DNA of 64,000 nt from an uncultured Ignavibacteria bacterium (lineage in GTDB: Bacteria; Bacteroidota; Ignavibacteria; SZUA-365), in assembly GCA_913061095.1 (NCBI GenBank), contig CAJXVM010000006.1:62001-126000 (forward strand), in the 5' to 3' direction. Every line of letters starts with the position of its first letter. Within the stretch, counting starts at the first letter, position 1. Shown here in pieces: positions 1 through 64,000 of the stretch. The translations under genes and the position numbers were made by a program. The notes below the pieces were generated by a model. The model was not told the origin of the DNA and searched no databases. It worked only from the letters and a program-made list of their open reading frames with translations.

Positions 1-627
1 ACCCTTTACCATCAGAAAATACGAGAGAGCTGCAAGCGCCAGCCCTCCCCAGATGGCACCGTACCTGCTGAGCCGCTTCCCGTAATCGAAGGTGAACAAC
101 ATGCGAGAGAAATACTGTACGACCGATCCCACAATGAAGGCGACGATCACTGAAGCCACGATCCCGAAGACGATTTTGAAAACGCTCGCTGTGTTGATAT
201 ACATGAACACATCACCGACACCGCCGTTGCCGGCCTGAATCACCTTGATTGTGGAAATGGCGAACGCCGAACCCAAGAGTTCAAAGACGAGGGATACCGT
301 GGTTGATGTTGGCAGCCCGAATGTGTTGAAAAAATCGAGAAGTAATACGTCAGTCAGCATCGTCGCCACGAAGATAAACATGACCTCCGGAAAGGTCAGG
401 AACTGCGGATTGAAAATCCCCTTCCTCGCAACCTCCATCAGCCCGCTGGAGAATGTCACGCCGACGACGATGCCCAGCGTGGCAATGATCATGATAACCA
501 CACGGGGAGCCACCTTCGCACCGATGGCGGAATTGAGGAAATTCACTGCGTCGTTCGCGACTCCGACCATGAGATCGATCAGTGCCGTCGCGAGCAGAAT
601 GACCAGAATGATGATAAAGATGTCCAT
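1..627 (-). CDS. pit: PiT-family inorganic phosphate transporter, N-terminal part
   Basis: The gene runs off the left edge, so only the first 209 residues are visible. The start ATG is at 627. The protein is hydrophobic throughout, with an N-terminal helix (MDIFIIILVILLATALI) followed by the family signature GVANDAVNFLNSAIGAKVAP, which corresponds to the GANDxAN repeat of PiT sodium- or proton-coupled phosphate carriers. A second conserved stretch, FNTFGLPTSTTVSLVFELLG, matches the PTSxT part of the same repeat. It should be an inner-membrane low-affinity phosphate importer. It is the last visible gene of a phoB-phoR-phoU-pit array, 26 nt after phoU, so it probably shares the phosphate-responsive transcript. 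The C-terminal half cannot be judged. Confidence 0.9.
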   Translation of the reverse strand, partial: MDIFIIILVILLATALIDLMVGVANDAVNFLNSAIGAKVAPRVVIMIIATLGIVVGVTFSSGLMEVARKGIFNPQFLTFPEVMFIFVATMLTDVLLLDFFNTFGLPTSTTVSLVFELLGSAFAISTIKVIQAGNGGVGDVFMYINTASVFKIVFGIVASVIVAFIVGSVVQYFSRMLFTFDYGKRLSRYGAIWGGLALAALSYFLMVKG

Positions 628-653
628 GCGGCAATACGAATGTAAAATGATGA

Positions 654-1346
654 TTATCGATCGCTGTCAGAGCGCGTTTCGCCCTTCTGATCATTCCGCC
701 GATGCCGAATGATTCTGCCCTCGGCGATATAGACCACGTTCTCTGCAATATTGGTCGCATAATCCGCCATCCGTTCAAGATAACGCGATATGCTGAGAAG
801 ATGAATCAGCCGCTCTGTCTGTGGCGGTGATGAGAGGATGCGGTCACGCACCAGTTCGTACATCGAACGATTGAGTGCGTCAACTTCCTCGTCGAGCATG
901 CAAACGTTCCGGGCCAGAACCGGATCCATATCAACGAGGGCATCCAGGCTCTGCGCGATCATGGTCAGTGTGCGGTCGGCCAGTTCCATCAGTTCGTTCG
1001 GAAGTACGAGCTGATCGTGCTGTCCGATGGACAGCACGCGTCTCGCCACGTTTGCAGCGAGATCACCGATCCGTTCCAGATCTGCGTTGATTTTCAAGAC
1101 GGCAACGACAAACTGCGTACCTGTGTTGCCAAGAGCTCCTGACTGCAGCATGGCAACAGAGTCCTCCTCGATGCTGATTTCGAGTTCGTCGATTTCATCA
1201 TCGAGTTCGATGACACTGCGCGCTGCCTGCCAGTCTCGTGACCGAATCACGAGCACACAGCGCCGGGCATTCTCCTCGACCAGTGCACTGAGTTGCAGCA
1301 GTTTGCGTTTCAGGAAATCGGGTGTATGTGCGGTACGGTCTTTCAT
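654..1346 (-). CDS. phoU: phosphate signalling protein PhoU
   Basis: The 230-residue protein has the usual PhoU length and the two-repeat all-helical layout. The first repeat carries VIELDDEIDELEISIEEDSV and the second carries VCMLDEEVDALNRSMYELV; the acidic E/DxxxD positions in these stretches bind metal in known PhoU structures. Family members dampen the PhoR kinase when phosphate is plentiful and limit phosphate uptake. The gene starts 32 nt after phoR and ends 26 nt before pit. No pst genes are visible here, so the natural partner in this locus is the Pit carrier, although a Pst system may lie elsewhere. The C-terminus (RNDQKGETRSDSDR) is a short polar tail. Confidence 0.93.
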   Translation of the reverse strand: MKDRTAHTPDFLKRKLLQLSALVEENARRCVLVIRSRDWQAARSVIELDDEIDELEISIEEDSVAMLQSGALGNTGTQFVVAVLKINADLERIGDLAANVARRVLSIGQHDQLVLPNELMELADRTLTMIAQSLDALVDMDPVLARNVCMLDEEVDALNRSMYELVRDRILSSPPQTERLIHLLSISRYLERMADYATNIAENVVYIAEGRIIRHRRNDQKGETRSDSDR

Positions 1347-1378
1347 GATTCATGTCACGGAGTCCGGCGCTCTCTGTA

Positions 1379-3181
1379 TCAGACTCTTGCGTACTCCTCC
1401 TCCATGGCGGTGATGCGCAGGTACAGTGAAAATGTACTTCCCTGGCCCGGCTTGCTCTGGACATCGACATGCCCGTGATGCGCCTGTGCGATATGCTTGA
1501 CGATTGCGAGACCGAGACCGGTACCGCCCATCTTCCGGCTGCGCGCCTTGTCGATGCGATAGAAACGCTCGAAAAGTCTCGGGAGGTGTTCCGCTTCAAT
1601 CCCATATCCCTCGTCACGAATATCGATACGGATCTCATCATCATTGATCCTCTGCGCCGTAACCCAGACCGATTTTCCGTCCTCACTGTACTTGATCGCG
1701 TTCGAAATGAGATTGACGATGGCCTGCTCGAGCAGCGGTGGATTATTCAGTGCATGCAGGTCGGGCGGACAGTCGAGATGCACGGCGATTCTTCTCTGAT
1801 CGGCGTCATGCTGACATGACTGAATAGCGGAATACAGCGTCTCGCGGACCTCGCTGTATGCAAGCGCGATTTCTTCACGCTCCGCCCCCTGCTCGATGCG
1901 TGAGAGACTGAGCAGATCCTCAATGATGGCATTCAGCCGGTCGGCCTGGTTGGAGACAATCCCGAGGAAACGAAGTGCATCGGCCTTGTCGTGAATGGCG
2001 CCGTCGAGCAGTGTTTCGACGAATCCCTTGATGCTGGTGATTGGCGTCTTGAGTTCATGCGAGACGTTTGCGACAAAATCCCGACGTACGTTTTCCAGCG
2101 CCCGAATCTCGGTGATGTCATTGAGCACGACCAGCACACCGATTATCTCACCCTGTCCGTCTTTGAGAATACTGCCATGCGCCTGCAAATGGTGTTCTTC
2201 ATCATCCACCAGAGTGATGTACCCCTCCACGGTATAATCACTGGACAGTGCGCGCTCGACAAAGCGCTGCAATCCGACATTGCGAACCACCTCCTGAATG
2301 CTTTTTCCGCGCGCCTTTTCCGGATCGATGCGCAGAAGACGGGCTGCACTCCGGTTGATGTTGATCAGCTGCTCTTCGGTATCGAAGGCGAGCACGCCTT
2401 CCATCATGCTCGAAAGCACGGCCGTCTGCTCGCTGTGCTGCTGTGTAATGATGGTGATACGATCCTGCAGCTGTTCCGCCATGCTGTTCATCACTTCCGC
2501 AAGGTCGCTGAGTTCCTCGGATTCGGGGATCGGCAGACGGACATCAAGTTTCCCTTCCGCGAAGCGCCGCGCACCCTGCTTGAGTTCCTGGATCGGACGC
2601 GTGATACGCCGTGAGATATACAGGCTCATCAGTCCGGCCAGAAGCGTAATGATAAGACCGCCTCCGACGATCTGCCACTGCAGACGTTCAACGTTCTCTT
2701 CGATCTTGTGTACGGGGACAGCCGTACGCAGCACACCAAGAATTCCACCCTCATCTCGAAGTGGGATGGCGGCGTACATGGTGTTCTGCTGCAGCGTCAT
2801 GCTGAAGCGCGTGGAAGTGCCGACATCACCCTTCATCGCACGACGGATTTCCGGACGGTTCCGATGGTTGTCCATGCTGTGAGGATCGCGTTCCGAATCG
2901 GCGATGACGGTCCCGTCCGGCAGGATAATAGTGATTCTCGTCGACGATCGCCGGCCGAGATCGACAATGAAATCATCGATTGCCCTGTTGCTCTGTTCAC
3001 CGATTCGATGCACGATATCATCGTGCAGGAGTTTCGCCCGCGACTGGAGGTCTTCACTGACCTCGTCGAGGAAGAGACTCTTGAAGGAACTGGAGATGAG
3101 AAACGTAAAAGCGAAAAGGGCCAGAAAGATGATAAGGAAATTGGATGAGTAGAGCTGCCAGAACAGACGTTTTTTACGCAT
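1379..3181 (-). CDS. phoR: phosphate sensor histidine kinase PhoR
   Basis: The 600-residue membrane kinase has TM1 at about 13-32, an extracytoplasmic sensor at about 35-165, TM2 at about 171-190, HAMP at about 190-245, PAS at about 252-355, the HisKA helix with phospho-acceptor His375 in the H box VSHELKTPITSIKG, and a HATPase_c domain. The N box is NLISNAIKYSEDG, the G1 box DEGYGIE, and the F and G2 boxes LFERFYRID and GGTGLGLAIV. The PAS plus PhoR-type H box and the PhoB-like gene 2 nt upstream make PhoR the natural call. The periplasmic domain is the larger Cache-like form seen in Gram-positive and Bacteroidota PhoR rather than the small E. coli form. It should phosphorylate the adjacent regulator. 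Confidence 0.93.
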   Translation of the reverse strand: MRKKRLFWQLYSSNFLIIFLALFAFTFLISSSFKSLFLDEVSEDLQSRAKLLHDDIVHRIGEQSNRAIDDFIVDLGRRSSTRITIILPDGTVIADSERDPHSMDNHRNRPEIRRAMKGDVGTSTRFSMTLQQNTMYAAIPLRDEGGILGVLRTAVPVHKIEENVERLQWQIVGGGLIITLLAGLMSLYISRRITRPIQELKQGARRFAEGKLDVRLPIPESEELSDLAEVMNSMAEQLQDRITIITQQHSEQTAVLSSMMEGVLAFDTEEQLININRSAARLLRIDPEKARGKSIQEVVRNVGLQRFVERALSSDYTVEGYITLVDDEEHHLQAHGSILKDGQGEIIGVLVVLNDITEIRALENVRRDFVANVSHELKTPITSIKGFVETLLDGAIHDKADALRFLGIVSNQADRLNAIIEDLLSLSRIEQGAEREEIALAYSEVRETLYSAIQSCQHDADQRRIAVHLDCPPDLHALNNPPLLEQAIVNLISNAIKYSEDGKSVWVTAQRINDDEIRIDIRDEGYGIEAEHLPRLFERFYRIDKARSRKMGGTGLGLAIVKHIAQAHHGHVDVQSKPGQGSTFSLYLRITAMEEEYARV

Positions 3182-3183
3182 CC

Positions 3184-3876
3184 TTACTCCGCGAAACGAT
3201 AGCCGACTCCTCGAACAGTTTCGACATATTTCCCCGCCTCTCCAAGCTTTTTCCGCAGTCCAACGATCTGCACATCGACCGAACGATCCGTTACGGGATA
3301 CCCGTCTCCGCGAACGGCTTCGACAATCTGTGCACGCGTGAAGACCCAGCCGGGCCTGTTCGCGAGAAAATGCAGAACACGGAATTCCGTCAGTGTGAGC
3401 AATACCGGCCGCCCATCGATCAGCACTTCATGCCGGCCGGGATTGATCAGAATATCATGAATGCGAAGAATCTCGGAATCCTCACCATCACCTCCCTGTT
3501 CACCGCGGCGGAGGACGGCCTTGACGCGGGCAAGCAGCACACGCCTGCTGAACGGCTTGGTGATGTAGTCGTCGGCACCGAGTTCGAGCCCCGTGACGAT
3601 GTCCGCTTCCTCGCTGCGCGCAGTCAGCATGATGATGGAAAGCCCTTTTGTGTCAGGGTTGTTCTTGATGGTTTTGCATACTTCAAGACCGTCGACACCG
3701 GGGAGCATCAAATCCAGGAGCACGAGATCCGGCGGTGACGCTTTGATGCGCTGCAGCGCCTCCTCGCCCGAGGTCACACTATCGACCTGATATCCTTCCT
3801 TCCCGAGATTGTAGCTGACAAGCTCGAGAATATCCTCTTCGTCCTCGACGAGAAGTATGTGGCGTTTTGATTTCAC
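3184..3876 (-). CDS. phoB: phosphate response regulator PhoB (OmpR family)
   Basis: The 230-residue regulator has an N-terminal receiver domain with the acidic pocket VEDEEDI at 10-16, phospho-acceptor Asp55 in VLLDLMLPG, a conserved T/S position in MLTARSEE and Lys107 in ITKPFSR. A winged-helix OmpR-type DNA-binding domain follows from about residue 130, with the recognition region ending TDRSVDVQIVGLRKKLG and the terminal hairpin VETVRGVGYRFAE. It is the first gene of the phoB-phoR-phoU-pit set and its stop is 2 nt before the phoR start, so the two are almost certainly co-translated. A Pho-box-like direct repeat lies about 50 nt upstream and suggests autoregulation. Confidence 0.93.
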   Translation of the reverse strand: MKSKRHILLVEDEEDILELVSYNLGKEGYQVDSVTSGEEALQRIKASPPDLVLLDLMLPGVDGLEVCKTIKNNPDTKGLSIIMLTARSEEADIVTGLELGADDYITKPFSRRVLLARVKAVLRRGEQGGDGEDSEILRIHDILINPGRHEVLIDGRPVLLTLTEFRVLHFLANRPGWVFTRAQIVEAVRGDGYPVTDRSVDVQIVGLRKKLGEAGKYVETVRGVGYRFAE

Positions 3877-3926
3877 AAAAACACACCAGCTGTCCTACAT
3901 CAGATAATACAAATATCGCGCTCACA

Positions 3927-3944
3927 ATGTTAGGGTTTTGTTAG
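3927..3944 (-). promoter_or_regulatory. candidate Pho box upstream of phoB
   Basis: Read on the minus strand, two 7-mers CTAACAA and CTAACAT are separated by 4 nt (AACC), giving the 11-bp direct-repeat spacing that PhoB dimers recognise in classical Pho boxes (7-mer, 4 nt, 7-mer). It lies 51-68 nt upstream of the phoB start. AT-rich sequence suitable for a -10 element follows on the minus strand (GATATTTGTATTAT). The sequence differs from the E. coli CTGTCAT consensus but the geometry is exact. This is an inference from one site. Confidence 0.55.
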
Positions 3945-3990
3945 CGCCGTGCAAGAATTTGATAATGTTCTCCGAAGTGCATTTTCCGGC

Positions 3991-5052
3991 TCAGAAAAGG
4001 GAGTACTGCCGGTCCGGAGGCTTTCTGAATGCCTCCGCGGACAGGGACGGCCCCTCTCCGTCAATACCCGCCTTCCGACAGGCTGTGCGAAACAAATCCA
4101 TGATCTGGCGCACATACACGCCCTCACCCCGCATGCGTGATCCGAAGCGGGCGTCGTTGAGCGCTCCACCGCGCATTTCACGCACACGGGCGAGCACCTT
4201 GTCCTTTCGATCGGGATAGAATTCCTCCAGCCACTGGGTGAACAGATCCGCCACCCCATGCGGCAGACGCAGAGGAATGCAGACGGCATAGCAGGCACCG
4301 CGCGCGGCGGCCTCCGATACGAGGGCGGGAATCTCACGATCCGTCATGCCGGGTATCACCGGTGAAAGCCCGATCCCCGTGGGAATTCCTTCGCGCGCAA
4401 GCGTTTCGATTGTGCGCATGCGGCGTTCGGGGATGGATGTCCGTGGCTCGAGCCGACGAACCAGGTCGCTCTCCTGTGAAGGGATGGAAATCATGACATT
4501 GACGGCCCGCACCTCCGCCAGCGGACGCAGGAAATCAATATCGCGAAGCACGAGTTCGTTTTTCGTGATAATCTGAACGGGATTTCTGAACTCGCTGATT
4601 ACCTCGAGAATGCCGCGGGTAAGACGAAGCCTGCGCTCCACCGGCTGGTAGGGATCGGTGATGCCGCTGAGGGCGATTGGCTGCGGCACCCAGGAACGGG
4701 CAGACAGCTCCCGGCGCAGGATTGCCGGCGCATCTTCCTTCACCAGGATACGGGTTTCAAAATCGAGTCCCGCGGAAAAGCCCAGATATTCATGAAAGGG
4801 ACGCGCGTAGCAGTACGTACAGCCGTGCTCACAGCCGCGGTACGCATTGATGCTTGCATCGAAACTGATGTCGGGACTGCTGTTGTAGGCAATCAGCGAC
4901 CGGGAATGGTCGCGGTAGAAGCGTGTCGCCTGAGGCCGCTCTTCGTCGGGAAAATCCTCATCGCGCTCATACGATAGGCGCTCGAAGCGATTGGCGGGAT
5001 TTGACCGCGCTCCGCGGCCCTTCAGCGCGTCCCGTTCAGACTGTCCGCTCAT
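3991..5052 (-). CDS. PA0069-type radical SAM protein
   Basis: This 353-residue protein carries the radical SAM cluster motif CEHGCTYC (Cys74, Cys78, Cys81), preceded by DISFDASINAYRG and followed by ARPFHEYLG. This arrangement, with CxxxCxxC near residue 75 and an N-terminal extension, is that of the PA0069/SplB-like radical SAM family. The substrate of that family is not known to me; some members are loosely likened to spore photoproduct lyase, but there is no reason to expect spores here. The gene stands alone, divergent from iorAB and 114 bp from phoB. No partner gene hints at its role. Confidence 0.85.
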   Translation of the reverse strand: MSGQSERDALKGRGARSNPANRFERLSYERDEDFPDEERPQATRFYRDHSRSLIAYNSSPDISFDASINAYRGCEHGCTYCYARPFHEYLGFSAGLDFETRILVKEDAPAILRRELSARSWVPQPIALSGITDPYQPVERRLRLTRGILEVISEFRNPVQIITKNELVLRDIDFLRPLAEVRAVNVMISIPSQESDLVRRLEPRTSIPERRMRTIETLAREGIPTGIGLSPVIPGMTDREIPALVSEAAARGACYAVCIPLRLPHGVADLFTQWLEEFYPDRKDKVLARVREMRGGALNDARFGSRMRGEGVYVRQIMDLFRTACRKAGIDGEGPSLSAEAFRKPPDRQYSLF

Positions 5053-5241
5053 CGCCCTGCCTGCATCCTCTCCCGGCCGGTGGCCGATCGTCCCTCCGGA
5101 AACAGGAATGATTTTCGAACCGGAGACGGCACGGTACTTAGGAAAAAAGACATGGCGGTACTATCTTGAAAACATGGCAGAAAATACGCCATCATATCAG
5201 AATCAACCATATTTCGAACCTACCAGAACCAAGGATTGCAT

Positions 5242-6849
5242 ATGAAACGAATGCTGCTGCTCGGCGACGAGGCTATCGCCCAGGGGGCACTCGACGCGGG
5301 GCTTTCCGGAGTGTATGCGTATCCGGGAACCCCGTCAACGGAAATTACGGAGTATATTCAGCGATCCAAAGACGCCCGCGAACGCGGCGTTCATTCCGAC
5401 TGGAGCGCGAATGAAAAAACCGCCATGGAAGCCGCGCTCGGCATGTCCTACGCGGGAAAGCGGGCGATGGCCTGCATGAAGCATGTCGGACTCAATGTCG
5501 CGGCGGACGGCTTCGTAAATGCCGGCATCACGGGTGCCAACGGCGGACTGCTCGTGTTGGTCGCCGATGATCCGTCGATGCATTCATCCCAGAACGAACA
5601 GGACTCCAGGTATTACGGAAAGTTCGCCCTCGTGCCTGTCATCGAACCGTCAAATCAGCAGGAAACTTACCTGGCCGCTTCTTACGGATTCGACCTTTCG
5701 GAGAAATACGGTACCCCCGTGATGATTCGTATCACAACGCGTCTCGCCCATTCGCGCGCCGGTGTCGAACTGACAGAACAGAAAGCGGAAAACGAACTGC
5801 GTCTTCCGTCCGACAAGCGGCAGTTCGTTCTTCTGCCCTCGATTGCACGTCGGAACTATCAGACACTGCTCGGAAAGCAGGCTGCGTTTGAAGAGGAATC
5901 CGAAAATTCCCCTTTCAACAGCTACACCGACGGTGAAGACAGATCACTCGGCATCATCGCCTGTGGCATAGCCCACAATTACCTCATGGAGAATTTCCCC
6001 GAGGGATGCCCACACCCGGTGCTGAAAATCGGGCAGTATCCCGTTTCCCGCAACATGGTGCAGCGCCTGCTCGACAGCTGTGAGCGTGTACTCATTCTCG
6101 AAGAAGGCGCTCCCTTCCTTGAGGAACAGCTGCGGGGTCTGATGGACAAACCATACAACATTCTCGGACGCCTCGATGGTACCGTCCCCCGCGCCGGCGA
6201 ACTCAATCCCAATATTGTTGCGAAATCCCTCGGGAGCGACATTGAAATGGGTGAGCCAAAGGCGGATATCGTCAAGCCGCGTCCGCCGGAGCTGTGTCCG
6301 GGGTGTCCGCATATCGACAGCTACAACGCACTCAATGAAGCGCTCAAGGATCTTGAGCCCGGACGTGTGTTCAGCGATATCGGCTGCTATACGCTGGGAG
6401 CACTGGCACCGTTCAACTCGATCAATTCCTGCGTCGACATGGGCGCGTCGATCACCATGGCCAAAGGCGCTGCCGATGCGGGACTCTTCCCCTCCGTCGC
6501 AGTTATCGGCGATTCCACGTTTACCCACTCCGGCATGACCGGTCTGCTGGACGCAGTGATTGAGAACTCCCCGATCACCGTGATGATCGTAGACAACGAG
6601 ACCACCGGGATGACCGGCGGTCAGGCATCCTCCGCACGCGGTCGCCTTGAAGACATCTGTGCGGGCATCGGCGTACCCCGAGAGCACATCAAAGTCGTCG
6701 AGCCGCTGAAAAAGAACCACGAGATGAATGTGGCGACCATCAAGGAAGAGCTGGATTACCGCGGCGTATCCGTAATCATCGAACGCCGGGAATGCATCCA
6801 GACGCTGAAAATCAGCAAGAAGCTTGCGAAGGAGGCGAAGAAACAATGA
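5242..6849 (+). CDS. iorA: indolepyruvate:ferredoxin oxidoreductase, alpha subunit
   Basis: The 535-residue thiamine-diphosphate enzyme subunit has a pyrimidine-binding domain first (YAYPGTPSTEITEYIQ) and the TPP domain last, with GDSTFTHSGMTGLLDAV and VDNETTGMTGGQ as the cofactor motif. A CPGCPH motif lies before the TPP domain. Together with the beta subunit it should oxidatively decarboxylate aryl pyruvates to aryl-CoA with ferredoxin as acceptor, in the cytoplasm. Archaeal IorA ends in a two-cluster ferredoxin domain; this one stops at ISKKLAKEAKKQ without it, as shorter bacterial forms do. I chose ATG 5242, with AAGGA 6 nt upstream, over an in-frame TTG at 5236. Its stop overlaps the iorB start (ATGA). 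Confidence 0.9.
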   Translation: MKRMLLLGDEAIAQGALDAGLSGVYAYPGTPSTEITEYIQRSKDARERGVHSDWSANEKTAMEAALGMSYAGKRAMACMKHVGLNVAADGFVNAGITGANGGLLVLVADDPSMHSSQNEQDSRYYGKFALVPVIEPSNQQETYLAASYGFDLSEKYGTPVMIRITTRLAHSRAGVELTEQKAENELRLPSDKRQFVLLPSIARRNYQTLLGKQAAFEEESENSPFNSYTDGEDRSLGIIACGIAHNYLMENFPEGCPHPVLKIGQYPVSRNMVQRLLDSCERVLILEEGAPFLEEQLRGLMDKPYNILGRLDGTVPRAGELNPNIVAKSLGSDIEMGEPKADIVKPRPPELCPGCPHIDSYNALNEALKDLEPGRVFSDIGCYTLGALAPFNSINSCVDMGASITMAKGAADAGLFPSVAVIGDSTFTHSGMTGLLDAVIENSPITVMIVDNETTGMTGGQASSARGRLEDICAGIGVPREHIKVVEPLKKNHEMNVATIKEELDYRGVSVIIERRECIQTLKISKKLAKEAKKQ

Positions 6850-7442
6850 AACGTGATATCATTCTCGCCGGCGTCGGCGGACAGGGAATTCTCACCATCG
6901 CAACCATCATCGGCTACGCGGCCGTGCAGCGCGGCCTCAAACTGAAGCAGGCCGAGGTACACGGCATGTCCCAGCGCGGGGGCGACGTGCAGTCGCATCT
7001 ACGCATCAGTGACGCTCCCATTCATTCTGATCTCATCCCCGAAGGACGCGCCGATCTGATCATCGCCATCGAACCGATGGAATCGCTGCGCTACACGAGC
7101 TATCTCGCACCTGACGGATGGCTGATCACCAACAAGAAACCCTTTGTGAACATCCCCGACTATCCCGATCATGAAACCGTGTGGGAACGCGTGGAAGCAC
7201 TGCCGCGCAGCATCCTCATCGACGGTGACACCATCGCGCGCAAGGTCGCTTCGGCCCGTTCGATGAACATCGTCATTCTGGGCGCCGCCTCACCCTTTCT
7301 GCAAATCGCGCCTGAGGATCTCGAGAACGCCATCAGCACCATTTTCAGCCGCAAGGGCGAGGCTGTGGTCGAGCAGAATCTCGCTGCGTTCCGTGCGGGA
7401 CGCCAGTTCGCTGAGGAGAAAAACCTGGCGGCGACCTCGTAA
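6846..7442 (+). CDS. iorB: indolepyruvate:ferredoxin oxidoreductase, beta subunit
   Basis: The 198-residue protein begins MKRDIILAGVGGQGILT, the gamma-type oxidoreductase signature GVGGQG shared by 2-oxoacid:ferredoxin oxidoreductases, and contains AEVHGMSQRGGDVQSHLRI, also diagnostic of the family. It forms the catalytic complex with the preceding alpha subunit. The start ATG at 6846 overlaps the iorA stop by 4 nt, so translation is coupled. A strong hairpin terminator follows 25 nt after its stop, closing a two-gene operon. Length and motifs are complete. Confidence 0.92.
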   Translation: MKRDIILAGVGGQGILTIATIIGYAAVQRGLKLKQAEVHGMSQRGGDVQSHLRISDAPIHSDLIPEGRADLIIAIEPMESLRYTSYLAPDGWLITNKKPFVNIPDYPDHETVWERVEALPRSILIDGDTIARKVASARSMNIVILGAASPFLQIAPEDLENAISTIFSRKGEAVVEQNLAAFRAGRQFAEEKNLAATS

Positions 7443-7467
7443 CCTCATCACCGTCACACGTACATTG

Positions 7468-7500
7468 AAAAGCCCCGCACTCGGCGGGGCTTTTCTTTTT
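7468..7500 (+). terminator. bidirectional intrinsic terminator after iorB
   Basis: The stem AAAAGCCCCGC / GCGGGGCTTTT (7468-7478 with 7484-7494) is followed on the plus strand by TTTTCTTTTT. Because the stem begins with AAAA, the minus-strand transcript also ends in a U-run, so it can also terminate the convergent S46 peptidase gene that stops at 7536. Confidence 0.9.
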
Positions 7501-7535
7501 CATCTCCGTACATGCGCTGCAACGCGCGTGCATCG

Positions 7536-9698
7536 TTATTCCACGATCTTTCCTGCGCGGAGCTCATCGGAAAGACGCTGGAGGCGATAGATATGATTGA
7601 TCGCTTCAATCATGCCTGCCGAATGCACCGAAACCGTGCGGTTGCCCATGTCGGGAGCAAAAATGAACTCTCCCGGCAGACTCTCGATGTTGCCGTCGAA
7701 CGCAAGACCAACGACTTCCTTGTCGCGATTGATCAGTGGACTGCCGCTATTGCCGCCGATAATGTCATTCGTGGAAACAAAATTCAGCGGAGTATTGAGA
7801 TCGAACGACTCAGGCGGATTCATCCAGCGCTCGGGCAGATCCCACTGCTCATCACCCTTCTGGGAATAGTGACGATCATACATGCCGTAGAAGGTGGTGA
7901 ACGGTGGTGCCTTGGTGCCATTGTACTCATACCCTTCGACGACACCGTCGGAAATACGCAGCGTGAAGGTTGCGTCAGGCGGGATCGAGGTACCGTAGAT
8001 CTCGAACAGCGCACGGCCCAGTAGGGCATTGTTCACCTCGTCTCGCGCCGCCACCTGACTTGAGACCTCGGACGCAGCCAGTCGGCGCGGCTGTGCCATG
8101 CGCGCAAGCACGATGAGCGGATCGTTCGACGTGGCAATAGACTCGGGGAAACCGGCAGCCAACTTCGCATACTGTGCGGAATCGGTCAGCACTGATTCCT
8201 GCAGCATGCGGGCTGCCGCCTGCGCGGGATCCTGTCCCTGCAGGGCGTATTGCACGATCGGATCATCCTCACCGAGATAGTCGTGCATCATTCCGAGCTT
8301 CGCCCCGAGAGAGAGTCGCTCCATGTCCATGTCATGCGCGGCAAATTTACTCAGGGACCGCAGCGTCAGCTTCAGCGCCTGTCCTTTGAAGGGCCGGGCA
8401 CGCTCGTCTTCGGGCTTTTCCAGTTCCAGACTCAGTCTCGCCAGGTTCAGCGCGCGATTGAGAAAGTCCGATCCGAGAACCTCGAAGCGCAGTCCGTACA
8501 AATCCGGCGCCACGGAACGGATCCTGGCACGCGACTCCTCGATCTCCTCCCAGATATGTCCGTATTTGCTGCGCAACTCAGGATCCGCCATGACATTCGC
8601 GCGGAATTTCCGGTCGAAGTCTTTGCGGCGCTGCATGAGAACGTCACTTTCCAGCCCCGCCAGCTGGCCCTTGTATGCCTTCTGGGAATTGGCCATGCTG
8701 AAGACCTGGTTCATCATCTCATCCTTCTGATCGGGATGCAATTCGATGTACGCCTTGAGAACGGCGACACGATCATCAAGGATGCGCGAAACCCACGGGA
8801 ACTGCACGTCACGATTGAACTCGAGCTGTGCCGAAGTACTCAGACGGCTGGTGCTGCCGGGATTCCCGACAGTGAACACAAGCTCGCCCTCGCTCGGACC
8901 GCTGTCGCTCCACTTGTAAAAGTGCTCGGTCTTCAGCGGATTTCCTTCCTCGTCATAGACGCGGAAGAAATTGCAATCGAGCGTGTAGCGCGGATAGGTG
9001 AAATTGTCATCGTCGCCTCCGAAGAAACCGAGCGACAGCTCCGGCGAAAACACCAGGCGCACGTCTTCATAGCGCTTGAAGATGTATGCGGAGTACTTGC
9101 CACCATTGAAGAAGGTGACCAACTGGCAACGGTTGCCCGTCTCGACACTGATTTCCTCCTCCAGCTGTGCGATCTTGTCGTCCCGTGCGGTCAAACGCCC
9201 TTCATCGGTATCCGCGGCATCCATCGCAGCGATGACTTCCTGCGTGACGTCGCGAATTTCGACCAGCTGCTCGACGAACAGTCCCTCGACGGGACGTTCA
9301 TCCTCGAGGGTTTCAGCGATGAAGCCGTTGACGGAAAGATTCTCACCTTCCATCGAAACCTGCTCCACGGCCTGTCGCCCGCAGTGGTGATTGGTCATCA
9401 CCAGACCGTCGGCGGAGACAAATGACGCCGAGCAGTACGTGGCAAAACGCAGCGCCGACATACGAACATCGTTCATCCAATCCTGGCTGGGCGTGAAGTC
9501 GTATTCTTCCTCGAAATACTCGTACGGCGGATAATCAAAGGTCCACATCCGGCCGTTGTCGAAGCGCTGCGCTTCGATTTTCGCAAGCTTCTCCTGCTTG
9601 GCTTTTTCATAGGGTGTAAGCTCCTGCGAACCGCCGCAGCCGGTAATAAACGCCGCCGCGATGAGCAGAATCATTCCTTTGTGAATCAAGGTTCGCAT
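7536..9698 (-). CDS. S46-family dipeptidyl-peptidase lipoprotein (DPP7/DPP11 type), copy A
   Basis: A 720-residue exported serine dipeptidyl-peptidase. I start it at ATG 9698 because this gives a lipoprotein signal ending FITGC (Cys21) and has an AGGA upstream; an in-frame ATG at 9764 would put 22 residues before the signal. The trypsin-like catalytic histidine lies in MTNHHCG (about 104-105) and the nucleophile in GGNSGSP (Ser about 651). Eighteen residues after that serine is a glycine (FDGN). In characterised S46 enzymes a glycine here goes with preference for hydrophobic P1 residues (DPP7) and an arginine with acidic P1 (DPP11); applying this rule is inference. It releases dipeptides from peptide N-termini outside the cytoplasm. 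A paralogue lies directly upstream. Confidence 0.93.
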   Translation of the reverse strand: MRTLIHKGMILLIAAAFITGCGGSQELTPYEKAKQEKLAKIEAQRFDNGRMWTFDYPPYEYFEEEYDFTPSQDWMNDVRMSALRFATYCSASFVSADGLVMTNHHCGRQAVEQVSMEGENLSVNGFIAETLEDERPVEGLFVEQLVEIRDVTQEVIAAMDAADTDEGRLTARDDKIAQLEEEISVETGNRCQLVTFFNGGKYSAYIFKRYEDVRLVFSPELSLGFFGGDDDNFTYPRYTLDCNFFRVYDEEGNPLKTEHFYKWSDSGPSEGELVFTVGNPGSTSRLSTSAQLEFNRDVQFPWVSRILDDRVAVLKAYIELHPDQKDEMMNQVFSMANSQKAYKGQLAGLESDVLMQRRKDFDRKFRANVMADPELRSKYGHIWEEIEESRARIRSVAPDLYGLRFEVLGSDFLNRALNLARLSLELEKPEDERARPFKGQALKLTLRSLSKFAAHDMDMERLSLGAKLGMMHDYLGEDDPIVQYALQGQDPAQAAARMLQESVLTDSAQYAKLAAGFPESIATSNDPLIVLARMAQPRRLAASEVSSQVAARDEVNNALLGRALFEIYGTSIPPDATFTLRISDGVVEGYEYNGTKAPPFTTFYGMYDRHYSQKGDEQWDLPERWMNPPESFDLNTPLNFVSTNDIIGGNSGSPLINRDKEVVGLAFDGNIESLPGEFIFAPDMGNRTVSVHSAGMIEAINHIYRLQRLSDELRAGKIVE

Positions 9699-9891
9699 AA
9701 CAATTCCTGTAAATGAGACGTGTGAAGGTCTGCGGAAGGGGGTCGTCCCCGAATGCATTATCAAGAAACATACGAAATTTCCTCCGAAATCGACCCATTA
9801 TGAAGGATACGGACAGATGACTCGGAAGTTTCGAACGAGACACCAGCTCGACGCATGAAAGCGGATTCAGCGCATGCAAAAAGACGGATAC

Positions 9892-9922
9892 AAAAAAAGC
9901 CGATTCCTCGGGAGGAATCGGC
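9892..9922 (-). terminator. intrinsic terminator of the second S46 gene
   Basis: An inverted repeat GCCGATTCCT / AGGAATCGGC (9899-9908 with 9913-9922, loop of 4) is followed on the minus strand by TTTTTTT (9898-9892). It starts 24 nt beyond the stop of the peptidase gene that ends at 9946, so the two S46 genes are probably separate transcripts. Confidence 0.9.
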
Positions 9923-9945
9923 CTTCTATTACAGGGATTCGAGTA

Positions 9946-12126
9946 TCAGCGAATATTCGGCAGGCTTCCGCGCTCGAGTTCGCGAGCGATACGGTCGGCC
10001 TTGATAATGTGCCGAACCGCCTCGAGGATGCCGGCGGAATGCACCGATACGGTGCGGTTGGCCATGTCTTCGGCGAAAATGAAATCGCCCGGGAGACTCT
10101 CGATGTTACCATCGAACACAAGTCCGACGACTTCACGATCCTTGTTGATGATCGGGCTGCCGCTGTTGCCGCCGATGATATCGTTTGTTGACACGAAGTC
10201 CATGGGAGTGCTCATGTCGAACGCGGGCGGCGGATTCAGCCAGCGCTCGGGAAGCTCCCAGGCCTCTTCACCCTTGAAGGAATAGTACCGGTCGTACAAT
10301 CCGTAGAATGTCGTGTGCGCCGGGGCCTTCGTGCCGTTGTAATCGAATCCCTTGACAATGCCATCGGCGATGCGCAGCGAGAACGTCGCATCGGGCGGGA
10401 TGTCCGTGCCGTATACATCGAACAGCGCGCGGCCGAGCAGTGAACGATTCACTTCGTCACGCGCACTCATTTCACGCGCGACCTCCTGCGCCCGCTCGTA
10501 ACGGGGTGCGGCGAGACGTGCGGCGGCGATGAACGGGTCGTCCGATGCCATGATCGCGTCAGGTGCGCCGTTGACTAGGGCCTCGATTCGGGTCGAGTCC
10601 CGCAGCAACGTTGCTTCCAGCAGCTGGGATGCGGCAACGGCAGGCGTGCGCCCCTGCAGCATGACCTGGACGACGGGATCATCGATCCCGAGCATATTGA
10701 TCATCATCTTGAGCTGATTTTCCAGCGTCAGCTTGTCGAGTTTGATATTGGCGCCAATATCTTTCGACAGCGCACGTTTCATGAGCTCCAAGCGGTCGCC
10801 CTTGAATGCAGCACTGCGCTCATCCTCGGGTTTTTTCAACTCCCGTGCAAGCATAACGAGCTGTGCCGCCCGGCTGTAGAAATCGGACACTCCGAGTCCG
10901 CCGGCACGGAAGGCGTACAGATCAGGCGCGACTTCGCGCATCTTTGCGCGTGCCTCGGCAATCTCCTCCCACACACTGCCGTACTTGTCGGCGAGCTCCG
11001 GCCGCTTCATGACCTCGGCGCGGAACTGGCGGTCGAAATCACGGCGGCGCTGCATCAGGACGTCATCACGCAGTCCGGTGAGCCGCCCCATGTAGGCTTT
11101 CTGCGCATTCGACATGCTCAAAATGTCCGTGCGCATTTCTTCGGCCTCGTCGGGATTGGCTTCGGTGTACCGCAGCAGCACGTCCATACGCTTGTTGATC
11201 AGATCGAACACAAAGGGATACTGCACGTCGCGGTAATAGGCAAGCTGTTCCGCCGTGCTGAGACGGTTCGTACTTCCCGGATTGCCGATGACGAACACAG
11301 CCTCGTCCTCCTGCGCACCGGCCTTGCTCCAGTTGAAGAAATTGTCAGGCTTGAACGGTTTGCCGTCCTCGTCATACACGCGAAGGAAGCTGAAGTCGAG
11401 ACAGTAGCGGGGATATGTGAAATTGTCGAACTCTCCGCCGAAATGCGCGATCTGAATTTCCGGTGCGAGAACGAGACGGACGTCATCGAAGCGCCGGTAC
11501 AGGTAAAGCGAAAATTTCCCGCCGTTGTACAGCGTGATAATCTGCGCGCGATATCCGGTCTCTTCCGCGGCGGCCGACTCGATCTCGTCGATTTTCGCAT
11601 CGCGCGCGGCAACGCGCTCCTCGGCCGTCTGTGCGGCATCCATCGCGGCATGCACCTCGGCAGTCACATCGCGGATTTCAATCAGCTGCTCCAGCGCGAC
11701 GTCGGGAATCTTTCGTTCATCCTCAAGCGTCTCGGCGAAGAAACCGGTGTCGAGAAGCCGCTCTCCCTCCTCCTGGACGGTAGGAAGACTTCCGCGGACA
11801 CAGTGATGATTGGTCATCACAAGACCGTCGGCACTGACAAACGATGCCGAGCATCCCGTGGTAAGACGCAGCGCGGAAAGACGGGCATCCTCAAGCCAGT
11901 CCTCCGTCACCTTGAAACCATAGGTTTTCTCAAAATAATCGACAGGGGCGTACTCGAACGTCCACATCCGGCCGCCGTCGAACGGACCGGCTTTGATTTC
12001 TTCGAGTGATTTCTGTCTGGCCATCTCGTATGACGACATGCTGCCGCTCGAACCACAACCGGCGAGCAGAACGACTGTCATCAGGATGGCAACGGAACGG
12101 AAGACGTTTCGTAGCATCATGTTCAT
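9946..12126 (-). CDS. S46-family dipeptidyl-peptidase lipoprotein, copy B
   Basis: A 726-residue paralogue of the gene below it, alike over the whole length. The signal peptide ends VVLLAGC (Cys24), so it is a predicted lipoprotein. The catalytic histidine lies in MTNHHCV (about 106-107) and the serine in GGNSGSP (about 655). The position 18 residues after the serine is again glycine (VFDGN), which points to the DPP7-like specificity class by the same reasoning. Its own terminator separates it from copy A. Tandem S46 genes are common in asaccharolytic or peptide-using Bacteroidota and fit a peptide-scavenging role; whether the two differ in substrate cannot be read from the motifs. Confidence 0.93.
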   Translation of the reverse strand: MNMMLRNVFRSVAILMTVVLLAGCGSSGSMSSYEMARQKSLEEIKAGPFDGGRMWTFEYAPVDYFEKTYGFKVTEDWLEDARLSALRLTTGCSASFVSADGLVMTNHHCVRGSLPTVQEEGERLLDTGFFAETLEDERKIPDVALEQLIEIRDVTAEVHAAMDAAQTAEERVAARDAKIDEIESAAAEETGYRAQIITLYNGGKFSLYLYRRFDDVRLVLAPEIQIAHFGGEFDNFTYPRYCLDFSFLRVYDEDGKPFKPDNFFNWSKAGAQEDEAVFVIGNPGSTNRLSTAEQLAYYRDVQYPFVFDLINKRMDVLLRYTEANPDEAEEMRTDILSMSNAQKAYMGRLTGLRDDVLMQRRRDFDRQFRAEVMKRPELADKYGSVWEEIAEARAKMREVAPDLYAFRAGGLGVSDFYSRAAQLVMLARELKKPEDERSAAFKGDRLELMKRALSKDIGANIKLDKLTLENQLKMMINMLGIDDPVVQVMLQGRTPAVAASQLLEATLLRDSTRIEALVNGAPDAIMASDDPFIAAARLAAPRYERAQEVAREMSARDEVNRSLLGRALFDVYGTDIPPDATFSLRIADGIVKGFDYNGTKAPAHTTFYGLYDRYYSFKGEEAWELPERWLNPPPAFDMSTPMDFVSTNDIIGGNSGSPIINKDREVVGLVFDGNIESLPGDFIFAEDMANRTVSVHSAGILEAVRHIIKADRIARELERGSLPNIR

Positions 12127-12301
12127 GAGAATCCTCTAAATAAAACAAACCAGTGGGAGCAATCGAAAATGCGGGATCGACCCTTCGTTGAAAATACGAA
12201 AAATAGGGCAGATTCTGCGCTGACGATACGGGCAGACACCGCGGCGCGCGCCAGCCGGTGCGCCCGCCTCTCGATGCGCAGGTCACGCAGGCGAAGACAG
12301 G

Positions 12302-12850
12302 TCATTTATCTGAAGAAAGATATTCCGGGGGAATGGGAGACGACTCCCGTTCATCATCCCAGAAAATGGACAGGATCCACCAGCGCGTACCGTCAAAATA
12401 GAGCTGGATGCTGTTGATGCCGCGCTTGATCGGCACGGGACTGCTCTTCGTTTCAAACGCGGCATAGGTGCTGAAAACATGCGCCATGCTACCGAACGAC
12501 TGAACCCGGCGTGCGATTTCCTGTTCGTAGAAACTCCGCGTTTCAAAGTACGCGGCCGCATGATCAACATACTCGTCCACCGAAAGCGTGCGCAGGGAAA
12601 ACCGGTCTCCTCCTTCCCAGACAATGGGCATCAGGCGCGCATCGGGCGCAAACAGCGCGCGGAGGCGATTCCAGTCCTTCTTTTCCCCGGCCGCACCGGA
12701 GACCGCATCGTAGAGCGCGGAAATAATGGCGTTGATGGATGCAGCATCGGATGCACGAAAGCTCTTTTTCGTTCCGCTCCCCTGCAGCGGACCGGCAGTG
12801 ACAACACCGAATGAAAAAAGGAAAATGAGCAACAGGCGGGATATTCGCAT
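12302..12850 (-). CDS. exported NTF2/SnoaL-like protein of unknown function
   Basis: The 182-residue protein starts with a signal peptide (MRISRLLLIFLFSFGVVTAG). The mature part has the helix-then-curved-sheet pattern of NTF2-like folds: SINAIISALYDAVSG, then WNRLRALFAPDARLMPI, VDEYVDHAAAYF, an HVFSTYAAFE strand, INSIQLYFDGTRWWILSIFWD. SnoaL/DUF4440-type proteins with this plan are small-molecule-binding or enzymatic, but no catalytic residues can be named. It lies 96 nt downstream of the polysaccharide-type operon and on the same strand, so it may belong to that transcript, though it is not overlapped like the other genes. Confidence 0.65.
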   Translation of the reverse strand: MRISRLLLIFLFSFGVVTAGPLQGSGTKKSFRASDAASINAIISALYDAVSGAAGEKKDWNRLRALFAPDARLMPIVWEGGDRFSLRTLSVDEYVDHAAAYFETRSFYEQEIARRVQSFGSMAHVFSTYAAFETKSSPVPIKRGINSIQLYFDGTRWWILSIFWDDERESSPIPPEYLSSDK

Positions 12851-12946
12851 GGGGGATCTCCTCTGAGAGACGGATACCCTCTTATTCGTAATTCCCGGCG
12901 ATTTGTTGCTTCAGGGGGAAATTTTTCCGCGATGGGATTACGGGGT

Positions 12947-14239
12947 TCACCAGTCGCCGGACAGAACCACAGCCACCTGATGATTGTGAAAATCGTGGTA
13001 GGCGTTGTTGGACTGATTGCGAATGAAATTATATGCAAGGCCGACGGACAGTCCCGTCCCGTCAGCGGATCGGAAAAGAGGATACAGCGCCTGCAGGCGC
13101 AGGACGAAACGGTTGTCTTCGCGCTGCGGATATCCCTCGAGCGGCAATCCGGCCAGGTTGGTCGCGGTGCGCGGATACTGCTTGCGGATGACTTCGATGC
13201 TGTTCATCGTTCGGATATTCCCCGGCAGCACGCCATCGAGCTGCAGTCGCAGTTCGTTGGACTGATACCCGTAACGGTCATCAAAAATCTCATCTTCGGT
13301 GAGACCGAATATCGCATCCTCGCGCACATACCGGGCGTCGCTTGAAGGATTGCTGCGCCGCAGCCACGACAGACTAAGCGGAGCGGATTGAAAAAGCCGA
13401 TACACGAGTCCGACCGAGAAGACATACTGCATCGTCGAGGGCGTCGAGAACTGCGATATCACTGCGCGTGGCGGCTTCACACCGCCCTTCCCCTTTCCGG
13501 GTGTACCGTCAGTGACCCATGTCGTATCGTTCATGGTTTCCGTATATCGCTTGTGCCCGGCATCAATGGCGCCGAATATCTGCAGCTTCCGCGCGAGCGG
13601 ATGATTCAGCACGATGCCGCCGGTGTTCTCGAGATGCGTGAACTGCTCGAGATTCGGATACCGCTTGTACTGTACGGTATGGTGAAGCCGCGCCATGAGT
13701 GCACCGAAAAGGCGGACGCGCCAGCGCAGCAGCAGCGAACCGCGCTGGAAATCGTAGAAATCCCAGTTGTCGTGATCGAAACGGCCCCCCACCTGCGGAA
13801 TGATGAACAGGTACGATACCAGACTGTCACTGAAGGATGTCGCCTCCGCAGGTTGCGGCCGCGGCATCGCCGGGACATACGGCCCGCTCCCCTCCTGCTC
13901 CGGCTCCTGCTCGTGTTCGTTCTCCTGCTCCTGCCCGAAATCCCTGTGTGACAGCTGGATCTGCGTGTACGCTCCAAGCGTGTGAATATTGTATGTGCGG
14001 TCACTGTATGTGCGGAAGAGCACCAGCGCGCCGTAATAGTATCCCTGCACATACGTGTATTTGCTCTGCGTGCCGGCGGACAATGCGCCGAACAGCGCGT
14101 GATAGACATCCTCGCGCTTCTCGTAGAATGCGAAAGAATTGTCGTCGTACATGTGCGATGTGTACAGCGAGAAATGAAGCTGTGCCGCAGCGGGAACAGT
14201 CATCTCGAGGAACAGCAGCAGCATCGCCAGGCGTTTCAT
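12947..14239 (-). CDS. predicted outer-membrane beta-barrel protein of the polysaccharide-type operon
   Basis: A 430-residue protein with signal peptide MKRLAMLLLFLEMTVPAAAQ. The rest is a series of alternating polar/aromatic strands with short turns (TYVQGYYYGALVLFRTYS, GSLLLRWRVRLFGALMAR) ending in VAVVLSGDW, an aromatic terminus typical of outer-membrane barrels. I start at ATG 14239, which overlaps the stop of the upstream glycosyltransferase gene by 4 nt (ATGA). An acidic loop rich in Gln and Glu (QEQENEHEQEPEQEG) is encoded by in-frame hexanucleotide repeats at 13892-13939. By position it could be the export porin for the polymer made by the upstream synthase, but I do not recognise a named porin family. 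Confidence 0.7.
   Translation of the reverse strand: MKRLAMLLLFLEMTVPAAAQLHFSLYTSHMYDDNSFAFYEKREDVYHALFGALSAGTQSKYTYVQGYYYGALVLFRTYSDRTYNIHTLGAYTQIQLSHRDFGQEQENEHEQEPEQEGSGPYVPAMPRPQPAEATSFSDSLVSYLFIIPQVGGRFDHDNWDFYDFQRGSLLLRWRVRLFGALMARLHHTVQYKRYPNLEQFTHLENTGGIVLNHPLARKLQIFGAIDAGHKRYTETMNDTTWVTDGTPGKGKGGVKPPRAVISQFSTPSTMQYVFSVGLVYRLFQSAPLSLSWLRRSNPSSDARYVREDAIFGLTEDEIFDDRYGYQSNELRLQLDGVLPGNIRTMNSIEVIRKQYPRTATNLAGLPLEGYPQREDNRFVLRLQALYPLFRSADGTGLSVGLAYNFIRNQSNNAYHDFHNHQVAVVLSGDW
13892..13939 (-). repeat. in-frame hexanucleotide repeat tract
   Basis: About eight consecutive 6-mers of the CTCCTG/CTCGTG type on the plus strand (CTCCTG, CTCCGG, CTCCTG, CTCGTG, TTCGTT, CTCCTG, CTCCTG, CCCGAA). 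Inside the barrel gene they encode an acidic Gln/Glu loop. The same hexamers occur in non-coding DNA at 39591-39632. Confidence 0.8.
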
Positions 14240-15522
14240 CGCTTGCGTCCCCCCGGCGCCTCTTCGACACTGAAACGCACCGTTTTCGCCCATGTCATCT
14301 GCTCCCGGCGAACGACATCCATCCAGAATGCGCGCATGACCACCACGAGCCAGAGCTGACAGTACGTGAGGTACATCAGCGCGGCCAGCAGCAGCGCAAC
14401 CGGACCGTCCTCCCTGTCATATGACAGCGCGAGCATGATCTCCGCGAGGAACAGTACGACCGCCATGACCCAGACGAGCGTGTAGGGACCCGGAAGCGGA
14501 ATACTTATCAGTCCTGACAGGGATGAAATGAATATCAGATCGGAAATCACGATGGCGACAAAGAACACGTAATACAGCGCGATGGAATAGAACATTTCGA
14601 AACGCAGGAGAAAGCTGCGAATCCCGCCGCGTTCCCGCAGGAATTTCCGTGAGACGTAATTGTTGCCCCGTACCCAGCGGGTGCGCTGTTTCAACCAGAC
14701 TGACCAGGTCTCCGGCTCCTGCTCGAAGGTGACGGAATACGGGATGAACTTGATCTTCCATCCGTGCACGTACATGCGGATGCTCAGTTCAGAGTCCTCG
14801 GTGATGGCATCTTCATCCCATCCTCCGAGTTCATCGATCACCTGACGGCGAATGATGAAATTAGTGCCCGGCAGTGTCGCGATACGCATCATCTTCCAGC
14901 GCCCGGCCTGGAGAATGGACTGAAAGCTCAGGGTCTCGATGTTGATGAAGCGCGTCAGCAGATTCCGCTTCTTGTTGACCGTGCGGAATTTCCCAAGTAC
15001 CGCGCCGAGGTCGGCATGCTCGACAAGTTGGATGGCCAGATATTTCAGCGCGTCTGTAGCGGGAGTATTGTCCGCATCATATACGGCGATGAGCGGATGC
15101 ACCGCCTGCGTCATTCCCAGGTTCAGCGCGCGCGATTTCCCGCGCCCGCCTTCGCCGGCCGGAACATCGTAGCACAGCACACGCGCGTCTTCCGCTGCGT
15201 GCCGGCGCACGATATCACCGGTGCGATCGGATGAGCCGTCGTTGATGACGATGATCTGGAGCCGGTCTTCGGGATATTCGAGCGCACGCATCGCCCGCAG
15301 TGTGCGGTCGATGACCACTTCCTCGTTGTGTGCCGGAATGAGGATGCTGACGCCGGGCAGATCCCATTCCCGCTCATCGACGCGCCGGCGCTCACGAATG
15401 GAAGCGGATTGGTGGAAATAGCCTGCGAGCGTCAGCAACAGCTGCCAACCGATCATGAACCAGATGAGAATGACAGCCACGACGAACAGGCCGCTGACGA
15501 CTGTCTGCAGTGTTTCGCTCAT
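14236..15522 (-). CDS. processive family-2 glycosyltransferase (BcsA/PgaC-like synthase)
   Basis: This 428-residue membrane enzyme has one N-terminal TM helix (about 8-35), a GT-A catalytic domain (58-290) and several C-terminal TM helices (about 300-410). Motifs are ILIPAHNEE, INDGSSDRT, the metal-binding DAD (149-151), the acceptor TED (241-243) and QRTRW (279-283), the Q/RxxRW signature of processive synthases such as cellulose, hyaluronan and poly-GlcNAc synthases. Such enzymes polymerise and translocate a glycan across the inner membrane. No PilZ domain is present, so direct c-di-GMP control is not evident. The start overlaps the stop of the deacetylase/hydrolase-like gene by 4 nt and its stop overlaps the barrel gene by 4 nt. 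The sugar is unknown. Confidence 0.88.
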   Translation of the reverse strand: MSETLQTVVSGLFVVAVILIWFMIGWQLLLTLAGYFHQSASIRERRRVDEREWDLPGVSILIPAHNEEVVIDRTLRAMRALEYPEDRLQIIVINDGSSDRTGDIVRRHAAEDARVLCYDVPAGEGGRGKSRALNLGMTQAVHPLIAVYDADNTPATDALKYLAIQLVEHADLGAVLGKFRTVNKKRNLLTRFINIETLSFQSILQAGRWKMMRIATLPGTNFIIRRQVIDELGGWDEDAITEDSELSIRMYVHGWKIKFIPYSVTFEQEPETWSVWLKQRTRWVRGNNYVSRKFLRERGGIRSFLLRFEMFYSIALYYVFFVAIVISDLIFISSLSGLISIPLPGPYTLVWVMAVVLFLAEIMLALSYDREDGPVALLLAALMYLTYCQLWLVVVMRAFWMDVVRREQMTWAKTVRFSVEEAPGGRKR

Positions 15523-18500
15523 CCGCGCCTCCGCATCGCTGCCGTCGTCGGGTCACGAAGATCGGGCGGGGCGACCGGAAGCGGGTACCGGCGGCGGCGC
15601 ACACGGATGATGAAATACATCACGGTCAGCGCCGCCATCGCGAACATGCCGAAGAGTACGATCAATGTCGAGGACCAGAAACTCGTCAGGCTGATACTGT
15701 ACGACACGGTGCCCTGTGTTACGATGCGCACCGCGTGGCGTCCATGCGGCAGCCGCACGCTGTACCGCTCGATACCCTCGCGAACGGTCGTCTCGAACGG
15801 CTGTCCGTCAACGAACACTTCGAGCGGCTCCTTGTTCAGCGTGACATAACAGCGTTCATCGCTTTCATAGGTAAACTGCACGCTTCGTTCGCCTTCGTCG
15901 ATGGACATCAGGTTCCCCGTGCAGGAGAGCAGCGTTGCATGCAGCGTGTTGGCGTCAAACAGTCCTTCACCCTTCGGGGGAATGGCGATCCGGTGCGTGC
16001 CGGCGGGAATGATGAAACGGCCGTCACCCGCCGCCGTACGAACATCCCCGTCAACAAGGATGGAACGCTGGGCGGGACTCAGCTGCAGCGTCAGTGCCAG
16101 CGGCGACCGCACGATGTAGCCCTCCGCCGTCCGCTGCACGCGCGCCTTGCCCGTCGAGGCGAACGGAAGCAGCGGGAAGTCCTGCGGAAGGATTGTCGAT
16201 TCGGCATACACGGCCGTCCGGTCTGTTTCACTGCTGCTGACGTGATACAGCGAGAAGGTCTCGATACCGGACTGCACGGTCGTGGGAAACATCGTCGGGT
16301 GCTCCGGGTCGCGGAATTTTAGGATGTTGACATCGAGCAGGAAGTCATCGCCGAGCAGTTCGCGATATGCCGACGCGATGTCGCGGTAGCGCCGCGGATC
16401 TTCCGACCAGCGCGACATCGGATCTTCCACGATCAGCTTGAAGGGATAGCGCTCGCGGAGCGCGAGGATGCGTCGCATGTCCACTCCCTGCGAACGGCGA
16501 AGATCCGGCGTGCCGATGTTGTCAAGCATGGTGACCAGCACCGCGAATCCGGGGCGCTCAGCGCGGATTTCATGCGCCAGCGCGAGCAGACGCTCATGCA
16601 TTTCCACAACCTTGTTGACGCGGTAATCCTCGAATCGCTGCCACGCGGCGGGATTCGTTTTCCAGTACCGGGGTGACGAGGCATCGAACAGCTCGATCGG
16701 ATCGAAACCAGCCCGCGTACGAAATTCCCTCCGGGCGCTCGGATGCATCGGGGCGAAACTGCCCGGCTGTTCGGGGCCGCGAACATCCGATTCGAAATAC
16801 ACTTCTGCGATATTCACACCGTCGAAATCATACATCTGCAGAAACTGCCGGTACTTCCGCAGCATGGCAGACACGCAGGTCGAATCGGTCATCGCCAGCG
16901 GATAGCGCCACGATGCGCGGTTGTCGCCTCCCAGCGCATTCTTCTCACGCCACTGCGGATGCTCTTCCCAGAATTTGTGACTCACCTGTGGCGGTTCAAG
17001 CCATGCATGCACGAGAATGCCGTTTTCATGGCAGAGCCGTATGAGCCGATCGTAGTCGTACGTGTATGTCGGATATTCATGCCAGCTCCCGACGTAGATC
17101 ACACGCACGCCATGCTCCACCCACCGGCGGACCAGCGATTCGACGGGAATGGCGCTGCGGAAACCGGGATCGAAATACATTTCAAGTCCGTCACGGCGAA
17201 ATACCGGATGCAGTTCGAGAAACTGCGCAACATACTGCAGAAAAAACGGATATCGGCTGTAGCCCATGTCCGAATGCGGATCGAAACGCGTTCCGAGGTA
17301 CAGCAGTTTGCCGTCACCGAAGCGGCGTCCGATCACGACCGGTGCATCCGTCTCGGGATCTGAAGCAAAGATGACGTCGGCCGGTTCGGCCTCGAATTTC
17401 CTGAACGGCGACGGACGCTGCCAGAGCACGTTCTCCTCGGGATACAGCCGCTCCCGCAGGCCGGTCAGTCCGATCGTCGCACCGGTATATTTCATGCCGA
17501 GTTCCAGCGCGAATTCATTTCGGCTGTCGGTAATCACGTTTCCGCCAGCGCGGACCCATTCGACGAGCTGACTGAACAGTGGATTCCTCAGTCGTTCGAC
17601 ACCCCCATACGGCACCACGAGCAGATTGTTCGCATCCTCGTCGAAACGCCCTCCGACATGCAGCGTATCCGGCTGCACGCCGATGACGCGGAATGCGCTG
17701 AGGAAACTCTGCTGATCGCGCATCGCCCCGCCCGTGGCAAGCGAATCCCAGAGCACGATCGGCTGCATGCGTTCACGCGAATCCTCGTCCTCGAACAGAT
17801 CGGCATACCATGAGCGGATGCTGCGCAGAAGACTCTGCACGGTGCCCTCGTCATGCGTGCGGATTTCCGTCGGTGTAGCGAGATACAGCTGTCCCGGCGC
17901 CATGCGCACCGTGCGTTTCACGAGACCGGTCTTGCGGTCCGCGCTGACCTCCATGCGCGCGAGTTCGCCGTTGCGGTGAAACCAGTACTCGCGCAGATAC
18001 TGATCGTTGAGCTCGATTGAAATCTCCCCGCCGCCGGTCACAATGGCCATATTGCGAAGCCGCACGATATTCGTGTCGCGCTGCGGATCGTAGAAGGTGT
18101 ACCCCATGTCCTTGATACCGCGCACGAGACGGCGCAGGTGTTCGTGTGGCACGAAGCTGTGAAAGAACGCGGACGCAAATCCGTCGCGCATGGTTTTGGC
18201 GACGCGGGCATGACCGATCATCAGCTCCACCTGACGGCGTGCGGCATTCGGATCATGCGGATCGAAAGGCACGTATCCGAGGTTCTCGGGATAAATGCGC
18301 TGTCCGTGCAGATCACGATGGATGATGTAGGGAAAGATCTGCGTGTGGTCGGCGTTGTTGATGGAACAGCGCTGCTCCATCGCCGAACTGAAGATCGTCG
18401 ACACCGCGTCGTAGGTTTTCATCGAACCCGTGTAATGCGGTGTCTCCCAGATGATGGGATAAATGCCGTTGCGGATGCACTCCTCCAGGCTCGTCAGCAC

Positions 18501-19490
18501 CTTGCGCCGTACGTAGTCCATGGTCTCATTCGCCAGCGGCGCGCCGTTGTTGATGTCCCAGAACTCGTAATCCGCTCCCGTGATGCCCTTGTACTGATGC
18601 GTTGCCCCGTGCATGACCACCGCCGCGCCCTTTTCCACCATGTAATGTATGGCGTCCACGAGATCGGGCTTGTCGGACAGGCTCACGCGAATGCCTTTTT
18701 CGGGATTGACGTAAAAGGGCACCAGCCCGACCAGGAAAGGCACCTCCTCATCGTGGAGGAGATCCGCAAGACTGCGCAGACGGTCTGGATCCTCGAGGGG
18801 ATGCACGTCTTCGATGCGGATCATCGCGCGGTGCGTTTCCGCGTGATCCTCACCGAGAATGTCATGCAGGATGTCGGCGAACAGCAGGTAGCGGTCGCGT
18901 TCGTCGGCGAGCGCGAACGGCGAATCGGCGACGTACCAGAAATCCCCGCTGCGCATGATGTAGGGAGTCGAGCCCTTGCGTCTTCCATGCGCCGTGGCAA
19001 TGACGCGGCAGCGCGCGGGATCGGTGACGCGCATCAGCGTGATATTCGGCTCGCGCTTTGTGTACACATCTTCACCGTGCCGCACGCGTGCCCAGCCCTC
19101 GGTCGTGTCGACACGGATGGCGTCAAATCCGAAGCGCTCCGCGAGATCGTGCTTCCGGGCAAACTCCACCATCCCGGTATGCAGCCACACGGCCGTGCGG
19201 CGGCGCGTGTACATATCGCGCATGAACATCGAGGAGGTACGGCCGCGCAGCGTGTAACCGATGAAAAACACCGCGTCGTAGGCTTCCATGTCGCCGGAGG
19301 CGTAGTCGTCCACGGAACGGACATCGGTGTCAGTATGGAAATGTCCCAGAAGCTGCGCGAGCTGGTAAGCGTCGCCACGCCCGAGATTGTGTTCCTCGGC
19401 CGGACCCTCGAACAGCACGAGCACACGCTGCTGACCATACACGGGCAGCGCAAGCAGTAGCAGGAATATCAGAGTGGAAACCTGTTTCAT
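15519..19490 (-). CDS. giant exported DUF2334-type deacetylase-like / glycoside-hydrolase-like protein
   Basis: A 1,323-residue protein with signal peptide (MKQVSTLIFLLLLALPVYGQ) and a C-terminal TM helix (about 1270-1297) ending in an Arg-rich tail, so most of it sits in the periplasm. Residues about 220-460 resemble the DUF2334 polysaccharide-deacetylase fold, with acidic motif RIEDVHP (225-231) and HGATH (294-298) as candidate metal ligands. A middle part has a Rossmann/amidotransferase-like look (LLVVPYGGVERL, DGKLLYLGTRFD). Residues about 765-1095 look like a TIM barrel of glycoside-hydrolase type (VIYVGSWHEYP, LVHAWLEPP, DGVNIAEVYFES). Deacetylase-first, hydrolase-second recalls PgaB, though the families differ. 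Both ends overlap neighbours by ATGA. Catalytic activity is inferred. Confidence 0.7.
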   Translation of the reverse strand: MKQVSTLIFLLLLALPVYGQQRVLVLFEGPAEEHNLGRGDAYQLAQLLGHFHTDTDVRSVDDYASGDMEAYDAVFFIGYTLRGRTSSMFMRDMYTRRRTAVWLHTGMVEFARKHDLAERFGFDAIRVDTTEGWARVRHGEDVYTKREPNITLMRVTDPARCRVIATAHGRRKGSTPYIMRSGDFWYVADSPFALADERDRYLLFADILHDILGEDHAETHRAMIRIEDVHPLEDPDRLRSLADLLHDEEVPFLVGLVPFYVNPEKGIRVSLSDKPDLVDAIHYMVEKGAAVVMHGATHQYKGITGADYEFWDINNGAPLANETMDYVRRKVLTSLEECIRNGIYPIIWETPHYTGSMKTYDAVSTIFSSAMEQRCSINNADHTQIFPYIIHRDLHGQRIYPENLGYVPFDPHDPNAARRQVELMIGHARVAKTMRDGFASAFFHSFVPHEHLRRLVRGIKDMGYTFYDPQRDTNIVRLRNMAIVTGGGEISIELNDQYLREYWFHRNGELARMEVSADRKTGLVKRTVRMAPGQLYLATPTEIRTHDEGTVQSLLRSIRSWYADLFEDEDSRERMQPIVLWDSLATGGAMRDQQSFLSAFRVIGVQPDTLHVGGRFDEDANNLLVVPYGGVERLRNPLFSQLVEWVRAGGNVITDSRNEFALELGMKYTGATIGLTGLRERLYPEENVLWQRPSPFRKFEAEPADVIFASDPETDAPVVIGRRFGDGKLLYLGTRFDPHSDMGYSRYPFFLQYVAQFLELHPVFRRDGLEMYFDPGFRSAIPVESLVRRWVEHGVRVIYVGSWHEYPTYTYDYDRLIRLCHENGILVHAWLEPPQVSHKFWEEHPQWREKNALGGDNRASWRYPLAMTDSTCVSAMLRKYRQFLQMYDFDGVNIAEVYFESDVRGPEQPGSFAPMHPSARREFRTRAGFDPIELFDASSPRYWKTNPAAWQRFEDYRVNKVVEMHERLLALAHEIRAERPGFAVLVTMLDNIGTPDLRRSQGVDMRRILALRERYPFKLIVEDPMSRWSEDPRRYRDIASAYRELLGDDFLLDVNILKFRDPEHPTMFPTTVQSGIETFSLYHVSSSETDRTAVYAESTILPQDFPLLPFASTGKARVQRTAEGYIVRSPLALTLQLSPAQRSILVDGDVRTAAGDGRFIIPAGTHRIAIPPKGEGLFDANTLHATLLSCTGNLMSIDEGERSVQFTYESDERCYVTLNKEPLEVFVDGQPFETTVREGIERYSVRLPHGRHAVRIVTQGTVSYSISLTSFWSSTLIVLFGMFAMAALTVMYFIIRVRRRRYPLPVAPPDLRDPTTAAMRRRG

Positions 19491-21871
19491 TGACGGATCA
19501 AAACCTTTCTGCTGAGAATAGAGCCGGTTGACTGAAGAACGACGAGGACCATGCCGTTCCCTCTGACCTGAAAAGCCGAAATACGAAGAACACCGCTTCC
19601 GCCGGATGAAAGGGACGCTGCGTACAGCTCGCGTCCGGTGAGATCAATGATACGCAGGACCGATCCGGCCTCTGCACGCTCATAGCGCACGGTCATTCTG
19701 TCGCGAACGGGATTCGGCCAGACGTCAATAGACATGTCCCGCGGCATCGTGATTTCCGCATGGACGGTCACGACCGGACTCAGTTCGATGCTGCCATCGA
19801 GATCAACCATCCGGAGACGATACCGGATTTCATTTGACGGAGCGCTGCGGTCTGTCCATTGGTATTCTTTCCGCATCCCCATCCCGGACGCAGCGGCGGC
19901 AGGATCGACCGTCCCGACATGCAACCATCGCCCGTCGAAAGAGCGCTGCACATCGTAGTGCAGCAATTGCGTTTCTTCCTCGACGATCCATTGAAGAACG
20001 ATGCCGCCGTCCGTGCGCCATGCATTGAATGAGCGCAGTTCAACGGGATAGGGATAACTGCCGTTGCGCAACGCCATGCCGTAGTCGCCGACCGCGTACA
20101 CAGTGCCGCCGTGGGCATCCGCGCCGTAGAGCGTGTTCTCCGCATGCGATATCTCCCGCACCCAGCTCTGACCGAAATTACTCGTGCGCATGATCGTGCC
20201 GCTGGCACCGACCGCGGCGAACTCATTCGTGGCGGGGTGCGCAAGATGAAACAGCGGCTCTCCCGTGGGAGGATAGACGGACGTCCAGCTCTGCCCGCCG
20301 TCGGTTGTGACCGCTGCCGTACCGCCGTCGCCGCAGAGCATGCCCAGCTGCCCTTCACGGATGATGCCGAAGAGTGCATCCTGCGTCCAGGGCTGCTGTG
20401 AGGACCAGGTATACCCGCCGTTCGTCGTCCCGAGCACCGTACCGTTCGCGCCGACGACGGTCCCGTTGACCGAGTCGGCGAAATGCACGCTGTAGAGTGA
20501 CTCGAGCGTGCCGGTCGCCACGGGATACCAGCCCGCGCCGGCATTCGTTGTTTTCAGGAGGCGGCCGCTGCCGCCGACGATATACCCCGTACCGTTGTCG
20601 AGAAGGTCGATGCCGTTGAGCGGAACGGTCGTCCCGCTGGCCACAGGCGACCAGGAACTGCCCCCGTTCGTGGATCGAAGAACAAGGCCTCCGTTCCCGC
20701 AGGCGACCACGATGCTGCCGTTGATGTTGTCCACACCGAACAGTGCTGCGCTCGTTCCGCTGTTCTGTGCCGTCCAGGTAGCCCCGCTGTTCGCCGTATG
20801 CGCGATGACACCGTCGGAACCGACGGCCCATGCGCTCGACGGCACCGCGGCACTGACGGCGTTGAAGGTGCTGCGTTCTCCTGCGGTGATCATGACAAAG
20901 GATGTGCCGTTCGTGGATCGAAGAATATCTCCGAACAGTCCGACCACCACGACATTGCCGCCCGTGAGCGCGAGCCCTTCGAGTCCGCTGCTCGTACCGG
21001 AGGTGAGGGCGGTCCATGACGTGCCGCCCGTCGTCGTCCGATGCAGCGCCCCTGACTCTCCGACCGCCCAGCCGTTCTGCCGCGTCGTAAATCGCACGCG
21101 GTTGATATCCGCGCTCAGACCGTTGTTCATGGTCCTGTTCCAGGTCATGCCGCCGTTCGTCGTTGTATACAGCGTGCCCGCGCCGCCGCAGGTCCAGCCA
21201 TACGACGCGTCGACGAAAAAGACATCGAGCAGATGCGCGGAGGATCCCGGGCCGGGTCCGCCGGGCAGCGTCACCGGCATCCACGATGTTCCCCCGTTCG
21301 TCGTGCGCACGACCGTGGCATTGCTTCCGACGGCGATGCCGTTTGTCGCGGAAGTGAAACACACACCGTTGAGATTGTTGGCCGTGCCCGAGGACTGTGC
21401 CGTCCAGGTCGCACCGCCATTCTGCGTCGTGCGCAGCATTCCGGCATCCCCAACAAACCATGCGGTGGACGAAGACACGGCGTACAGCGTGTTGATGCCC
21501 GCTGTCGTTCCGCTGTTCTGTGTCACCCATGTGCTGCCGCCGTTCGTGGTCTTGAGTACGACGCCGTTGTCGCCGACCACCCAGGCAGTATTCGCATCGA
21601 CGGCCTCCACGCCGCGGAGGAAGTCCTCCCTGCCGCTTTCCTGCGTGAACCAGCTGGCGCCGCCGTCGGTGGATTTGACAATGATCCCCGCCGCCCCGAC
21701 GGCCCATCCGGTCTGACTGGATGGAGAAAAATCGACATTCCACAGGTCATTCCCCTGCGGATCGGGATTTCCCCACTGCCACTGTGCCTGAAGCACGGGT
21801 GTGCCGGCACCCGTCACTGCCAGTATCAGGGTTATGACTAATACAATTGTGCTTCTGTTTCTCTGTATCAT
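19487..21871 (-). CDS. T9SS-exported Ycf48-like beta-propeller protein 1
   Basis: The protein is 794 residues long from ATG 21871, the start I choose because it gives a signal peptide and sits 1 nt after the previous stop. About fifteen Ycf48/BNR-type blades follow, each with a core like GWAVGAAGIIVKSTDGGASW. The C-terminus is a type A T9SS sorting domain (WPNPVRDRMTVRY, LRIIDLTGRELY, VLIRQ). Family members form propellers that bind proteins or glycans; no enzymatic residues are apparent. It should be exported across the outer membrane and either released or surface-bound. Its stop overlaps the start of the deacetylase/hydrolase-like gene by 4 nt, so it is translationally tied to the polysaccharide-type genes. 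Confidence 0.85.
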   Translation of the reverse strand: MIQRNRSTIVLVITLILAVTGAGTPVLQAQWQWGNPDPQGNDLWNVDFSPSSQTGWAVGAAGIIVKSTDGGASWFTQESGREDFLRGVEAVDANTAWVVGDNGVVLKTTNGGSTWVTQNSGTTAGINTLYAVSSSTAWFVGDAGMLRTTQNGGATWTAQSSGTANNLNGVCFTSATNGIAVGSNATVVRTTNGGTSWMPVTLPGGPGPGSSAHLLDVFFVDASYGWTCGGAGTLYTTTNGGMTWNRTMNNGLSADINRVRFTTRQNGWAVGESGALHRTTTGGTSWTALTSGTSSGLEGLALTGGNVVVVGLFGDILRSTNGTSFVMITAGERSTFNAVSAAVPSSAWAVGSDGVIAHTANSGATWTAQNSGTSAALFGVDNINGSIVVACGNGGLVLRSTNGGSSWSPVASGTTVPLNGIDLLDNGTGYIVGGSGRLLKTTNAGAGWYPVATGTLESLYSVHFADSVNGTVVGANGTVLGTTNGGYTWSSQQPWTQDALFGIIREGQLGMLCGDGGTAAVTTDGGQSWTSVYPPTGEPLFHLAHPATNEFAAVGASGTIMRTSNFGQSWVREISHAENTLYGADAHGGTVYAVGDYGMALRNGSYPYPVELRSFNAWRTDGGIVLQWIVEEETQLLHYDVQRSFDGRWLHVGTVDPAAAASGMGMRKEYQWTDRSAPSNEIRYRLRMVDLDGSIELSPVVTVHAEITMPRDMSIDVWPNPVRDRMTVRYERAEAGSVLRIIDLTGRELYAASLSSGGSGVLRISAFQVRGNGMVLVVLQSTGSILSRKVLIRQ

Positions 21872-21872
21872 C

Positions 21873-23981
21873 CTATTGAACGATGACCATTCGTGTTTCA
21901 ATGCGTCCGTCGTGCCGTGCCACGATATAGTATCGTCCCGCACCCCGGAGACGGGATGCGGAAAAGCGCAGTGTCCCGTCTCGGCCCACCAGGGCAGCAC
22001 TGCGACCGGAAAGATCCGTCACGAGTCTGCCAAGGACGTCGTAGACGTGCAGTGATATCGGTGCGGACTGCGAATGCAGGTCGATCCGCAGCGTCGCATT
22101 GCGCGACAGCGGATTCGGATAGACACCGCGAATCAGCGGATTCAATGCTGCAGCGTCCGGATGATCCACCGATGTCGAGGCATCGTCCTTCCAGGTCAGC
22201 ACCGTGGCGTAATCCCCTGAAATCCAGCCGTGCCGCTCGTCGATGAAATCCAGTCCGAACAGATCGTAATTCGTGCGCGCATACACAGACTGCCAGTCCG
22301 CGCCCGCGTTCGTGCTGTGCAGCACCGTCCCGCCGTCGCCGATCACCCACAGCGCGTTGCGATGCGCGCCGTCGATCACATACAGCGCCGTCTCCGTGCC
22401 GGGATCCTGCATGGACCACGAAGCACCGGCGTCTGTCGTATGCAGCACGGTGCCGACCTCACCCACGATCCACCCCTCTGCATCACTTACGAAGCGCGGC
22501 CAGTACAGCGTCACGTCGGTAGGCGTCTCCTGGCGCTTCCACGTCGCGCCGCCGTTGAAACTCGTGAGCACACCTCCGGCGTCCCCCGCGATCACGACAT
22601 GCTGTTCCGAGACGGCCTGCACGCCGAAGAGGTAATCCTGCGTCCCGCTTTCCTGCTTTGTCCAGGACGCGCCGCCGTTCGTGGTTTTCAGGATCATACC
22701 CAGCTCGCCGACCGCCCAGCCGACGTCCGCCGTGGCGAAATCCACCGCGAGAAGAATATTCGTGAATGTGTTTTCCTGCTGCGTCCATGTCGCACCGCCG
22801 TCGGCAGTGTGGAGAATGACGCCGAACTCCCCCACCGTCCATGCCTCGTCGGGTGAAACCGCCTTGCCGCCGTACAGGCTGTTTCCGAGGGCCGGCGTTT
22901 CCTCCCGCCAGTGCGCACCGCCGTCGGTTGTATGAAGGATCATACCGTCCTGCCCGAAGCACCAGCCATCGCGCGCCGTGGCGAAGCTCGTCCAGTTCGC
23001 GGACTTCCGCGTTGTGCCGTTGATCACCATCCACTGCGCCCCCCCGTCCGTGCTGCGAAGGATGTGTCCGAACTCGCCGGCGGCCAGCAGCACGCGTCCG
23101 TTCGAGGCAATCCCCTCGATGACGCTCTCCGGAAGAAGCACCGGCAGCGCACGCCACTCCGCGCCGCTGTTCGTCGTGTGCAGCATCGTGCCACCGTCGC
23201 CGACCGCCCAGGCTTCCGAGCCGCTCAACGGTGTAATGTCGTTGAGATGCCTGCTCGAACCGCTCTGCTGGCGGTCCCAGCGGAAACCGCCGTTGACGGT
23301 GTGGTAGATGCTCCCCTTCGTCCCACAGATCCATCCGCTGGATGCGTCGGCAAACGCGATCGCGAACAGATCCTCGGGCGGAGTGATGCGCACGGACGAC
23401 CACGTGGCGCCACCGTCACCGGTTTCCAGCAGCGTCCCCGCCTCGCCGACGACGAATCCCTTCCGGTCGTTCACGAATGCAATGTCATTCAGGATGCCCG
23501 AGACACCGCTGAACACCTGCTCCCAGTCCCTGCCCCCGTTGGTGGAGCGGATGATCGTGCCGCCGTCGCCGCAGGCGATGATTGTTTCTGCGCCGGTGCG
23601 GGCGACGCCGTTGAGTCCCTGCGCGGTGATGGACTGCAGGTCATCCCAGAACAGGCCCCCATCTCTGCTGTGCAGCAGGATGCCGTTGTCGGCGACACAC
23701 CAGAATCCATCGGCATGCGTCACGGACGCACTGATGACATTGTCGGTCAGGCCGAACATCGTATTCGCCCAGGTTGCGCCGTCATCCTCGCTGCGCAGGA
23801 CGGTGCCGGAGCGTCCCGTGACGATGAAACTGCCATCCGGTGCCGCCGCGATGGACATCAGCATGTTCCCCTGCGGAAACGGGTGCTGCCAGCGCAGCGT
23901 GGTCTGCGCACGGCTGTCGATGGCGGCGAGCGTAGTGATGAGCAGAAAAACAGGTATAAAAAAAAGATGCAGACGATGCAT
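21873..23981 (-). CDS. T9SS-exported Ycf48-like beta-propeller protein 2
   Basis: The protein is 702 residues long from ATG 23981, where the sequence becomes a clean signal peptide (MHRLHLFFIPVFLLITTLAA). An open frame continues upstream to 24443, but that part lies opposite the archease gene and has no export signal. The mature part is a series of Ycf48/BNR blades (GWICGTKGSIYHTVNGGFRW and variants) and ends in a type A T9SS sorting domain (VYPNPLSRNATLRIDL, LHVYDVLGRLV, TRMVIVQ). It is the first gene of the five-gene coupled operon and a paralogue of the next gene, whose ATG starts 1 nt after this TAG. Molecular role unknown; scaffold or adhesin is a guess. Confidence 0.85.
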   Translation of the reverse strand: MHRLHLFFIPVFLLITTLAAIDSRAQTTLRWQHPFPQGNMLMSIAAAPDGSFIVTGRSGTVLRSEDDGATWANTMFGLTDNVISASVTHADGFWCVADNGILLHSRDGGLFWDDLQSITAQGLNGVARTGAETIIACGDGGTIIRSTNGGRDWEQVFSGVSGILNDIAFVNDRKGFVVGEAGTLLETGDGGATWSSVRITPPEDLFAIAFADASSGWICGTKGSIYHTVNGGFRWDRQQSGSSRHLNDITPLSGSEAWAVGDGGTMLHTTNSGAEWRALPVLLPESVIEGIASNGRVLLAAGEFGHILRSTDGGAQWMVINGTTRKSANWTSFATARDGWCFGQDGMILHTTDGGAHWREETPALGNSLYGGKAVSPDEAWTVGEFGVILHTADGGATWTQQENTFTNILLAVDFATADVGWAVGELGMILKTTNGGASWTKQESGTQDYLFGVQAVSEQHVVIAGDAGGVLTSFNGGATWKRQETPTDVTLYWPRFVSDAEGWIVGEVGTVLHTTDAGASWSMQDPGTETALYVIDGAHRNALWVIGDGGTVLHSTNAGADWQSVYARTNYDLFGLDFIDERHGWISGDYATVLTWKDDASTSVDHPDAAALNPLIRGVYPNPLSRNATLRIDLHSQSAPISLHVYDVLGRLVTDLSGRSAALVGRDGTLRFSASRLRGAGRYYIVARHDGRIETRMVIVQ

Positions 23982-24264
23982 GGATTGGTCCTTTTCAAAT
24001 ATACGGCAACATCCGTGCCGATTTTTCGGCAAACGCACAGCGCATACACGTACAGAAACGGCAAAAGACACGCTTATGGAAGGCAGATTCGACAATTTTC
24101 GCCCCAGGCTCGACGAATATTGCCGTGGCATTAAAATAGGCGCTGTCATGTGGGAGAACAAGGGGCAAAATATTTTCCGGTCCGATCGGCGCGCCATTTC
24201 CTTCGGCGGCGGTTCCGTGTGTATATTCAGGGATGAAGGCCACGCCGAGGAGAATTCAAGACTC

Positions 24265-24744
24265 ATGACCGCCGGATCATTCGAGGAATTCGACCACACG
24301 GCAGATGCCGGCATCCGTGCCCGCGGCGACACGCTCGCGGAGATGCTGATCGCAGCGGCACACGGGATGCTGCAGTTGATGTTTTCCGGGGTTCCGGAGT
24401 CTCCCGCCAGGCCGGAGGCTCCCGCGGAGAGCGGGGATGCCACCCGCCACTCGACTGCGGCCGTGCATGAGCATAGTGTCGCTGCGGAAGCTGACGACGC
24501 GGAACAGCTCCTTCACGCCTGGCTCTCCGAACTGCTCTTCCGCCTGACGGTGGATCGCAGCGTTCCGGTCGGATTCGATGTGGAGGAATGCACCCCGCGG
24601 CGGATCCGCGTGCGCATGGCATCCGTGCCGATGGATGAGCGCATGGCCGGCGCAGCGACGGAAATCAAGGCTGTCACCTGGCACGGACTCCGCGCGGAAC
24701 ACACGCTGGACGGCTGGATCGGCGAGGTTATTTTTGATACCTGA
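24265..24744 (+). CDS. archease, RtcB cofactor
   Basis: A 159-residue protein with the archease hallmarks: FEEFDHTADAGIRARG at the N-terminus with the metal-binding Asp of DHTAD, EQLLHAWLSELLF in the middle, and TEIKAVTWHGL near the end. Archease speeds guanylylation of the RNA ligase RtcB and allows multiple turnover. The gene is directly followed by rtcB, which confirms the assignment. Start ATG 24265 has a GAGGAG about 12 nt upstream. Residues about 41-70 are an Ala/Pro/Glu-rich stretch (PESPARPEAPAESGDATRHS) not present in typical archeases of about 140 residues, probably a surface loop insertion. Confidence 0.9.
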   Translation: MTAGSFEEFDHTADAGIRARGDTLAEMLIAAAHGMLQLMFSGVPESPARPEAPAESGDATRHSTAAVHEHSVAAEADDAEQLLHAWLSELLFRLTVDRSVPVGFDVEECTPRRIRVRMASVPMDERMAGAATEIKAVTWHGLRAEHTLDGWIGEVIFDT

Positions 24745-24762
24745 GTGGATACGGACGCGATC

Positions 24763-26205
24763 ATGGACATACAGATTCGACAACTCGACGATACAACCTG
24801 GGAAATCCCGAAAACTGGCGGGATGCGCGTTCCCGGGCGCGTGTACGCCAGCCGGAAAATGATGGAGCGCATCAGGGCGGATAAAAGCCTCGAGCAGGTC
24901 GCCAACGTCGCGCATCTGCCCGGGATCGTGAAGTACTCCCTTGCCATGCCCGACATCCACTGGGGCTACGGCTTCCCCATCGGAGGCGTCTGCGCCACCG
25001 ACGCCGAAGACGGCGTCATCTCCCCCGGCGGGGTCGGCTACGACATCAACTGCGGCGTGCGGCTGCTGGCGACAAACCTGAAGGCAGACGACGTGCAGCC
25101 GCGCATCCGCCACCTGGTGAAAGAACTGTTCGACAATGTGCCGACCGGGGTGGGCGCTTCGAAGGCGATCCCGAAACTCTCCAGAAAGGATCTCGAGAAG
25201 GTGGCCGTGCAGGGCGCACGCTGGGCGGCGGAACACGGATTCGGCTCATCCGCGCAGCTCGACTTCATCGAGGAAAACGGCTGCATTGCAGATGCCGATC
25301 CTTCTGCGGTAGACGAGCGGCCCTGGCAGCGCGGCGCCGATCAGCTCGGCACGCTGGGTTCCGGCAATCACTTTCTCGAAATCGGCAGAATCGAGGAGAT
25401 CCTCCATCCCGACGCGGCACGCGTGTTCGGACTCGAGCCCGATGGAATCGTCATCCTGATCCACTGTGGTTCACGCGGATTCGGCTACCAGATCTGCGAC
25501 GATTACCTGAAGGTCACCCAGCAGGCAACGAAAAAGTACAACATCTCCATCCCCGACCGGCAGCTCGCCTGCGCGCCAATCACAAGCGGCGAAGGACAGG
25601 CGTATCTCGGCGCCATGCGATGCGCAGCGAATTACGCCTTCGCGAACCGGCAGGTCATCATGCACCTCACCGAGCAGGCGGTGATGAAGGCGCTCGATAT
25701 CAGTGATCATGAAGCGGGCATTCGTCCGATTTACGATATCTGCCACAATATTGCCAAGTTCGAGACACACGACGTCGATGGCGCCCGGCAGCGCGTCTGC
25801 ATGCACCGCAAAGGCGCAACGCGCGCCTTCGGTCCGGGCAGCGAACACATTCCCGAAGCCTACCGCTCGATCGGACAGCCCGTGCTCATCCCGGGCGACA
25901 TGGGACGCTACTCCTATCTCACCGTCGGCACCGACCGGGCGATGCATGAAACCTTCGGGAGCTCCTGCCACGGTGCGGGACGACACATGAGCCGCAAGAA
26001 GGCCATGGCCGCCAGCAAGGGTCGGGATATGATTCAGGAGCTGCGCGACCGCGGCGTGGAGATTCAGGCCACCGGCAAGCGCACCATCGCCGAAGAAATG
26101 CCCCACGCCTACAAGGACGTCTCTGACGTCGTCAACGTCATGCACGACGCCGGCATTGCCCTCAAGGTGGCGAAGTTTCGTCCCATCGGAGTCATCAAGG
26201 GCTGA
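24763..26205 (+). CDS. rtcB: RNA ligase RtcB (3'-phosphate/5'-OH)
   Basis: The 480-residue ligase joins RNA 3'-phosphate or 2',3'-cyclic phosphate ends to 5'-OH ends using GTP and Mn2+. Metal-site motif GYDINCGVRLL (Asp94, Cys97), GTLGSGNHFLEI, IHCGSRGFGYQ and the guanylylated-histidine motif SCHGAGRHMSR (His about 403) are all present. The length is standard. ATG 24763 is the first methionine; a GTG at 24745 directly after the archease stop is an alternative that would add six residues. Neither has a strong Shine-Dalgarno, so translation is probably coupled to archease. The pair forms an RNA-repair operon; no RtcR or RtcA is visible. Confidence 0.95.
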   Translation: MDIQIRQLDDTTWEIPKTGGMRVPGRVYASRKMMERIRADKSLEQVANVAHLPGIVKYSLAMPDIHWGYGFPIGGVCATDAEDGVISPGGVGYDINCGVRLLATNLKADDVQPRIRHLVKELFDNVPTGVGASKAIPKLSRKDLEKVAVQGARWAAEHGFGSSAQLDFIEENGCIADADPSAVDERPWQRGADQLGTLGSGNHFLEIGRIEEILHPDAARVFGLEPDGIVILIHCGSRGFGYQICDDYLKVTQQATKKYNISIPDRQLACAPITSGEGQAYLGAMRCAANYAFANRQVIMHLTEQAVMKALDISDHEAGIRPIYDICHNIAKFETHDVDGARQRVCMHRKGATRAFGPGSEHIPEAYRSIGQPVLIPGDMGRYSYLTVGTDRAMHETFGSSCHGAGRHMSRKKAMAASKGRDMIQELRDRGVEIQATGKRTIAEEMPHAYKDVSDVVNVMHDAGIALKVAKFRPIGVIKG

Positions 26206-26386
26206 GGGAGGCAGGAGGCAGTATGCCGCAGTTGAAGGAACCGGATCCTGCACTGAATCGTACACAATGCTGACCACGATTTCCGTCTTCAGCTCAGGGT
26301 CCTTAACACATTGCCATACAGCCACTTGCGCCATCTCACTTCAGAACATTCACATGTATTCATCAACAGATATCGGAAGCCACCTC

Positions 26387-27169
26387 ATGAAACACACTCG
26401 CCTGATTCTTGCACTCCTGCTTGTCGCTGCCGCGGGATTCACCGCCTGCAGTGACGACGATTCCAACGAACCATCCAACATGGCGACGCTTGCGATCAGC
26501 CTGACGGATGCGCCCGCTGATTACGATGCGGTCAACATCACCTTTGCCGAAGTCGCCGTCAGTATGGAAGGTGGCTGGATCGTCCTTTCCGGCGCGCCGC
26601 AGACAATCAACCTGCTGGAATGGAACAACGGGAAATCCATTGAAATCGGACGTGGCGACATCGAGCCGGGCAGTATCACGCAGGTCCGTCTCATGGTGAG
26701 CGATGCGGAGGTTGTCGTCGACGGTCAGACGCACAGCGTCACCATCCCGAGTGCGGAGCAGACCGGATTGAAACTCATCACCAATTTCGATGTCGTGGCG
26801 GGCGTCACATACGAACTGGTCGTCGACTTCGACGCACATCAGTCCATTGTCACCACGGGTCCCCCGCACAACCCGAACGGATACAAGCTCAAGCCGACGC
26901 TCCGCGTTGTCGAGAAAGCCGTGACGGGATCGATCTCCGGCACGGTGACCAACTTCGCCGATGCCCCGCTTGCCATCGCGCTGCAGGGCGGCATGGAGGT
27001 GACCTCCACTCCCGTCGACCAGACCGACGGCAGCTTCCGCCTCTCCTACCTCGACCCCGGCACCTACGACATCCGCATCGAGGATGTGAACGGCCTCGTC
27101 TACACGGAGAACGACATCACCGTCACCGCCGGCGACGACACCGCCATCGGCGAAGTGACGCTCCTGTAG
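26387..27169 (+). CDS. DUF4382 surface-exposed lipoprotein
   Basis: The 260-residue lipoprotein has a signal ending GFTAC (Cys21). The residues after the cysteine, SDDDSNE, resemble the acidic lipoprotein export signal that sends Bacteroidota lipoproteins to the cell surface. A DUF4382 domain follows (MATLAISLTDAPADYDAVNITFAEVAV, here at about 31-165, with YELVVDFDAHQSIV near its end), then a carboxypeptidase-regulatory-like beta-sandwich (GSISGTVTNF, GSFRLSYLDPGTYDIRI). Function of DUF4382 proteins is unknown. It stands alone; the roughly 180 bp between rtcB and this gene hold nothing I recognise. Confidence 0.85.
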   Translation: MKHTRLILALLLVAAAGFTACSDDDSNEPSNMATLAISLTDAPADYDAVNITFAEVAVSMEGGWIVLSGAPQTINLLEWNNGKSIEIGRGDIEPGSITQVRLMVSDAEVVVDGQTHSVTIPSAEQTGLKLITNFDVVAGVTYELVVDFDAHQSIVTTGPPHNPNGYKLKPTLRVVEKAVTGSISGTVTNFADAPLAIALQGGMEVTSTPVDQTDGSFRLSYLDPGTYDIRIEDVNGLVYTENDITVTAGDDTAIGEVTLL

Positions 27170-27172
27170 CGA

Positions 27173-27216
27173 CGAGCCAACGGCTCGGCGTACCGGGCCA
27201 AGCCAACGGCTCGGCC
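27173..27216. repeat. two copies of a small GAGCCAACGGCTC palindrome
   Basis: CGAGCCAACGGCTCG (27173-27187) is followed by a second copy within GGCCAAGCCAACGGCTCGG (27196-27214). They lie 4 nt after the DUF4382 stop. Near-identical copies occur at 28196-28217, inside cusB, and at 59943-59963. Confidence 0.8.
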
Positions 27217-27256
27217 TTGTAACGGAAATCGCACATTGCTGAAATCGCACATTGCA

Positions 27257-27284
27257 AAACGGGCGGCCATCTGGCCGCCCGTTT
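27257..27284 (+). terminator. intrinsic terminator between convergent genes
   Basis: A perfect 12-bp stem AAACGGGCGGCC / GGCCGCCCGTTT with a 4-nt loop lies between the convergent DUF4382 and metal-binding lipoprotein genes. The U-tracts are short on both sides, but the stem is long and G+C-rich, so bidirectional termination is likely. Confidence 0.75.
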
Positions 27285-27315
27285 CCTTCTCCCGGTGAGC
27301 ATTCACAGACGGGAA

Positions 27316-27654
27316 TTACATCTCTCCGTCGTGCATTTCATCGTCACCGTGATCGTGACCTTCATGCATGCCTTCGCCCTCGTGCATGTGATCACCGTTC
27401 GTCTCCTTGACGACTAGATCCATGCCGCAGACTGGACAGCTGCCCGGCTCGTCGTACGTCTTGTCGCCCTCGCATTCCATGGGACAGTAGTACACGACGG
27501 TGGCTTCCATCTCGCCTTCCTGCATCGTGTCTTCCTGCATCATTTCTTCCTGTCCGTCTTCATCCTGCATGCCCTCCTCCTGATCGCCGTTTCCGCCGCA
27601 GGCGCTGAAGATCAGAAGGGTTCCGAACAGTGCGAAAATCGTGAGTACTTTCAT
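27316..27654 (-). CDS. small metal-binding lipoprotein (heavy-metal-binding domain)
   Basis: The 112-residue lipoprotein starts at ATG 27654 with GAGGAG upstream; the signal ends LLIFSAC (Cys19). A Met/Glu/Asp-rich linker leads to a heavy-metal-binding domain, YYCPMECEGDKTYDEPGSCP followed by VCGMDLV, with four cysteines and methionines suited to Cu(I)/Ag(I). A His/Met/Asp-rich tail follows (HMHEGEGMHEGHDHGDDEMH). The same domain type is fused to the N-terminus of the upstream CusB-like protein. It is the last gene of the Cus efflux operon and may buffer or deliver metal to the efflux pump, by analogy with CusF; that role is inferred. Confidence 0.85.
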   Translation of the reverse strand: MKVLTIFALFGTLLIFSACGGNGDQEEGMQDEDGQEEMMQEDTMQEGEMEATVVYYCPMECEGDKTYDEPGSCPVCGMDLVVKETNGDHMHEGEGMHEGHDHGDDEMHDGEM

Positions 27655-27676
27655 TGTGACTCCTCTGTATGGTGGT

Positions 27677-27718
27677 TGGTTGTTGGTGTTTGGTGTTTGG
27701 TGTTTGGTTATTGGTTTT
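27677..27718. repeat. six degenerate 7-bp tandem repeats (TGGTNNT)
   Basis: Six consecutive heptamers: TGGTTGT, TGGTGTT three times, TGGTTAT, TGGTTTT. They span the cusB stop codon (27708-27710), so the last codons and stop of cusB are made from the repeat, and they end 23 nt upstream of the next gene. A related tract lies at 59801-59842. Confidence 0.85.
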
Positions 27719-29513
27719 CCATGATCTCTTTGACGACGCCGCATTTTAGCATCTCGTCGCCGAAATACGGATTCCGGATTTCCTTCACGGCGCTGAGCCA
27801 GTATGCGCCGCGATCGTTGAAGGCCATGGGGCAATACTGCCAGTATACGGTTTTTTTCGACACGCCGAAATGTTTCAGGGCCTGATGCAGCGTGTTGCTG
27901 AGACCGGAATAGTATCCGCGCTGCTGCTCGAGATCGCGCGTAGCCCGCATCGCCTCGAGACTTGTGCGCATTCCCTGCAGCATTTCCGCCCAGTGCGTGC
28001 GCATGACTCCGCCGAGGGAGGACGCGGTGACGGCATCGAGCGCTTTCTCCGTCGCTCGCGCAGCGGGAATGACGGCAGCCGGATCCGAAGCGACAAGGGC
28101 ATTGGTGATGGTGTTGTACCGGTCGAACACGTTCATGAGCTGAGAGCGAAATGCAGCTGGCGCGGGATTGCCCGATGCAGATGGTGGTGTTTCGCCCGGC
28201 CGAGCCGTTGGCTCTGGCCTACCGGATCCCGCATTGATTCCTTCGTCGAGTTCGTGCTCCTGCACGGCGTTCATCATACTGGTCTTGCCCTGCAGCTGGG
28301 CGGCGGCATCGATGGTGAAGACACCGTGGGCGACGATCTCCTCACCGACGACAAGACCATCGAGCACGACGTAACTGTCGCCGGCGTCGGTCCCGAGACG
28401 TACTTCGCGGTATTCAAATATGGGGATATCGCTTTCCCGATCCTTGACCCAGACCACCGAACGCTTCCCCGTCCACAACACCGCCGTGCGGGGAATGACG
28501 ATCTCCTCGTTGCGTCCGGGCAGGGTGGACTTCACCACCCCGGTCGCAAACATCTCGGGCTTGAGCGTGCCGCCGGGATTCGGCATCTCCACGCGCACGT
28601 GTGCCACGCGGCTGCCGGGATCGATGACGGGATCAATGAAGTCGATGCGTCCGCTGTATGTGCGTCCGGGTTGTCCCGCCACGGTGAAATCCACCTTCAT
28701 CCCGGTGCGCAGCCAGGCGAGATCGCTCTCGTACGCATCGAACATCACCCAGACGCGCCCGAGATCCGCGATGGCGAACATCGACTGTCCCTCGCGCACA
28801 TACTCCCCCTCCGCCACATGCCGCATCAGCACCGTACCGCCCTGCGGGGCTAGCACGTCGAAGGTCCGGCGCACCTCGCCCGTTTCCACGATGGCGTCGA
28901 TCTGCGCATCTGTCAGATCCCAGAAGCGCAGCTTGCTCTGCGCCGCGCGGTAATACTCGGGATGCGTATCCTTCATCCGCGCCGCCTCCAGCAGCTCCTT
29001 CTGTGCCGCCACGAGATCAGGCGAGTACAGCGTGGCGAGCGTTGCACCCTTCGCCACCCGCTGCCCGGTAATGTTGACGTGGAGCTTCTCGATGCGGCCG
29101 CCGACGCGCGCGGTAATGTCCGCCAGACGCGCTTCATCCGCCTCCACCTTTCCGGGAAGACGAATTTCGCGGAACGGCAACCCGCGCCGCACCGTGACGG
29201 TGCGCACGTTCGCCGCCGCGACGGCTTCGTCGGTCATCTGGATCTTGTCCGGTGCCGACGCCGCGCCATCGCCCTCGAGAGGAATGAGGTCCATGGCGCA
29301 GATCGGACACAGCCCCGGTTCCTCCTGCCTGATCTGCGGATGCATCGAGCAGGTCCATACCGTGGCCTCCCCGGCTTCATGTGCGTGATCGCCGGCGTCG
29401 GCCGCGGAGGATTCCCCCCCGCCGCCTGCAAAAAACAGCCAGCCGAGAAAGAGACCGACGACGAGCAGTCCGATGCCGGGAATAATCTTCTGTATGTTCG
29501 CTGAGAATGTCAT
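27708..29513 (-). CDS. cusB: CusB-like RND periplasmic adaptor with fused metal-binding and DUF3347 domains
   Basis: The 601-residue adaptor has an N-terminal membrane anchor (about 8-28), a heavy-metal-binding domain at 52-80 (WTCSMHPQIRQEEPGLCPIC, Cys55, Cys69, Cys72), the HlyD/CusB hairpin and barrel domains at about 100-415, and a DUF3347 domain at about 435-590. It links CusA to the TolC-like channel and binds Cu(I)/Ag(I). This three-part fusion is familiar in Bacteroidota. The linker before DUF3347 (GSGRPEPTARPGETPPSASG) is partly encoded by a dispersed palindromic repeat at 28196-28217. The last residues (MENQ) and the stop come from heptamer repeats. It follows the TolC gene by 12 nt. 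Confidence 0.92.
   Translation of the reverse strand: MTFSANIQKIIPGIGLLVVGLFLGWLFFAGGGGESSAADAGDHAHEAGEATVWTCSMHPQIRQEEPGLCPICAMDLIPLEGDGAASAPDKIQMTDEAVAAANVRTVTVRRGLPFREIRLPGKVEADEARLADITARVGGRIEKLHVNITGQRVAKGATLATLYSPDLVAAQKELLEAARMKDTHPEYYRAAQSKLRFWDLTDAQIDAIVETGEVRRTFDVLAPQGGTVLMRHVAEGEYVREGQSMFAIADLGRVWVMFDAYESDLAWLRTGMKVDFTVAGQPGRTYSGRIDFIDPVIDPGSRVAHVRVEMPNPGGTLKPEMFATGVVKSTLPGRNEEIVIPRTAVLWTGKRSVVWVKDRESDIPIFEYREVRLGTDAGDSYVVLDGLVVGEEIVAHGVFTIDAAAQLQGKTSMMNAVQEHELDEGINAGSGRPEPTARPGETPPSASGNPAPAAFRSQLMNVFDRYNTITNALVASDPAAVIPAARATEKALDAVTASSLGGVMRTHWAEMLQGMRTSLEAMRATRDLEQQRGYYSGLSNTLHQALKHFGVSKKTVYWQYCPMAFNDRGAYWLSAVKEIRNPYFGDEMLKCGVVKEIMENQ
28196..28217. repeat. GAGCCAACGGCTC-type repeat inserted in the cusB linker
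   Basis: On the minus strand this reads CAGAGCCAACGGCTCGGCC, nearly identical to the copy at 27196-27216. It is in frame and encodes part of the low-complexity interdomain linker of CusB. Confidence 0.75.
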
Positions 29514-29525
29514 GATTTCTGTTCC

Positions 29526-30759
29526 TTATTCCATTTCCTGTGCGGTCAGATACATCAGGTAGTCATGCGCGCGGTTGAGATCGGCGCACGCCTCTTCGCG
29601 TGCAAGCGCGTAACGCAGCAGATCGCGTTCGACGGCGATGACGTCGTCGATGCGCGACGAACCCGCGCTGTACTCACTGAGCACAGCGCCGTACGTGTTG
29701 TCAGCCAGCTCCGCGAGCCGGGTGTTCAATTCGAAGCGCCTGCGCGCCTCGCGCAGATCGCGCATCCGTTCTGCGAGCAGCGTTTCCAGCCGGCGCTCCG
29801 CGTCACTGCGCTGCAGCCGCGCGGCCTCCCGCTGCAGCTGCGCCTGCTCTTCCATGGCGCCATACCGCGATCCGAACAGCGGCACGGATATGCCGACCTG
29901 TGGGATGATGGCGTCGCGTCCGTTGTCGGGCAGCGTCACGTCATCGCGTGGATCAATGGCGGTATAGGTCACGCCGAGGGTGAAGGATGGATATCCCATC
30001 CGCCGGGCCGCGTTGGATTTGTGTTCCCAGTACGCCTGCTCCTCCTCGAGTCCACGCAAACGTGGATTGCGCTCCACCATGCGTGCGCGAAGCGGTTCGG
30101 CCTCGGGCAGCGCATCGGGAAGGGCGAGTGAGTCGGGCAGGAGGATCGCTTCGCGGATATCACGTCCGAGCAGGCGGGAAAATTCCTGCCGCAGCGGCGC
30201 GCGGGAGTCCTCGAGCGTGTGCAGCTTCGTGCGCAGCTCCTCGCGCTGCATGTCGAGACGCAGCACGTCGGAAAACGCCGTCTTCCCCGCCTCGTAGCGC
30301 GTCAGCGCGATGTCGCGAAGTGTCTCCACGAGACGCAGATGCTCGCCGGTCAGCACGACCGAGCGCTCCAGCACGTACATCCGGTACCAGGTGTCGCGCA
30401 CGTCGAATACGAGGCGATTGCGTGCGTCGGTGTAGTCCAGGTAGGACCTCCGGGCGCGCGCCATGGCGGCATCCTCCTCGGCACCGAGCGTGCCGAACCA
30501 GGGAAAGGACTGCGAAACCGACAGCGTGGCGCGCTGGGGACCGACCCGGGTCTCCACGGGCACGGCGAACCAGCCGAATCCGACCTTCAGATCGGGCAGG
30601 GCCGCCGCCTGCGGTTCCTGCGCCCGCGCAGCCTCGTAGCGCGCCATCCGCGCCTGCAGCGCCTCGTTGTTCCGGAGCGCCTCCGCGGTGTATTCCTCAA
30701 GTGTCTGCTGCGCCGCCAGCGGCACGGCGAGCACGGTGACAAGTATTGCGATGATCATC

Positions 30760-30773
<14 letters not shown>
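29526..30773 (-). CDS. TolC-family outer-membrane efflux protein (CusC-like)
   Basis: The 415-residue protein has signal peptide MIIAILVTVLAVPLAAQQ and the long amphipathic helices of outer-membrane efflux proteins in two repeats (YTAEALRNNEALQARMARYEAAR; RLVFDVRDTWYRMYVLERSV; RRRFELNTRLAELADNTYGAVLSEY). It provides the outer-membrane channel of the Cus pump. Its start overlaps the 3' end of cusA by 14 nt and its stop is 12 nt before cusB, so all are co-transcribed. There is no lipobox, unlike E. coli CusC. Confidence 0.9.
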
Positions 30774-34569
<3,796 letters not shown>

Positions 34570-34684
34570 GGAAACATATCCGTAATAATGATCAAATCGT
34601 CAGTGCTCTCAGGGGAGACGGACAAAAGCACCCCTCCGGATCAGGCACAGCGGTACCCGTCCGGAACAGCGGATATGTTCGGAA

Positions 34685-35083
34685 TCAGATGAGGAAGGAC
34701 TGGGTGAGAATGGGGATGGCGTCGCCGCCCGGCGGACCCGGGGGACCGAGCGCATCGGGATGCGGCTGCGGTTTCACCTCTTCGGTGCGCGCCGCGGCGT
34801 CCTCGTGAAGGATGCCTGCGACCGGAGTAGACAGATCTGAGAGGCCGTCGGCCTGCGCCGTCACCGTCACCTGCTCATCGACGACATTGGAGGAAACGTG
34901 ATCCTCACAGGAGGAGCACGCGAACGTACCGTCGCCGCAGCAGGATTCATGCTGGGCGTCCAGCGCCACCGCGCTGTAGCGCGCCACACCGCCGCAGTAA
35001 TGCGTATTCACCGACACGCCCGTGACGGCGGCGAGCAGAATGGCGACCAGCGATATGTGAATTGCGTTCTTCACGACATACAA
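34685..35083 (-). CDS. HYC_CC_PP-type small exported protein of the Cus locus
   Basis: A 132-residue protein with an N-terminal TM/signal segment (NAIHISLVAILLAAVTGVSV), then NTHYCGG, then ESCCGD with CSSC, then a Pro/Gly-rich end (GPPGPPGG). The HYC...CC...PP pattern is a named small family next to metal efflux genes in Bacteroidota. The paired cysteines suggest metal binding or sensing, but the function is unproved. It is 115 nt upstream of cusA on the same strand and is probably the first gene of that operon. One copy of a 29-bp motif lies 69-97 nt upstream. Confidence 0.75.
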   Translation of the reverse strand: MYVVKNAIHISLVAILLAAVTGVSVNTHYCGGVARYSAVALDAQHESCCGDGTFACSSCEDHVSSNVVDEQVTVTAQADGLSDLSTPVAGILHEDAAARTEEVKPQPHPDALGPPGPPGGDAIPILTQSFLI

Positions 35084-35151
35084 TGTCTGAATTCAGCAGA
35101 TGACATGCAACTGCTTCACCCAGACAAAACGGCTGCGTGGAGCAAAAGGTT

Positions 35152-35180
35152 CATAAAAATGCAAAAACGATTTTTCCGCA
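35152..35180. promoter_or_regulatory. 29-bp putative operator, copy 1 (Cus side)
   Basis: The motif runs CATAAAAATGCAAAAACG then ATTTTTCCGCA. It matches the copy at 35258-35286 in 26 of 29 positions and lies upstream of the HYC-type gene that leads the Cus operon. It has an AT-rich, partly palindromic core around AAAACG. Probably a binding site for a regulator shared by the two divergent units. Confidence 0.5.
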
Positions 35181-35188
35181 GGCACATA

Positions 35189-35239
35189 CCGTCACACTGA
35201 GCACCAGCACCCGTCACACTGAGCCTGTCGAAGGGTGAC
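35189..35239. repeat. dispersed repeat of the GTCACACTGAGC...TCGAAGGGTGAC type
   Basis: The 14-mer CCGTCACACTGAGC occurs twice (35189-35202 and 35211-35224). The second copy continues to CTGTCGAAGGGTGAC, forming an imperfect inverted repeat at 35213-35239. Elements of this kind (CACTGAGCCTGTCGAAGGG) are common non-coding repeats in many Bacteroidota genomes. It sits between the two copies of the 29-bp motif. Confidence 0.75.
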
Positions 35240-35257
35240 GGCGGCTGGTATCCTCCC

Positions 35258-35286
35258 CATAAAAATCCAAAAACGTTTTATCCGCA
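35258..35286. promoter_or_regulatory. 29-bp putative operator, copy 2 (DUF302 side)
   Basis: The motif runs CATAAAAATCCAAAAACG then TTTTATCCGCA, with the perfect palindrome AAAACGTTTT at its centre. It ends 47 nt before the DUF302 start, and a possible -10 element TATAGT lies just downstream at 35295-35300. The placement fits an operator for the DUF302 promoter. Confidence 0.5.
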
Positions 35287-35333
35287 TCATACGTTATAGT
35301 TCATACGAGCCATTCATCATCAACGGAGACATT

Positions 35334-35720
35334 ATGAGTGCCTACTATTTTTCAACTACACTCGACACTTCATTCGACGAAGCCATTGAGAAAGTCACCG
35401 CCGCGCTGAAGGACGAAGGCTTCGGCGTGCTGACGGAAATCGACGTCAGGAAGACGCTGAAGAAAAAGATCGACGTGGATTTCCGACCCTACCGCATCCT
35501 CGGCGCCTGCAATCCCCCGTTCGCACATCAGGCCCTGAGCGCCGAGGACAAAATCGGCACCATGCTTCCCTGCAACGTCATCGTGCAGGAGCTGCCGGAC
35601 GGTATCGAAGTCGCGGCCGTGGATCCCAAGGCATCGATGATGGGCATCGACAACCCCGCCCTCGATGAAATCGCGGAAGAAATCCAGCAGCGGCTCAGGC
35701 GCATGATCGATTCCCTGTAA
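35334..35720 (+). CDS. DUF302 family protein
   Basis: A 128-residue protein from ATG 35334 (MSAYYFSTTLDTSFDEAIEK), with the DUF302 core: VTAALKDEGFGVLTEIDVRK, YRILGACNPPFAHQAL and LLPCNV-like MLPCNVIVQE. No signal peptide or lipobox is present, so it is probably cytoplasmic. DUF302 proteins have an unknown biochemical role but often lie near metal or redox resistance genes; some are heme or thiol linked. Here it diverges from the Cus operon and shares the 29-bp motif upstream, which suggests co-regulation by metal. A more upstream in-frame ATG at 35235 would run through the regulatory motif and is unlikely. Confidence 0.88.
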   Translation: MSAYYFSTTLDTSFDEAIEKVTAALKDEGFGVLTEIDVRKTLKKKIDVDFRPYRILGACNPPFAHQALSAEDKIGTMLPCNVIVQELPDGIEVAAVDPKASMMGIDNPALDEIAEEIQQRLRRMIDSL

Positions 35721-35798
35721 TGCACAAAACGGCAATACCGGGCATACTCCGCCCGTGTGCCCTGTTCATATTGTGTCATCCGCTTCATCTGATGTTTC

Positions 35799-37184
35799 AT
35801 GAGCACCCAGTCATCCTCCGGAAGTATCGGCCTCTGGGAAGCCGTGGCAATGGCCGTGGGGACGATGATCGGGGCGAGTATTTTTTCGATCTTCGGTGTC
35901 GGCGCGGAGCTGGCGAAGAACGATCTGCCGATCGCCTTTCTCCTCTCCGGCGCCTACGCCCTGATCGTCGCCTACTCTTACGCGAAGCTTGCGCCCCGCA
36001 TCATCTCCAACGCTGGACCCATCGCCTTCATCCTCAAAGGCATCGGTGACAACCTCGTCACCGGCATGCTCAGCGTGCTGATGTGGCTGACCTACGTCGT
36101 CTCCGTCGCCCTGTTCGCGAAGGGATTTACCGGGTATGCACTCCCGCTGCTCGGTCTGCCCCCGACAGCCATGGCGAAGGCGCTCAGCGTCGCCGCCGTC
36201 ATCCTGCTGTTCATGGTACTGAACTTCTTCGGCTCCAGAGCGGTCGGCAAGGCGGAACTGTACATTGTCATCGTCAAGGTCGGCATTCTTCTGGTGTTCG
36301 TGGCGTTCGGTGCCATGACCATTCAGGAATCGCTCGTGCAACCGTCCTTCGATGCCGGACACGTCAACGGACTCCTGCACGCTTCCGTCGTGTTTTTCCT
36401 CTCCTATATGGGATTCGGACTGATCACCAATGCGTCCGAGCACATCAGGGACGCGGAGAAGACCGTCCCGCGCGCGATTTACATCAGCGTCGCCATCGTC
36501 ATCGTCATCTACGTCGCAGTCTCCCTGGTGGCCGTGGGCAACCTGACCATCCCGGATCTGACCGCCGCGAAGGAAAACGCGCTCGCCATCGCCGCCAGGC
36601 CGTTTCTCGGCAGTGCCGGCTTTCTGCTGATCTCCGTCGGCGCGCTGTTCTCCATCGCGTCGGCGCTCAACGCCACGCTCTACGGCGGCGCAAACGTGTC
36701 GTACGCGCTGGCGAAGGATGGTGAACTGCCCGCGTTCTTCGAACGGAAAATCTGGTTCGGATCGGTGGAAGGACTCTACATCACCGCCGCCCTGAGCGCG
36801 GCGCTGGCCGTGCTGGTGGATGTCGGCGGCATCGCGGCGATCAACAGCACGATTTTCACCGCGATGTACATCTTCGTGCTGATATCCCATTACCGCCTCG
36901 CGAAGGAGGTCGGCGGCAGCCGTCCGCTCATCCTCGGCAACATCGTTGTCATCTCCGCCGTGTTCGTCCTGCTGGTGTATTACCAGTGGATCTCCGACCG
37001 CATGGTGATGTACGTGACCATCGGCGTCTTCGTCGGCGCCTTCCTCCTGGAGGCCGGCTTCCGTTACCTCGGCAAACGCGTCCTGACCATCGTGAAAAAG
37101 ATCGAGCGGGAATTCACGCCGCGGCGGAGCTCCGGCGCTTCTTCCATTCCTCCTGGCGCTGCTCGAGGACGCTCCCGTAAGTAA
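35799..37184 (+). CDS. APC-superfamily amino acid permease
   Basis: A 461-residue, 12-TM permease starting with SIGLWEAVAMAVGTMIGASIF, the conserved TM1 of APC transporters with the unwound GxxIGxSIF substrate site. TM6 is IHASVVFFLSYMGFGLI-like (HASVVFFLSYMGFGLITNAS). It should import amino acids or related amines by proton symport or exchange; the substrate cannot be told. The last 71 nt overlap the 3' end of the convergent dinB gene, and the C-terminal tail (TPRRSSGASSIPPGAARGRS) is encoded in that overlap, so it may be an extension by loss of an earlier stop. Confidence 0.9.
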   Translation: MSTQSSSGSIGLWEAVAMAVGTMIGASIFSIFGVGAELAKNDLPIAFLLSGAYALIVAYSYAKLAPRIISNAGPIAFILKGIGDNLVTGMLSVLMWLTYVVSVALFAKGFTGYALPLLGLPPTAMAKALSVAAVILLFMVLNFFGSRAVGKAELYIVIVKVGILLVFVAFGAMTIQESLVQPSFDAGHVNGLLHASVVFFLSYMGFGLITNASEHIRDAEKTVPRAIYISVAIVIVIYVAVSLVAVGNLTIPDLTAAKENALAIAARPFLGSAGFLLISVGALFSIASALNATLYGGANVSYALAKDGELPAFFERKIWFGSVEGLYITAALSAALAVLVDVGGIAAINSTIFTAMYIFVLISHYRLAKEVGGSRPLILGNIVVISAVFVLLVYYQWISDRMVMYVTIGVFVGAFLLEAGFRYLGKRVLTIVKKIEREFTPRRSSGASSIPPGAARGRSRK

Positions 37185-38328
37185 TCGCTCCCTTCCCGAA
37201 GCGCCGGCGGATGTCATCGAGCCCGGCATAGAGTCCGTCGAACTTCTCCTCCTCCTCGTCGAAGAGAAAGAGCTGTCCGTAATCCTCGATCAGGTCCGAC
37301 GTGCTGATGCCCAGCAGGCGGATGCGCACGCGGCGCGTGTACAGCGCACGGAAGAGGCGCTCGGCCAGGCGGTACAGCACATGGTCGGCGCTGGTGTAGT
37401 CGCAGTGCAGCGTTTTCGTGGCGGTGACGAAGTCGGCATAGCGCAGCTTCAGCGTCACCGTGCGCGTCAGGAAGCCGCGTTCGCGCAGGTCGTGTCCCAC
37501 CCGCTGCGCCAGCTGTTTGAGCGTGGCGATCATCGTGCGCGGATCGAGCACGTCTTCGAGATAGGTGTGCTCGGCGCCGAGGGATTTCTGCCGGCGGTAG
37601 GGCAGAACGGGCGTGTTGTCGATCCCGTGCGCATGCTCGTGCAGGGTGCGGCCGTGTTTGCCGAACATGTTGCTGAACAGCTGCAGCGGAAGGGCGGCGA
37701 TGCTGCCGATGCGCGGCATTCCCATGGCCAGCAGGTCGCGTTCCATCACCTCTCCCACCCCCGGCATGATGCGCACCGGATGCGGCGCGAGAAACGGCGC
37801 CTCCTCCCCGCCCGGCACGCGCAGGTCGCCGTGCTTCTTCCCCACCGTCGTCGCCACCTTCGCCACGAGCTTGTTGCGCGCGATGCCGTAGGTCAGCGGC
37901 AGCTGCAGCTCGCCCATGATGCCGCGCTTGAGCTTCGATCCCCACGCGCCCTCCTCCCCGAGAATGCGTCCGCAGCCGCTGATGTCGAGATAGAATTCGT
38001 CGATGGAGGCCTTCTCCAGCACCGGCGCGGAATCCTCGAGCAGTTCGGCCACGCGCTCGGAGTACTCGGCGTAATGCGCAAAGTTGGGATGCAGGAAGAC
38101 GGCCTGGGGACACCGTTCGTAGGCCAGGCGCAGCGGCATGGCCGAGTGCACGCCGTACTGCCGCGCCTCGCGCGAACAGCCCGCCACCACCCCGCGCTGA
38201 TACGGCGTGCCGCCCACGATCACCGGACGCCCGTTGAGCGACGGATCCATCAGCCGCTCGACGGAAACGAAAAACGTATCCATATCCAGATGCATGCAGC
38301 GCGTCGGAGGCGCTCCCGCGTCAGGCAT
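37114..38328 (-). CDS. dinB: DNA polymerase IV (Y-family)
   Basis: The 404-residue translesion polymerase has palm motifs MHLDMDTFF (Asp15 and Asp17 region) and KASIDEFYLD (Asp110-Glu111), the finger motif RGVVAGCSREARQYGV, and a helix-hairpin-helix thumb (VRIMPGVGEVMERDLLAMGM). The clamp-binding peptide QLFLF is near the C-terminus (GQLFLFDEEEE). It copies damaged DNA in the cytoplasm. ATG 38328 follows an AGGAG. The promoter is a consensus sigma-70 type with a palindrome at the transcription start, which implies tight repression and damage induction. Its 3' end overlaps the APC permease by 71 nt. Confidence 0.93.
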   Translation of the reverse strand: MPDAGAPPTRCMHLDMDTFFVSVERLMDPSLNGRPVIVGGTPYQRGVVAGCSREARQYGVHSAMPLRLAYERCPQAVFLHPNFAHYAEYSERVAELLEDSAPVLEKASIDEFYLDISGCGRILGEEGAWGSKLKRGIMGELQLPLTYGIARNKLVAKVATTVGKKHGDLRVPGGEEAPFLAPHPVRIMPGVGEVMERDLLAMGMPRIGSIAALPLQLFSNMFGKHGRTLHEHAHGIDNTPVLPYRRQKSLGAEHTYLEDVLDPRTMIATLKQLAQRVGHDLRERGFLTRTVTLKLRYADFVTATKTLHCDYTSADHVLYRLAERLFRALYTRRVRIRLLGISTSDLIEDYGQLFLFDEEEEKFDGLYAGLDDIRRRFGKGAITYGSVLEQRQEEWKKRRSSAAA

Positions 38329-38345
38329 TCCTGTCTCCTGCCACA

Positions 38346-38396
38346 GAGTTAGACTTTTGTCTAACTCATTATACGAATGCGGCGGGAGGATGTCAA
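38346..38396 (-). promoter_or_regulatory. consensus promoter with palindromic operator for dinB
   Basis: On the minus strand: -35 TTGACA (38396-38391), a 17-nt spacer, -10 TATAAT (38373-38368), then directly a perfect inverted repeat GAGTTAGAC-N4-GTCTAACTC (38367-38346) that covers the expected +1. The dinB ATG is 17 nt further on. A consensus promoter held down by an operator at +1 is the classical layout of a LexA-repressed gene; the palindrome TTAGAC-N4-GTCTAA is not one of the LexA boxes I know for other phyla. Confidence 0.8.
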
Positions 38397-38707
38397 GGGG
38401 AGAATTCCATCAGTTCCACCGGCGCGCCGTTTTCCACGATCATGGCGACGCGCACGCCGCCGGATGGTTCGTTGGGTGGAGTCAGGACTTCGCGTCCCTC
38501 GAGCGCGGTGTCGAGGTCGTCGACTTCAAAGGCAAGATGCGGGATGCGGCGGATGAGTTCGTGCACCGGACTCCCCTGCTCGAAGCGCATCCACTCGATG
38601 CCGAATTCACTTTCGGGGAAGCCGGAGACGTACATGCCGAGATGCGGGAGATACCGCTCCCCCTTGCGTTTCTCATCGGTGGGGATGCCGAGATGATGGA
38701 AGCGCCA
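38393..38707 (-). pseudogene. VOC/glyoxalase-like gene lacking a standard start codon
   Basis: Homologous-looking coding sequence runs from WRFHHLGIPTDEKR (38707) through FGIEWMRFEQGSPVHEL and IPHLAFEVDDLDTALEG to VENGAPVELMEFSP. This is a single vicinal-oxygen-chelate module, with His and Glu positions that could bind metal. The only in-frame ATG, at 38635, would drop the first 24 residues, including the FHHLGIP strand. Between 38636 and at least 38791 there is no in-frame ATG, GTG or TTG. Either the gene starts at a rare codon such as ATC/ATT or its start has been lost. Seven-bp repeats lie just upstream (38790-38831). The dinB promoter overlaps its last codons. The function is unknown. Confidence 0.6.
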
Positions 38708-38789
38708 GCCGCGCTGCGCGTCGGCGGACGGGGGCTGGTGCTCAAGGCGATGCGGGATGTGATCGGTATTGATGACGGTACCTCGGTGA

Positions 38790-38831
38790 GATTGCGGATT
38801 ACAGATTACAGATTGCTGATTGCTGATTTCA
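38790..38831. repeat. six degenerate 7-bp tandem repeats (GATTNNN)
   Basis: Six consecutive heptamers on the plus strand: GATTGCG, GATTACA, GATTACA, GATTGCT, GATTGCT, GATTTCA. They lie between the VOC-like sequence and the 3' end of the PIN toxin gene. Confidence 0.85.
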
Positions 38832-38852
38832 AATTCATCATCTTTCGAAGTT

Positions 38853-39278
38853 TCAGCGGTTCGTGCTCGTGCTCCTATTCTCGCGTTCCATTTCCCAGAA
38901 ACCGCGCGGATTCATGATCCGGAGTTCACTGACGACATCCGCGAGATCCAGGAGGTCGGCATCGCCGGTGAGCAGGACGTCCGCTTTTCCCGCCAGGGCA
39001 TCCGCGAGAATCCGGAAATCATCGGGATCCCGGACTGCATAGGACAATTGTGCCATAGATTGAGGGACGCGCTCGATATCGGTGAGGGACTCGACAACCT
39101 CCGCGATCACCCCGTCAGGTATGTGGAACTTTTCCGACAGCACATGCCGGAACTCTGCAATCACCGTCTCCGAGACGAGCGCTTGGTGATGCGTGAGAAT
39201 GACACGGAAGAGATCGGCGCAGAGTCCCCGTGTCGCGAATGCGCTGACGAGCACATTCGTGTCGATGAACACTCTCAT
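38853..39278 (-). CDS. PIN-domain toxin of a type II toxin-antitoxin pair
   Basis: A 141-residue PIN-domain protein starting MRVFIDTNVLVSAF with the first catalytic Asp at position 6, a conserved Glu in SETVIAEFRHVL and C-terminal acidic residues in VRDPDDFRILADAL and LLTGDADLL. This is the COG1569-type putative toxin family, expected to be a metal-dependent RNase acting on tRNA, rRNA or mRNA. Its ATG overlaps the stop of the RHH antitoxin gene by 4 nt. The C-terminal tail (MERENRSTSTNR) is encoded by degenerate hexanucleotide repeats (38860-38889), so the original end may have been altered. Confidence 0.88.
   Translation of the reverse strand: MRVFIDTNVLVSAFATRGLCADLFRVILTHHQALVSETVIAEFRHVLSEKFHIPDGVIAEVVESLTDIERVPQSMAQLSYAVRDPDDFRILADALAGKADVLLTGDADLLDLADVVSELRIMNPRGFWEMERENRSTSTNR
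38860..38889. repeat. short hexanucleotide repeat at the 3' end of the PIN gene
   Basis: TTCGTG, CTCGTG, CTCCTA, TTCTCG, CGTTCC on the plus strand resemble the hexamers at 13892-13939 and 39591-39632. They encode the polar C-terminal tail of the toxin. Confidence 0.55.
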
Positions 39279-39493
39279 GAGACATCGCGAAACACATCGT
39301 CGTCAGTGAGATAGCCAGTTGCCTCCGCGAAGGGCATGACGCGCTCTCTTCCCTGTTCGAACTGCAGCAGCGCCAGATGCTGGCGCAGCGCGTCGCGCAT
39401 GATGTCGCTGCGGGATTTCCCCGATTTCGCGCAATACTGATCGAGCCGCTGCTCGAGCACTCGATCGAGACGAACCGTGACTGCGGATTTCAT
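39275..39493 (-). CDS. ribbon-helix-helix antitoxin
   Basis: A 72-residue protein starting at ATG 39493 with GGAGGA just upstream. MKSAVTVRLDRVLEQRLDQY followed by CAKSGKSRSDIMRDALRQHL is a CopG/Arc-type ribbon-helix-helix DNA-binding domain. The C-terminal half (FEQGRERVMPFAEATGYLTD) should wrap the toxin. It lies upstream of the PIN toxin with a 4-nt overlap, the usual antitoxin-first order. A 21-bp inverted repeat three nt upstream of its ribosome-binding site is the likely autoregulatory operator. Confidence 0.88.
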   Translation of the reverse strand: MKSAVTVRLDRVLEQRLDQYCAKSGKSRSDIMRDALRQHLALLQFEQGRERVMPFAEATGYLTDDDVFRDVS

Positions 39494-39505
39494 GCGTCCT
39501 CCATC

Positions 39506-39553
39506 ATGTATGACATCGTCATACATCCTACGATTTTCCGCCGTCAGGTGCAA
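39506..39553 (-). promoter_or_regulatory. promoter and operator of the toxin-antitoxin pair
   Basis: On the minus strand: -35 TTGCAC (39553-39548), 17 nt, -10 TAGGAT (39530-39525), overlapping a perfect inverted repeat ATGTATGAC-ATC-GTCATACAT (39526-39506). The repeat ends 3 nt before the antitoxin's GGAGGA. Overlap of operator and -10 fits repression by the RHH antitoxin. Confidence 0.75.
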
Positions 39554-39590
39554 GGCAGAACCCGATCGTCCGCAGGTTCGTCGGTGTTCC

Positions 39591-39632
39591 CTCCTGCTTG
39601 TGATTCTGCTTGTGCTCCTGCTCCTGCTCGTA
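39591..39632. repeat. seven hexanucleotide repeats (CTCCTG type)
   Basis: CTCCTG, CTTGTG, ATTCTG, CTTGTG, CTCCTG, CTCCTG, CTCGTA in tandem between the antitoxin promoter and the stop of the membrane-protein gene at 39653. The same hexamers are coding at 13892-13939. Confidence 0.8.
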
Positions 39633-39652
39633 TGGCGACATGAATCTCGCCA

Positions 39653-40228
39653 CTACATTTTTTTGGTATTCCCCGGCCGTATGGAGGCAATCAGGGACAG
39701 CACACCGAGAAGGAAGGTCAATGCCGTGTAGCCGATGAAGATGCCGAAGAGCATTTCCGTCGTGCCGTGTCCCCTGCCGAATGAAAAGGACATGTTGCCG
39801 GCGAGCAATCCGGACACAAAGGGCCAGAGAAAGGCCAGTACCAGCGCGGTGATGCACAGCGCCTCGCCGATCCGCCGTAGGAGTCCTTCGCGGCGGTCAT
39901 CTGCTACGTTCGGTTCGATGTCCGTTCCACTCTCCCCGGGATCATGGTCGCCGTGAACATGCGCAGCATCCGTTCCGTCATCGGCCGCAGGTACTTCCCC
40001 CTGCTCCCCCGGCACCTCTTTCACATCGCCGGCGAGAAATCCAGGATGCTGCTGCAGCCATCCCAGTGCCGGGAGCGCAATCAGGAACAGCCACGTGAGG
40101 ATAGTCCCCAGCGGCAGATACGGCGTACTGATCAGGGCATATTCCAACAGTTCCGACGCCGTCAGCAGCATGCCGCCGACGGCAATGATGGTGAGTCCCA
40201 GCAGGGACTGTACAATAACTCTGGCCAT
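39653..40228 (-). CDS. membrane protein of unknown function, two TM pairs
   Basis: I do not recognise a family for this 191-residue protein. It has two hydrophobic pairs: VIVQSLLGLTIIAVGGMLLT with GTILTWLFLIALPALGWL, then IGEALCITALVLAFLWPFVS with LFGIFIGYTALTFLLGVLSL. Between them is a soluble acidic loop of about 60 residues rich in Asp, Glu and His (HVHGDHDPGESGTDIEP). The halves look like a tandem duplication. An AAGGAAGG ribosome-binding site precedes ATG 40228. Four 22-bp tandem repeats begin 23 nt upstream and probably lie in its promoter region. Confidence 0.75.
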   Translation of the reverse strand: MARVIVQSLLGLTIIAVGGMLLTASELLEYALISTPYLPLGTILTWLFLIALPALGWLQQHPGFLAGDVKEVPGEQGEVPAADDGTDAAHVHGDHDPGESGTDIEPNVADDRREGLLRRIGEALCITALVLAFLWPFVSGLLAGNMSFSFGRGHGTTEMLFGIFIGYTALTFLLGVLSLIASIRPGNTKKM

Positions 40229-40250
40229 GTTTTTTTCGCCTTCCTTTGGA

Positions 40251-40334
40251 TTTTTACCCGGGTATAATTGGGTTTTTACCCGGGTATAATTGGGTTTTTA
40301 CCCGGGTATAATTGGGTTTTTACCCGGGTATAAT
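40251..40334. repeat. four 22-bp tandem repeats with a TACCCGGGTA palindrome
   Basis: The unit TTTTTACCCGGGTATAATTG plus GG is repeated three times exactly and a fourth time up to TATAAT (copies start at 40251, 40273, 40295 and 40317). Each holds the perfect palindrome TACCCGGGTA next to TATAAT. The period of 22 bp equals two helical turns, so all palindromes face the same side of the DNA. It lies 23 nt upstream of the membrane-protein gene. Confidence 0.9.
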
Positions 40335-40735
40335 CCAACAATGTCGCGTTGGATATACAAGCAAATAGTGTGGCAAATATGCAGAATCTACTCATAAATC
40401 TGTAACATATCGGTTTACGGCGCTGTCATTTCCAGTATATGAGAAATGGAAACAATCAACCGTCCCTCGATATGACCTCGATCGGCATCGCCGCATCGCG
40501 GACGTCCCAGCGACGGCCTGCTGGCAATGAGGATCCGAGCAATCTGTTCTCCCGGTATTACGGAATGTTCAGTCGCGTTCCTGCTACCCCACGCTCACGC
40601 GTGGGGCTACCGCTTTGCCCGGCGTCGCTGCCGTTGCTCTTCGCTCCTTTCATTTCCGACTGCGAACACGTAATTTATGCGCGATCTCCCGGACGACCGT
40701 CCACCGCACACACGCTCACTCGCGACAGGTATCCC
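40335..40735. other. non-coding interval upstream of the OmpA-family gene, with a small palindromic repeat
   Basis: About 400 bp without a supportable gene. An open frame from 40439 leads into the OmpA gene but carries no export signal and crosses a palindrome, so I treat it as untranslated. At 40587-40611 there is a hairpin element CCCCACGC-N4-GCGTGGGG followed by CTACC; an identical 25-bp copy lies at 50466-50490. Nothing else is recognised. Confidence 0.65.
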
Positions 40736-42772
40736 GTGATAAAAACCCTGAAGGGTCTCGCCCCCGTCCTGCTGTTCGCCTGCCTTTCCGTTTCAGTGTT
40801 TGCCCAGTCCGCCGATGTGCCCGAAGCGGCGCCGGATGATGACGCGCCGGAGATTCTGGTGCCGGTGATGGAGCGTCCCGCCGTCGGCTTCGGCGGGGGC
40901 GTGACGGCCACGATGATCGACGGCAGCTTCTCGCAGCTGCCCGGCATCCCGAGCTGCTGCACCGGATACGACGGCGGCGACGGCACGGGCATGCTCTTCG
41001 GCGCCGCGGCGCGCTTTGTGATCGATGATGCATGGACCCTGCATCTGGCACTGCGCTACGCCGATCTCTCGGGCTCGCTGACGCAGCCGGAGGATATCGG
41101 TCCGGTACTCACGCCCCGCGGACCCGAGGAGGCGACGGTCGAACACCGGCTCGAATCCACCACCGCGCTGCTGGACTTCCGTCCGACCATCGGCTTCCGT
41201 CCCATCCCCGGCGCGACACTGACGATTTTTACCGGACCCAGCATCGGCTACCTGATCACGAACGAGGTGACGCAGACCGAGGAGCTGCTGCGTCCGGCCG
41301 ACGTCACCTTCGACGACCTCGAACGCGAACGCAACCAGTACGACGGCACGATGCCAGAGGATGCGTCGCTGTTCGCGGCGTTCACCGCGGGCGTGCGCTA
41401 CGGTTTCCCGCTCGGCGGACAGTGGTCGCTCTGGCCAGAAGCGGCGGTGCGGCTGGCCGCGACGTCGATCTCCGATGGCGTGGACTGGATGCCGCACGGC
41501 GTGGAGGGATCGGTGACGCTGCTGTATCACATCCCGGAACCGCCTCCCCCGCCGCCTCCACCTCCGCCTCCCCCGCCGCCCGAACTCGAAGCGGACCTGC
41601 GCGTGCTGGCGAAGGCCGAGGACGGCACGTTCCGCGAGGACGCCCGCGTCATCGTCGAGCGCCTGACGCGCAGCGAACTCTTCCCGCTGCTGCCCTATGT
41701 GTTTTTCCCGCAGGCGAACGCTGAACTGGATTCCACGCGCATGGACCTGATTTCCTCCGCACAGACCGCGGGCTTCGACGAATCCACCCTCCCGAACCGC
41801 ACGCTCGCGATCTATGCCGACCTGCTCAACATCGTCGGCAAGCGCATGCGCGAACATCCCGCGGCGCGCATCACGCTCACCGGCTGCAACAACGCCACGG
41901 GCGCGGAGCGGAACAACCGCACGCTATCGCGCCGGCGCGCCGAGGCGGTGCGCGACTACCTGGTGCGCGTGTGGGATATCAACGCCGATCGCGTCCGCGT
42001 GCGTGCGCGCAATCTCCCCGCGGAAGCGCCGAGCGTGGATTCCCTCGAGGGACAGCAGGAGGCGCGGCGCGTGGAGATCAGCTCCGATACGTATGACATC
42101 CTGCGGCCGGTGCGCTGGCAGTCCGTCGAACAAAGCGTCTCGACTCCCACCATCGCCCTCATGCCCGAAATCACAAGCGACGCCGGCGTGCGCCGCTGGT
42201 CGCTGCGCGTGATGCAGGGGGATGAATCCTTCGAGAGTTTCGGCGGCGCCGATGCTCCGCCCGAGCGGCTGGAGTGGCGCCTCGACACAACGCGGCTGCC
42301 CGAGGCGGGACGCGACGTGCAGATGCTGCTGCAGGTGGAAGACAACGCCTCGCAGATCCGCACCGTGCGCGCGTCGCTGCCCTTCGAGACGGAGACGCGC
42401 ACCACCGAGGTGATCGAGCAGGAGGGCAACCGGCGCATCGACCGTTTCAGCCTGATCCTGTTCGATTTCAAGAGTTCGGAGATCGGCCCGGAAAACCGCC
42501 GCATTCTCGACATCGTGCGCGAGGCGATCACGCCGCGGTCGCGCGTCACGATTTACGGATTCGCCGACCGGACCGGCAGTCCGGAAATCAACCGCGAACT
42601 GGCGATGGACCGCTGCGTATCCGTGCGTGACGCGCTCGGTCGCAGCCTGCGCAATGTGCCCGTCGATCTCGAGGCCGTCGGCAGCGACCGATTGCTGTTC
42701 GACAACGATCTGCCCGAAGGACGCAATTACTGCCGCACCGTGCAGATCGTCGTAGAGACCGGGCTGGATTGA
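40736..42772 (+). CDS. outer-membrane barrel protein with two OmpA-like domains
   Basis: The protein is 678 residues long from GTG 40736, chosen because it begins the signal peptide VIKTLKGLAPVLLFACLSVS ending VFAQ; an ACAGG lies upstream. Residues about 45-265 look like a beta-barrel (VGFGGGVTATMI, LHLALRYADLSGSL). A run of 14 prolines at about 271-285 leads to a first OmpA-like domain (FPQANAELDSTRM, ITLTGCNNATG, RRRAEAVRDYL) and, after an Ig-like stretch, a second at the C-terminus (LFDFKSSEIGPENRRIL, VTIYGFADRTGSPEINRELA). OmpA domains bind peptidoglycan. It precedes the giant VWA/WD40 T9SS gene by 121 nt and may be co-transcribed with it. Confidence 0.83.
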   Translation: MIKTLKGLAPVLLFACLSVSVFAQSADVPEAAPDDDAPEILVPVMERPAVGFGGGVTATMIDGSFSQLPGIPSCCTGYDGGDGTGMLFGAAARFVIDDAWTLHLALRYADLSGSLTQPEDIGPVLTPRGPEEATVEHRLESTTALLDFRPTIGFRPIPGATLTIFTGPSIGYLITNEVTQTEELLRPADVTFDDLERERNQYDGTMPEDASLFAAFTAGVRYGFPLGGQWSLWPEAAVRLAATSISDGVDWMPHGVEGSVTLLYHIPEPPPPPPPPPPPPPPELEADLRVLAKAEDGTFREDARVIVERLTRSELFPLLPYVFFPQANAELDSTRMDLISSAQTAGFDESTLPNRTLAIYADLLNIVGKRMREHPAARITLTGCNNATGAERNNRTLSRRRAEAVRDYLVRVWDINADRVRVRARNLPAEAPSVDSLEGQQEARRVEISSDTYDILRPVRWQSVEQSVSTPTIALMPEITSDAGVRRWSLRVMQGDESFESFGGADAPPERLEWRLDTTRLPEAGRDVQMLLQVEDNASQIRTVRASLPFETETRTTEVIEQEGNRRIDRFSLILFDFKSSEIGPENRRILDIVREAITPRSRVTIYGFADRTGSPEINRELAMDRCVSVRDALGRSLRNVPVDLEAVGSDRLLFDNDLPEGRNYCRTVQIVVETGLD

Positions 42773-42893
42773 CGCCCCTGCGTGTCCGTGCATGTGTGTC
42801 GCAATGACATGCGCAGCGTCACCGGCATCGAACTGAAATGATACCTGGAATGAATTGTTGTACCGCATCCCGCGCACGCGGAGGAGCATAGAG

Positions 42894-45800
42894 ATGGATC
42901 GTCTGCACGCATTTTTCACCGCCGCACTGCTGGCCGCCGCCGTGCTGCTGACCGCTGCCGCACCGGTGCGGGCGCAGCTGACGTTCAACGTGCTGTCGAC
43001 CGACGGCTCGAACTACCCTGAGATCGCCGTCACCTTCGAGGCGAGAGACGGCGCGGGACGCTCCATCATCAACTACACGCCGTCGGATTTCACGGTCGTG
43101 GAAAACGGGATCGTGCGGCCGGTGAAATCCATCACCTGTCCCCCGCCGGTCACGCCGCCGGTGTCGGTGACCTTCGCCTTCGACATCAGCTTCAGCATGT
43201 CCATCGACAACCGCCTCGTTAAGCTGAAGGAAGCCTCCACGCAGCTGGTCAACGATCTGAGTTATCCGCCCGCCGCCAGCGGCATCGTGGGCTTCGACGA
43301 CAACACGCAGATCCTGCTGCCATACACCAGCAGTCAGGCAGCGGTGCTCAGCACCATCGCCGGACTGACGCACACGAGCGGCAGCACGGATCTGCCCGGC
43401 GCCTTCCTGGATGCGAATACCGGTGCGATCGACGTGACGGCTGGACGCAGCGGCGACAAGTACATCGTCTTTGTCACCGACGCCTTCGAGAACATTACGC
43501 CCGCGCTGGAGAATCAGATCATCACGGCCGCCCGCAACGCCGGCATCCGGATCTATACGGTGGTGATCAGTCCGATGACCACGAATCTCTCCCTCCGCCG
43601 CATCGCACGTCAGACCAACGGGAAGTGGTTCGAGGATGTCGCCACGGCCGAGGATGCCAAGGATATCTTCCGCGAAATCGGCAATGACATTTTCACCTAT
43701 CCTCCCTGCACGCTGTATTACGACACCGACGGCTGCGACACCGAACGCGCGCTGACGGTGACGCTGCGGAAAGTCGGCGACACCGAAACGCGCACGGCGA
43801 CGGTGAGCATCGATCCCTCCGACATCGTGTGGCTGCGCACCGAAACGCAGCTGCTGGATTTCGGCGTGGTGCAGGGCGGACAGACCCGCACCGAGAACGT
43901 GCGCATCAGCTGCCAGGGCGCGAGCTACGAGGTGACGTCCATCACTTCACCGAACGCCTCCTTCCGCATTCTCGATTACGGCGGCAGCGCTCCGCCGTTC
44001 ACCTTCAGTCCCGGCCAGTCGCGGACGCTGCGGATTCAGTTTCGTCCGGTCACCACCGAACGCATCGTCGCGGCACTGCGCATCGTCAGCAACGCGCCCT
44101 GCGTGGAGACGGTCTCGCTCGCGGGCGGCGTGCATGATCCCGCTCCCATGCGCCTGATCAAACCGAACGGCGGGGAGAAGATGTTTTCGGGATCGATGTT
44201 CCAGTGGACCTGGGAAGGCATCAGCGGCACGCAGGCCGCGGAGCTGGTCTACAGCACGAACAGCGGCAGCAGCTGGTCGCTGATCAGCGACAACGTGTAC
44301 AACTTCTCCTACAACTGGCGCGTGCCGAACACGCCGAGCGAGGAGTGCCTCGGCTTCGCGATGACCAAGGAAGAACGCATCGCCTCCGTCGATGACGTGT
44401 GGACGGGCGAGCAGCCCGCCGCGGTGCGCGACATCGCCATGGCGCCCTCGGGTACGCTGACCGCCGCCGCGCTGGACAACGGGCAGGTGAAGCTGTTCTA
44501 TCCCCTCGACGCGGCCTTCGTGACGCTGCTCGACGCACACAACGGCAGCGCCAATACTGTAACATTCTCACCGGACATGCGCCTGCTGGCATCGGGCGGG
44601 AGTGACGGACGCGTGCGCATCTGGAATACGCGCACGGGTGCGATGGCGCAGGAGCTGAGCGGTCCTTCGGGCGCCGTGCATACCGTGCGCTTCACCGCCG
44701 ACGGGAATTACCTCGCTGCGGGCAGTGCCGGGAACGTGATTCTCTGGCAGGCATGGGACTGGCAGCGCGTGTGGACGCACGGCGGCGACACAAACGCCGA
44801 CGGCGCGCTGGCCGTGCATCCCGGCGGCGACTGGATCGCCTCTGGCGCGGGTAACGCCATCGCCATCCTGAATTTCAACGACGGCAACCGCATCAGGCAG
44901 CTGACCGGACACGGCAACCGCGTGCGCAGTCTCGACGTGACCAATGACGGACTGCTGATCGTCAGCGGTGCTGACGACCGCACGGTGCGCCTGTGGAACA
45001 CGATTGACTGGTCGCAGGCGCGGTCGATGAGCGGACACGGCGGGGGCGTCAACGCCGTGCGCGCCTCCAACGCCGGCGGACGCATCATCTCTGCATCCGA
45101 TGACAACACGCTGCGCATCTGGGACGGCCGCGACGGCGCGGAGCTGCATGTGCTCAGCGGACACAGCGGCAATGTACTCGGCGCGGGATTCGACCGCCGC
45201 ACGAAGCTCGTGATTTCGGGCGGCACCGACCGCACGATCCGCGTCTGGGGCTACGTGCCGCCGCTGGCGGACAAGAGCGACAGCCTGTGGACCATCATCA
45301 CCACGGTCACCGACCTGCAGGGCGACCCGCCGCAATTCGATCCCCTGCAGTGTCCCGACACCTGGAGCGAGGGCGAAGCCGTGTTCCGCAACACCGGCAA
45401 CCAGGACATCACCGTCACCGATGCGCGCATCACGGGCGCCGACGCGGCCGCGTTTTCATTCGGCGCGGGATTCAGCATTCCGCCCGACGTGCTGCTGCGT
45501 CCCGAAGACACCCTCCGCATACCCTTCCGCTTCTTCCCCGCGCGCACGGGTGATTTCACGGCCATGCTCGAGCTGGAGAGCACCGTGCCGGGGTCGCCGG
45601 TGACCACGCTCCCGCTGACCGGACACAAAGACACCGTGCGTACCGTCTCCGTGCCCGACACGCTGGATGCCGGCGAACTGTACACCTGCACGGTGCCGGC
45701 ACGGCTGGAGCTTGTGCTCTCGAACGACGGCACGGTGAACGCGGTGGTGGATTCGCTCGACAGCGACCTCGGTGACCGCGTCTCCTTCCCCGGCGTCTTC

Positions 45801-47942
45801 CCCCGCACGCTGCTGCCGGGGCAGTCCGACACCGTCGCGGTGCTCGTGCATCCCACGGCGTTCGGCGCCTTCGAGGGGTACGTCCGGCTGGAAACCTCTC
45901 CCTGCGGCTTCACTGAGGATGTGCTGATCCGCGGCAACTACGTGCCGAGTGCGCTCGTGGCGGATCCGAATCCCGTGCGTTTCGACTTCGCCGCCGTCGG
46001 GGATACGTCCTTCACGCAGGTCACCGTGCGCAATCCCCTCGGCACGCCGATCGTGCTCGACAGCCTGGCCTTCCTCGTCTCCACGCCGCCCTTCGCCGTG
46101 CTCGACAGCGCGGCCTGGCTCGACTCGCTGGCGCTTCCCGACACGCTGCTGCCGGGCGACTCCATCGTCTTCCGTCTCGCATATTTCCCGCAGAGCGAAG
46201 GCGACGCGCAGGGCGCGATGTTCTTCCATTCCAACGTCCCCTGCGACGATTCCCTGCTCGTGCTGCTGGAGGCATCCTCTTCGCGCAAGCCGTTCATCAC
46301 CTACAGCGCGACGGCCTTCGATGACCTGCTGTGCGCCGATGAGCAGTCCTCAACGGCCACGGCCGTGCTGCGCAACACCGGCGGACTCCCGCTCGAAGTG
46401 ACGCGTCTCACGCTCGGCGGCGCGCATCCGGGCGACTTCCGCATCGTGTCGCCGACCGCCCCGCTGACCATCGATCCCGGCGAGGAGGAAACCGTGCAGC
46501 TGGAATTCCTGCCCCTGCCGGCGGGATTCGGGACGCGGCGTACGGCGACGCTCATCGTGGAAAGCAATGCCGAGAACGAGGCGCGCGTGGAGATCGGCTA
46601 CAACGCGCGGAAGGATTCGGTATTCTTCGATATTGACCCGCTGTCCGTGGCCCTCGGGGAGATGTACATCTGTGAATTCCCGGAAACGCTGACCTACACG
46701 CTGCGTAATCACGGCACGGTGGACCTCGCGATCGACACCGACACGACACTCGTTGGCGAGGGCTTCCGCTTCGCAACGACATGGCCGGTGAACGTTCCCG
46801 CAGGAGAGGAACGCACCGTGACGCTCGAGCTGAATCCGCAGCTCACGGGCAATTATCAGCTGTCCTTCGACCTGAACGGTTCGCTGTGCGGCACGGCGGC
46901 ATCCGCATCGGCGTCGTTCTCGCTGGCGCCGCATCAGTCCGTCGTCTCTCCGCTCACGGTGGACTTCGGGACGCTGGGATTCGGCGGCAGCGCGACACGC
47001 ACGGTGAACGTGCGCAATCCCCAGGGCTCTCCGATGCAGCTGCGCATCGTTCCCCCCGCCAATGCGGACATCACACTCGTTTCTCCCGCGACGCTCACGC
47101 CGCAGCTGCAGCCGGGCGAGGACATCGATATCGTGCTGCGCTTCGACGCCGCCACGGCGGGAGCCATGACCGACGAGCTACGCATGTACACCACGCAGGT
47201 CTGCGAGGATTCCGTCTTCGTTCCTTTGAGCGGACAGGTCGATGCCGCCACCGCCTCGCTGGCGCTGGATGATCTCGAAGCGGAGATCGGCGCGCGCATT
47301 TCAATTCCGATCCGCCTCATCAGCGCGCAGAATCTCGCCATCACGGGCACGCACTCCTTCACCGCCGACATCGTCTTCAACCGTTCGATGCTCTGGCCCG
47401 AGGAGATCACCTCGGGCACCGGCGTCGCCACCTACACGACAACGGAGGAAGGCGGTGACCTGCGCGTCAGCGTGACCGTGGAGCAGACGGCATCGCCCGT
47501 GACCGGAACAGTTGCGGAGCTGACCTGCCTGGTCATGCTCGGCAATGCCGAGACGACACCGCTGCGATTCGAGAACTTCGCATGGACGGAGGGCACGGCG
47601 GCGACGGACGTGACCGGCGGCGGTTTCACCGCGCGCGGGATCTGCCAGGAAGGCGGTCCGCGCCTGATCGCACTGCCCGCGATGATGAAGCTGTATCAGA
47701 ACGCCCCGAATCCCTTCAATCCCTCGACGACGCTGCGCTGGTACCTCCCCGCCGAGGCCGACATCGACCTGCGCGTCTACGACGCCCTCGGACGCGAAGT
47801 GGCCGTACTCGCGCGCGGCATGCACGCGGCCGGACTGCACACGGCCGTCTTCGACGCCGCCGGACTCGGCTCGGGCAGCTACTTCGCCGTCCTGCGCAGC
47901 GGTGCGAAGGTGCGGGTAATCAGGATGGTATTGGCATTGTAA
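42894..47942 (+). CDS. giant T9SS-exported VWA / WD40 / anchor-repeat protein
   Basis: A 1,682-residue protein from ATG 42894 (GAGGAG upstream) with a signal peptide ending PVRAQ. It has a VWA domain at about 88-275 with an intact MIDAS DISFS (97-101), then a choice-of-anchor-D-like module, an Ig-like module, and seven WD40 blades at about 503-790 (SPDMRLLASGGSDGRVRIWN and others). Several anchor-D-type repeats follow at about 816-1450, each with LxFG or xPxxG...F.P signatures, then a cohesin-like sandwich at about 1452-1582 and a T9SS type A domain (YQNAPNPFNPSTTLRWYL, LRVYDALGREVAVLARG, RMVLAL). It is a surface or secreted protein, plausibly adhesive. WD40 propellers in a T9SS cargo are unusual. 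Confidence 0.87.
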   Translation: MDRLHAFFTAALLAAAVLLTAAAPVRAQLTFNVLSTDGSNYPEIAVTFEARDGAGRSIINYTPSDFTVVENGIVRPVKSITCPPPVTPPVSVTFAFDISFSMSIDNRLVKLKEASTQLVNDLSYPPAASGIVGFDDNTQILLPYTSSQAAVLSTIAGLTHTSGSTDLPGAFLDANTGAIDVTAGRSGDKYIVFVTDAFENITPALENQIITAARNAGIRIYTVVISPMTTNLSLRRIARQTNGKWFEDVATAEDAKDIFREIGNDIFTYPPCTLYYDTDGCDTERALTVTLRKVGDTETRTATVSIDPSDIVWLRTETQLLDFGVVQGGQTRTENVRISCQGASYEVTSITSPNASFRILDYGGSAPPFTFSPGQSRTLRIQFRPVTTERIVAALRIVSNAPCVETVSLAGGVHDPAPMRLIKPNGGEKMFSGSMFQWTWEGISGTQAAELVYSTNSGSSWSLISDNVYNFSYNWRVPNTPSEECLGFAMTKEERIASVDDVWTGEQPAAVRDIAMAPSGTLTAAALDNGQVKLFYPLDAAFVTLLDAHNGSANTVTFSPDMRLLASGGSDGRVRIWNTRTGAMAQELSGPSGAVHTVRFTADGNYLAAGSAGNVILWQAWDWQRVWTHGGDTNADGALAVHPGGDWIASGAGNAIAILNFNDGNRIRQLTGHGNRVRSLDVTNDGLLIVSGADDRTVRLWNTIDWSQARSMSGHGGGVNAVRASNAGGRIISASDDNTLRIWDGRDGAELHVLSGHSGNVLGAGFDRRTKLVISGGTDRTIRVWGYVPPLADKSDSLWTIITTVTDLQGDPPQFDPLQCPDTWSEGEAVFRNTGNQDITVTDARITGADAAAFSFGAGFSIPPDVLLRPEDTLRIPFRFFPARTGDFTAMLELESTVPGSPVTTLPLTGHKDTVRTVSVPDTLDAGELYTCTVPARLELVLSNDGTVNAVVDSLDSDLGDRVSFPGVFPRTLLPGQSDTVAVLVHPTAFGAFEGYVRLETSPCGFTEDVLIRGNYVPSALVADPNPVRFDFAAVGDTSFTQVTVRNPLGTPIVLDSLAFLVSTPPFAVLDSAAWLDSLALPDTLLPGDSIVFRLAYFPQSEGDAQGAMFFHSNVPCDDSLLVLLEASSSRKPFITYSATAFDDLLCADEQSSTATAVLRNTGGLPLEVTRLTLGGAHPGDFRIVSPTAPLTIDPGEEETVQLEFLPLPAGFGTRRTATLIVESNAENEARVEIGYNARKDSVFFDIDPLSVALGEMYICEFPETLTYTLRNHGTVDLAIDTDTTLVGEGFRFATTWPVNVPAGEERTVTLELNPQLTGNYQLSFDLNGSLCGTAASASASFSLAPHQSVVSPLTVDFGTLGFGGSATRTVNVRNPQGSPMQLRIVPPANADITLVSPATLTPQLQPGEDIDIVLRFDAATAGAMTDELRMYTTQVCEDSVFVPLSGQVDAATASLALDDLEAEIGARISIPIRLISAQNLAITGTHSFTADIVFNRSMLWPEEITSGTGVATYTTTEEGGDLRVSVTVEQTASPVTGTVAELTCLVMLGNAETTPLRFENFAWTEGTAATDVTGGGFTARGICQEGGPRLIALPAMMKLYQNAPNPFNPSTTLRWYLPAEADIDLRVYDALGREVAVLARGMHAAGLHTAVFDAAGLGSGSYFAVLRSGAKVRVIRMVLAL

Positions 47943-48014
47943 CGATATTTCTGGGGAGTATACGCCGCTTCCCCCGGGCCTAAAATTTGTTTCCCTTTCA
48001 GGGCGATCGATGGA

Positions 48015-48890
48015 TCAGGGCTTCATGAACTCGCAGTCGAACGTGTAGCGAATCCTGTCCCCTTCGAGGAAAAGAACTGGGTCGCGGAGGCGGATGGGGA
48101 CGTCGACGAATTCGTAACTTTCGTCGGAGTATTCGCGGGCCGGGACAGGGAGTTTGATCGAGGTGCTGATCAACGCAGGCAGGGATACGGGGGCGAGCAG
48201 TTCGTCAATGCGCAGGGGGATGTCTTCGTTCCATGGGATCTCCCATCCCGCCAGCTTCACGTACAGCGTCGCATGCAGCATCACCTCCCCGCGCCGTGGA
48301 ACGAGCATGAGGGTTCCGTCCTTGCCGGCCTGCAGATCCATCGATACCGTGTCGCGCAGCGACAGCGCGATGCGTGGTGAGGAACTGGCCGGAAGGCCAG
48401 TGTAGCGTCCCGAGACAGAAATGCGTCCGGCACCTTCTATTTCGAGCAGCACGCGCAGCGCACTGCCGCGGGTGGAAACGAGCTCCGCCCGCCGCAGGTT
48501 GAGCGTCACCACGCCGCTGTCGATGTCGAGGTGATTGGTGTAGCGGATGCCGAGCACGGATTTCCGCTCGCTGAGCAGGGGACGCGTCGGCGGGAAAGCG
48601 ATGATGAGATCGTCACTGCGCTGCGATGCGACGGCGCCGAAGATGCGGTTGACGACATCGGTCCTCAGCGTGCTGACGGCATCGCGCTCGCCGCGGAAGC
48701 GCCGCTCGTAGATGTGCAGCGGCTGTTCGGCACGCGCGATCTCCGTGCGCAGACGCCGGATCTTCGCCTCGGATTCCTCCTGGCTGGGGAGATCGATCGA
48801 CGAGCATGCGGACAGCAGCAGGGACAACAGGATCACAGGTGTCAGCATCACTGCATGCTTTCGCGGCGGTATGATGCGCGGAAGGAACAT
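48015..48890 (-). CDS. lipoprotein of unknown function, downstream of rsmG
   Basis: A 291-residue lipoprotein with a signal ending LLLSAC (Cys29). A short helical region (SEAKIRRLRTEIARAEQPLH) precedes a long beta-rich part (VVTLNLRRAELVSTRGSALR, RISVSGRYTGLPASSSPRIA, VMLHATLYVKLAGWEIPW). I do not recognise a family. The alternating hydrophobic strands around a lipid anchor would fit a lipid-binding TULIP-like or other elongated beta fold, but this is weak. It lies 3 nt after the preceding lipoprotein gene, so they are one operon with rsmG. The start could also be the internal ATG at 48848. Confidence 0.7.
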   Translation of the reverse strand: MFLPRIIPPRKHAVMLTPVILLSLLLSACSSIDLPSQEESEAKIRRLRTEIARAEQPLHIYERRFRGERDAVSTLRTDVVNRIFGAVASQRSDDLIIAFPPTRPLLSERKSVLGIRYTNHLDIDSGVVTLNLRRAELVSTRGSALRVLLEIEGAGRISVSGRYTGLPASSSPRIALSLRDTVSMDLQAGKDGTLMLVPRRGEVMLHATLYVKLAGWEIPWNEDIPLRIDELLAPVSLPALISTSIKLPVPAREYSDESYEFVDVPIRLRDPVLFLEGDRIRYTFDCEFMKP

Positions 48891-48893
48891 CGT

Positions 48894-49703
48894 TCAGCGC
48901 ACCCGAAGGGATTCGAGGTTCACGGTGACCAGCGCGAAGCTGTCGAAAACGAGGACGTCGTGGACGCGGAGGCGGTAGTCGACGAGGCGGCGCGGCGCGG
49001 TGATGACGAGGTTCGGTGTGCCGCGCACGCGTGTCGTGGTGCCGTCGACGGCCACCAGTTCGTCGAACCCCAGCGGCAGCCGGATCGGCGGAAACTGCTC
49101 CTTCAGCGTTCCGAGCCTGACGCGGATTACGTCCGCGATGATGTCTTCGGCGGCCGAGAGCAGTCCGGGCGCGGAAACATCCGGCGACACGTTGTACGGT
49201 TCGAAATCCACGCGCAGCGCGTCGCCGTCGGGCGTGAGCGCGAGGATGCAGTCCATCACCAGTCCCACATCGACGTCATATCCCTCACTGCGCACGCTGA
49301 GGTACAGCGCCACGAAGGCCGACCCGTGATGAAGTTCCGTATCGAGCGAATCGATCACGTATCGCGTCTCCGCATCGATCCATCCCGCCCTTCCACGCAG
49401 CTGCTGCACCATGCGCCGCAGGAGATCCTCCTCGAGTCGGAGCACGAGATCCGCGTTTTCGGGATCGTCGCCGCGCACGAGCCGGTCAGACAGCCGCAGC
49501 GCCGCGAGATACCGCGCTTCGAGCGACGCCGCTTCGCGCGCCTTTGCGTAGCGCGCGCGATCGACGTTGCCGCCGGCGATACTGCTGACGAGTCCGCAGC
49601 CCTGCAGGATCGGAAGCAGGATCGTGATGGCGAGGACAACAGGCATCAGGCGTGCGGTTTCCGCGCGGTTGACCGGTCGCGGTGTCCGGATGATCGGGCA
49701 CAT
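48894..49703 (-). CDS. lipoprotein of unknown function, coupled to rsmG
   Basis: A 269-residue lipoprotein with a long n-region and a signal ending LPILQGC (Cys36). A helical segment (YAKAREAASLEARYLAALRL) is followed by VALYLSVRSEGYDVDVGLVM, an amphipathic helix with RVRLGTLKEQFPPIRLPLGF and several C-terminal strands (LVDYRLRVHDVLVFDSFALV). The helix then 'PPIRLPL' then strands pattern recalls lipid-binding SMP/DUF4403-like proteins; treat that as a guess. Its ATG overlaps the rsmG stop by 1 nt (TGATG), so the housekeeping gene and both lipoproteins form one translationally linked unit. Confidence 0.7.
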   Translation of the reverse strand: MCPIIRTPRPVNRAETARLMPVVLAITILLPILQGCGLVSSIAGGNVDRARYAKAREAASLEARYLAALRLSDRLVRGDDPENADLVLRLEEDLLRRMVQQLRGRAGWIDAETRYVIDSLDTELHHGSAFVALYLSVRSEGYDVDVGLVMDCILALTPDGDALRVDFEPYNVSPDVSAPGLLSAAEDIIADVIRVRLGTLKEQFPPIRLPLGFDELVAVDGTTTRVRGTPNLVITAPRRLVDYRLRVHDVLVFDSFALVTVNLESLRVR

Positions 49704-50377
49704 CAGAACCGCGCCTCGACGAGCTTTTTCTCCTCCATCGCGAACCAGGGTTCTTCGGGGATTTCAATACGGTGTTCGCCGATCTCCTTCACGAGCGGAT
49801 GGCGCCGCGCTTCAGTGATTTCCTCGGTAAGGTCCCCGCCCTTCCATGCGATGAGCCGGCGGTCGCCGTCACTGCGGAGAAGCGGCACTGCCCAGCGCAC
49901 GAGAGCGTCGAGACGTGTCACGGCGCGCGCGGTCACGCAGTCGGCCCGGCGTCCGTGCGTCTCGAGCATGGTCGCGTCTTCCACGCGACCGTTGAAAATC
50001 GACACGTTGCCGATTTCCAGTTCCGCCGCCATCTGTCCCAGCGCGCGGATTTTCTTCCCGATCGAATCCGCGAGCACGAACTGCACGCCGGGCAGCATGA
50101 TCGCCAGCGGAATGCCAGGCAGTCCGCCACCGCTGCCGATATCCACCACGCGTCCCTCGCGGGGAAACGGCAGCGTGATCAGCACCGCGAGACTGTGCAG
50201 GATGTGATTGCGCCAGAGCTGCTCTTCGTCCTTGCGGGATATAAGGTTGATCCTGCCGTTCCATTCCCGCAGCAGATCCGCATATCGTGCAAGCCGATGC
50301 CGCTGCGCGGACGTCATCTCCCATCCATGCGCCTGCATGATCTTCAAAACGGATGCGATGTCGTGCGTCGTGTTCAT
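49703..50377 (-). CDS. rsmG: 16S rRNA (guanine527-N7)-methyltransferase RsmG
   Basis: The 224-residue methyltransferase has LREWNGRINLISRKDEEQLW and NHILHSLAVL at the N-terminus, the SAM-binding motif VVDIGSGGGLPGIPLAI, and VTARAVTRLDALVRWAVPLL, all diagnostic of RsmG (GidB). It methylates G527 of 16S rRNA at N7. ATG 50377 gives the usual start MNTTHD; an in-frame ATG at 50413 would add 12 atypical residues. It is the first gene of a unit with two lipoproteins; no mnmG or parAB neighbour is seen here. Confidence 0.94.
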   Translation of the reverse strand: MNTTHDIASVLKIMQAHGWEMTSAQRHRLARYADLLREWNGRINLISRKDEEQLWRNHILHSLAVLITLPFPREGRVVDIGSGGGLPGIPLAIMLPGVQFVLADSIGKKIRALGQMAAELEIGNVSIFNGRVEDATMLETHGRRADCVTARAVTRLDALVRWAVPLLRSDGDRRLIAWKGGDLTEEITEARRHPLVKEIGEHRIEIPEEPWFAMEEKKLVEARF

Positions 50378-50465
50378 GGGTTCAAATCTACGGGGGAGGC
50401 GGAGGAGGAGCAAATGCCTATCGCTCGCTCAGGCGTTCCGCGCGCACGAGCAGCACAACTCACAA

Positions 50466-50490
50466 CCCCACGCTCACGCGTGGGGCTACC
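50466..50490. repeat. small palindromic repeat, second copy
   Basis: CCCCACGC-N4-GCGTGGGG followed by CTACC, identical over 25 bp to 40587-40611. It lies 16 nt beyond the stop of the PD40/OmpA lipoprotein gene, where it could also form a transcript-end hairpin on either strand. Confidence 0.85.
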
Positions 50491-50505
50491 ACCTTCCCCG
50501 AAGCA

Positions 50506-52095
50506 CTACTCGTTTCGGACGATGGCGATCTCCACGCGGCGGTTGCGCTGGCGTCCTTCCTCGGTGCGGTTGGGGGCGATGGGCTCGGCCTCGCCGTAGG
50601 TCCGGATTTCGATGTCATTTTTCAACCGGACATTCTGCCGGCGCAGCCAGGTGCCGACGTAGTCGCTGACCTCCTTCGCGCGGTTGTAGCCGAGACGGAT
50701 GTTGTACATGTTCGTTCCCACGGAATCTGTGTGGCCGGAAATCACGACCGTGGAATTCGGATACATCTCCAGCAGCACGGCGGCGCTGTCGAGTTTCCGT
50801 TCTTCTTCGGGACGGATGTTGAAGAGGTTGAAATCGAACTCCACGGTAAATGCGTAGATTTTCCGCTCCTTCTCCGCGACGGGAATGAGCATGATGTCGC
50901 GTTCGATCACGATGCGTTCATCCTCGGGACGCGCCTGCTGCCGGGCATCCTCGAATCCTCCGGTGCGGATATCCTCCACTGTGTGCATGTATCCGGGATG
51001 CGTCGCCGTGACCGTGTACATCGATCCCATATCAGGCGTCATCTCCACCACACCGCTGCCTTCCGCGGCCAGGTTCTCCGTTCCGGCATGCGTGACACTG
51101 ATCGCGGCATCGATCGTCTCCTTCGTGAAGGCGTTTTTCGCAGTGATTCGAAGCACAATGGGCTTCTCCGGTTCCGGCTCCGGCGGCGTGGGACGCAGCC
51201 GGCGAACGACACGGTAGATATCGAATCCATTCTCATCGTTCCCGCGATCCGAAGCGAGCCATGTGGTGTCGGCAGTCAATGTGCCGGAGAAAAAGACATC
51301 GTCGGCATCGCTGTTAAACGGACGCGGCAGGATCTCGGGCGGACCCCATCCCTCACCGGTGCGGCGGCTGCGATAGATGTCGAAGCCACCCATGCCCGGA
51401 TGCGAATCCGATGCGAAATACAGTTCGCTTCCGTCGGAGGAAAGGTGCGGGGCGATTTCATTGCCGGACGTATTGACTGCCGAACCGAGATTAGCGGGCC
51501 TAGACCACCCACCGTCGCCCTCGCGGGCAGTAATCCAGAGGTCGCTGCCGCCGTGTCCGCCGAAACGCTCGGATGCGAACACGAGCATGCGCCCGTCGCT
51601 TGAAAGAGTCGGATGATGATCCCATTCGACGTCGTTCACCGGTGGTTCGAGAAGACGGAGATCCGTGATGCGCGCGCCGCCGTCGGCGAGACGTCCCTCG
51701 AGCATGTCGCAGTCGCCGATGCCGTCGTCGCGGTAGCACTGCACGACGAGCATCGCACGTCCCTCGGGAAACAGTGCGAGCGACCCGGTCTTGACATCCT
51801 GCGCGCCGTCAACGGTGACCGGACGCGGCGAACCGACAATCCCGGCATCCACCCGCGCGAAGTACAGCATGTCCCTTCCCTCGTCCGCTTCCGGAGACAG
51901 CGGGCGGTTCGACGTGAATATCAATCCCCCATCCACGGGCATGGGAGCGACTTCGTCGTGCATGGAATTGACCGCGGTGACGGACTCGACGGAGAACTCA
52001 TCGGTTCTGTCATCCCCCACCTCGTATATGCTGGTGCATGCGGCTGCGAAAACGAGCAGCGTCAACGCGATGAATGGAAATCGTGTGTACATCAT
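50506..52095 (-). CDS. OmpA-family lipoprotein with PD40 propeller (PorE-like)
   Basis: A 529-residue lipoprotein with a signal ending VFAAAC (Cys20). A WD40-like PD40 beta-propeller (HHPTLSSDGRMLVFASERFG, IAPHLSSDGSELYFASDSHP) occupies about 35-320. A regulatory-like beta-sandwich follows (about 335-400, with YTVTATHPGYMHTVEDI), then a C-terminal OmpA-like domain (FDFNLFNIRPEEERKLD, VVISGHTDSVGTN, RRVEIAIV). Domain order matches T9SS/gliding component PorE except that the N-terminal TPR repeats are absent. The OmpA domain would anchor it to peptidoglycan below the outer membrane. Its ATG starts 1 nt after the stop of the barrel gene. Confidence 0.87.
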   Translation of the reverse strand: MMYTRFPFIALTLLVFAAACTSIYEVGDDRTDEFSVESVTAVNSMHDEVAPMPVDGGLIFTSNRPLSPEADEGRDMLYFARVDAGIVGSPRPVTVDGAQDVKTGSLALFPEGRAMLVVQCYRDDGIGDCDMLEGRLADGGARITDLRLLEPPVNDVEWDHHPTLSSDGRMLVFASERFGGHGGSDLWITAREGDGGWSRPANLGSAVNTSGNEIAPHLSSDGSELYFASDSHPGMGGFDIYRSRRTGEGWGPPEILPRPFNSDADDVFFSGTLTADTTWLASDRGNDENGFDIYRVVRRLRPTPPEPEPEKPIVLRITAKNAFTKETIDAAISVTHAGTENLAAEGSGVVEMTPDMGSMYTVTATHPGYMHTVEDIRTGGFEDARQQARPEDERIVIERDIMLIPVAEKERKIYAFTVEFDFNLFNIRPEEERKLDSAAVLLEMYPNSTVVISGHTDSVGTNMYNIRLGYNRAKEVSDYVGTWLRRQNVRLKNDIEIRTYGEAEPIAPNRTEEGRQRNRRVEIAIVRNE

Positions 52096-52096
52096 A

Positions 52097-52966
52097 TCAC
52101 AATCTCAGGTTGAGCATGAGCAGGGCGTGAGCGGTGGGAACGGTCCAGCCGTCATCGGACGACGCGACGGATGACAGCGGCAGCGTAAGACCGAGACGCG
52201 GGGTGATACCGATCATCGGGGTGATGAAGAAATCATATCCGATGGCACCCGCGAGGGCGACGCGGAGGCCCGCCCCGCCCGGGATGTCCTGTTCCTCGAG
52301 CAGCACGTTCTCCGTGCTGCCGTCGTAATAGGTGTATCCGGACGTGAGGATGTTCTCGATATGGTTGTAGCGCGTCTCAAGCGGGAAACCGAATTCGGCA
52401 CCGACGGAAAGAAAGAACTCCGAGCGCGGCAGGTACCAGAGAAATTCCGGCGTGAGGCTGAGCCACTGCAGCGTCACATCGGATGTACTGCGATACTGCA
52501 CGTCGACATCGGGATTGTCTCCGACGACGACACTGCTGCGCACCTCCTCTCGTGTGAACGTCGCCGAGGCGTCGTAATACGACACGAAAACACCGTAGGC
52601 GATGCCGAGCTTCGGGTACCGCACGCGGAACTCCCCGGCGAACATGAAGCGGATGCCGTCTTCATCGCTGAATTCACAGTCGCAGGATGGAGAGAAACTG
52701 CCACGATGGAGAAAGCCGTAGGCGCCGAAACCGAGTCCCAGCAGGTATTTGATGGGACGCGCAGCAAGGATGTCGCTCTCATACGGAGCGGCACCCACAC
52801 CGGGAATACCGCCGTCAGCGGGTGCTGTGCGTACCGGATCCCGATGCAGCGGCTCATCGGATACCGAGCCCCGGGACGGCAGGAAAACGGGCTGCGCATG
52901 GAGGGAAGAACATGCCGCTGCCCAGAGCAGGGCAACAAGCGCGAAGTACTTCCAATGACTGTTCAT
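52097..52966 (-). CDS. outer-membrane beta-barrel protein between T9SS cargo and OmpA lipoprotein
   Basis: A 289-residue protein from ATG 52966 with signal peptide MNSHWKYFALVALLWAAACS ending SLHAQ. The mature part has alternating strands typical of a small barrel (LLGLGFGAYGFLHRGSF, IRFMFAGEFRVRYPKLGIAY, LQWLSLTPEFLWYLPRSEFF, ALAGAIGYDFFITPMIGITP) and ends TAHALLMLNLRL. A GTG at 52990 overlaps the previous stop (GTGA) and is an alternative start. It does not carry the recognisable PorP/SprF sequence, but it occupies the place that PorP/SprF genes have between T9SS adhesins and OmpA lipoproteins. Role inferred. Confidence 0.78.
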   Translation of the reverse strand: MNSHWKYFALVALLWAAACSSLHAQPVFLPSRGSVSDEPLHRDPVRTAPADGGIPGVGAAPYESDILAARPIKYLLGLGFGAYGFLHRGSFSPSCDCEFSDEDGIRFMFAGEFRVRYPKLGIAYGVFVSYYDASATFTREEVRSSVVVGDNPDVDVQYRSTSDVTLQWLSLTPEFLWYLPRSEFFLSVGAEFGFPLETRYNHIENILTSGYTYYDGSTENVLLEEQDIPGGAGLRVALAGAIGYDFFITPMIGITPRLGLTLPLSSVASSDDGWTVPTAHALLMLNLRL

Positions 52967-52986
52967 GAGAATGCCTGTGATCCGTT

Positions 52987-55900
52987 TCACTGGACGATCA
53001 CGATGCGGCGGAACACGTGGGCGCCCGCCGTCCGCAGATGAAGAATGTACGTGCCCGCGCGGAGACCGTCAACCTGCAGAACGCGCTCATGCCGCCCCGC
53101 CTCGAGCCGTCCGGATACGAGCATCCGTATTTCACGGCCGAGCAGATCGGTGAGCCGCAGATCCGCATGCCCGGAAGCGGGCAGTTCGAATCGGATGATC
53201 GCACTTCCGCGCAGGGGCTGCGGAGTGGGCGGATGCAGAACGGGTGCAGCCGGTACTGCCGGTGTCATGACGGACTGCGTACCACCGCTCACGCGGAAAC
53301 CGGTGTAGGTCGTGTACGCGTCGTGATACGCGAAGCCGTAGCTCGTAGCTCCTGCGCCGCGCACATCACTGGTCTCGATGCGGTTAATTCCGGTCGGCAG
53401 CCAGAGCCGCGCATACGCATATGCGCCGCCGCTGCCGGGCACGGCGGTGAACGCGGACGGCGACATCGGCTCGAAATTCACCGTCACCGCCTGCTCCCCG
53501 CCCCGCGGTACGACGAGATTGACGAAATTGCTGTCCAGCTGATCGCTGCAGGACAGAGTCGCGGGCAGACTGAAGGTCTCGCGCAACGGATTGCTGCCGC
53601 GTGATTCAAGATCGTGTCCGTAGAGCGTTTCATCGCGAAGGTTGCCGCAGAATGCCCAGTACCCGGTCATGCCGCTGCGGGCATGCTGCGGGATGCGGCG
53701 GTTCATGTTTTCGACGATCTGGCGCTCACTGCGCGGAAGCGCCCAGAGTCGGCACTCATCGAAATCGCCCCAGAAATCAGACTGTGACGCATCGTCATGC
53801 ACGCCGCCGAATGCGAGTCCTCCCTCTCCCTCGAATTGCGTTGCGGGGAAGGATGCCACGATTTCGCGCTGTCCGTTGAGATAGATCTCGGCCCGGCCGG
53901 CGGGACCATCGACAACCAGCGCCACATGATTCCAGATGCCCTGAAACACCGAGTTATCGGGAGTGGGATTGTACGACTGTTCGCCCGGCTTCTCGGTGAC
54001 GAATGCCAGGCGTCCGCGCATGAATTCATAGTCGAGCCGCCAGATCTCATCCTGTCCCGCGCGCCGCGACACCACCGTGCCGTCACTGTTCGCGCGCATC
54101 CAGAACTCCACGGTGAACACCGGCGCGGCCAGCCGCGGCGTGTCGTCAATCTGCAGCCACGACGCTGCGCTGACCTGCACGGCCTGGTTCGCCACGATGT
54201 CCACGTCCGCCACCAGCGTCCCCGCCGGAAAATAGTGGCAGCTCATATAGCGGTCGGTCGGTACGAGCAGCAGCATCGATCCGTCGCCATATTCGCTGTC
54301 GGGATGATCCCACAGCGCGGAGTTGGCGTACTGCGCGACCATGATGGGTTTGTCCGCTGTTATCACGGAAGGATCATACAGGAGATCTTCCTTCCATGAT
54401 CCCACCGCCGGAAGGATGAACGGCGTCCCGCTGCCGACGGTGACTGTCGTCTGTTCCTCCGTGGCCACAATGCGGTAGGTATCGCCGCCGAAGCGGGAGC
54501 GGAACGGGACGCCCACATACTCGGTACCGAGATAGCGGAGCGGTATCATCTGTTCTGCAAGCGGATTAAGAAAGCCAGAGGGATTCCCCCCCTGCTCCGG
54601 CACCCAGCCGGATTCCGCGCCTGAAAACACGGCGACTGGCCGGTCGGACTCTACGCGCGATCCCGTCAGCGATCCGCCAATTCCTGCAACGAACGCCTTG
54701 ATATAGTAAATCTCTCCCGCATCGAGTTCGACGGTAATCGGTTGTCCGTCCGGCATGCCGGTGGACGTGAATGCTGACGGTGTGATGGTCACCGTCGTGT
54801 TGTCTTCCGCAGCGAGTACGGAAAAATGCTCATGCACATTTGGGAAATTGTATCCGGCAGTGACATACCATGTGCCGAGCGCGTGGACGGGCAGGACGGT
54901 AAACGCATCTGTGTGCCGGTCGCGGAAATTCCCCGCGAACACGTGCACCGGACTGTCGCTTCTGATACGCACACCCTTGCGTGTTTCATATTCGGGGGTG
55001 ATCTGGTTGAGCGTGCGGTCCATTTCCACCATGCGCATGCCGCCCGCGGGGATCTGCACGGTTTGCTCGATATTGAAATCCGACCGCCAGATGGTCACCG
55101 TCGCCTGCTGCGGTGCGGAGATATAGATACGGAGGTTTTCCTGCGCCGCACCGACGAGGTCCGGCAGGAAGGTCAGCCAGAATTCCTGTCCCGCCGTGCT
55201 CACGCCGGGTTCGATACAGGGCTCCTGCGAGAACGGCGGCAGGATGACGGCGTTGCCGCAGGAGGACGAGGCTTCCGTCGCGGTCACCTGCACGGAATAC
55301 GGCGCCACCGTGTACGCGGGCTGGAGGATGCCGCGCACCGTCCAGTCCACCACCGTCCCCTCCCAGGGCGCGAGCGTGCCCGGCACGACCTGCTTTCGCG
55401 CCGTGCCCGACGCCAGTACCACCCCCGTTGGCAGCTGGATTTCCGCCATGAGACTCGTGAGCGGAGCGTTTCCGCTGTTGCTGACATAGGTGCTGATGGT
55501 GAATGGATCGGGCTCGTAGGCTGCCCCCTCCTCCGCGATCGAAAGCCGGATGGTATCGCCGCAGAACAGCGAGAGCGCGGGAGCACGGATCTGCGGGATG
55601 ACGGTGGACGCGCGACACTGCTCCGCGAGTTCGCTAGGTGTGATGATGCTGAAATCCACATCGACGGAAGTGGGACGGTCGACGGTGTCAGCCAGCAGCA
55701 TCCATTCGAGACGCGTCTGTGCGCCGGGATTCAGCGGTCCCGTGATTGTCTTAACGGCTGTTTCGCCGGATGCGAGGCGCAGCTCCGCGGGCAGCGTGAT
55801 GCGCACGTCAATGCCACTGACCGGAAGCGATCCGGTGTTGGTCACCACGGCGGATGCGGGAATCGGGTACGGCGCATAGGATGTGGAGTCCGGCGCGGGG

Positions 55901-56784
55901 ATCAGTGCAGGCAGCGCACAGGTCAGCGCGAGGTCGGAGAACGTGATGAAGCCGTAATCGCTTCGCACGCGCATTTCATCCCCCCCGGAAATTTCGCGGG
56001 CATTCCACTGCAGCAGCACGGCATCGTCGGTGATCGGAAGTCCCGACGGCGTGTAATCCCACCCGGCCGTGCCGAGGTAGCCGTTGAACTGCCAGTTTCC
56101 GGCCGTGAACACATCCGGCCGGTCGGCCGTACCGCCGCCGAGTCGTCCCCTGATCACATACGGACTCCCCTGCGCCGAGGCGCTGTATTCGGAAGGAACG
56201 GCCGCACCCTGCCACGCGCGTTCGTGTGTGACCGATGTCTGATCCGCACGCAGATCGACCGTATCGCGCGCGCCGATCATGATGTCGAACATCGTCAACA
56301 CGCCGGCCCGAACGCTGCGGCCGGAGAGATTCGTGAGCGTAATCACACTGTTGACGTAGGCGTAGTCGCCGTCCAGCGAAGGAATCAGTTCCTGTTCGAA
56401 ACGCAGGCTGTCCCCTGCCTGCCGCAGCACGGCAGTCACGCGGACGCGGTCGGAAAGCTCCTCGACTTCGATCCCGCGCATCGCGCGTGTCCCTTCCGGC
56501 GGTGCGGGCCGATGTAACAAATTATTTGTATATGTGTTATTTCCATAATGGATGTTTACGAATCCGGTCACACCTTTCTCACCGCGAAACAGCAGCGGCG
56601 TTCCGTCGGCGGACTCGATGCGGTACTGTCCGGTAACGCGTTCTACCTGCACGGCGATGACGCCATTGTCGGCGCGCGCGTAGGATGCATGCGTCCCCGT
56701 CTGAGCGGAGAGTCTGCACGCATTCGGAAAAAGAAACGGCGCAGCCAGCACCGGAAGCAGGATGGCGGTCAGAAAACGATGCAT
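52987..56784 (-). CDS. large T9SS-exported protein with IgGFc-binding-like and LamG domains
   Basis: A 1,265-residue secreted protein with signal peptide MHRFLTAILLPVLAAPFLFP. The N-terminal third is beta-rich with repeated CARDB/DUF11-like sandwiches (VVTNTGSLPVSGIDVRITLP, YVSNSGNAPLTSLMAEIQLP). A central domain resembles the IgGFc-binding N-terminal module (VHVFAGNFRDRHTDAFTVLP, LAAEDNTTVTITPS). A LamG/concanavalin-like domain follows (VFTVEFWMRANSDGTVVSRR, IWNHVALVVDG) and a T9SS type A domain closes it (PLRGSAIIRFELP, LRLTDLLGREIRMLVSG, RRIVIVQ). It is probably an adhesin or glycan-binding surface protein. It is the first gene of a coupled module with a barrel and a PorE-like lipoprotein. 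Confidence 0.88.
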   Translation of the reverse strand: MHRFLTAILLPVLAAPFLFPNACRLSAQTGTHASYARADNGVIAVQVERVTGQYRIESADGTPLLFRGEKGVTGFVNIHYGNNTYTNNLLHRPAPPEGTRAMRGIEVEELSDRVRVTAVLRQAGDSLRFEQELIPSLDGDYAYVNSVITLTNLSGRSVRAGVLTMFDIMIGARDTVDLRADQTSVTHERAWQGAAVPSEYSASAQGSPYVIRGRLGGGTADRPDVFTAGNWQFNGYLGTAGWDYTPSGLPITDDAVLLQWNAREISGGDEMRVRSDYGFITFSDLALTCALPALIPAPDSTSYAPYPIPASAVVTNTGSLPVSGIDVRITLPAELRLASGETAVKTITGPLNPGAQTRLEWMLLADTVDRPTSVDVDFSIITPSELAEQCRASTVIPQIRAPALSLFCGDTIRLSIAEEGAAYEPDPFTISTYVSNSGNAPLTSLMAEIQLPTGVVLASGTARKQVVPGTLAPWEGTVVDWTVRGILQPAYTVAPYSVQVTATEASSSCGNAVILPPFSQEPCIEPGVSTAGQEFWLTFLPDLVGAAQENLRIYISAPQQATVTIWRSDFNIEQTVQIPAGGMRMVEMDRTLNQITPEYETRKGVRIRSDSPVHVFAGNFRDRHTDAFTVLPVHALGTWYVTAGYNFPNVHEHFSVLAAEDNTTVTITPSAFTSTGMPDGQPITVELDAGEIYYIKAFVAGIGGSLTGSRVESDRPVAVFSGAESGWVPEQGGNPSGFLNPLAEQMIPLRYLGTEYVGVPFRSRFGGDTYRIVATEEQTTVTVGSGTPFILPAVGSWKEDLLYDPSVITADKPIMVAQYANSALWDHPDSEYGDGSMLLLVPTDRYMSCHYFPAGTLVADVDIVANQAVQVSAASWLQIDDTPRLAAPVFTVEFWMRANSDGTVVSRRAGQDEIWRLDYEFMRGRLAFVTEKPGEQSYNPTPDNSVFQGIWNHVALVVDGPAGRAEIYLNGQREIVASFPATQFEGEGGLAFGGVHDDASQSDFWGDFDECRLWALPRSERQIVENMNRRIPQHARSGMTGYWAFCGNLRDETLYGHDLESRGSNPLRETFSLPATLSCSDQLDSNFVNLVVPRGGEQAVTVNFEPMSPSAFTAVPGSGGAYAYARLWLPTGINRIETSDVRGAGATSYGFAYHDAYTTYTGFRVSGGTQSVMTPAVPAAPVLHPPTPQPLRGSAIIRFELPASGHADLRLTDLLGREIRMLVSGRLEAGRHERVLQVDGLRAGTYILHLRTAGAHVFRRIVIVQ

Positions 56785-57065
56785 AAACCCCTTTCGTCAT
56801 GAGTATCAAAAGAATATATCGCGCCCTCCCGTGGAACGCAATGGCGAACGGCTTCCCATCGCCATTCGCTGAACGGACAGATCCCGAGGGCGAGGTTCCT
56901 GCCCCGACACGCGCTGTGTCTTTTTCGCCATGGTGCCTCGGAGACGCTTCCACGGAAGGGGATTTCCCTTGCGCGTACATGCACCCTGAGTTATATTGGA
57001 GTATTCGGTGAAGACCGTGATTTTCGCGATATTCGAGCTATTCACACTGCCTGGAGGATAGAATT

Positions 57066-58625
57066 ATGAAGTTACGGCACCTGCTGTCTTTGACCCTTGT
57101 ACTGTCAATGAGCGTTGCCATGCTCCAAGCCGGACAGGGTGGTCCGGGGAACGGGGGCGTGCAGTTCATCACAAACAACGTCGCCGGGGACATCCAGCGC
57201 CTCGTCGGCGAGGAAGTCTGTTTCACGCTGACGGCCAAGGATGAAAACGGAAACGTGATCCGCAGCTGGGATCAGGTTGGCAGCCCTGTCACCCTGACGC
57301 TGAACAATTCAACTGCAAACACAGATACCAGCATGCAGTCCTGGAATGCCGATCCAGACGGCTACACATGGGCGATTCTCACACATAACGGGACGGAGCT
57401 TACCAAGATATCGGACAACGAGTGGTCCATTCCCGAGACCGATTTCGTGAACGGCGTCGCAGAGGTCTGTCTGATTCACACGAAGGCCGATACCGGCGTT
57501 TATGTCGAAATCACGCCCTCGCAGACCTTCCTGAACCAGGTGTCTCAGAGCATCGATTACATGTCGGATGAGATCACGAATTTCCTTGTCGACCTGACAT
57601 CGCAGGTCTCTCCCGACGATGCGGTATTCATGCTGCGGCCCTATGAGATCGTGGTTGTCGCTCGTGACCGCTATCTGAACTATTCCGACAAGATGATCAA
57701 GGCGCGTTTCTCGGCGCGTTTCCCCGGTGAATTCGACCAGCAGAGTCCGGGCCTCGCGGAGATATTCAGCGGCGAAGTGTTCCTGCAGGGCGTGACGGAT
57801 TACCTGGTGGCATCGCGCATCGAGCGCGAGAAGCCGGTCGAGTCGCAGATCATTACCGCATACGCGGCGGACGATCCCACGATCATGGGACAGACGGATC
57901 CCTACGAGGTGCTCTCCCATGAGCCCAACGCATTCAATCTGCTGGATCCGCCGGATCATTATTTCCTCAACCTGACCGGTGCATCCCAGACGCAGGATTT
58001 CACCTGGGAGCAGCCGAGTCCGCCGGACCCGTACTGGAACATTCAGATTTCCCGCTTCGATCCGGCCACGGTCTCCGATGAAGTGCTCTACGAATGGGTT
58101 ATCGTCGACAGCCTGAGCCTGACGCGCGCCGTGCGCATTGCATCGAACGACAACGGGAAAAATCCTCTGCTCACGCTCACGCATGGACAGCTGTGGGGCA
58201 TCATGCAGACCATCTCGGGCCAGAATGACGTTCTTCTGTATTCCCTGCTCTGGTATGTCAACGCCACTGACGGGCTGTACACGACGCAGAGCAATCCGCA
58301 GCCGGGACATTACCTGACGCTGAAGGCCGACCTGGTCGACGTGGACGACGCTCCGCGTCCGACGCAGCTCGCGCTCGAGCAGAACTACCCGAATCCCTTC
58401 AATCCGTCGACGAACATCACGTTCTCGACCACGCGCCGCGGCGCCGTGCAGCTCAAAGTCTATGACCTGCTCGGTTCCGAGGTCACGACCATCGTCGACC
58501 GCATGGTGGATGCCGGCACGCACAGTATCGTCTTTGATGCGAGCGAACTGCGCTCGGGTGTGTACGTGTACCGTCTCGAGGCGGAGGGCCGCGTGCTCAC
58601 GCGCCGCATGGTTGTCATGAAGTAA
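57066..58625 (+). CDS. T9SS-exported protein of unknown function
   Basis: A 519-residue protein from ATG 57066 with GGAGGA upstream and signal peptide MKLRHLLSLTLVLSMSVAML. The N-terminal half has an Ig-like strand pattern (VCFTLTAKDENGNVIRSWDQ, VTLTLNNSTANTDTSMQSWN); no catalytic motif is recognisable. The C-terminus is a typical type A sorting domain, LALEQNYPNPFNPSTNITF with VQLKVYDLLGSEVTTIVDRM and RRMVVMK. It stands alone with about 280 bp to the divergent T9SS gene; that interval holds no gene or motif I recognise. Possibly a structural or binding protein. Confidence 0.85.
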   Translation: MKLRHLLSLTLVLSMSVAMLQAGQGGPGNGGVQFITNNVAGDIQRLVGEEVCFTLTAKDENGNVIRSWDQVGSPVTLTLNNSTANTDTSMQSWNADPDGYTWAILTHNGTELTKISDNEWSIPETDFVNGVAEVCLIHTKADTGVYVEITPSQTFLNQVSQSIDYMSDEITNFLVDLTSQVSPDDAVFMLRPYEIVVVARDRYLNYSDKMIKARFSARFPGEFDQQSPGLAEIFSGEVFLQGVTDYLVASRIEREKPVESQIITAYAADDPTIMGQTDPYEVLSHEPNAFNLLDPPDHYFLNLTGASQTQDFTWEQPSPPDPYWNIQISRFDPATVSDEVLYEWVIVDSLSLTRAVRIASNDNGKNPLLTLTHGQLWGIMQTISGQNDVLLYSLLWYVNATDGLYTTQSNPQPGHYLTLKADLVDVDDAPRPTQLALEQNYPNPFNPSTNITFSTTRRGAVQLKVYDLLGSEVTTIVDRMVDAGTHSIVFDASELRSGVYVYRLEAEGRVLTRRMVVMK

Positions 58626-58690
58626 GGCAAAGAGAATGCCCGGAGGGGGCAGAGACAATCCCTCCAACAGCATACTTTACCCAAACGCAG

Positions 58691-58712
58691 GAGTCCGCCA
58701 TATGGCGGACTC
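58691..58712. terminator. perfect hairpin between convergent genes
   Basis: GAGTCCGCCA-TA-TGGCGGACTC is a perfect 22-nt palindrome lying 66 nt after the T9SS gene and 103 nt beyond the pta stop. It lacks a U-tract on either side, so it may be a weak terminator or an RNA-stabilising hairpin. Confidence 0.5.
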
Positions 58713-58814
58713 TTCGCGTTATATCACAGATTTCTCAAATGAAGTCAGATTGCACGGATTCAATTATCCGTGTCATCCGCATTGCCGTTTTCAATTCGTG
58801 CAATACGCCGCAGA

Positions 58815-59801
58815 CTAGACCGCACCCATGACGGCGTTGAAGACGGTGGTAACGACGATGTCGTTGACCGAGCAGCCGCGGGAGAGGTCGTAGGCCGGAC
58901 GGGCGAGTCCCTGTACGATGGGACCGAGTGCCTCTGCCCCGCCCATACGCTGTGCAATCTTGTAGCCAATGTTGCCTGCCTGCAGATCGGGAAAGACCAG
59001 GACGTTGGCACTTCCCGCGATTGCGCTGTCAGGCGCTTTTTTCTTGCCGATTGCCGGGACGACTGCGGCATCGAACTGCAGTTCGCCGTCGACTTTCAGG
59101 TCCGGACGCCGATCCCTGACGATGGACATCGCCTCTAGCACCTTGTCGATCAACTCATGCTGTGCACTCCCTTTCGTGGAAAATGACAGCATGGCAACCA
59201 GGGGCTCTTCTTCCGTCAATGCGCCGTAATTGTCTGCAGTGGAGATCGTGATGTCGGCCAGCTGCGATGCGTCCGGCAGCGGAAGCACTGCGCAGTCGGC
59301 GAAGGCATAGATCTTTTCGGGGAATTTCATGATGAACAGGCTCGACACCGTCTTGATGCCTTCCTTGAGACCGATGCAGTGGAGTCCGGCCTTGATCACA
59401 TCACCCGTCGTGGAGAGTGATCCAGCCACGCTGCCGTCGGCCATACCCTTGCGCACCATAAGATCGCCGAAAAACAGCGGATGATGCACGGTTTCCTTCG
59501 CCTTCTCCTCGGTCATGCCCTTGTGGCTGCGGAGTTCGAAATACGTCTGCGCGAAATCATTGATGTGATCGGACTGTGCCGGATCGACAATGTCGATGCC
59601 CTCGAGATCGACACTGGACGATGCAGCCGTGTCGCGGATATCCAGCTCCGCACCGACCAGTGTGATCTTCGCGAGTCCTTCATTTGTCACGATGCGCGCT
59701 GCCTTGACCGCGCGCTCATCCGTCGCATCCGGATACACGATGTGCTTGCCGAGATTTTTTGCCCGGGCTTTCAGGTCATCAATAAATGTTGCTGGGTTCA
59801 T
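58815..59801 (-). CDS. pta: phosphate acetyltransferase
   Basis: The 328-residue enzyme interconverts acetyl-CoA and acetyl phosphate. It is the short form with only the catalytic PTA_PTB domain: [80 protein letters not shown] and [20 protein letters not shown]. No ackA is adjacent. The ATG at 59801 is set against A/C-rich heptamer repeats (59801-59842) so that no Shine-Dalgarno is present upstream, which is unusual for the genes in this window. Confidence 0.94.
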
Positions 59802-59842
59802 GGGTTGTTGGTTTTTGGTTGTTAGGTGTTGGTTTCTGGTCT
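59801..59842. repeat. six degenerate 7-bp tandem repeats abutting the pta start
   Basis: Heptamers on the plus strand: TGGGTTG, TTGGTTT, TTGGTTG, TTAGGTG, TTGGTTT, CTGGTCT. They start at the first base of the pta ATG and fill its initiation region. Their phase and composition match those at 27677-27718. Confidence 0.85.
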
Positions 59843-59942
59843 CCTGCCGCGGTGAGGCGGGTTACAGATAAAATTACCGGAAAATCCGGGGAATGTGAAA
59901 TGGCTGTCAGGAGCGAGCCGACGATGCTCCGAGCCGTTGATG

Positions 59943-59963
59943 CGACGAGCCGTTGGCTCGTCG
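59943..59963. repeat. GAGCCGTTGGCTC-type palindrome
   Basis: CGACGAGCC-GTT-GGCTCGTCG is a perfect inverted repeat with a 3-nt loop, the inverse orientation of the copies at 27173-27216. A decayed copy (CCGAGCCGTTGATG) lies just upstream at 59929-59942. The interval 59843-60017 holds nothing else. Confidence 0.8.
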
Positions 59964-60017
59964 CTGCTGTCCGGTGATCCGGAACAGCCGGGAAGTCCAT
60001 GAAGGCTTCCGGTGTCC

Positions 60018-60048
60018 GGCTAACGGCTAACAGCTAACGGCCAACGGC
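60018..60048. repeat. four 7-bp tandem repeats spanning a stop codon (GGCTAAC)
   Basis: GGCTAAC, GGCTAAC, AGCTAAC, GGCCAAC, then GGC. The stop codon of the DUF4350-like gene (60034-60036, minus strand TAG) and its last residues AVGR are made of the repeat. Confidence 0.8.
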
Positions 60049-60960
60049 ATCCTGTTTGGCCAGCCAGCGGATGATATTGACGAGCAGCGGCGCGGCGTGT
60101 TCGCCTCCCGGAGCATTGAGTCCCATGGGCATGCGATTCGCGCCCGAGACCTGTGCGGTGAACATGGCGGCTTCGCCGAAGACGACGATGCGTCCCCTGC
60201 CGTATTCCAGCGCCGCTCCCTGCCGCCATCCCTCCACATTTGTACGCGGCGTGCTGTCGTGAAACACCCATGCGGTATCCGGCTCGACGGAAAAGATATT
60301 CGCGCCGAACACCAGCAGCGGAGTGTGTTCTCCCTCGATGCGGAAGGCCGATCCGGTGAAGGTCACCACCGAATCTACGCGTCGCCCATCGAGCGGTGTA
60401 TCGGTGATCCAGTGCGGCCGCACGGCGTCATGCATGCGCGTGAACATCATGCCGCGGGCGGGACGTCCCTCGTACCATGCAAAACCGTTGCTGAAATGAA
60501 TACCGAAACGCAACGCCAGACTGTCTATCGCACCGGGCATCGGCATGTGATCAACGATGAGAAACAGCGAGCCGCCTTCGCGAATCCATACCGCGAGATC
60601 GTCGATCTCCTCGACGGTGAACGCATTGTCGATCGGATGATGCCATTGCCTATCATCCGCGTTTCTCTCACCCAGCGCATTGGCGATGACAAAGATGTCG
60701 GCAGCCGACAGCACCGGGAGCGACACCGGCTGCGTGCTCGGAAGAACGGTGCACCCGTGTCCGCGCAGAAATTCCGCGAAGGTGCGGTAGCGTCCCTCGG
60801 CCGTATGATAATTGTGATGCGCCTCGTCGATCAGGATCACCGGTCCGGCGCCTTCCGCGAACGCGGTCTCTCCCACCGGGGGAATGAAATTCTCCGCTCC
60901 CGTCTGCTGGGCATGCGCACATGCCGCGATCAGGAGCAGAATGACTGTGAGGTGTTTCAT
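60034..60960 (-). CDS. exported DUF4350/amidotransferase-like protein
   Basis: A 308-residue protein with signal peptide MKHLTVILLLIAACAHAQ. The mature part resembles class-I glutamine-amidotransferase-like folds of the DUF4350 kind: VILIDEAHHNYHT, an AADIFVIANALG strand, DLAVWIREGGSLFLIVDHMP and GRGRIVVFGEAAMFTAQV. No nucleophilic elbow cysteine is evident, so it is probably non-catalytic or binding. The last residues and stop are encoded by 7-bp repeats (60018-60048), suggesting that the end has been remodelled. It is divergent from gpmI, 136 bp away. Confidence 0.72.
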   Translation of the reverse strand: MKHLTVILLLIAACAHAQQTGAENFIPPVGETAFAEGAGPVILIDEAHHNYHTAEGRYRTFAEFLRGHGCTVLPSTQPVSLPVLSAADIFVIANALGERNADDRQWHHPIDNAFTVEEIDDLAVWIREGGSLFLIVDHMPMPGAIDSLALRFGIHFSNGFAWYEGRPARGMMFTRMHDAVRPHWITDTPLDGRRVDSVVTFTGSAFRIEGEHTPLLVFGANIFSVEPDTAWVFHDSTPRTNVEGWRQGAALEYGRGRIVVFGEAAMFTAQVSGANRMPMGLNAPGGEHAAPLLVNIIRWLAKQDAVGR

Positions 60961-61096
60961 CGAACGCTTCTCTCTGTTGCGGCGTTTTGATGAAAGATAG
61001 GGATTGCCGCGTTGTGACGGAAAACACGGCTCCCATGCGCGGACGGAATTTGTTACATTGCGTTGATATTCGACGCATCATCGGAAAAGGACGAAT

Positions 61097-62719
61097 ATGA
61101 TACTGACACTCAAGAAACTCGAATCCTGTGTGCCCCCCGAGGGACCGCTGCTCCTGATCATCATGGATGGCTACGGCGTCGGACGGGAGTACGGAGGAAA
61201 CGCGATATACAAGGCGAACAAACCGCATCTCGACCGGTATTTTGCTGAGGGACTGTACACGCAGCTCAAGGCGCATGGTCCGGCTGTCGGGCTTCCGACA
61301 GATGACGACATGGGCAACAGCGAGGTCGGACATAACGCACTCGGAGCGGGACGCGTGTTCGCGCAGGGCGCCAAGCTCGTCAACAAGGCTATCGCCAACG
61401 GTGATATTTTCAATACCGCCCTGTGGAAATCCATGATGGATAAGCACCGCGAAAGCGACACACTGCATTTCATCGGGCTGCTTTCGGACGGGAACGTGCA
61501 CTCGCACATCAATCATCTATACGCGATGATCGATCGTGCACTTGAGGATGGCGTCAAGACGGTGCGCGTACATGCGCTGCTTGACGGACGCGACGTCGAC
61601 GAGAAATCCGCTTTGCGCTACGTCGAGCCGCTCGAAGAGAAGCTCGCCTCCATCTCGGGGCGCGAAGGATATGACTACCGCATCGCATCGGGCGGCGGAC
61701 GCATGAAGGTCACCATGGACCGCTACAACGCCGACTGGGATGTTGTGCGCCGGGGATACGACGCCCACGTGCTCGGCAAGGCCCGTGCCTTTCCGAGCGC
61801 CAGCGAGGCAATCCGCACGTACTATGACGAGGATCCGGAGATCACGGATCAGTATCTCGACTCCTTCGTCGTAGAGGAAAACGGCGAACCGGTCGGCCGC
61901 ATCATCGACGGCGACTCGGTGATCTTCTTCAATTTCCGCGGCGACCGCGCCATCGAGATTTCGCGCGCGCTGACGGAGAAGGATTTCGACGAGTTTGATC
62001 GCGGCCCCCTTCCCGAAATCACCTACGCCGGGATGATGGAGTATGACGGTGACATGCATATTCCCGAGAAGTACCTCGTCGAACCGCCCAGCATAGACCG
62101 CACTATCGGACAGTATCTCTGCGCCGAAGGCGTGCGCTCATTCGCCATATCCGAAACACAGAAATACGGGCATGTCACCTATTTCTGGAACGGCAACAAT
62201 TCCGGGTACATCGACGAGAATCTCGAAACCTACGTGGAGATTCCGTCCGACAAAATCGAGTTCGACAAGGCACCCATGATGAAGGCTCCGGAAATCACGG
62301 ATCGATCGCTCGAACTGCTGGGAGAGGATTACCGTTTCGGACGCATCAATTTCGCAAACGGCGACATGGTCGGACACAGCGGCAGGCTGGAACCGGCGAT
62401 CATCGCGGTCGAAACGGTGGATGCGGCTGTGGGCCGGCTTGTCGAAAGAGTGATGAAGTTGAATGGCGTCGTCATCATCACGGCGGATCACGGTAACTCG
62501 GATGAGATGTTCACCGAAAAGAACGGCGAGCGTGTGCCGAAGACCAGTCACACGCTGAATCCCGTGCCCTTCTGCATTCTCGACAGCCGCGAACAGCGTC
62601 CGTACGAGCTTGCCGACGTGGATAATCCGGGTCTCGCCAATGTGGCCGCGACAATCATGAATCTGCTCGGCTACGAAGCCCCGTCGGATTATGAGCCGTC
62701 GCTGATTCGGATGAAGTAA
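61097..62719 (+). CDS. gpmI: 2,3-bisphosphoglycerate-independent phosphoglycerate mutase
   Basis: The 540-residue glycolytic enzyme interconverts 3- and 2-phosphoglycerate. It has the alkaline-phosphatase-like metal site: LLIIMDGYGVG (Asp24), the catalytic serine in DMGNSEVGHNALG (Ser75), LHFIGLLSDGNVHSH, ALLDGRDV, NFRGDRA and IITADHGNSDEM. Manganese is the usual metal. ATG 61097 has AAAAGGACGA upstream. It is followed 5 nt later by the NFACT-family gene. Confidence 0.95.
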   Translation: MILTLKKLESCVPPEGPLLLIIMDGYGVGREYGGNAIYKANKPHLDRYFAEGLYTQLKAHGPAVGLPTDDDMGNSEVGHNALGAGRVFAQGAKLVNKAIANGDIFNTALWKSMMDKHRESDTLHFIGLLSDGNVHSHINHLYAMIDRALEDGVKTVRVHALLDGRDVDEKSALRYVEPLEEKLASISGREGYDYRIASGGGRMKVTMDRYNADWDVVRRGYDAHVLGKARAFPSASEAIRTYYDEDPEITDQYLDSFVVEENGEPVGRIIDGDSVIFFNFRGDRAIEISRALTEKDFDEFDRGPLPEITYAGMMEYDGDMHIPEKYLVEPPSIDRTIGQYLCAEGVRSFAISETQKYGHVTYFWNGNNSGYIDENLETYVEIPSDKIEFDKAPMMKAPEITDRSLELLGEDYRFGRINFANGDMVGHSGRLEPAIIAVETVDAAVGRLVERVMKLNGVVIITADHGNSDEMFTEKNGERVPKTSHTLNPVPFCILDSREQRPYELADVDNPGLANVAATIMNLLGYEAPSDYEPSLIRMK

Positions 62720-62724
62720 CACCG

Positions 62725-64000
62725 TTGTTTTCAAACTGGCTGACATACCGCGCGGTCGCTGCTGCGCTCGATGAACAGCTTACGGGTGCGGTCATTCGCG
62801 AAGTCTTCACGCAGCAGAAAAACGAACTGGTAATCGTCTGTGAACGTGAGATCGGACCGGAGGTGCTGCAGTTCTCCGCGGAGCCGCGCTTCGCCTGGCT
62901 GCTGCTCAAGCCGGAATTCGCGCGTGCGCGAAAAAATTCACTCGACCTGTTCCCCGACCTGATCGGCGACCGTGTCTCGCACGTCCGGATTGCGCGCGAC
63001 GACCGCATCATCCGCATCGCGCTCGAAAGCGGCCGTCTGCTGTTCGCCTTTCTCTTCCCCGTGCGCGCGAATCTCATCATGACCGACGGTGAAGGGACCG
63101 TCCTGGAGAGTTTCAAGCAGCATGATCCACCGGCGGACTGGATGCAGCTGGAGTACGACAACAGTATTCCGCACATCACCGAGGAAGCACTTCGTAGAAT
63201 CATCGCAGAGCATGCTGATACGGATATCCGCAGAGTGCTGCGGCGGCTTCGTCCCTGGCTCGCCGGCACGCTTGCCGATGAGCTGTTTCACCGCACGGAC
63301 ACCAATCCCGCCGAAGGCGGATCCGACCTTGACGAAACCGGGATTGAACGATTGGTCACGACCTTCACCGAGATGCTCGCGGAAAGTGCGCGCGGCGGCG
63401 GTCACGTGTACCTGCGGGACCATCATCCACTGCATGCCGCGCCGATTCCCCTGCATCACGTCGATGCGGAGGAACACGTGGAACAGCCGCTGCTGGAGGC
63501 GCTGTTCCTTTTCCTGCGGCGGCATTTCAGCGGCTCCGAGCATGAGCGCGTGCGAAAGCGCGTTCACGACCGTGTGGGACAGGAGCTTCAGCGGCTCCGA
63601 CGCGCATACGGCAAGCTCTCTCCGGAGAAGGAGCTGAAGCGGCAGGCAGACGAGTATGAAAAATTCGGCAACCTGCTGATGATTCATCTCTACGACCAAC
63701 CCGAACAGCCGGGGCGAATGACGGTGCCGGACATCTTCACCGATCCGCGGCTGGTGGTGACGATTCCCCTGAAGCGCCGCACGACGGTGCTGGAGAATGC
63801 GCAGCGATACTTCGGCAAGGCACAGCAGACACGGGCGTCACTGATTCACGTCCGTGAACGCGGCAAGGAGCTGTCGGCCCGCATCAATCAGCTGGAGGAT
63901 TTTCACGCCGCTACCGAATCCGCCGAATCACTGAACGAACTCAAATCGCTTTTCAAGGAGCATGAATCGCTGATGAGTGAACTTGGACTGACATCCAAAG
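62725..64000 (+). CDS. NFACT-family protein (RqcH/Rqc2-like), N-terminal part
   Basis: The gene runs off the right edge; 425 residues are visible. The start is probably TTG 62725 (MFSNWLTYRAVAAALDEQLT), 5 nt after the gpmI stop. The N-terminal NFACT-N domain (QQKNELVIVCE, PRFAWLLLKPEFARARKN, LFAFLFPVRANLIMTDGEG) is followed by long coiled-coil segments (VRKRVHDRVGQELQRLRRAY, ERGKELSARINQLEDFHAAT). Family members bind stalled 60S/50S subunits and add C-terminal alanine tails in ribosome quality control; some are called fibronectin-binding. The C-terminal NFACT-R domain is not in the window. Confidence 0.85.
   Translation, partial: MFSNWLTYRAVAAALDEQLTGAVIREVFTQQKNELVIVCEREIGPEVLQFSAEPRFAWLLLKPEFARARKNSLDLFPDLIGDRVSHVRIARDDRIIRIALESGRLLFAFLFPVRANLIMTDGEGTVLESFKQHDPPADWMQLEYDNSIPHITEEALRRIIAEHADTDIRRVLRRLRPWLAGTLADELFHRTDTNPAEGGSDLDETGIERLVTTFTEMLAESARGGGHVYLRDHHPLHAAPIPLHHVDAEEHVEQPLLEALFLFLRRHFSGSEHERVRKRVHDRVGQELQRLRRAYGKLSPEKELKRQADEYEKFGNLLMIHLYDQPEQPGRMTVPDIFTDPRLVVTIPLKRRTTVLENAQRYFGKAQQTRASLIHVRERGKELSARINQLEDFHAATESAESLNELKSLFKEHESLMSELGLTSK

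Follow-up and report, generated by a model that had tools for sequence, protein, structure and literature searches.

Five minus-strand genes of an uncultured Ignavibacteria bacterium are interpreted here as an operon that makes, edits and exports a homopolymer of an amino sugar, most probably poly-N-acetylmannosamine built from UDP-ManNAc, and we assign this reading a probability of roughly 0.6. The system is probably a Gram-negative relative of the Pss machinery of Listeria that carries a bifunctional PgaB-like editor; some of its parts are fused or added, and it is a full member of neither the Pga nor the Pss group.

Operon organization

All coordinates refer to the window, meaning the whole 64,000-nucleotide stretch of DNA that was analyzed. 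Genes A to E lie on the minus strand, and their reading frames contain no internal stops. Gene A (positions 21873-23981, 702 amino acids) encodes an exported Ycf48-like beta-propeller with a T9SS type A tail, identified with PF14870 and TIGR04183, and B (19487-21871, 794 amino acids) encodes a second exported Ycf48-like propeller, identified with PF14870, whose T9SS tail is borderline. The product of C (15519-19490, 1,323 amino acids) is an exported, membrane-anchored protein recognized as a two-module enzyme from its DUF2334 domain and a structure model. D (14236-15522, 428 amino acids) was assigned as a PssC-type processive GT2 synthase using motifs, sequence identity and a tree, and E (12947-14239, 430 amino acids) is an outer-membrane barrel with 16 strands in its structure model. 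A and B are separated by the single base 21872, and the B/C, C/D and D/E junctions are ATGA overlaps (19487-19490, 15519-15522 and 14236-14239, respectively). A preliminary description of this DNA had reported five fused minus-strand genes, and its coordinates, 1-nt gap, overlaps and motifs were all reproduced.

That description did not include gene F (12302-12850, minus strand), which encodes a small exported SnoaL/NTF2-like protein of 182 amino acids with a weak match to PF12680, below the cut-off. F follows E in six home-family relatives (most of that family), and its longest open reading frame overlaps E by 4 bases in the relative L036; F is a possible sixth gene of the operon in the home family alone. 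Tandem exported serine peptidases (7536-9764 and 9946-12126), S46-like in sequence appearance, adjoin F, and genes of similar size are found at this place in several home-family relatives. The operon is also bordered by a plus-strand RtcB-like RNA ligase (24745-26205), with an archease-like ORF located just before it.

Assignment of the synthase

The GT2 protein D groups with a polysaccharide synthase, PssC of Listeria, and not with a protein-glycosylation family. Its DAD, TED and QRTRW motifs are essentially invariant among 24 homologues, the domain scan found no extra domains, and its closest annotated relatives are GT2 proteins of Listeria and Enterococcus. Identity to Listeria PssC is 42% over 98% of the length, compared to 27% for IcaA, 25% for PgaC and 24% for BcsA, all over partial lengths; similarity to NfrB was not significant (E = 0.13). 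The best NCBIfam model for D was PgaC_IcaA (1.1e-48), with a score of 166 bits against a cut-off of 422. Long branches distorted a first GT2 tree that included NfrB and BcsA, and the tree was redone without these two proteins. In the tree so obtained, D, PssC and the GT2s of Acinetobacter and Priestia were split from IcaA and PgaC with support of 100/100, a value that concerns this split and not the branching order inside the PssC-side group. Placement of D within PgaC/IcaA, and thus in the PNAG system, was rejected due to the PgaC cut-off and the split in the tree. For PssC against IcaA/HmsR, the original Pss paper (PMC4125290) gives a value near 30% across some 300 residues.

Domains and conserved residues of the putative editing enzyme

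The first half of C consists of a Rossmann-like region and a CE4-like DUF2334 domain (residues 221-458, positions 18117-18830 on the minus strand), the latter detected at 1.6e-45 in the domain scan. The second half contains a GH42M-like region and a TIM barrel (about residues 770-1085, 16236-17183 on the minus strand); here the scan gave only a weak GHL6/GH42M signal, and the barrel was placed using the structure model (pLDDT 85), which backs it, and conserved residues. A C-terminal transmembrane anchor (approximately 15590-15690, minus strand) was read directly from the sequence and is conserved in homologues. Module 1 (about residues 20-560) matches stand-alone DUF2334 proteins, and for module 2 (approximately residues 560-1260) the matches are stand-alone proteins, some 730 amino acids long, encoded elsewhere in the class. 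Since these GH-like paralogues of module 2 (L124-L133) occur in unrelated gene contexts, none of them in polysaccharide loci, they are evidence only for C as a two-module fusion. Weak matches to the TIM barrel alone in family f28 were put aside as unrelated.

Both the deacetylase and the TIM-barrel residues of this large protein are present and conserved. Residues E227, D228, H294, H298, P351, H352 and H444 of the DUF2334 domain are invariant, with those at putative CE4 positions (D228, H294, H298, P351 and H444) being found in 24 of 24 homologues. For the barrel acids E784, D812, E832, D890, E896, D990, D1023 and D1053, nearly all are retained in 25 of 25. These residues are putatively catalytic by analogy with CE4 enzymes and PgaB (PMC5933820). 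Foldseek searches with the model of C matched whole PgaB (4f9d) with an E value of 1.8e-10 and the PgaB GH domain with TMt values of 0.64-0.65, the hydrolase domain being the best PgaB match to C as a single domain. The best match overall was a GH164 beta-mannosidase and not PgaB, GH42 enzymes were also matched, and whole-chain superpositions were poor; a PDB sequence search gave weak GH42-type matches only. In fold, the modeled protein looks like PgaB, with a deacetylase plus a hydrolase.

Listeria PssB (L061, 4488-5984) and its Enterococcus counterpart (L062, 4418-6001) have replacements of the CE4-type metal residues, unlike other DUF2334 proteins, and judging from their sequences may be inactive as deacetylases. 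Because C keeps the metal residues that PssB lacks, C is likelier than PssB to be an active deacetylase.

Conservation of gene order and linkage to WecB

A scan of the contig set with C gave three loci only, and whole genomes were then used. A first draw of 61 genomes from the class gave 17 with a homologue of C, and a larger draw of 391 gave 79; most homologues are full-length, with 40-82% identity, and a few are fragments. One homologue is located on a Candidatus Aminicenantes contig, where D also adjoins C. For mapping of the parts by profile, 64 neighborhoods were fetched, and addition of the window brought the total to 65 loci. Downstream sequence was available for 63 loci, and every one of them has D after C in the same orientation; the spacing is within about 230 bp in 62 of these, and L050 has a gap of 916 bp. 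The synteny is not unique to this genome, and because C-D adjacency is kept across the class, the operon grouping represents more than chance. The order WecB-C-D-E-propeller is intact in L040, L089, L095, L101 and L102.

WecB, a UDP-GlcNAc 2-epimerase, is the source of UDP-ManNAc. In 19 loci, which belong to six families, its gene immediately precedes C in the same orientation, and three linked copies that were tested against TIGR00236 scored about 500 bits against a cut-off of 210. No WecB gene is present in the 64-kb window; the home genome has three Epimerase_2 genes, one of which (L057) is 42-45% identical to linked WecB copies. An Epimerase_2 gene was detected in 36 of 37 C-positive genomes checked, most of them without linked WecB. 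Due to the commonness of this family, the count should be considered a refutation test passed and no more, and a copy elsewhere in a genome weak evidence; G457, the exception, is 98% complete and has C-D with no detectable Epimerase_2 gene. A relative of DUF2334 resides beside wecB and a GT2 gene on a Comamonadaceae plasmid and on a Streptomyces plasmid, and PssC-type GT2 genes are near wecB in two Acinetobacter. The Comamonadaceae DUF2334 protein is 30% identical to C. The polymer of Listeria Pss is poly-beta-(1,4)-ManNAc with Gal (PMC5039582), and Nfr has been proposed to use UDP-ManNAc on a like argument (PMC8669469). For the present system, the linkage of WecB points indirectly to a product like that of Listeria.

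The Comamonadaceae cluster (L067, 3806-12752) comprises wecB and genes for an NfrB-like glycosyltransferase, a DUF2334 protein, an NfrA-like TPR porin and a DUF4434 protein. It looks like an Nfr-type system that also encodes an apparent deacetylase and a second enzyme.

Outer-membrane barrel and propellers

The previous call of E as an outer-membrane barrel fits its model, which has 16 strands (pLDDT 77), the number for PgaA and BcsC. Structure matches were to generic porins, with AlgE at rank 44, so the fold backs a pore and not a particular substrate. A sequence search of the PDB with E gave no match, and the domain scan gave nothing above cut-off. Of the 65 loci, 27 have E next to C or D (25 on the same strand and 2 on the opposite strand), and an E-family protein is encoded in 46 of 79 C-positive versus 60 of 312 C-negative genomes (Fisher 5e-11, with relatedness ignored). 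E is associated with C but is not universal, and these counts indicate export independent of E in some lineages, which must use another exit. A second E-family barrel is encoded in the home genome away from the operon (G000:C7:161116-162438).

PF14870 matches A at 4e-59 and B at 4e-42. With TIGR04183 (cut-off 23 bits), A passes at 25.2 and B is just under at 22.0. A homologue of A, with 42-65% identity, occupies the same position in the home family. Linked propellers are present in 22 loci from five families and in three arrangements: ten are upstream of C in the home family, seven come immediately after E in the same orientation (f14, f23 and f58), and five are divergent and upstream of C (f22). 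Six linked propellers from outside the home family were tested for a T9SS tail, and five had one above cut-off, the exception being the L040 copy. Each genome has 1-14 B-like propeller matches, and the linked copy is the best B match of its genome in G214, G366 and G541, and not in G026.

Proposed pathway and alternatives

From its family and motifs, D would polymerize the chain and extrude it through the inner membrane, using UDP-ManNAc supplied by WecB, whose gene adjoins C in many relatives and would be located elsewhere in this genome. C, facing the periplasm, would use its DUF2334 domain to de-N-acetylate the chain and its TIM barrel to cut it, as PgaB does for PNAG; the fold and conserved residues suggest these activities. 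The edited chain would then pass the outer membrane through E, as its fold and position suggest, and A and B may reach the surface via T9SS and bind, display or act on the polymer outside the cell. Binding or display at the surface is our preferred guess for the propellers. A partly de-N-acetylated polymannosamine would be positively charged. More tentatively, this may be a widespread Gram-negative system in which such a polymer is produced with a DUF2334-hydrolase editor and displayed by T9SS propellers, with this branch of DUF2334 deacetylating ManNAc polymers in several phyla. DUF2334, a domain of unknown function, would gain a specific, testable job as a deacetylase of ManNAc polymers. The shared parts connect three systems usually kept apart (Listeria Pss, E. 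coli Nfr and the Pga system for PNAG), and polymer secretion is indicated in about one-fifth of the sampled genomes of one Bacteroidota class.

The propellers could instead be unrelated T9SS cargo that shares the operon in the home family, an explanation that would leave the polymer reading intact for the remaining genes. At least 150 T9SS tails were found in this genome, and adjacency alone is weak where such cargo is abundant; several B-like matches per genome and the lack of a propeller in most C-D loci also favor this view. Against it, linkage in five families and three arrangements, including the seven copies directly after E, and the best B matches among linked copies argue for a real link. 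A rough estimate of 6e-7 was obtained for chance linkage in 5 of 12 families, ignoring shared descent and assuming 10 propeller genes per genome. We consider the cargo explanation doubtful and the propellers probably a real part of the system, and an accessory one since the C-D core mostly lacks them. The proposal that glycan export is tied to T9SS propellers was borne out for the gene linkage and not for the core at large; coupling of the propellers to export would be conjecture.

Two alternatives concern the glycan itself. One is that the same machinery makes a PNAG-like GlcNAc polymer and represents a diverged PgaABCD of Bacteroidota, as might be expected from the top-ranked PgaC_IcaA model for D, the PgaB-like domains and fold of C, and the 16 strands of E. 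This is unlikely given that D is far below the PgaC cut-off and much nearer PssC than IcaA/PgaC, that PgaD is absent and E is without TPRs, and that the WecB linked in six families would be superfluous for a GlcNAc polymer. Less probable still is a cell-bound glycan, not a free exopolysaccharide, attached to T9SS cargo or LPS, the propellers serving as acceptors. In Porphyromonas, T9SS cargo is attached to A-LPS, and the mostly T9SS-tailed linked propellers and abundant tails of this genome would suit a similar arrangement; yet D is a processive-type GT2 that groups with the synthase of a secreted polymer, the operon contains no ligase, flippase or undecaprenyl enzyme, and propellers are often missing from the C-D core. 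A secreted ManNAc polymer remains our preferred reading.

Comparison with known systems

The preliminary description proposed a synthase-dependent polysaccharide system, and the synteny, the grouping of the GT2 and the conserved residues uphold this, with the amendments that a named relative exists and that the propellers are accessory. A survey of biofilm-machinery operons (PMC7112194) contains neither these lineages nor DUF2334, and among the open-access papers searched DUF2334 was found in a single one, a marine-metagenome survey, and no pairing with exopolysaccharide was found. Pel, which had been offered as an analogy, is unsuitable for the synthase because its polymerase, PelF, is a GT4 and not a GT2; the operon has a GT2 and neither PelF nor PelG.

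PgaABCD is similar in combining a GT2 synthase, a deacetylase plus hydrolase (PgaB, GH153) and an outer-membrane porin, and C resembles PgaB as a one-protein deacetylase and hydrolase in fold, not in sequence family. The differences are that D scores under the PgaC equivalog cut-off and is separated from PgaC by the split in the tree, that PgaD is missing, that E has no TPR, unlike PgaA, that DUF2334 takes the place of the PgaB-type deacetylase, and that relatives have linked WecB. The NfrBA-YbcH/NGR system of E. coli exports a proposed ManNAc polymer in a synthase-dependent manner and needs WecB (PMC8669469, PMC8669472). It resembles the operon in this mode of export, and the Nfr-like Comamonadaceae cluster carries a DUF2334 relative of C; however, D is not detectably close to NfrB and has no MshEN domain, NfrA has TPRs, and the E. 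coli nfrBA-ybcH operon has no DUF2334 protein.

The nearest likeness is to Listeria Pss (pssA-E), in which a DUF2334 protein is adjacent to a GT2 with editor preceding synthase (PssB before PssC), and D is of the PssC type by both identity and tree. The usual relative cited for Pss is B. subtilis ydaJKLMN; the likeness here is drawn from the Listeria proteins. C matches PssB weakly (9e-7 over 94 amino acids) and retains metal residues that PssB has lost. The present system is Gram-negative, has a barrel and T9SS propellers, and has the hydrolase fused in C; BcsB-like PssD, PgaD and any c-di-GMP component, including the receptor PssE, were all absent from the window operon. The earlier statement that no named system has this parts list was too strong, since the GT2 core is of the Listeria Pss type and Pss is a close, named relative.
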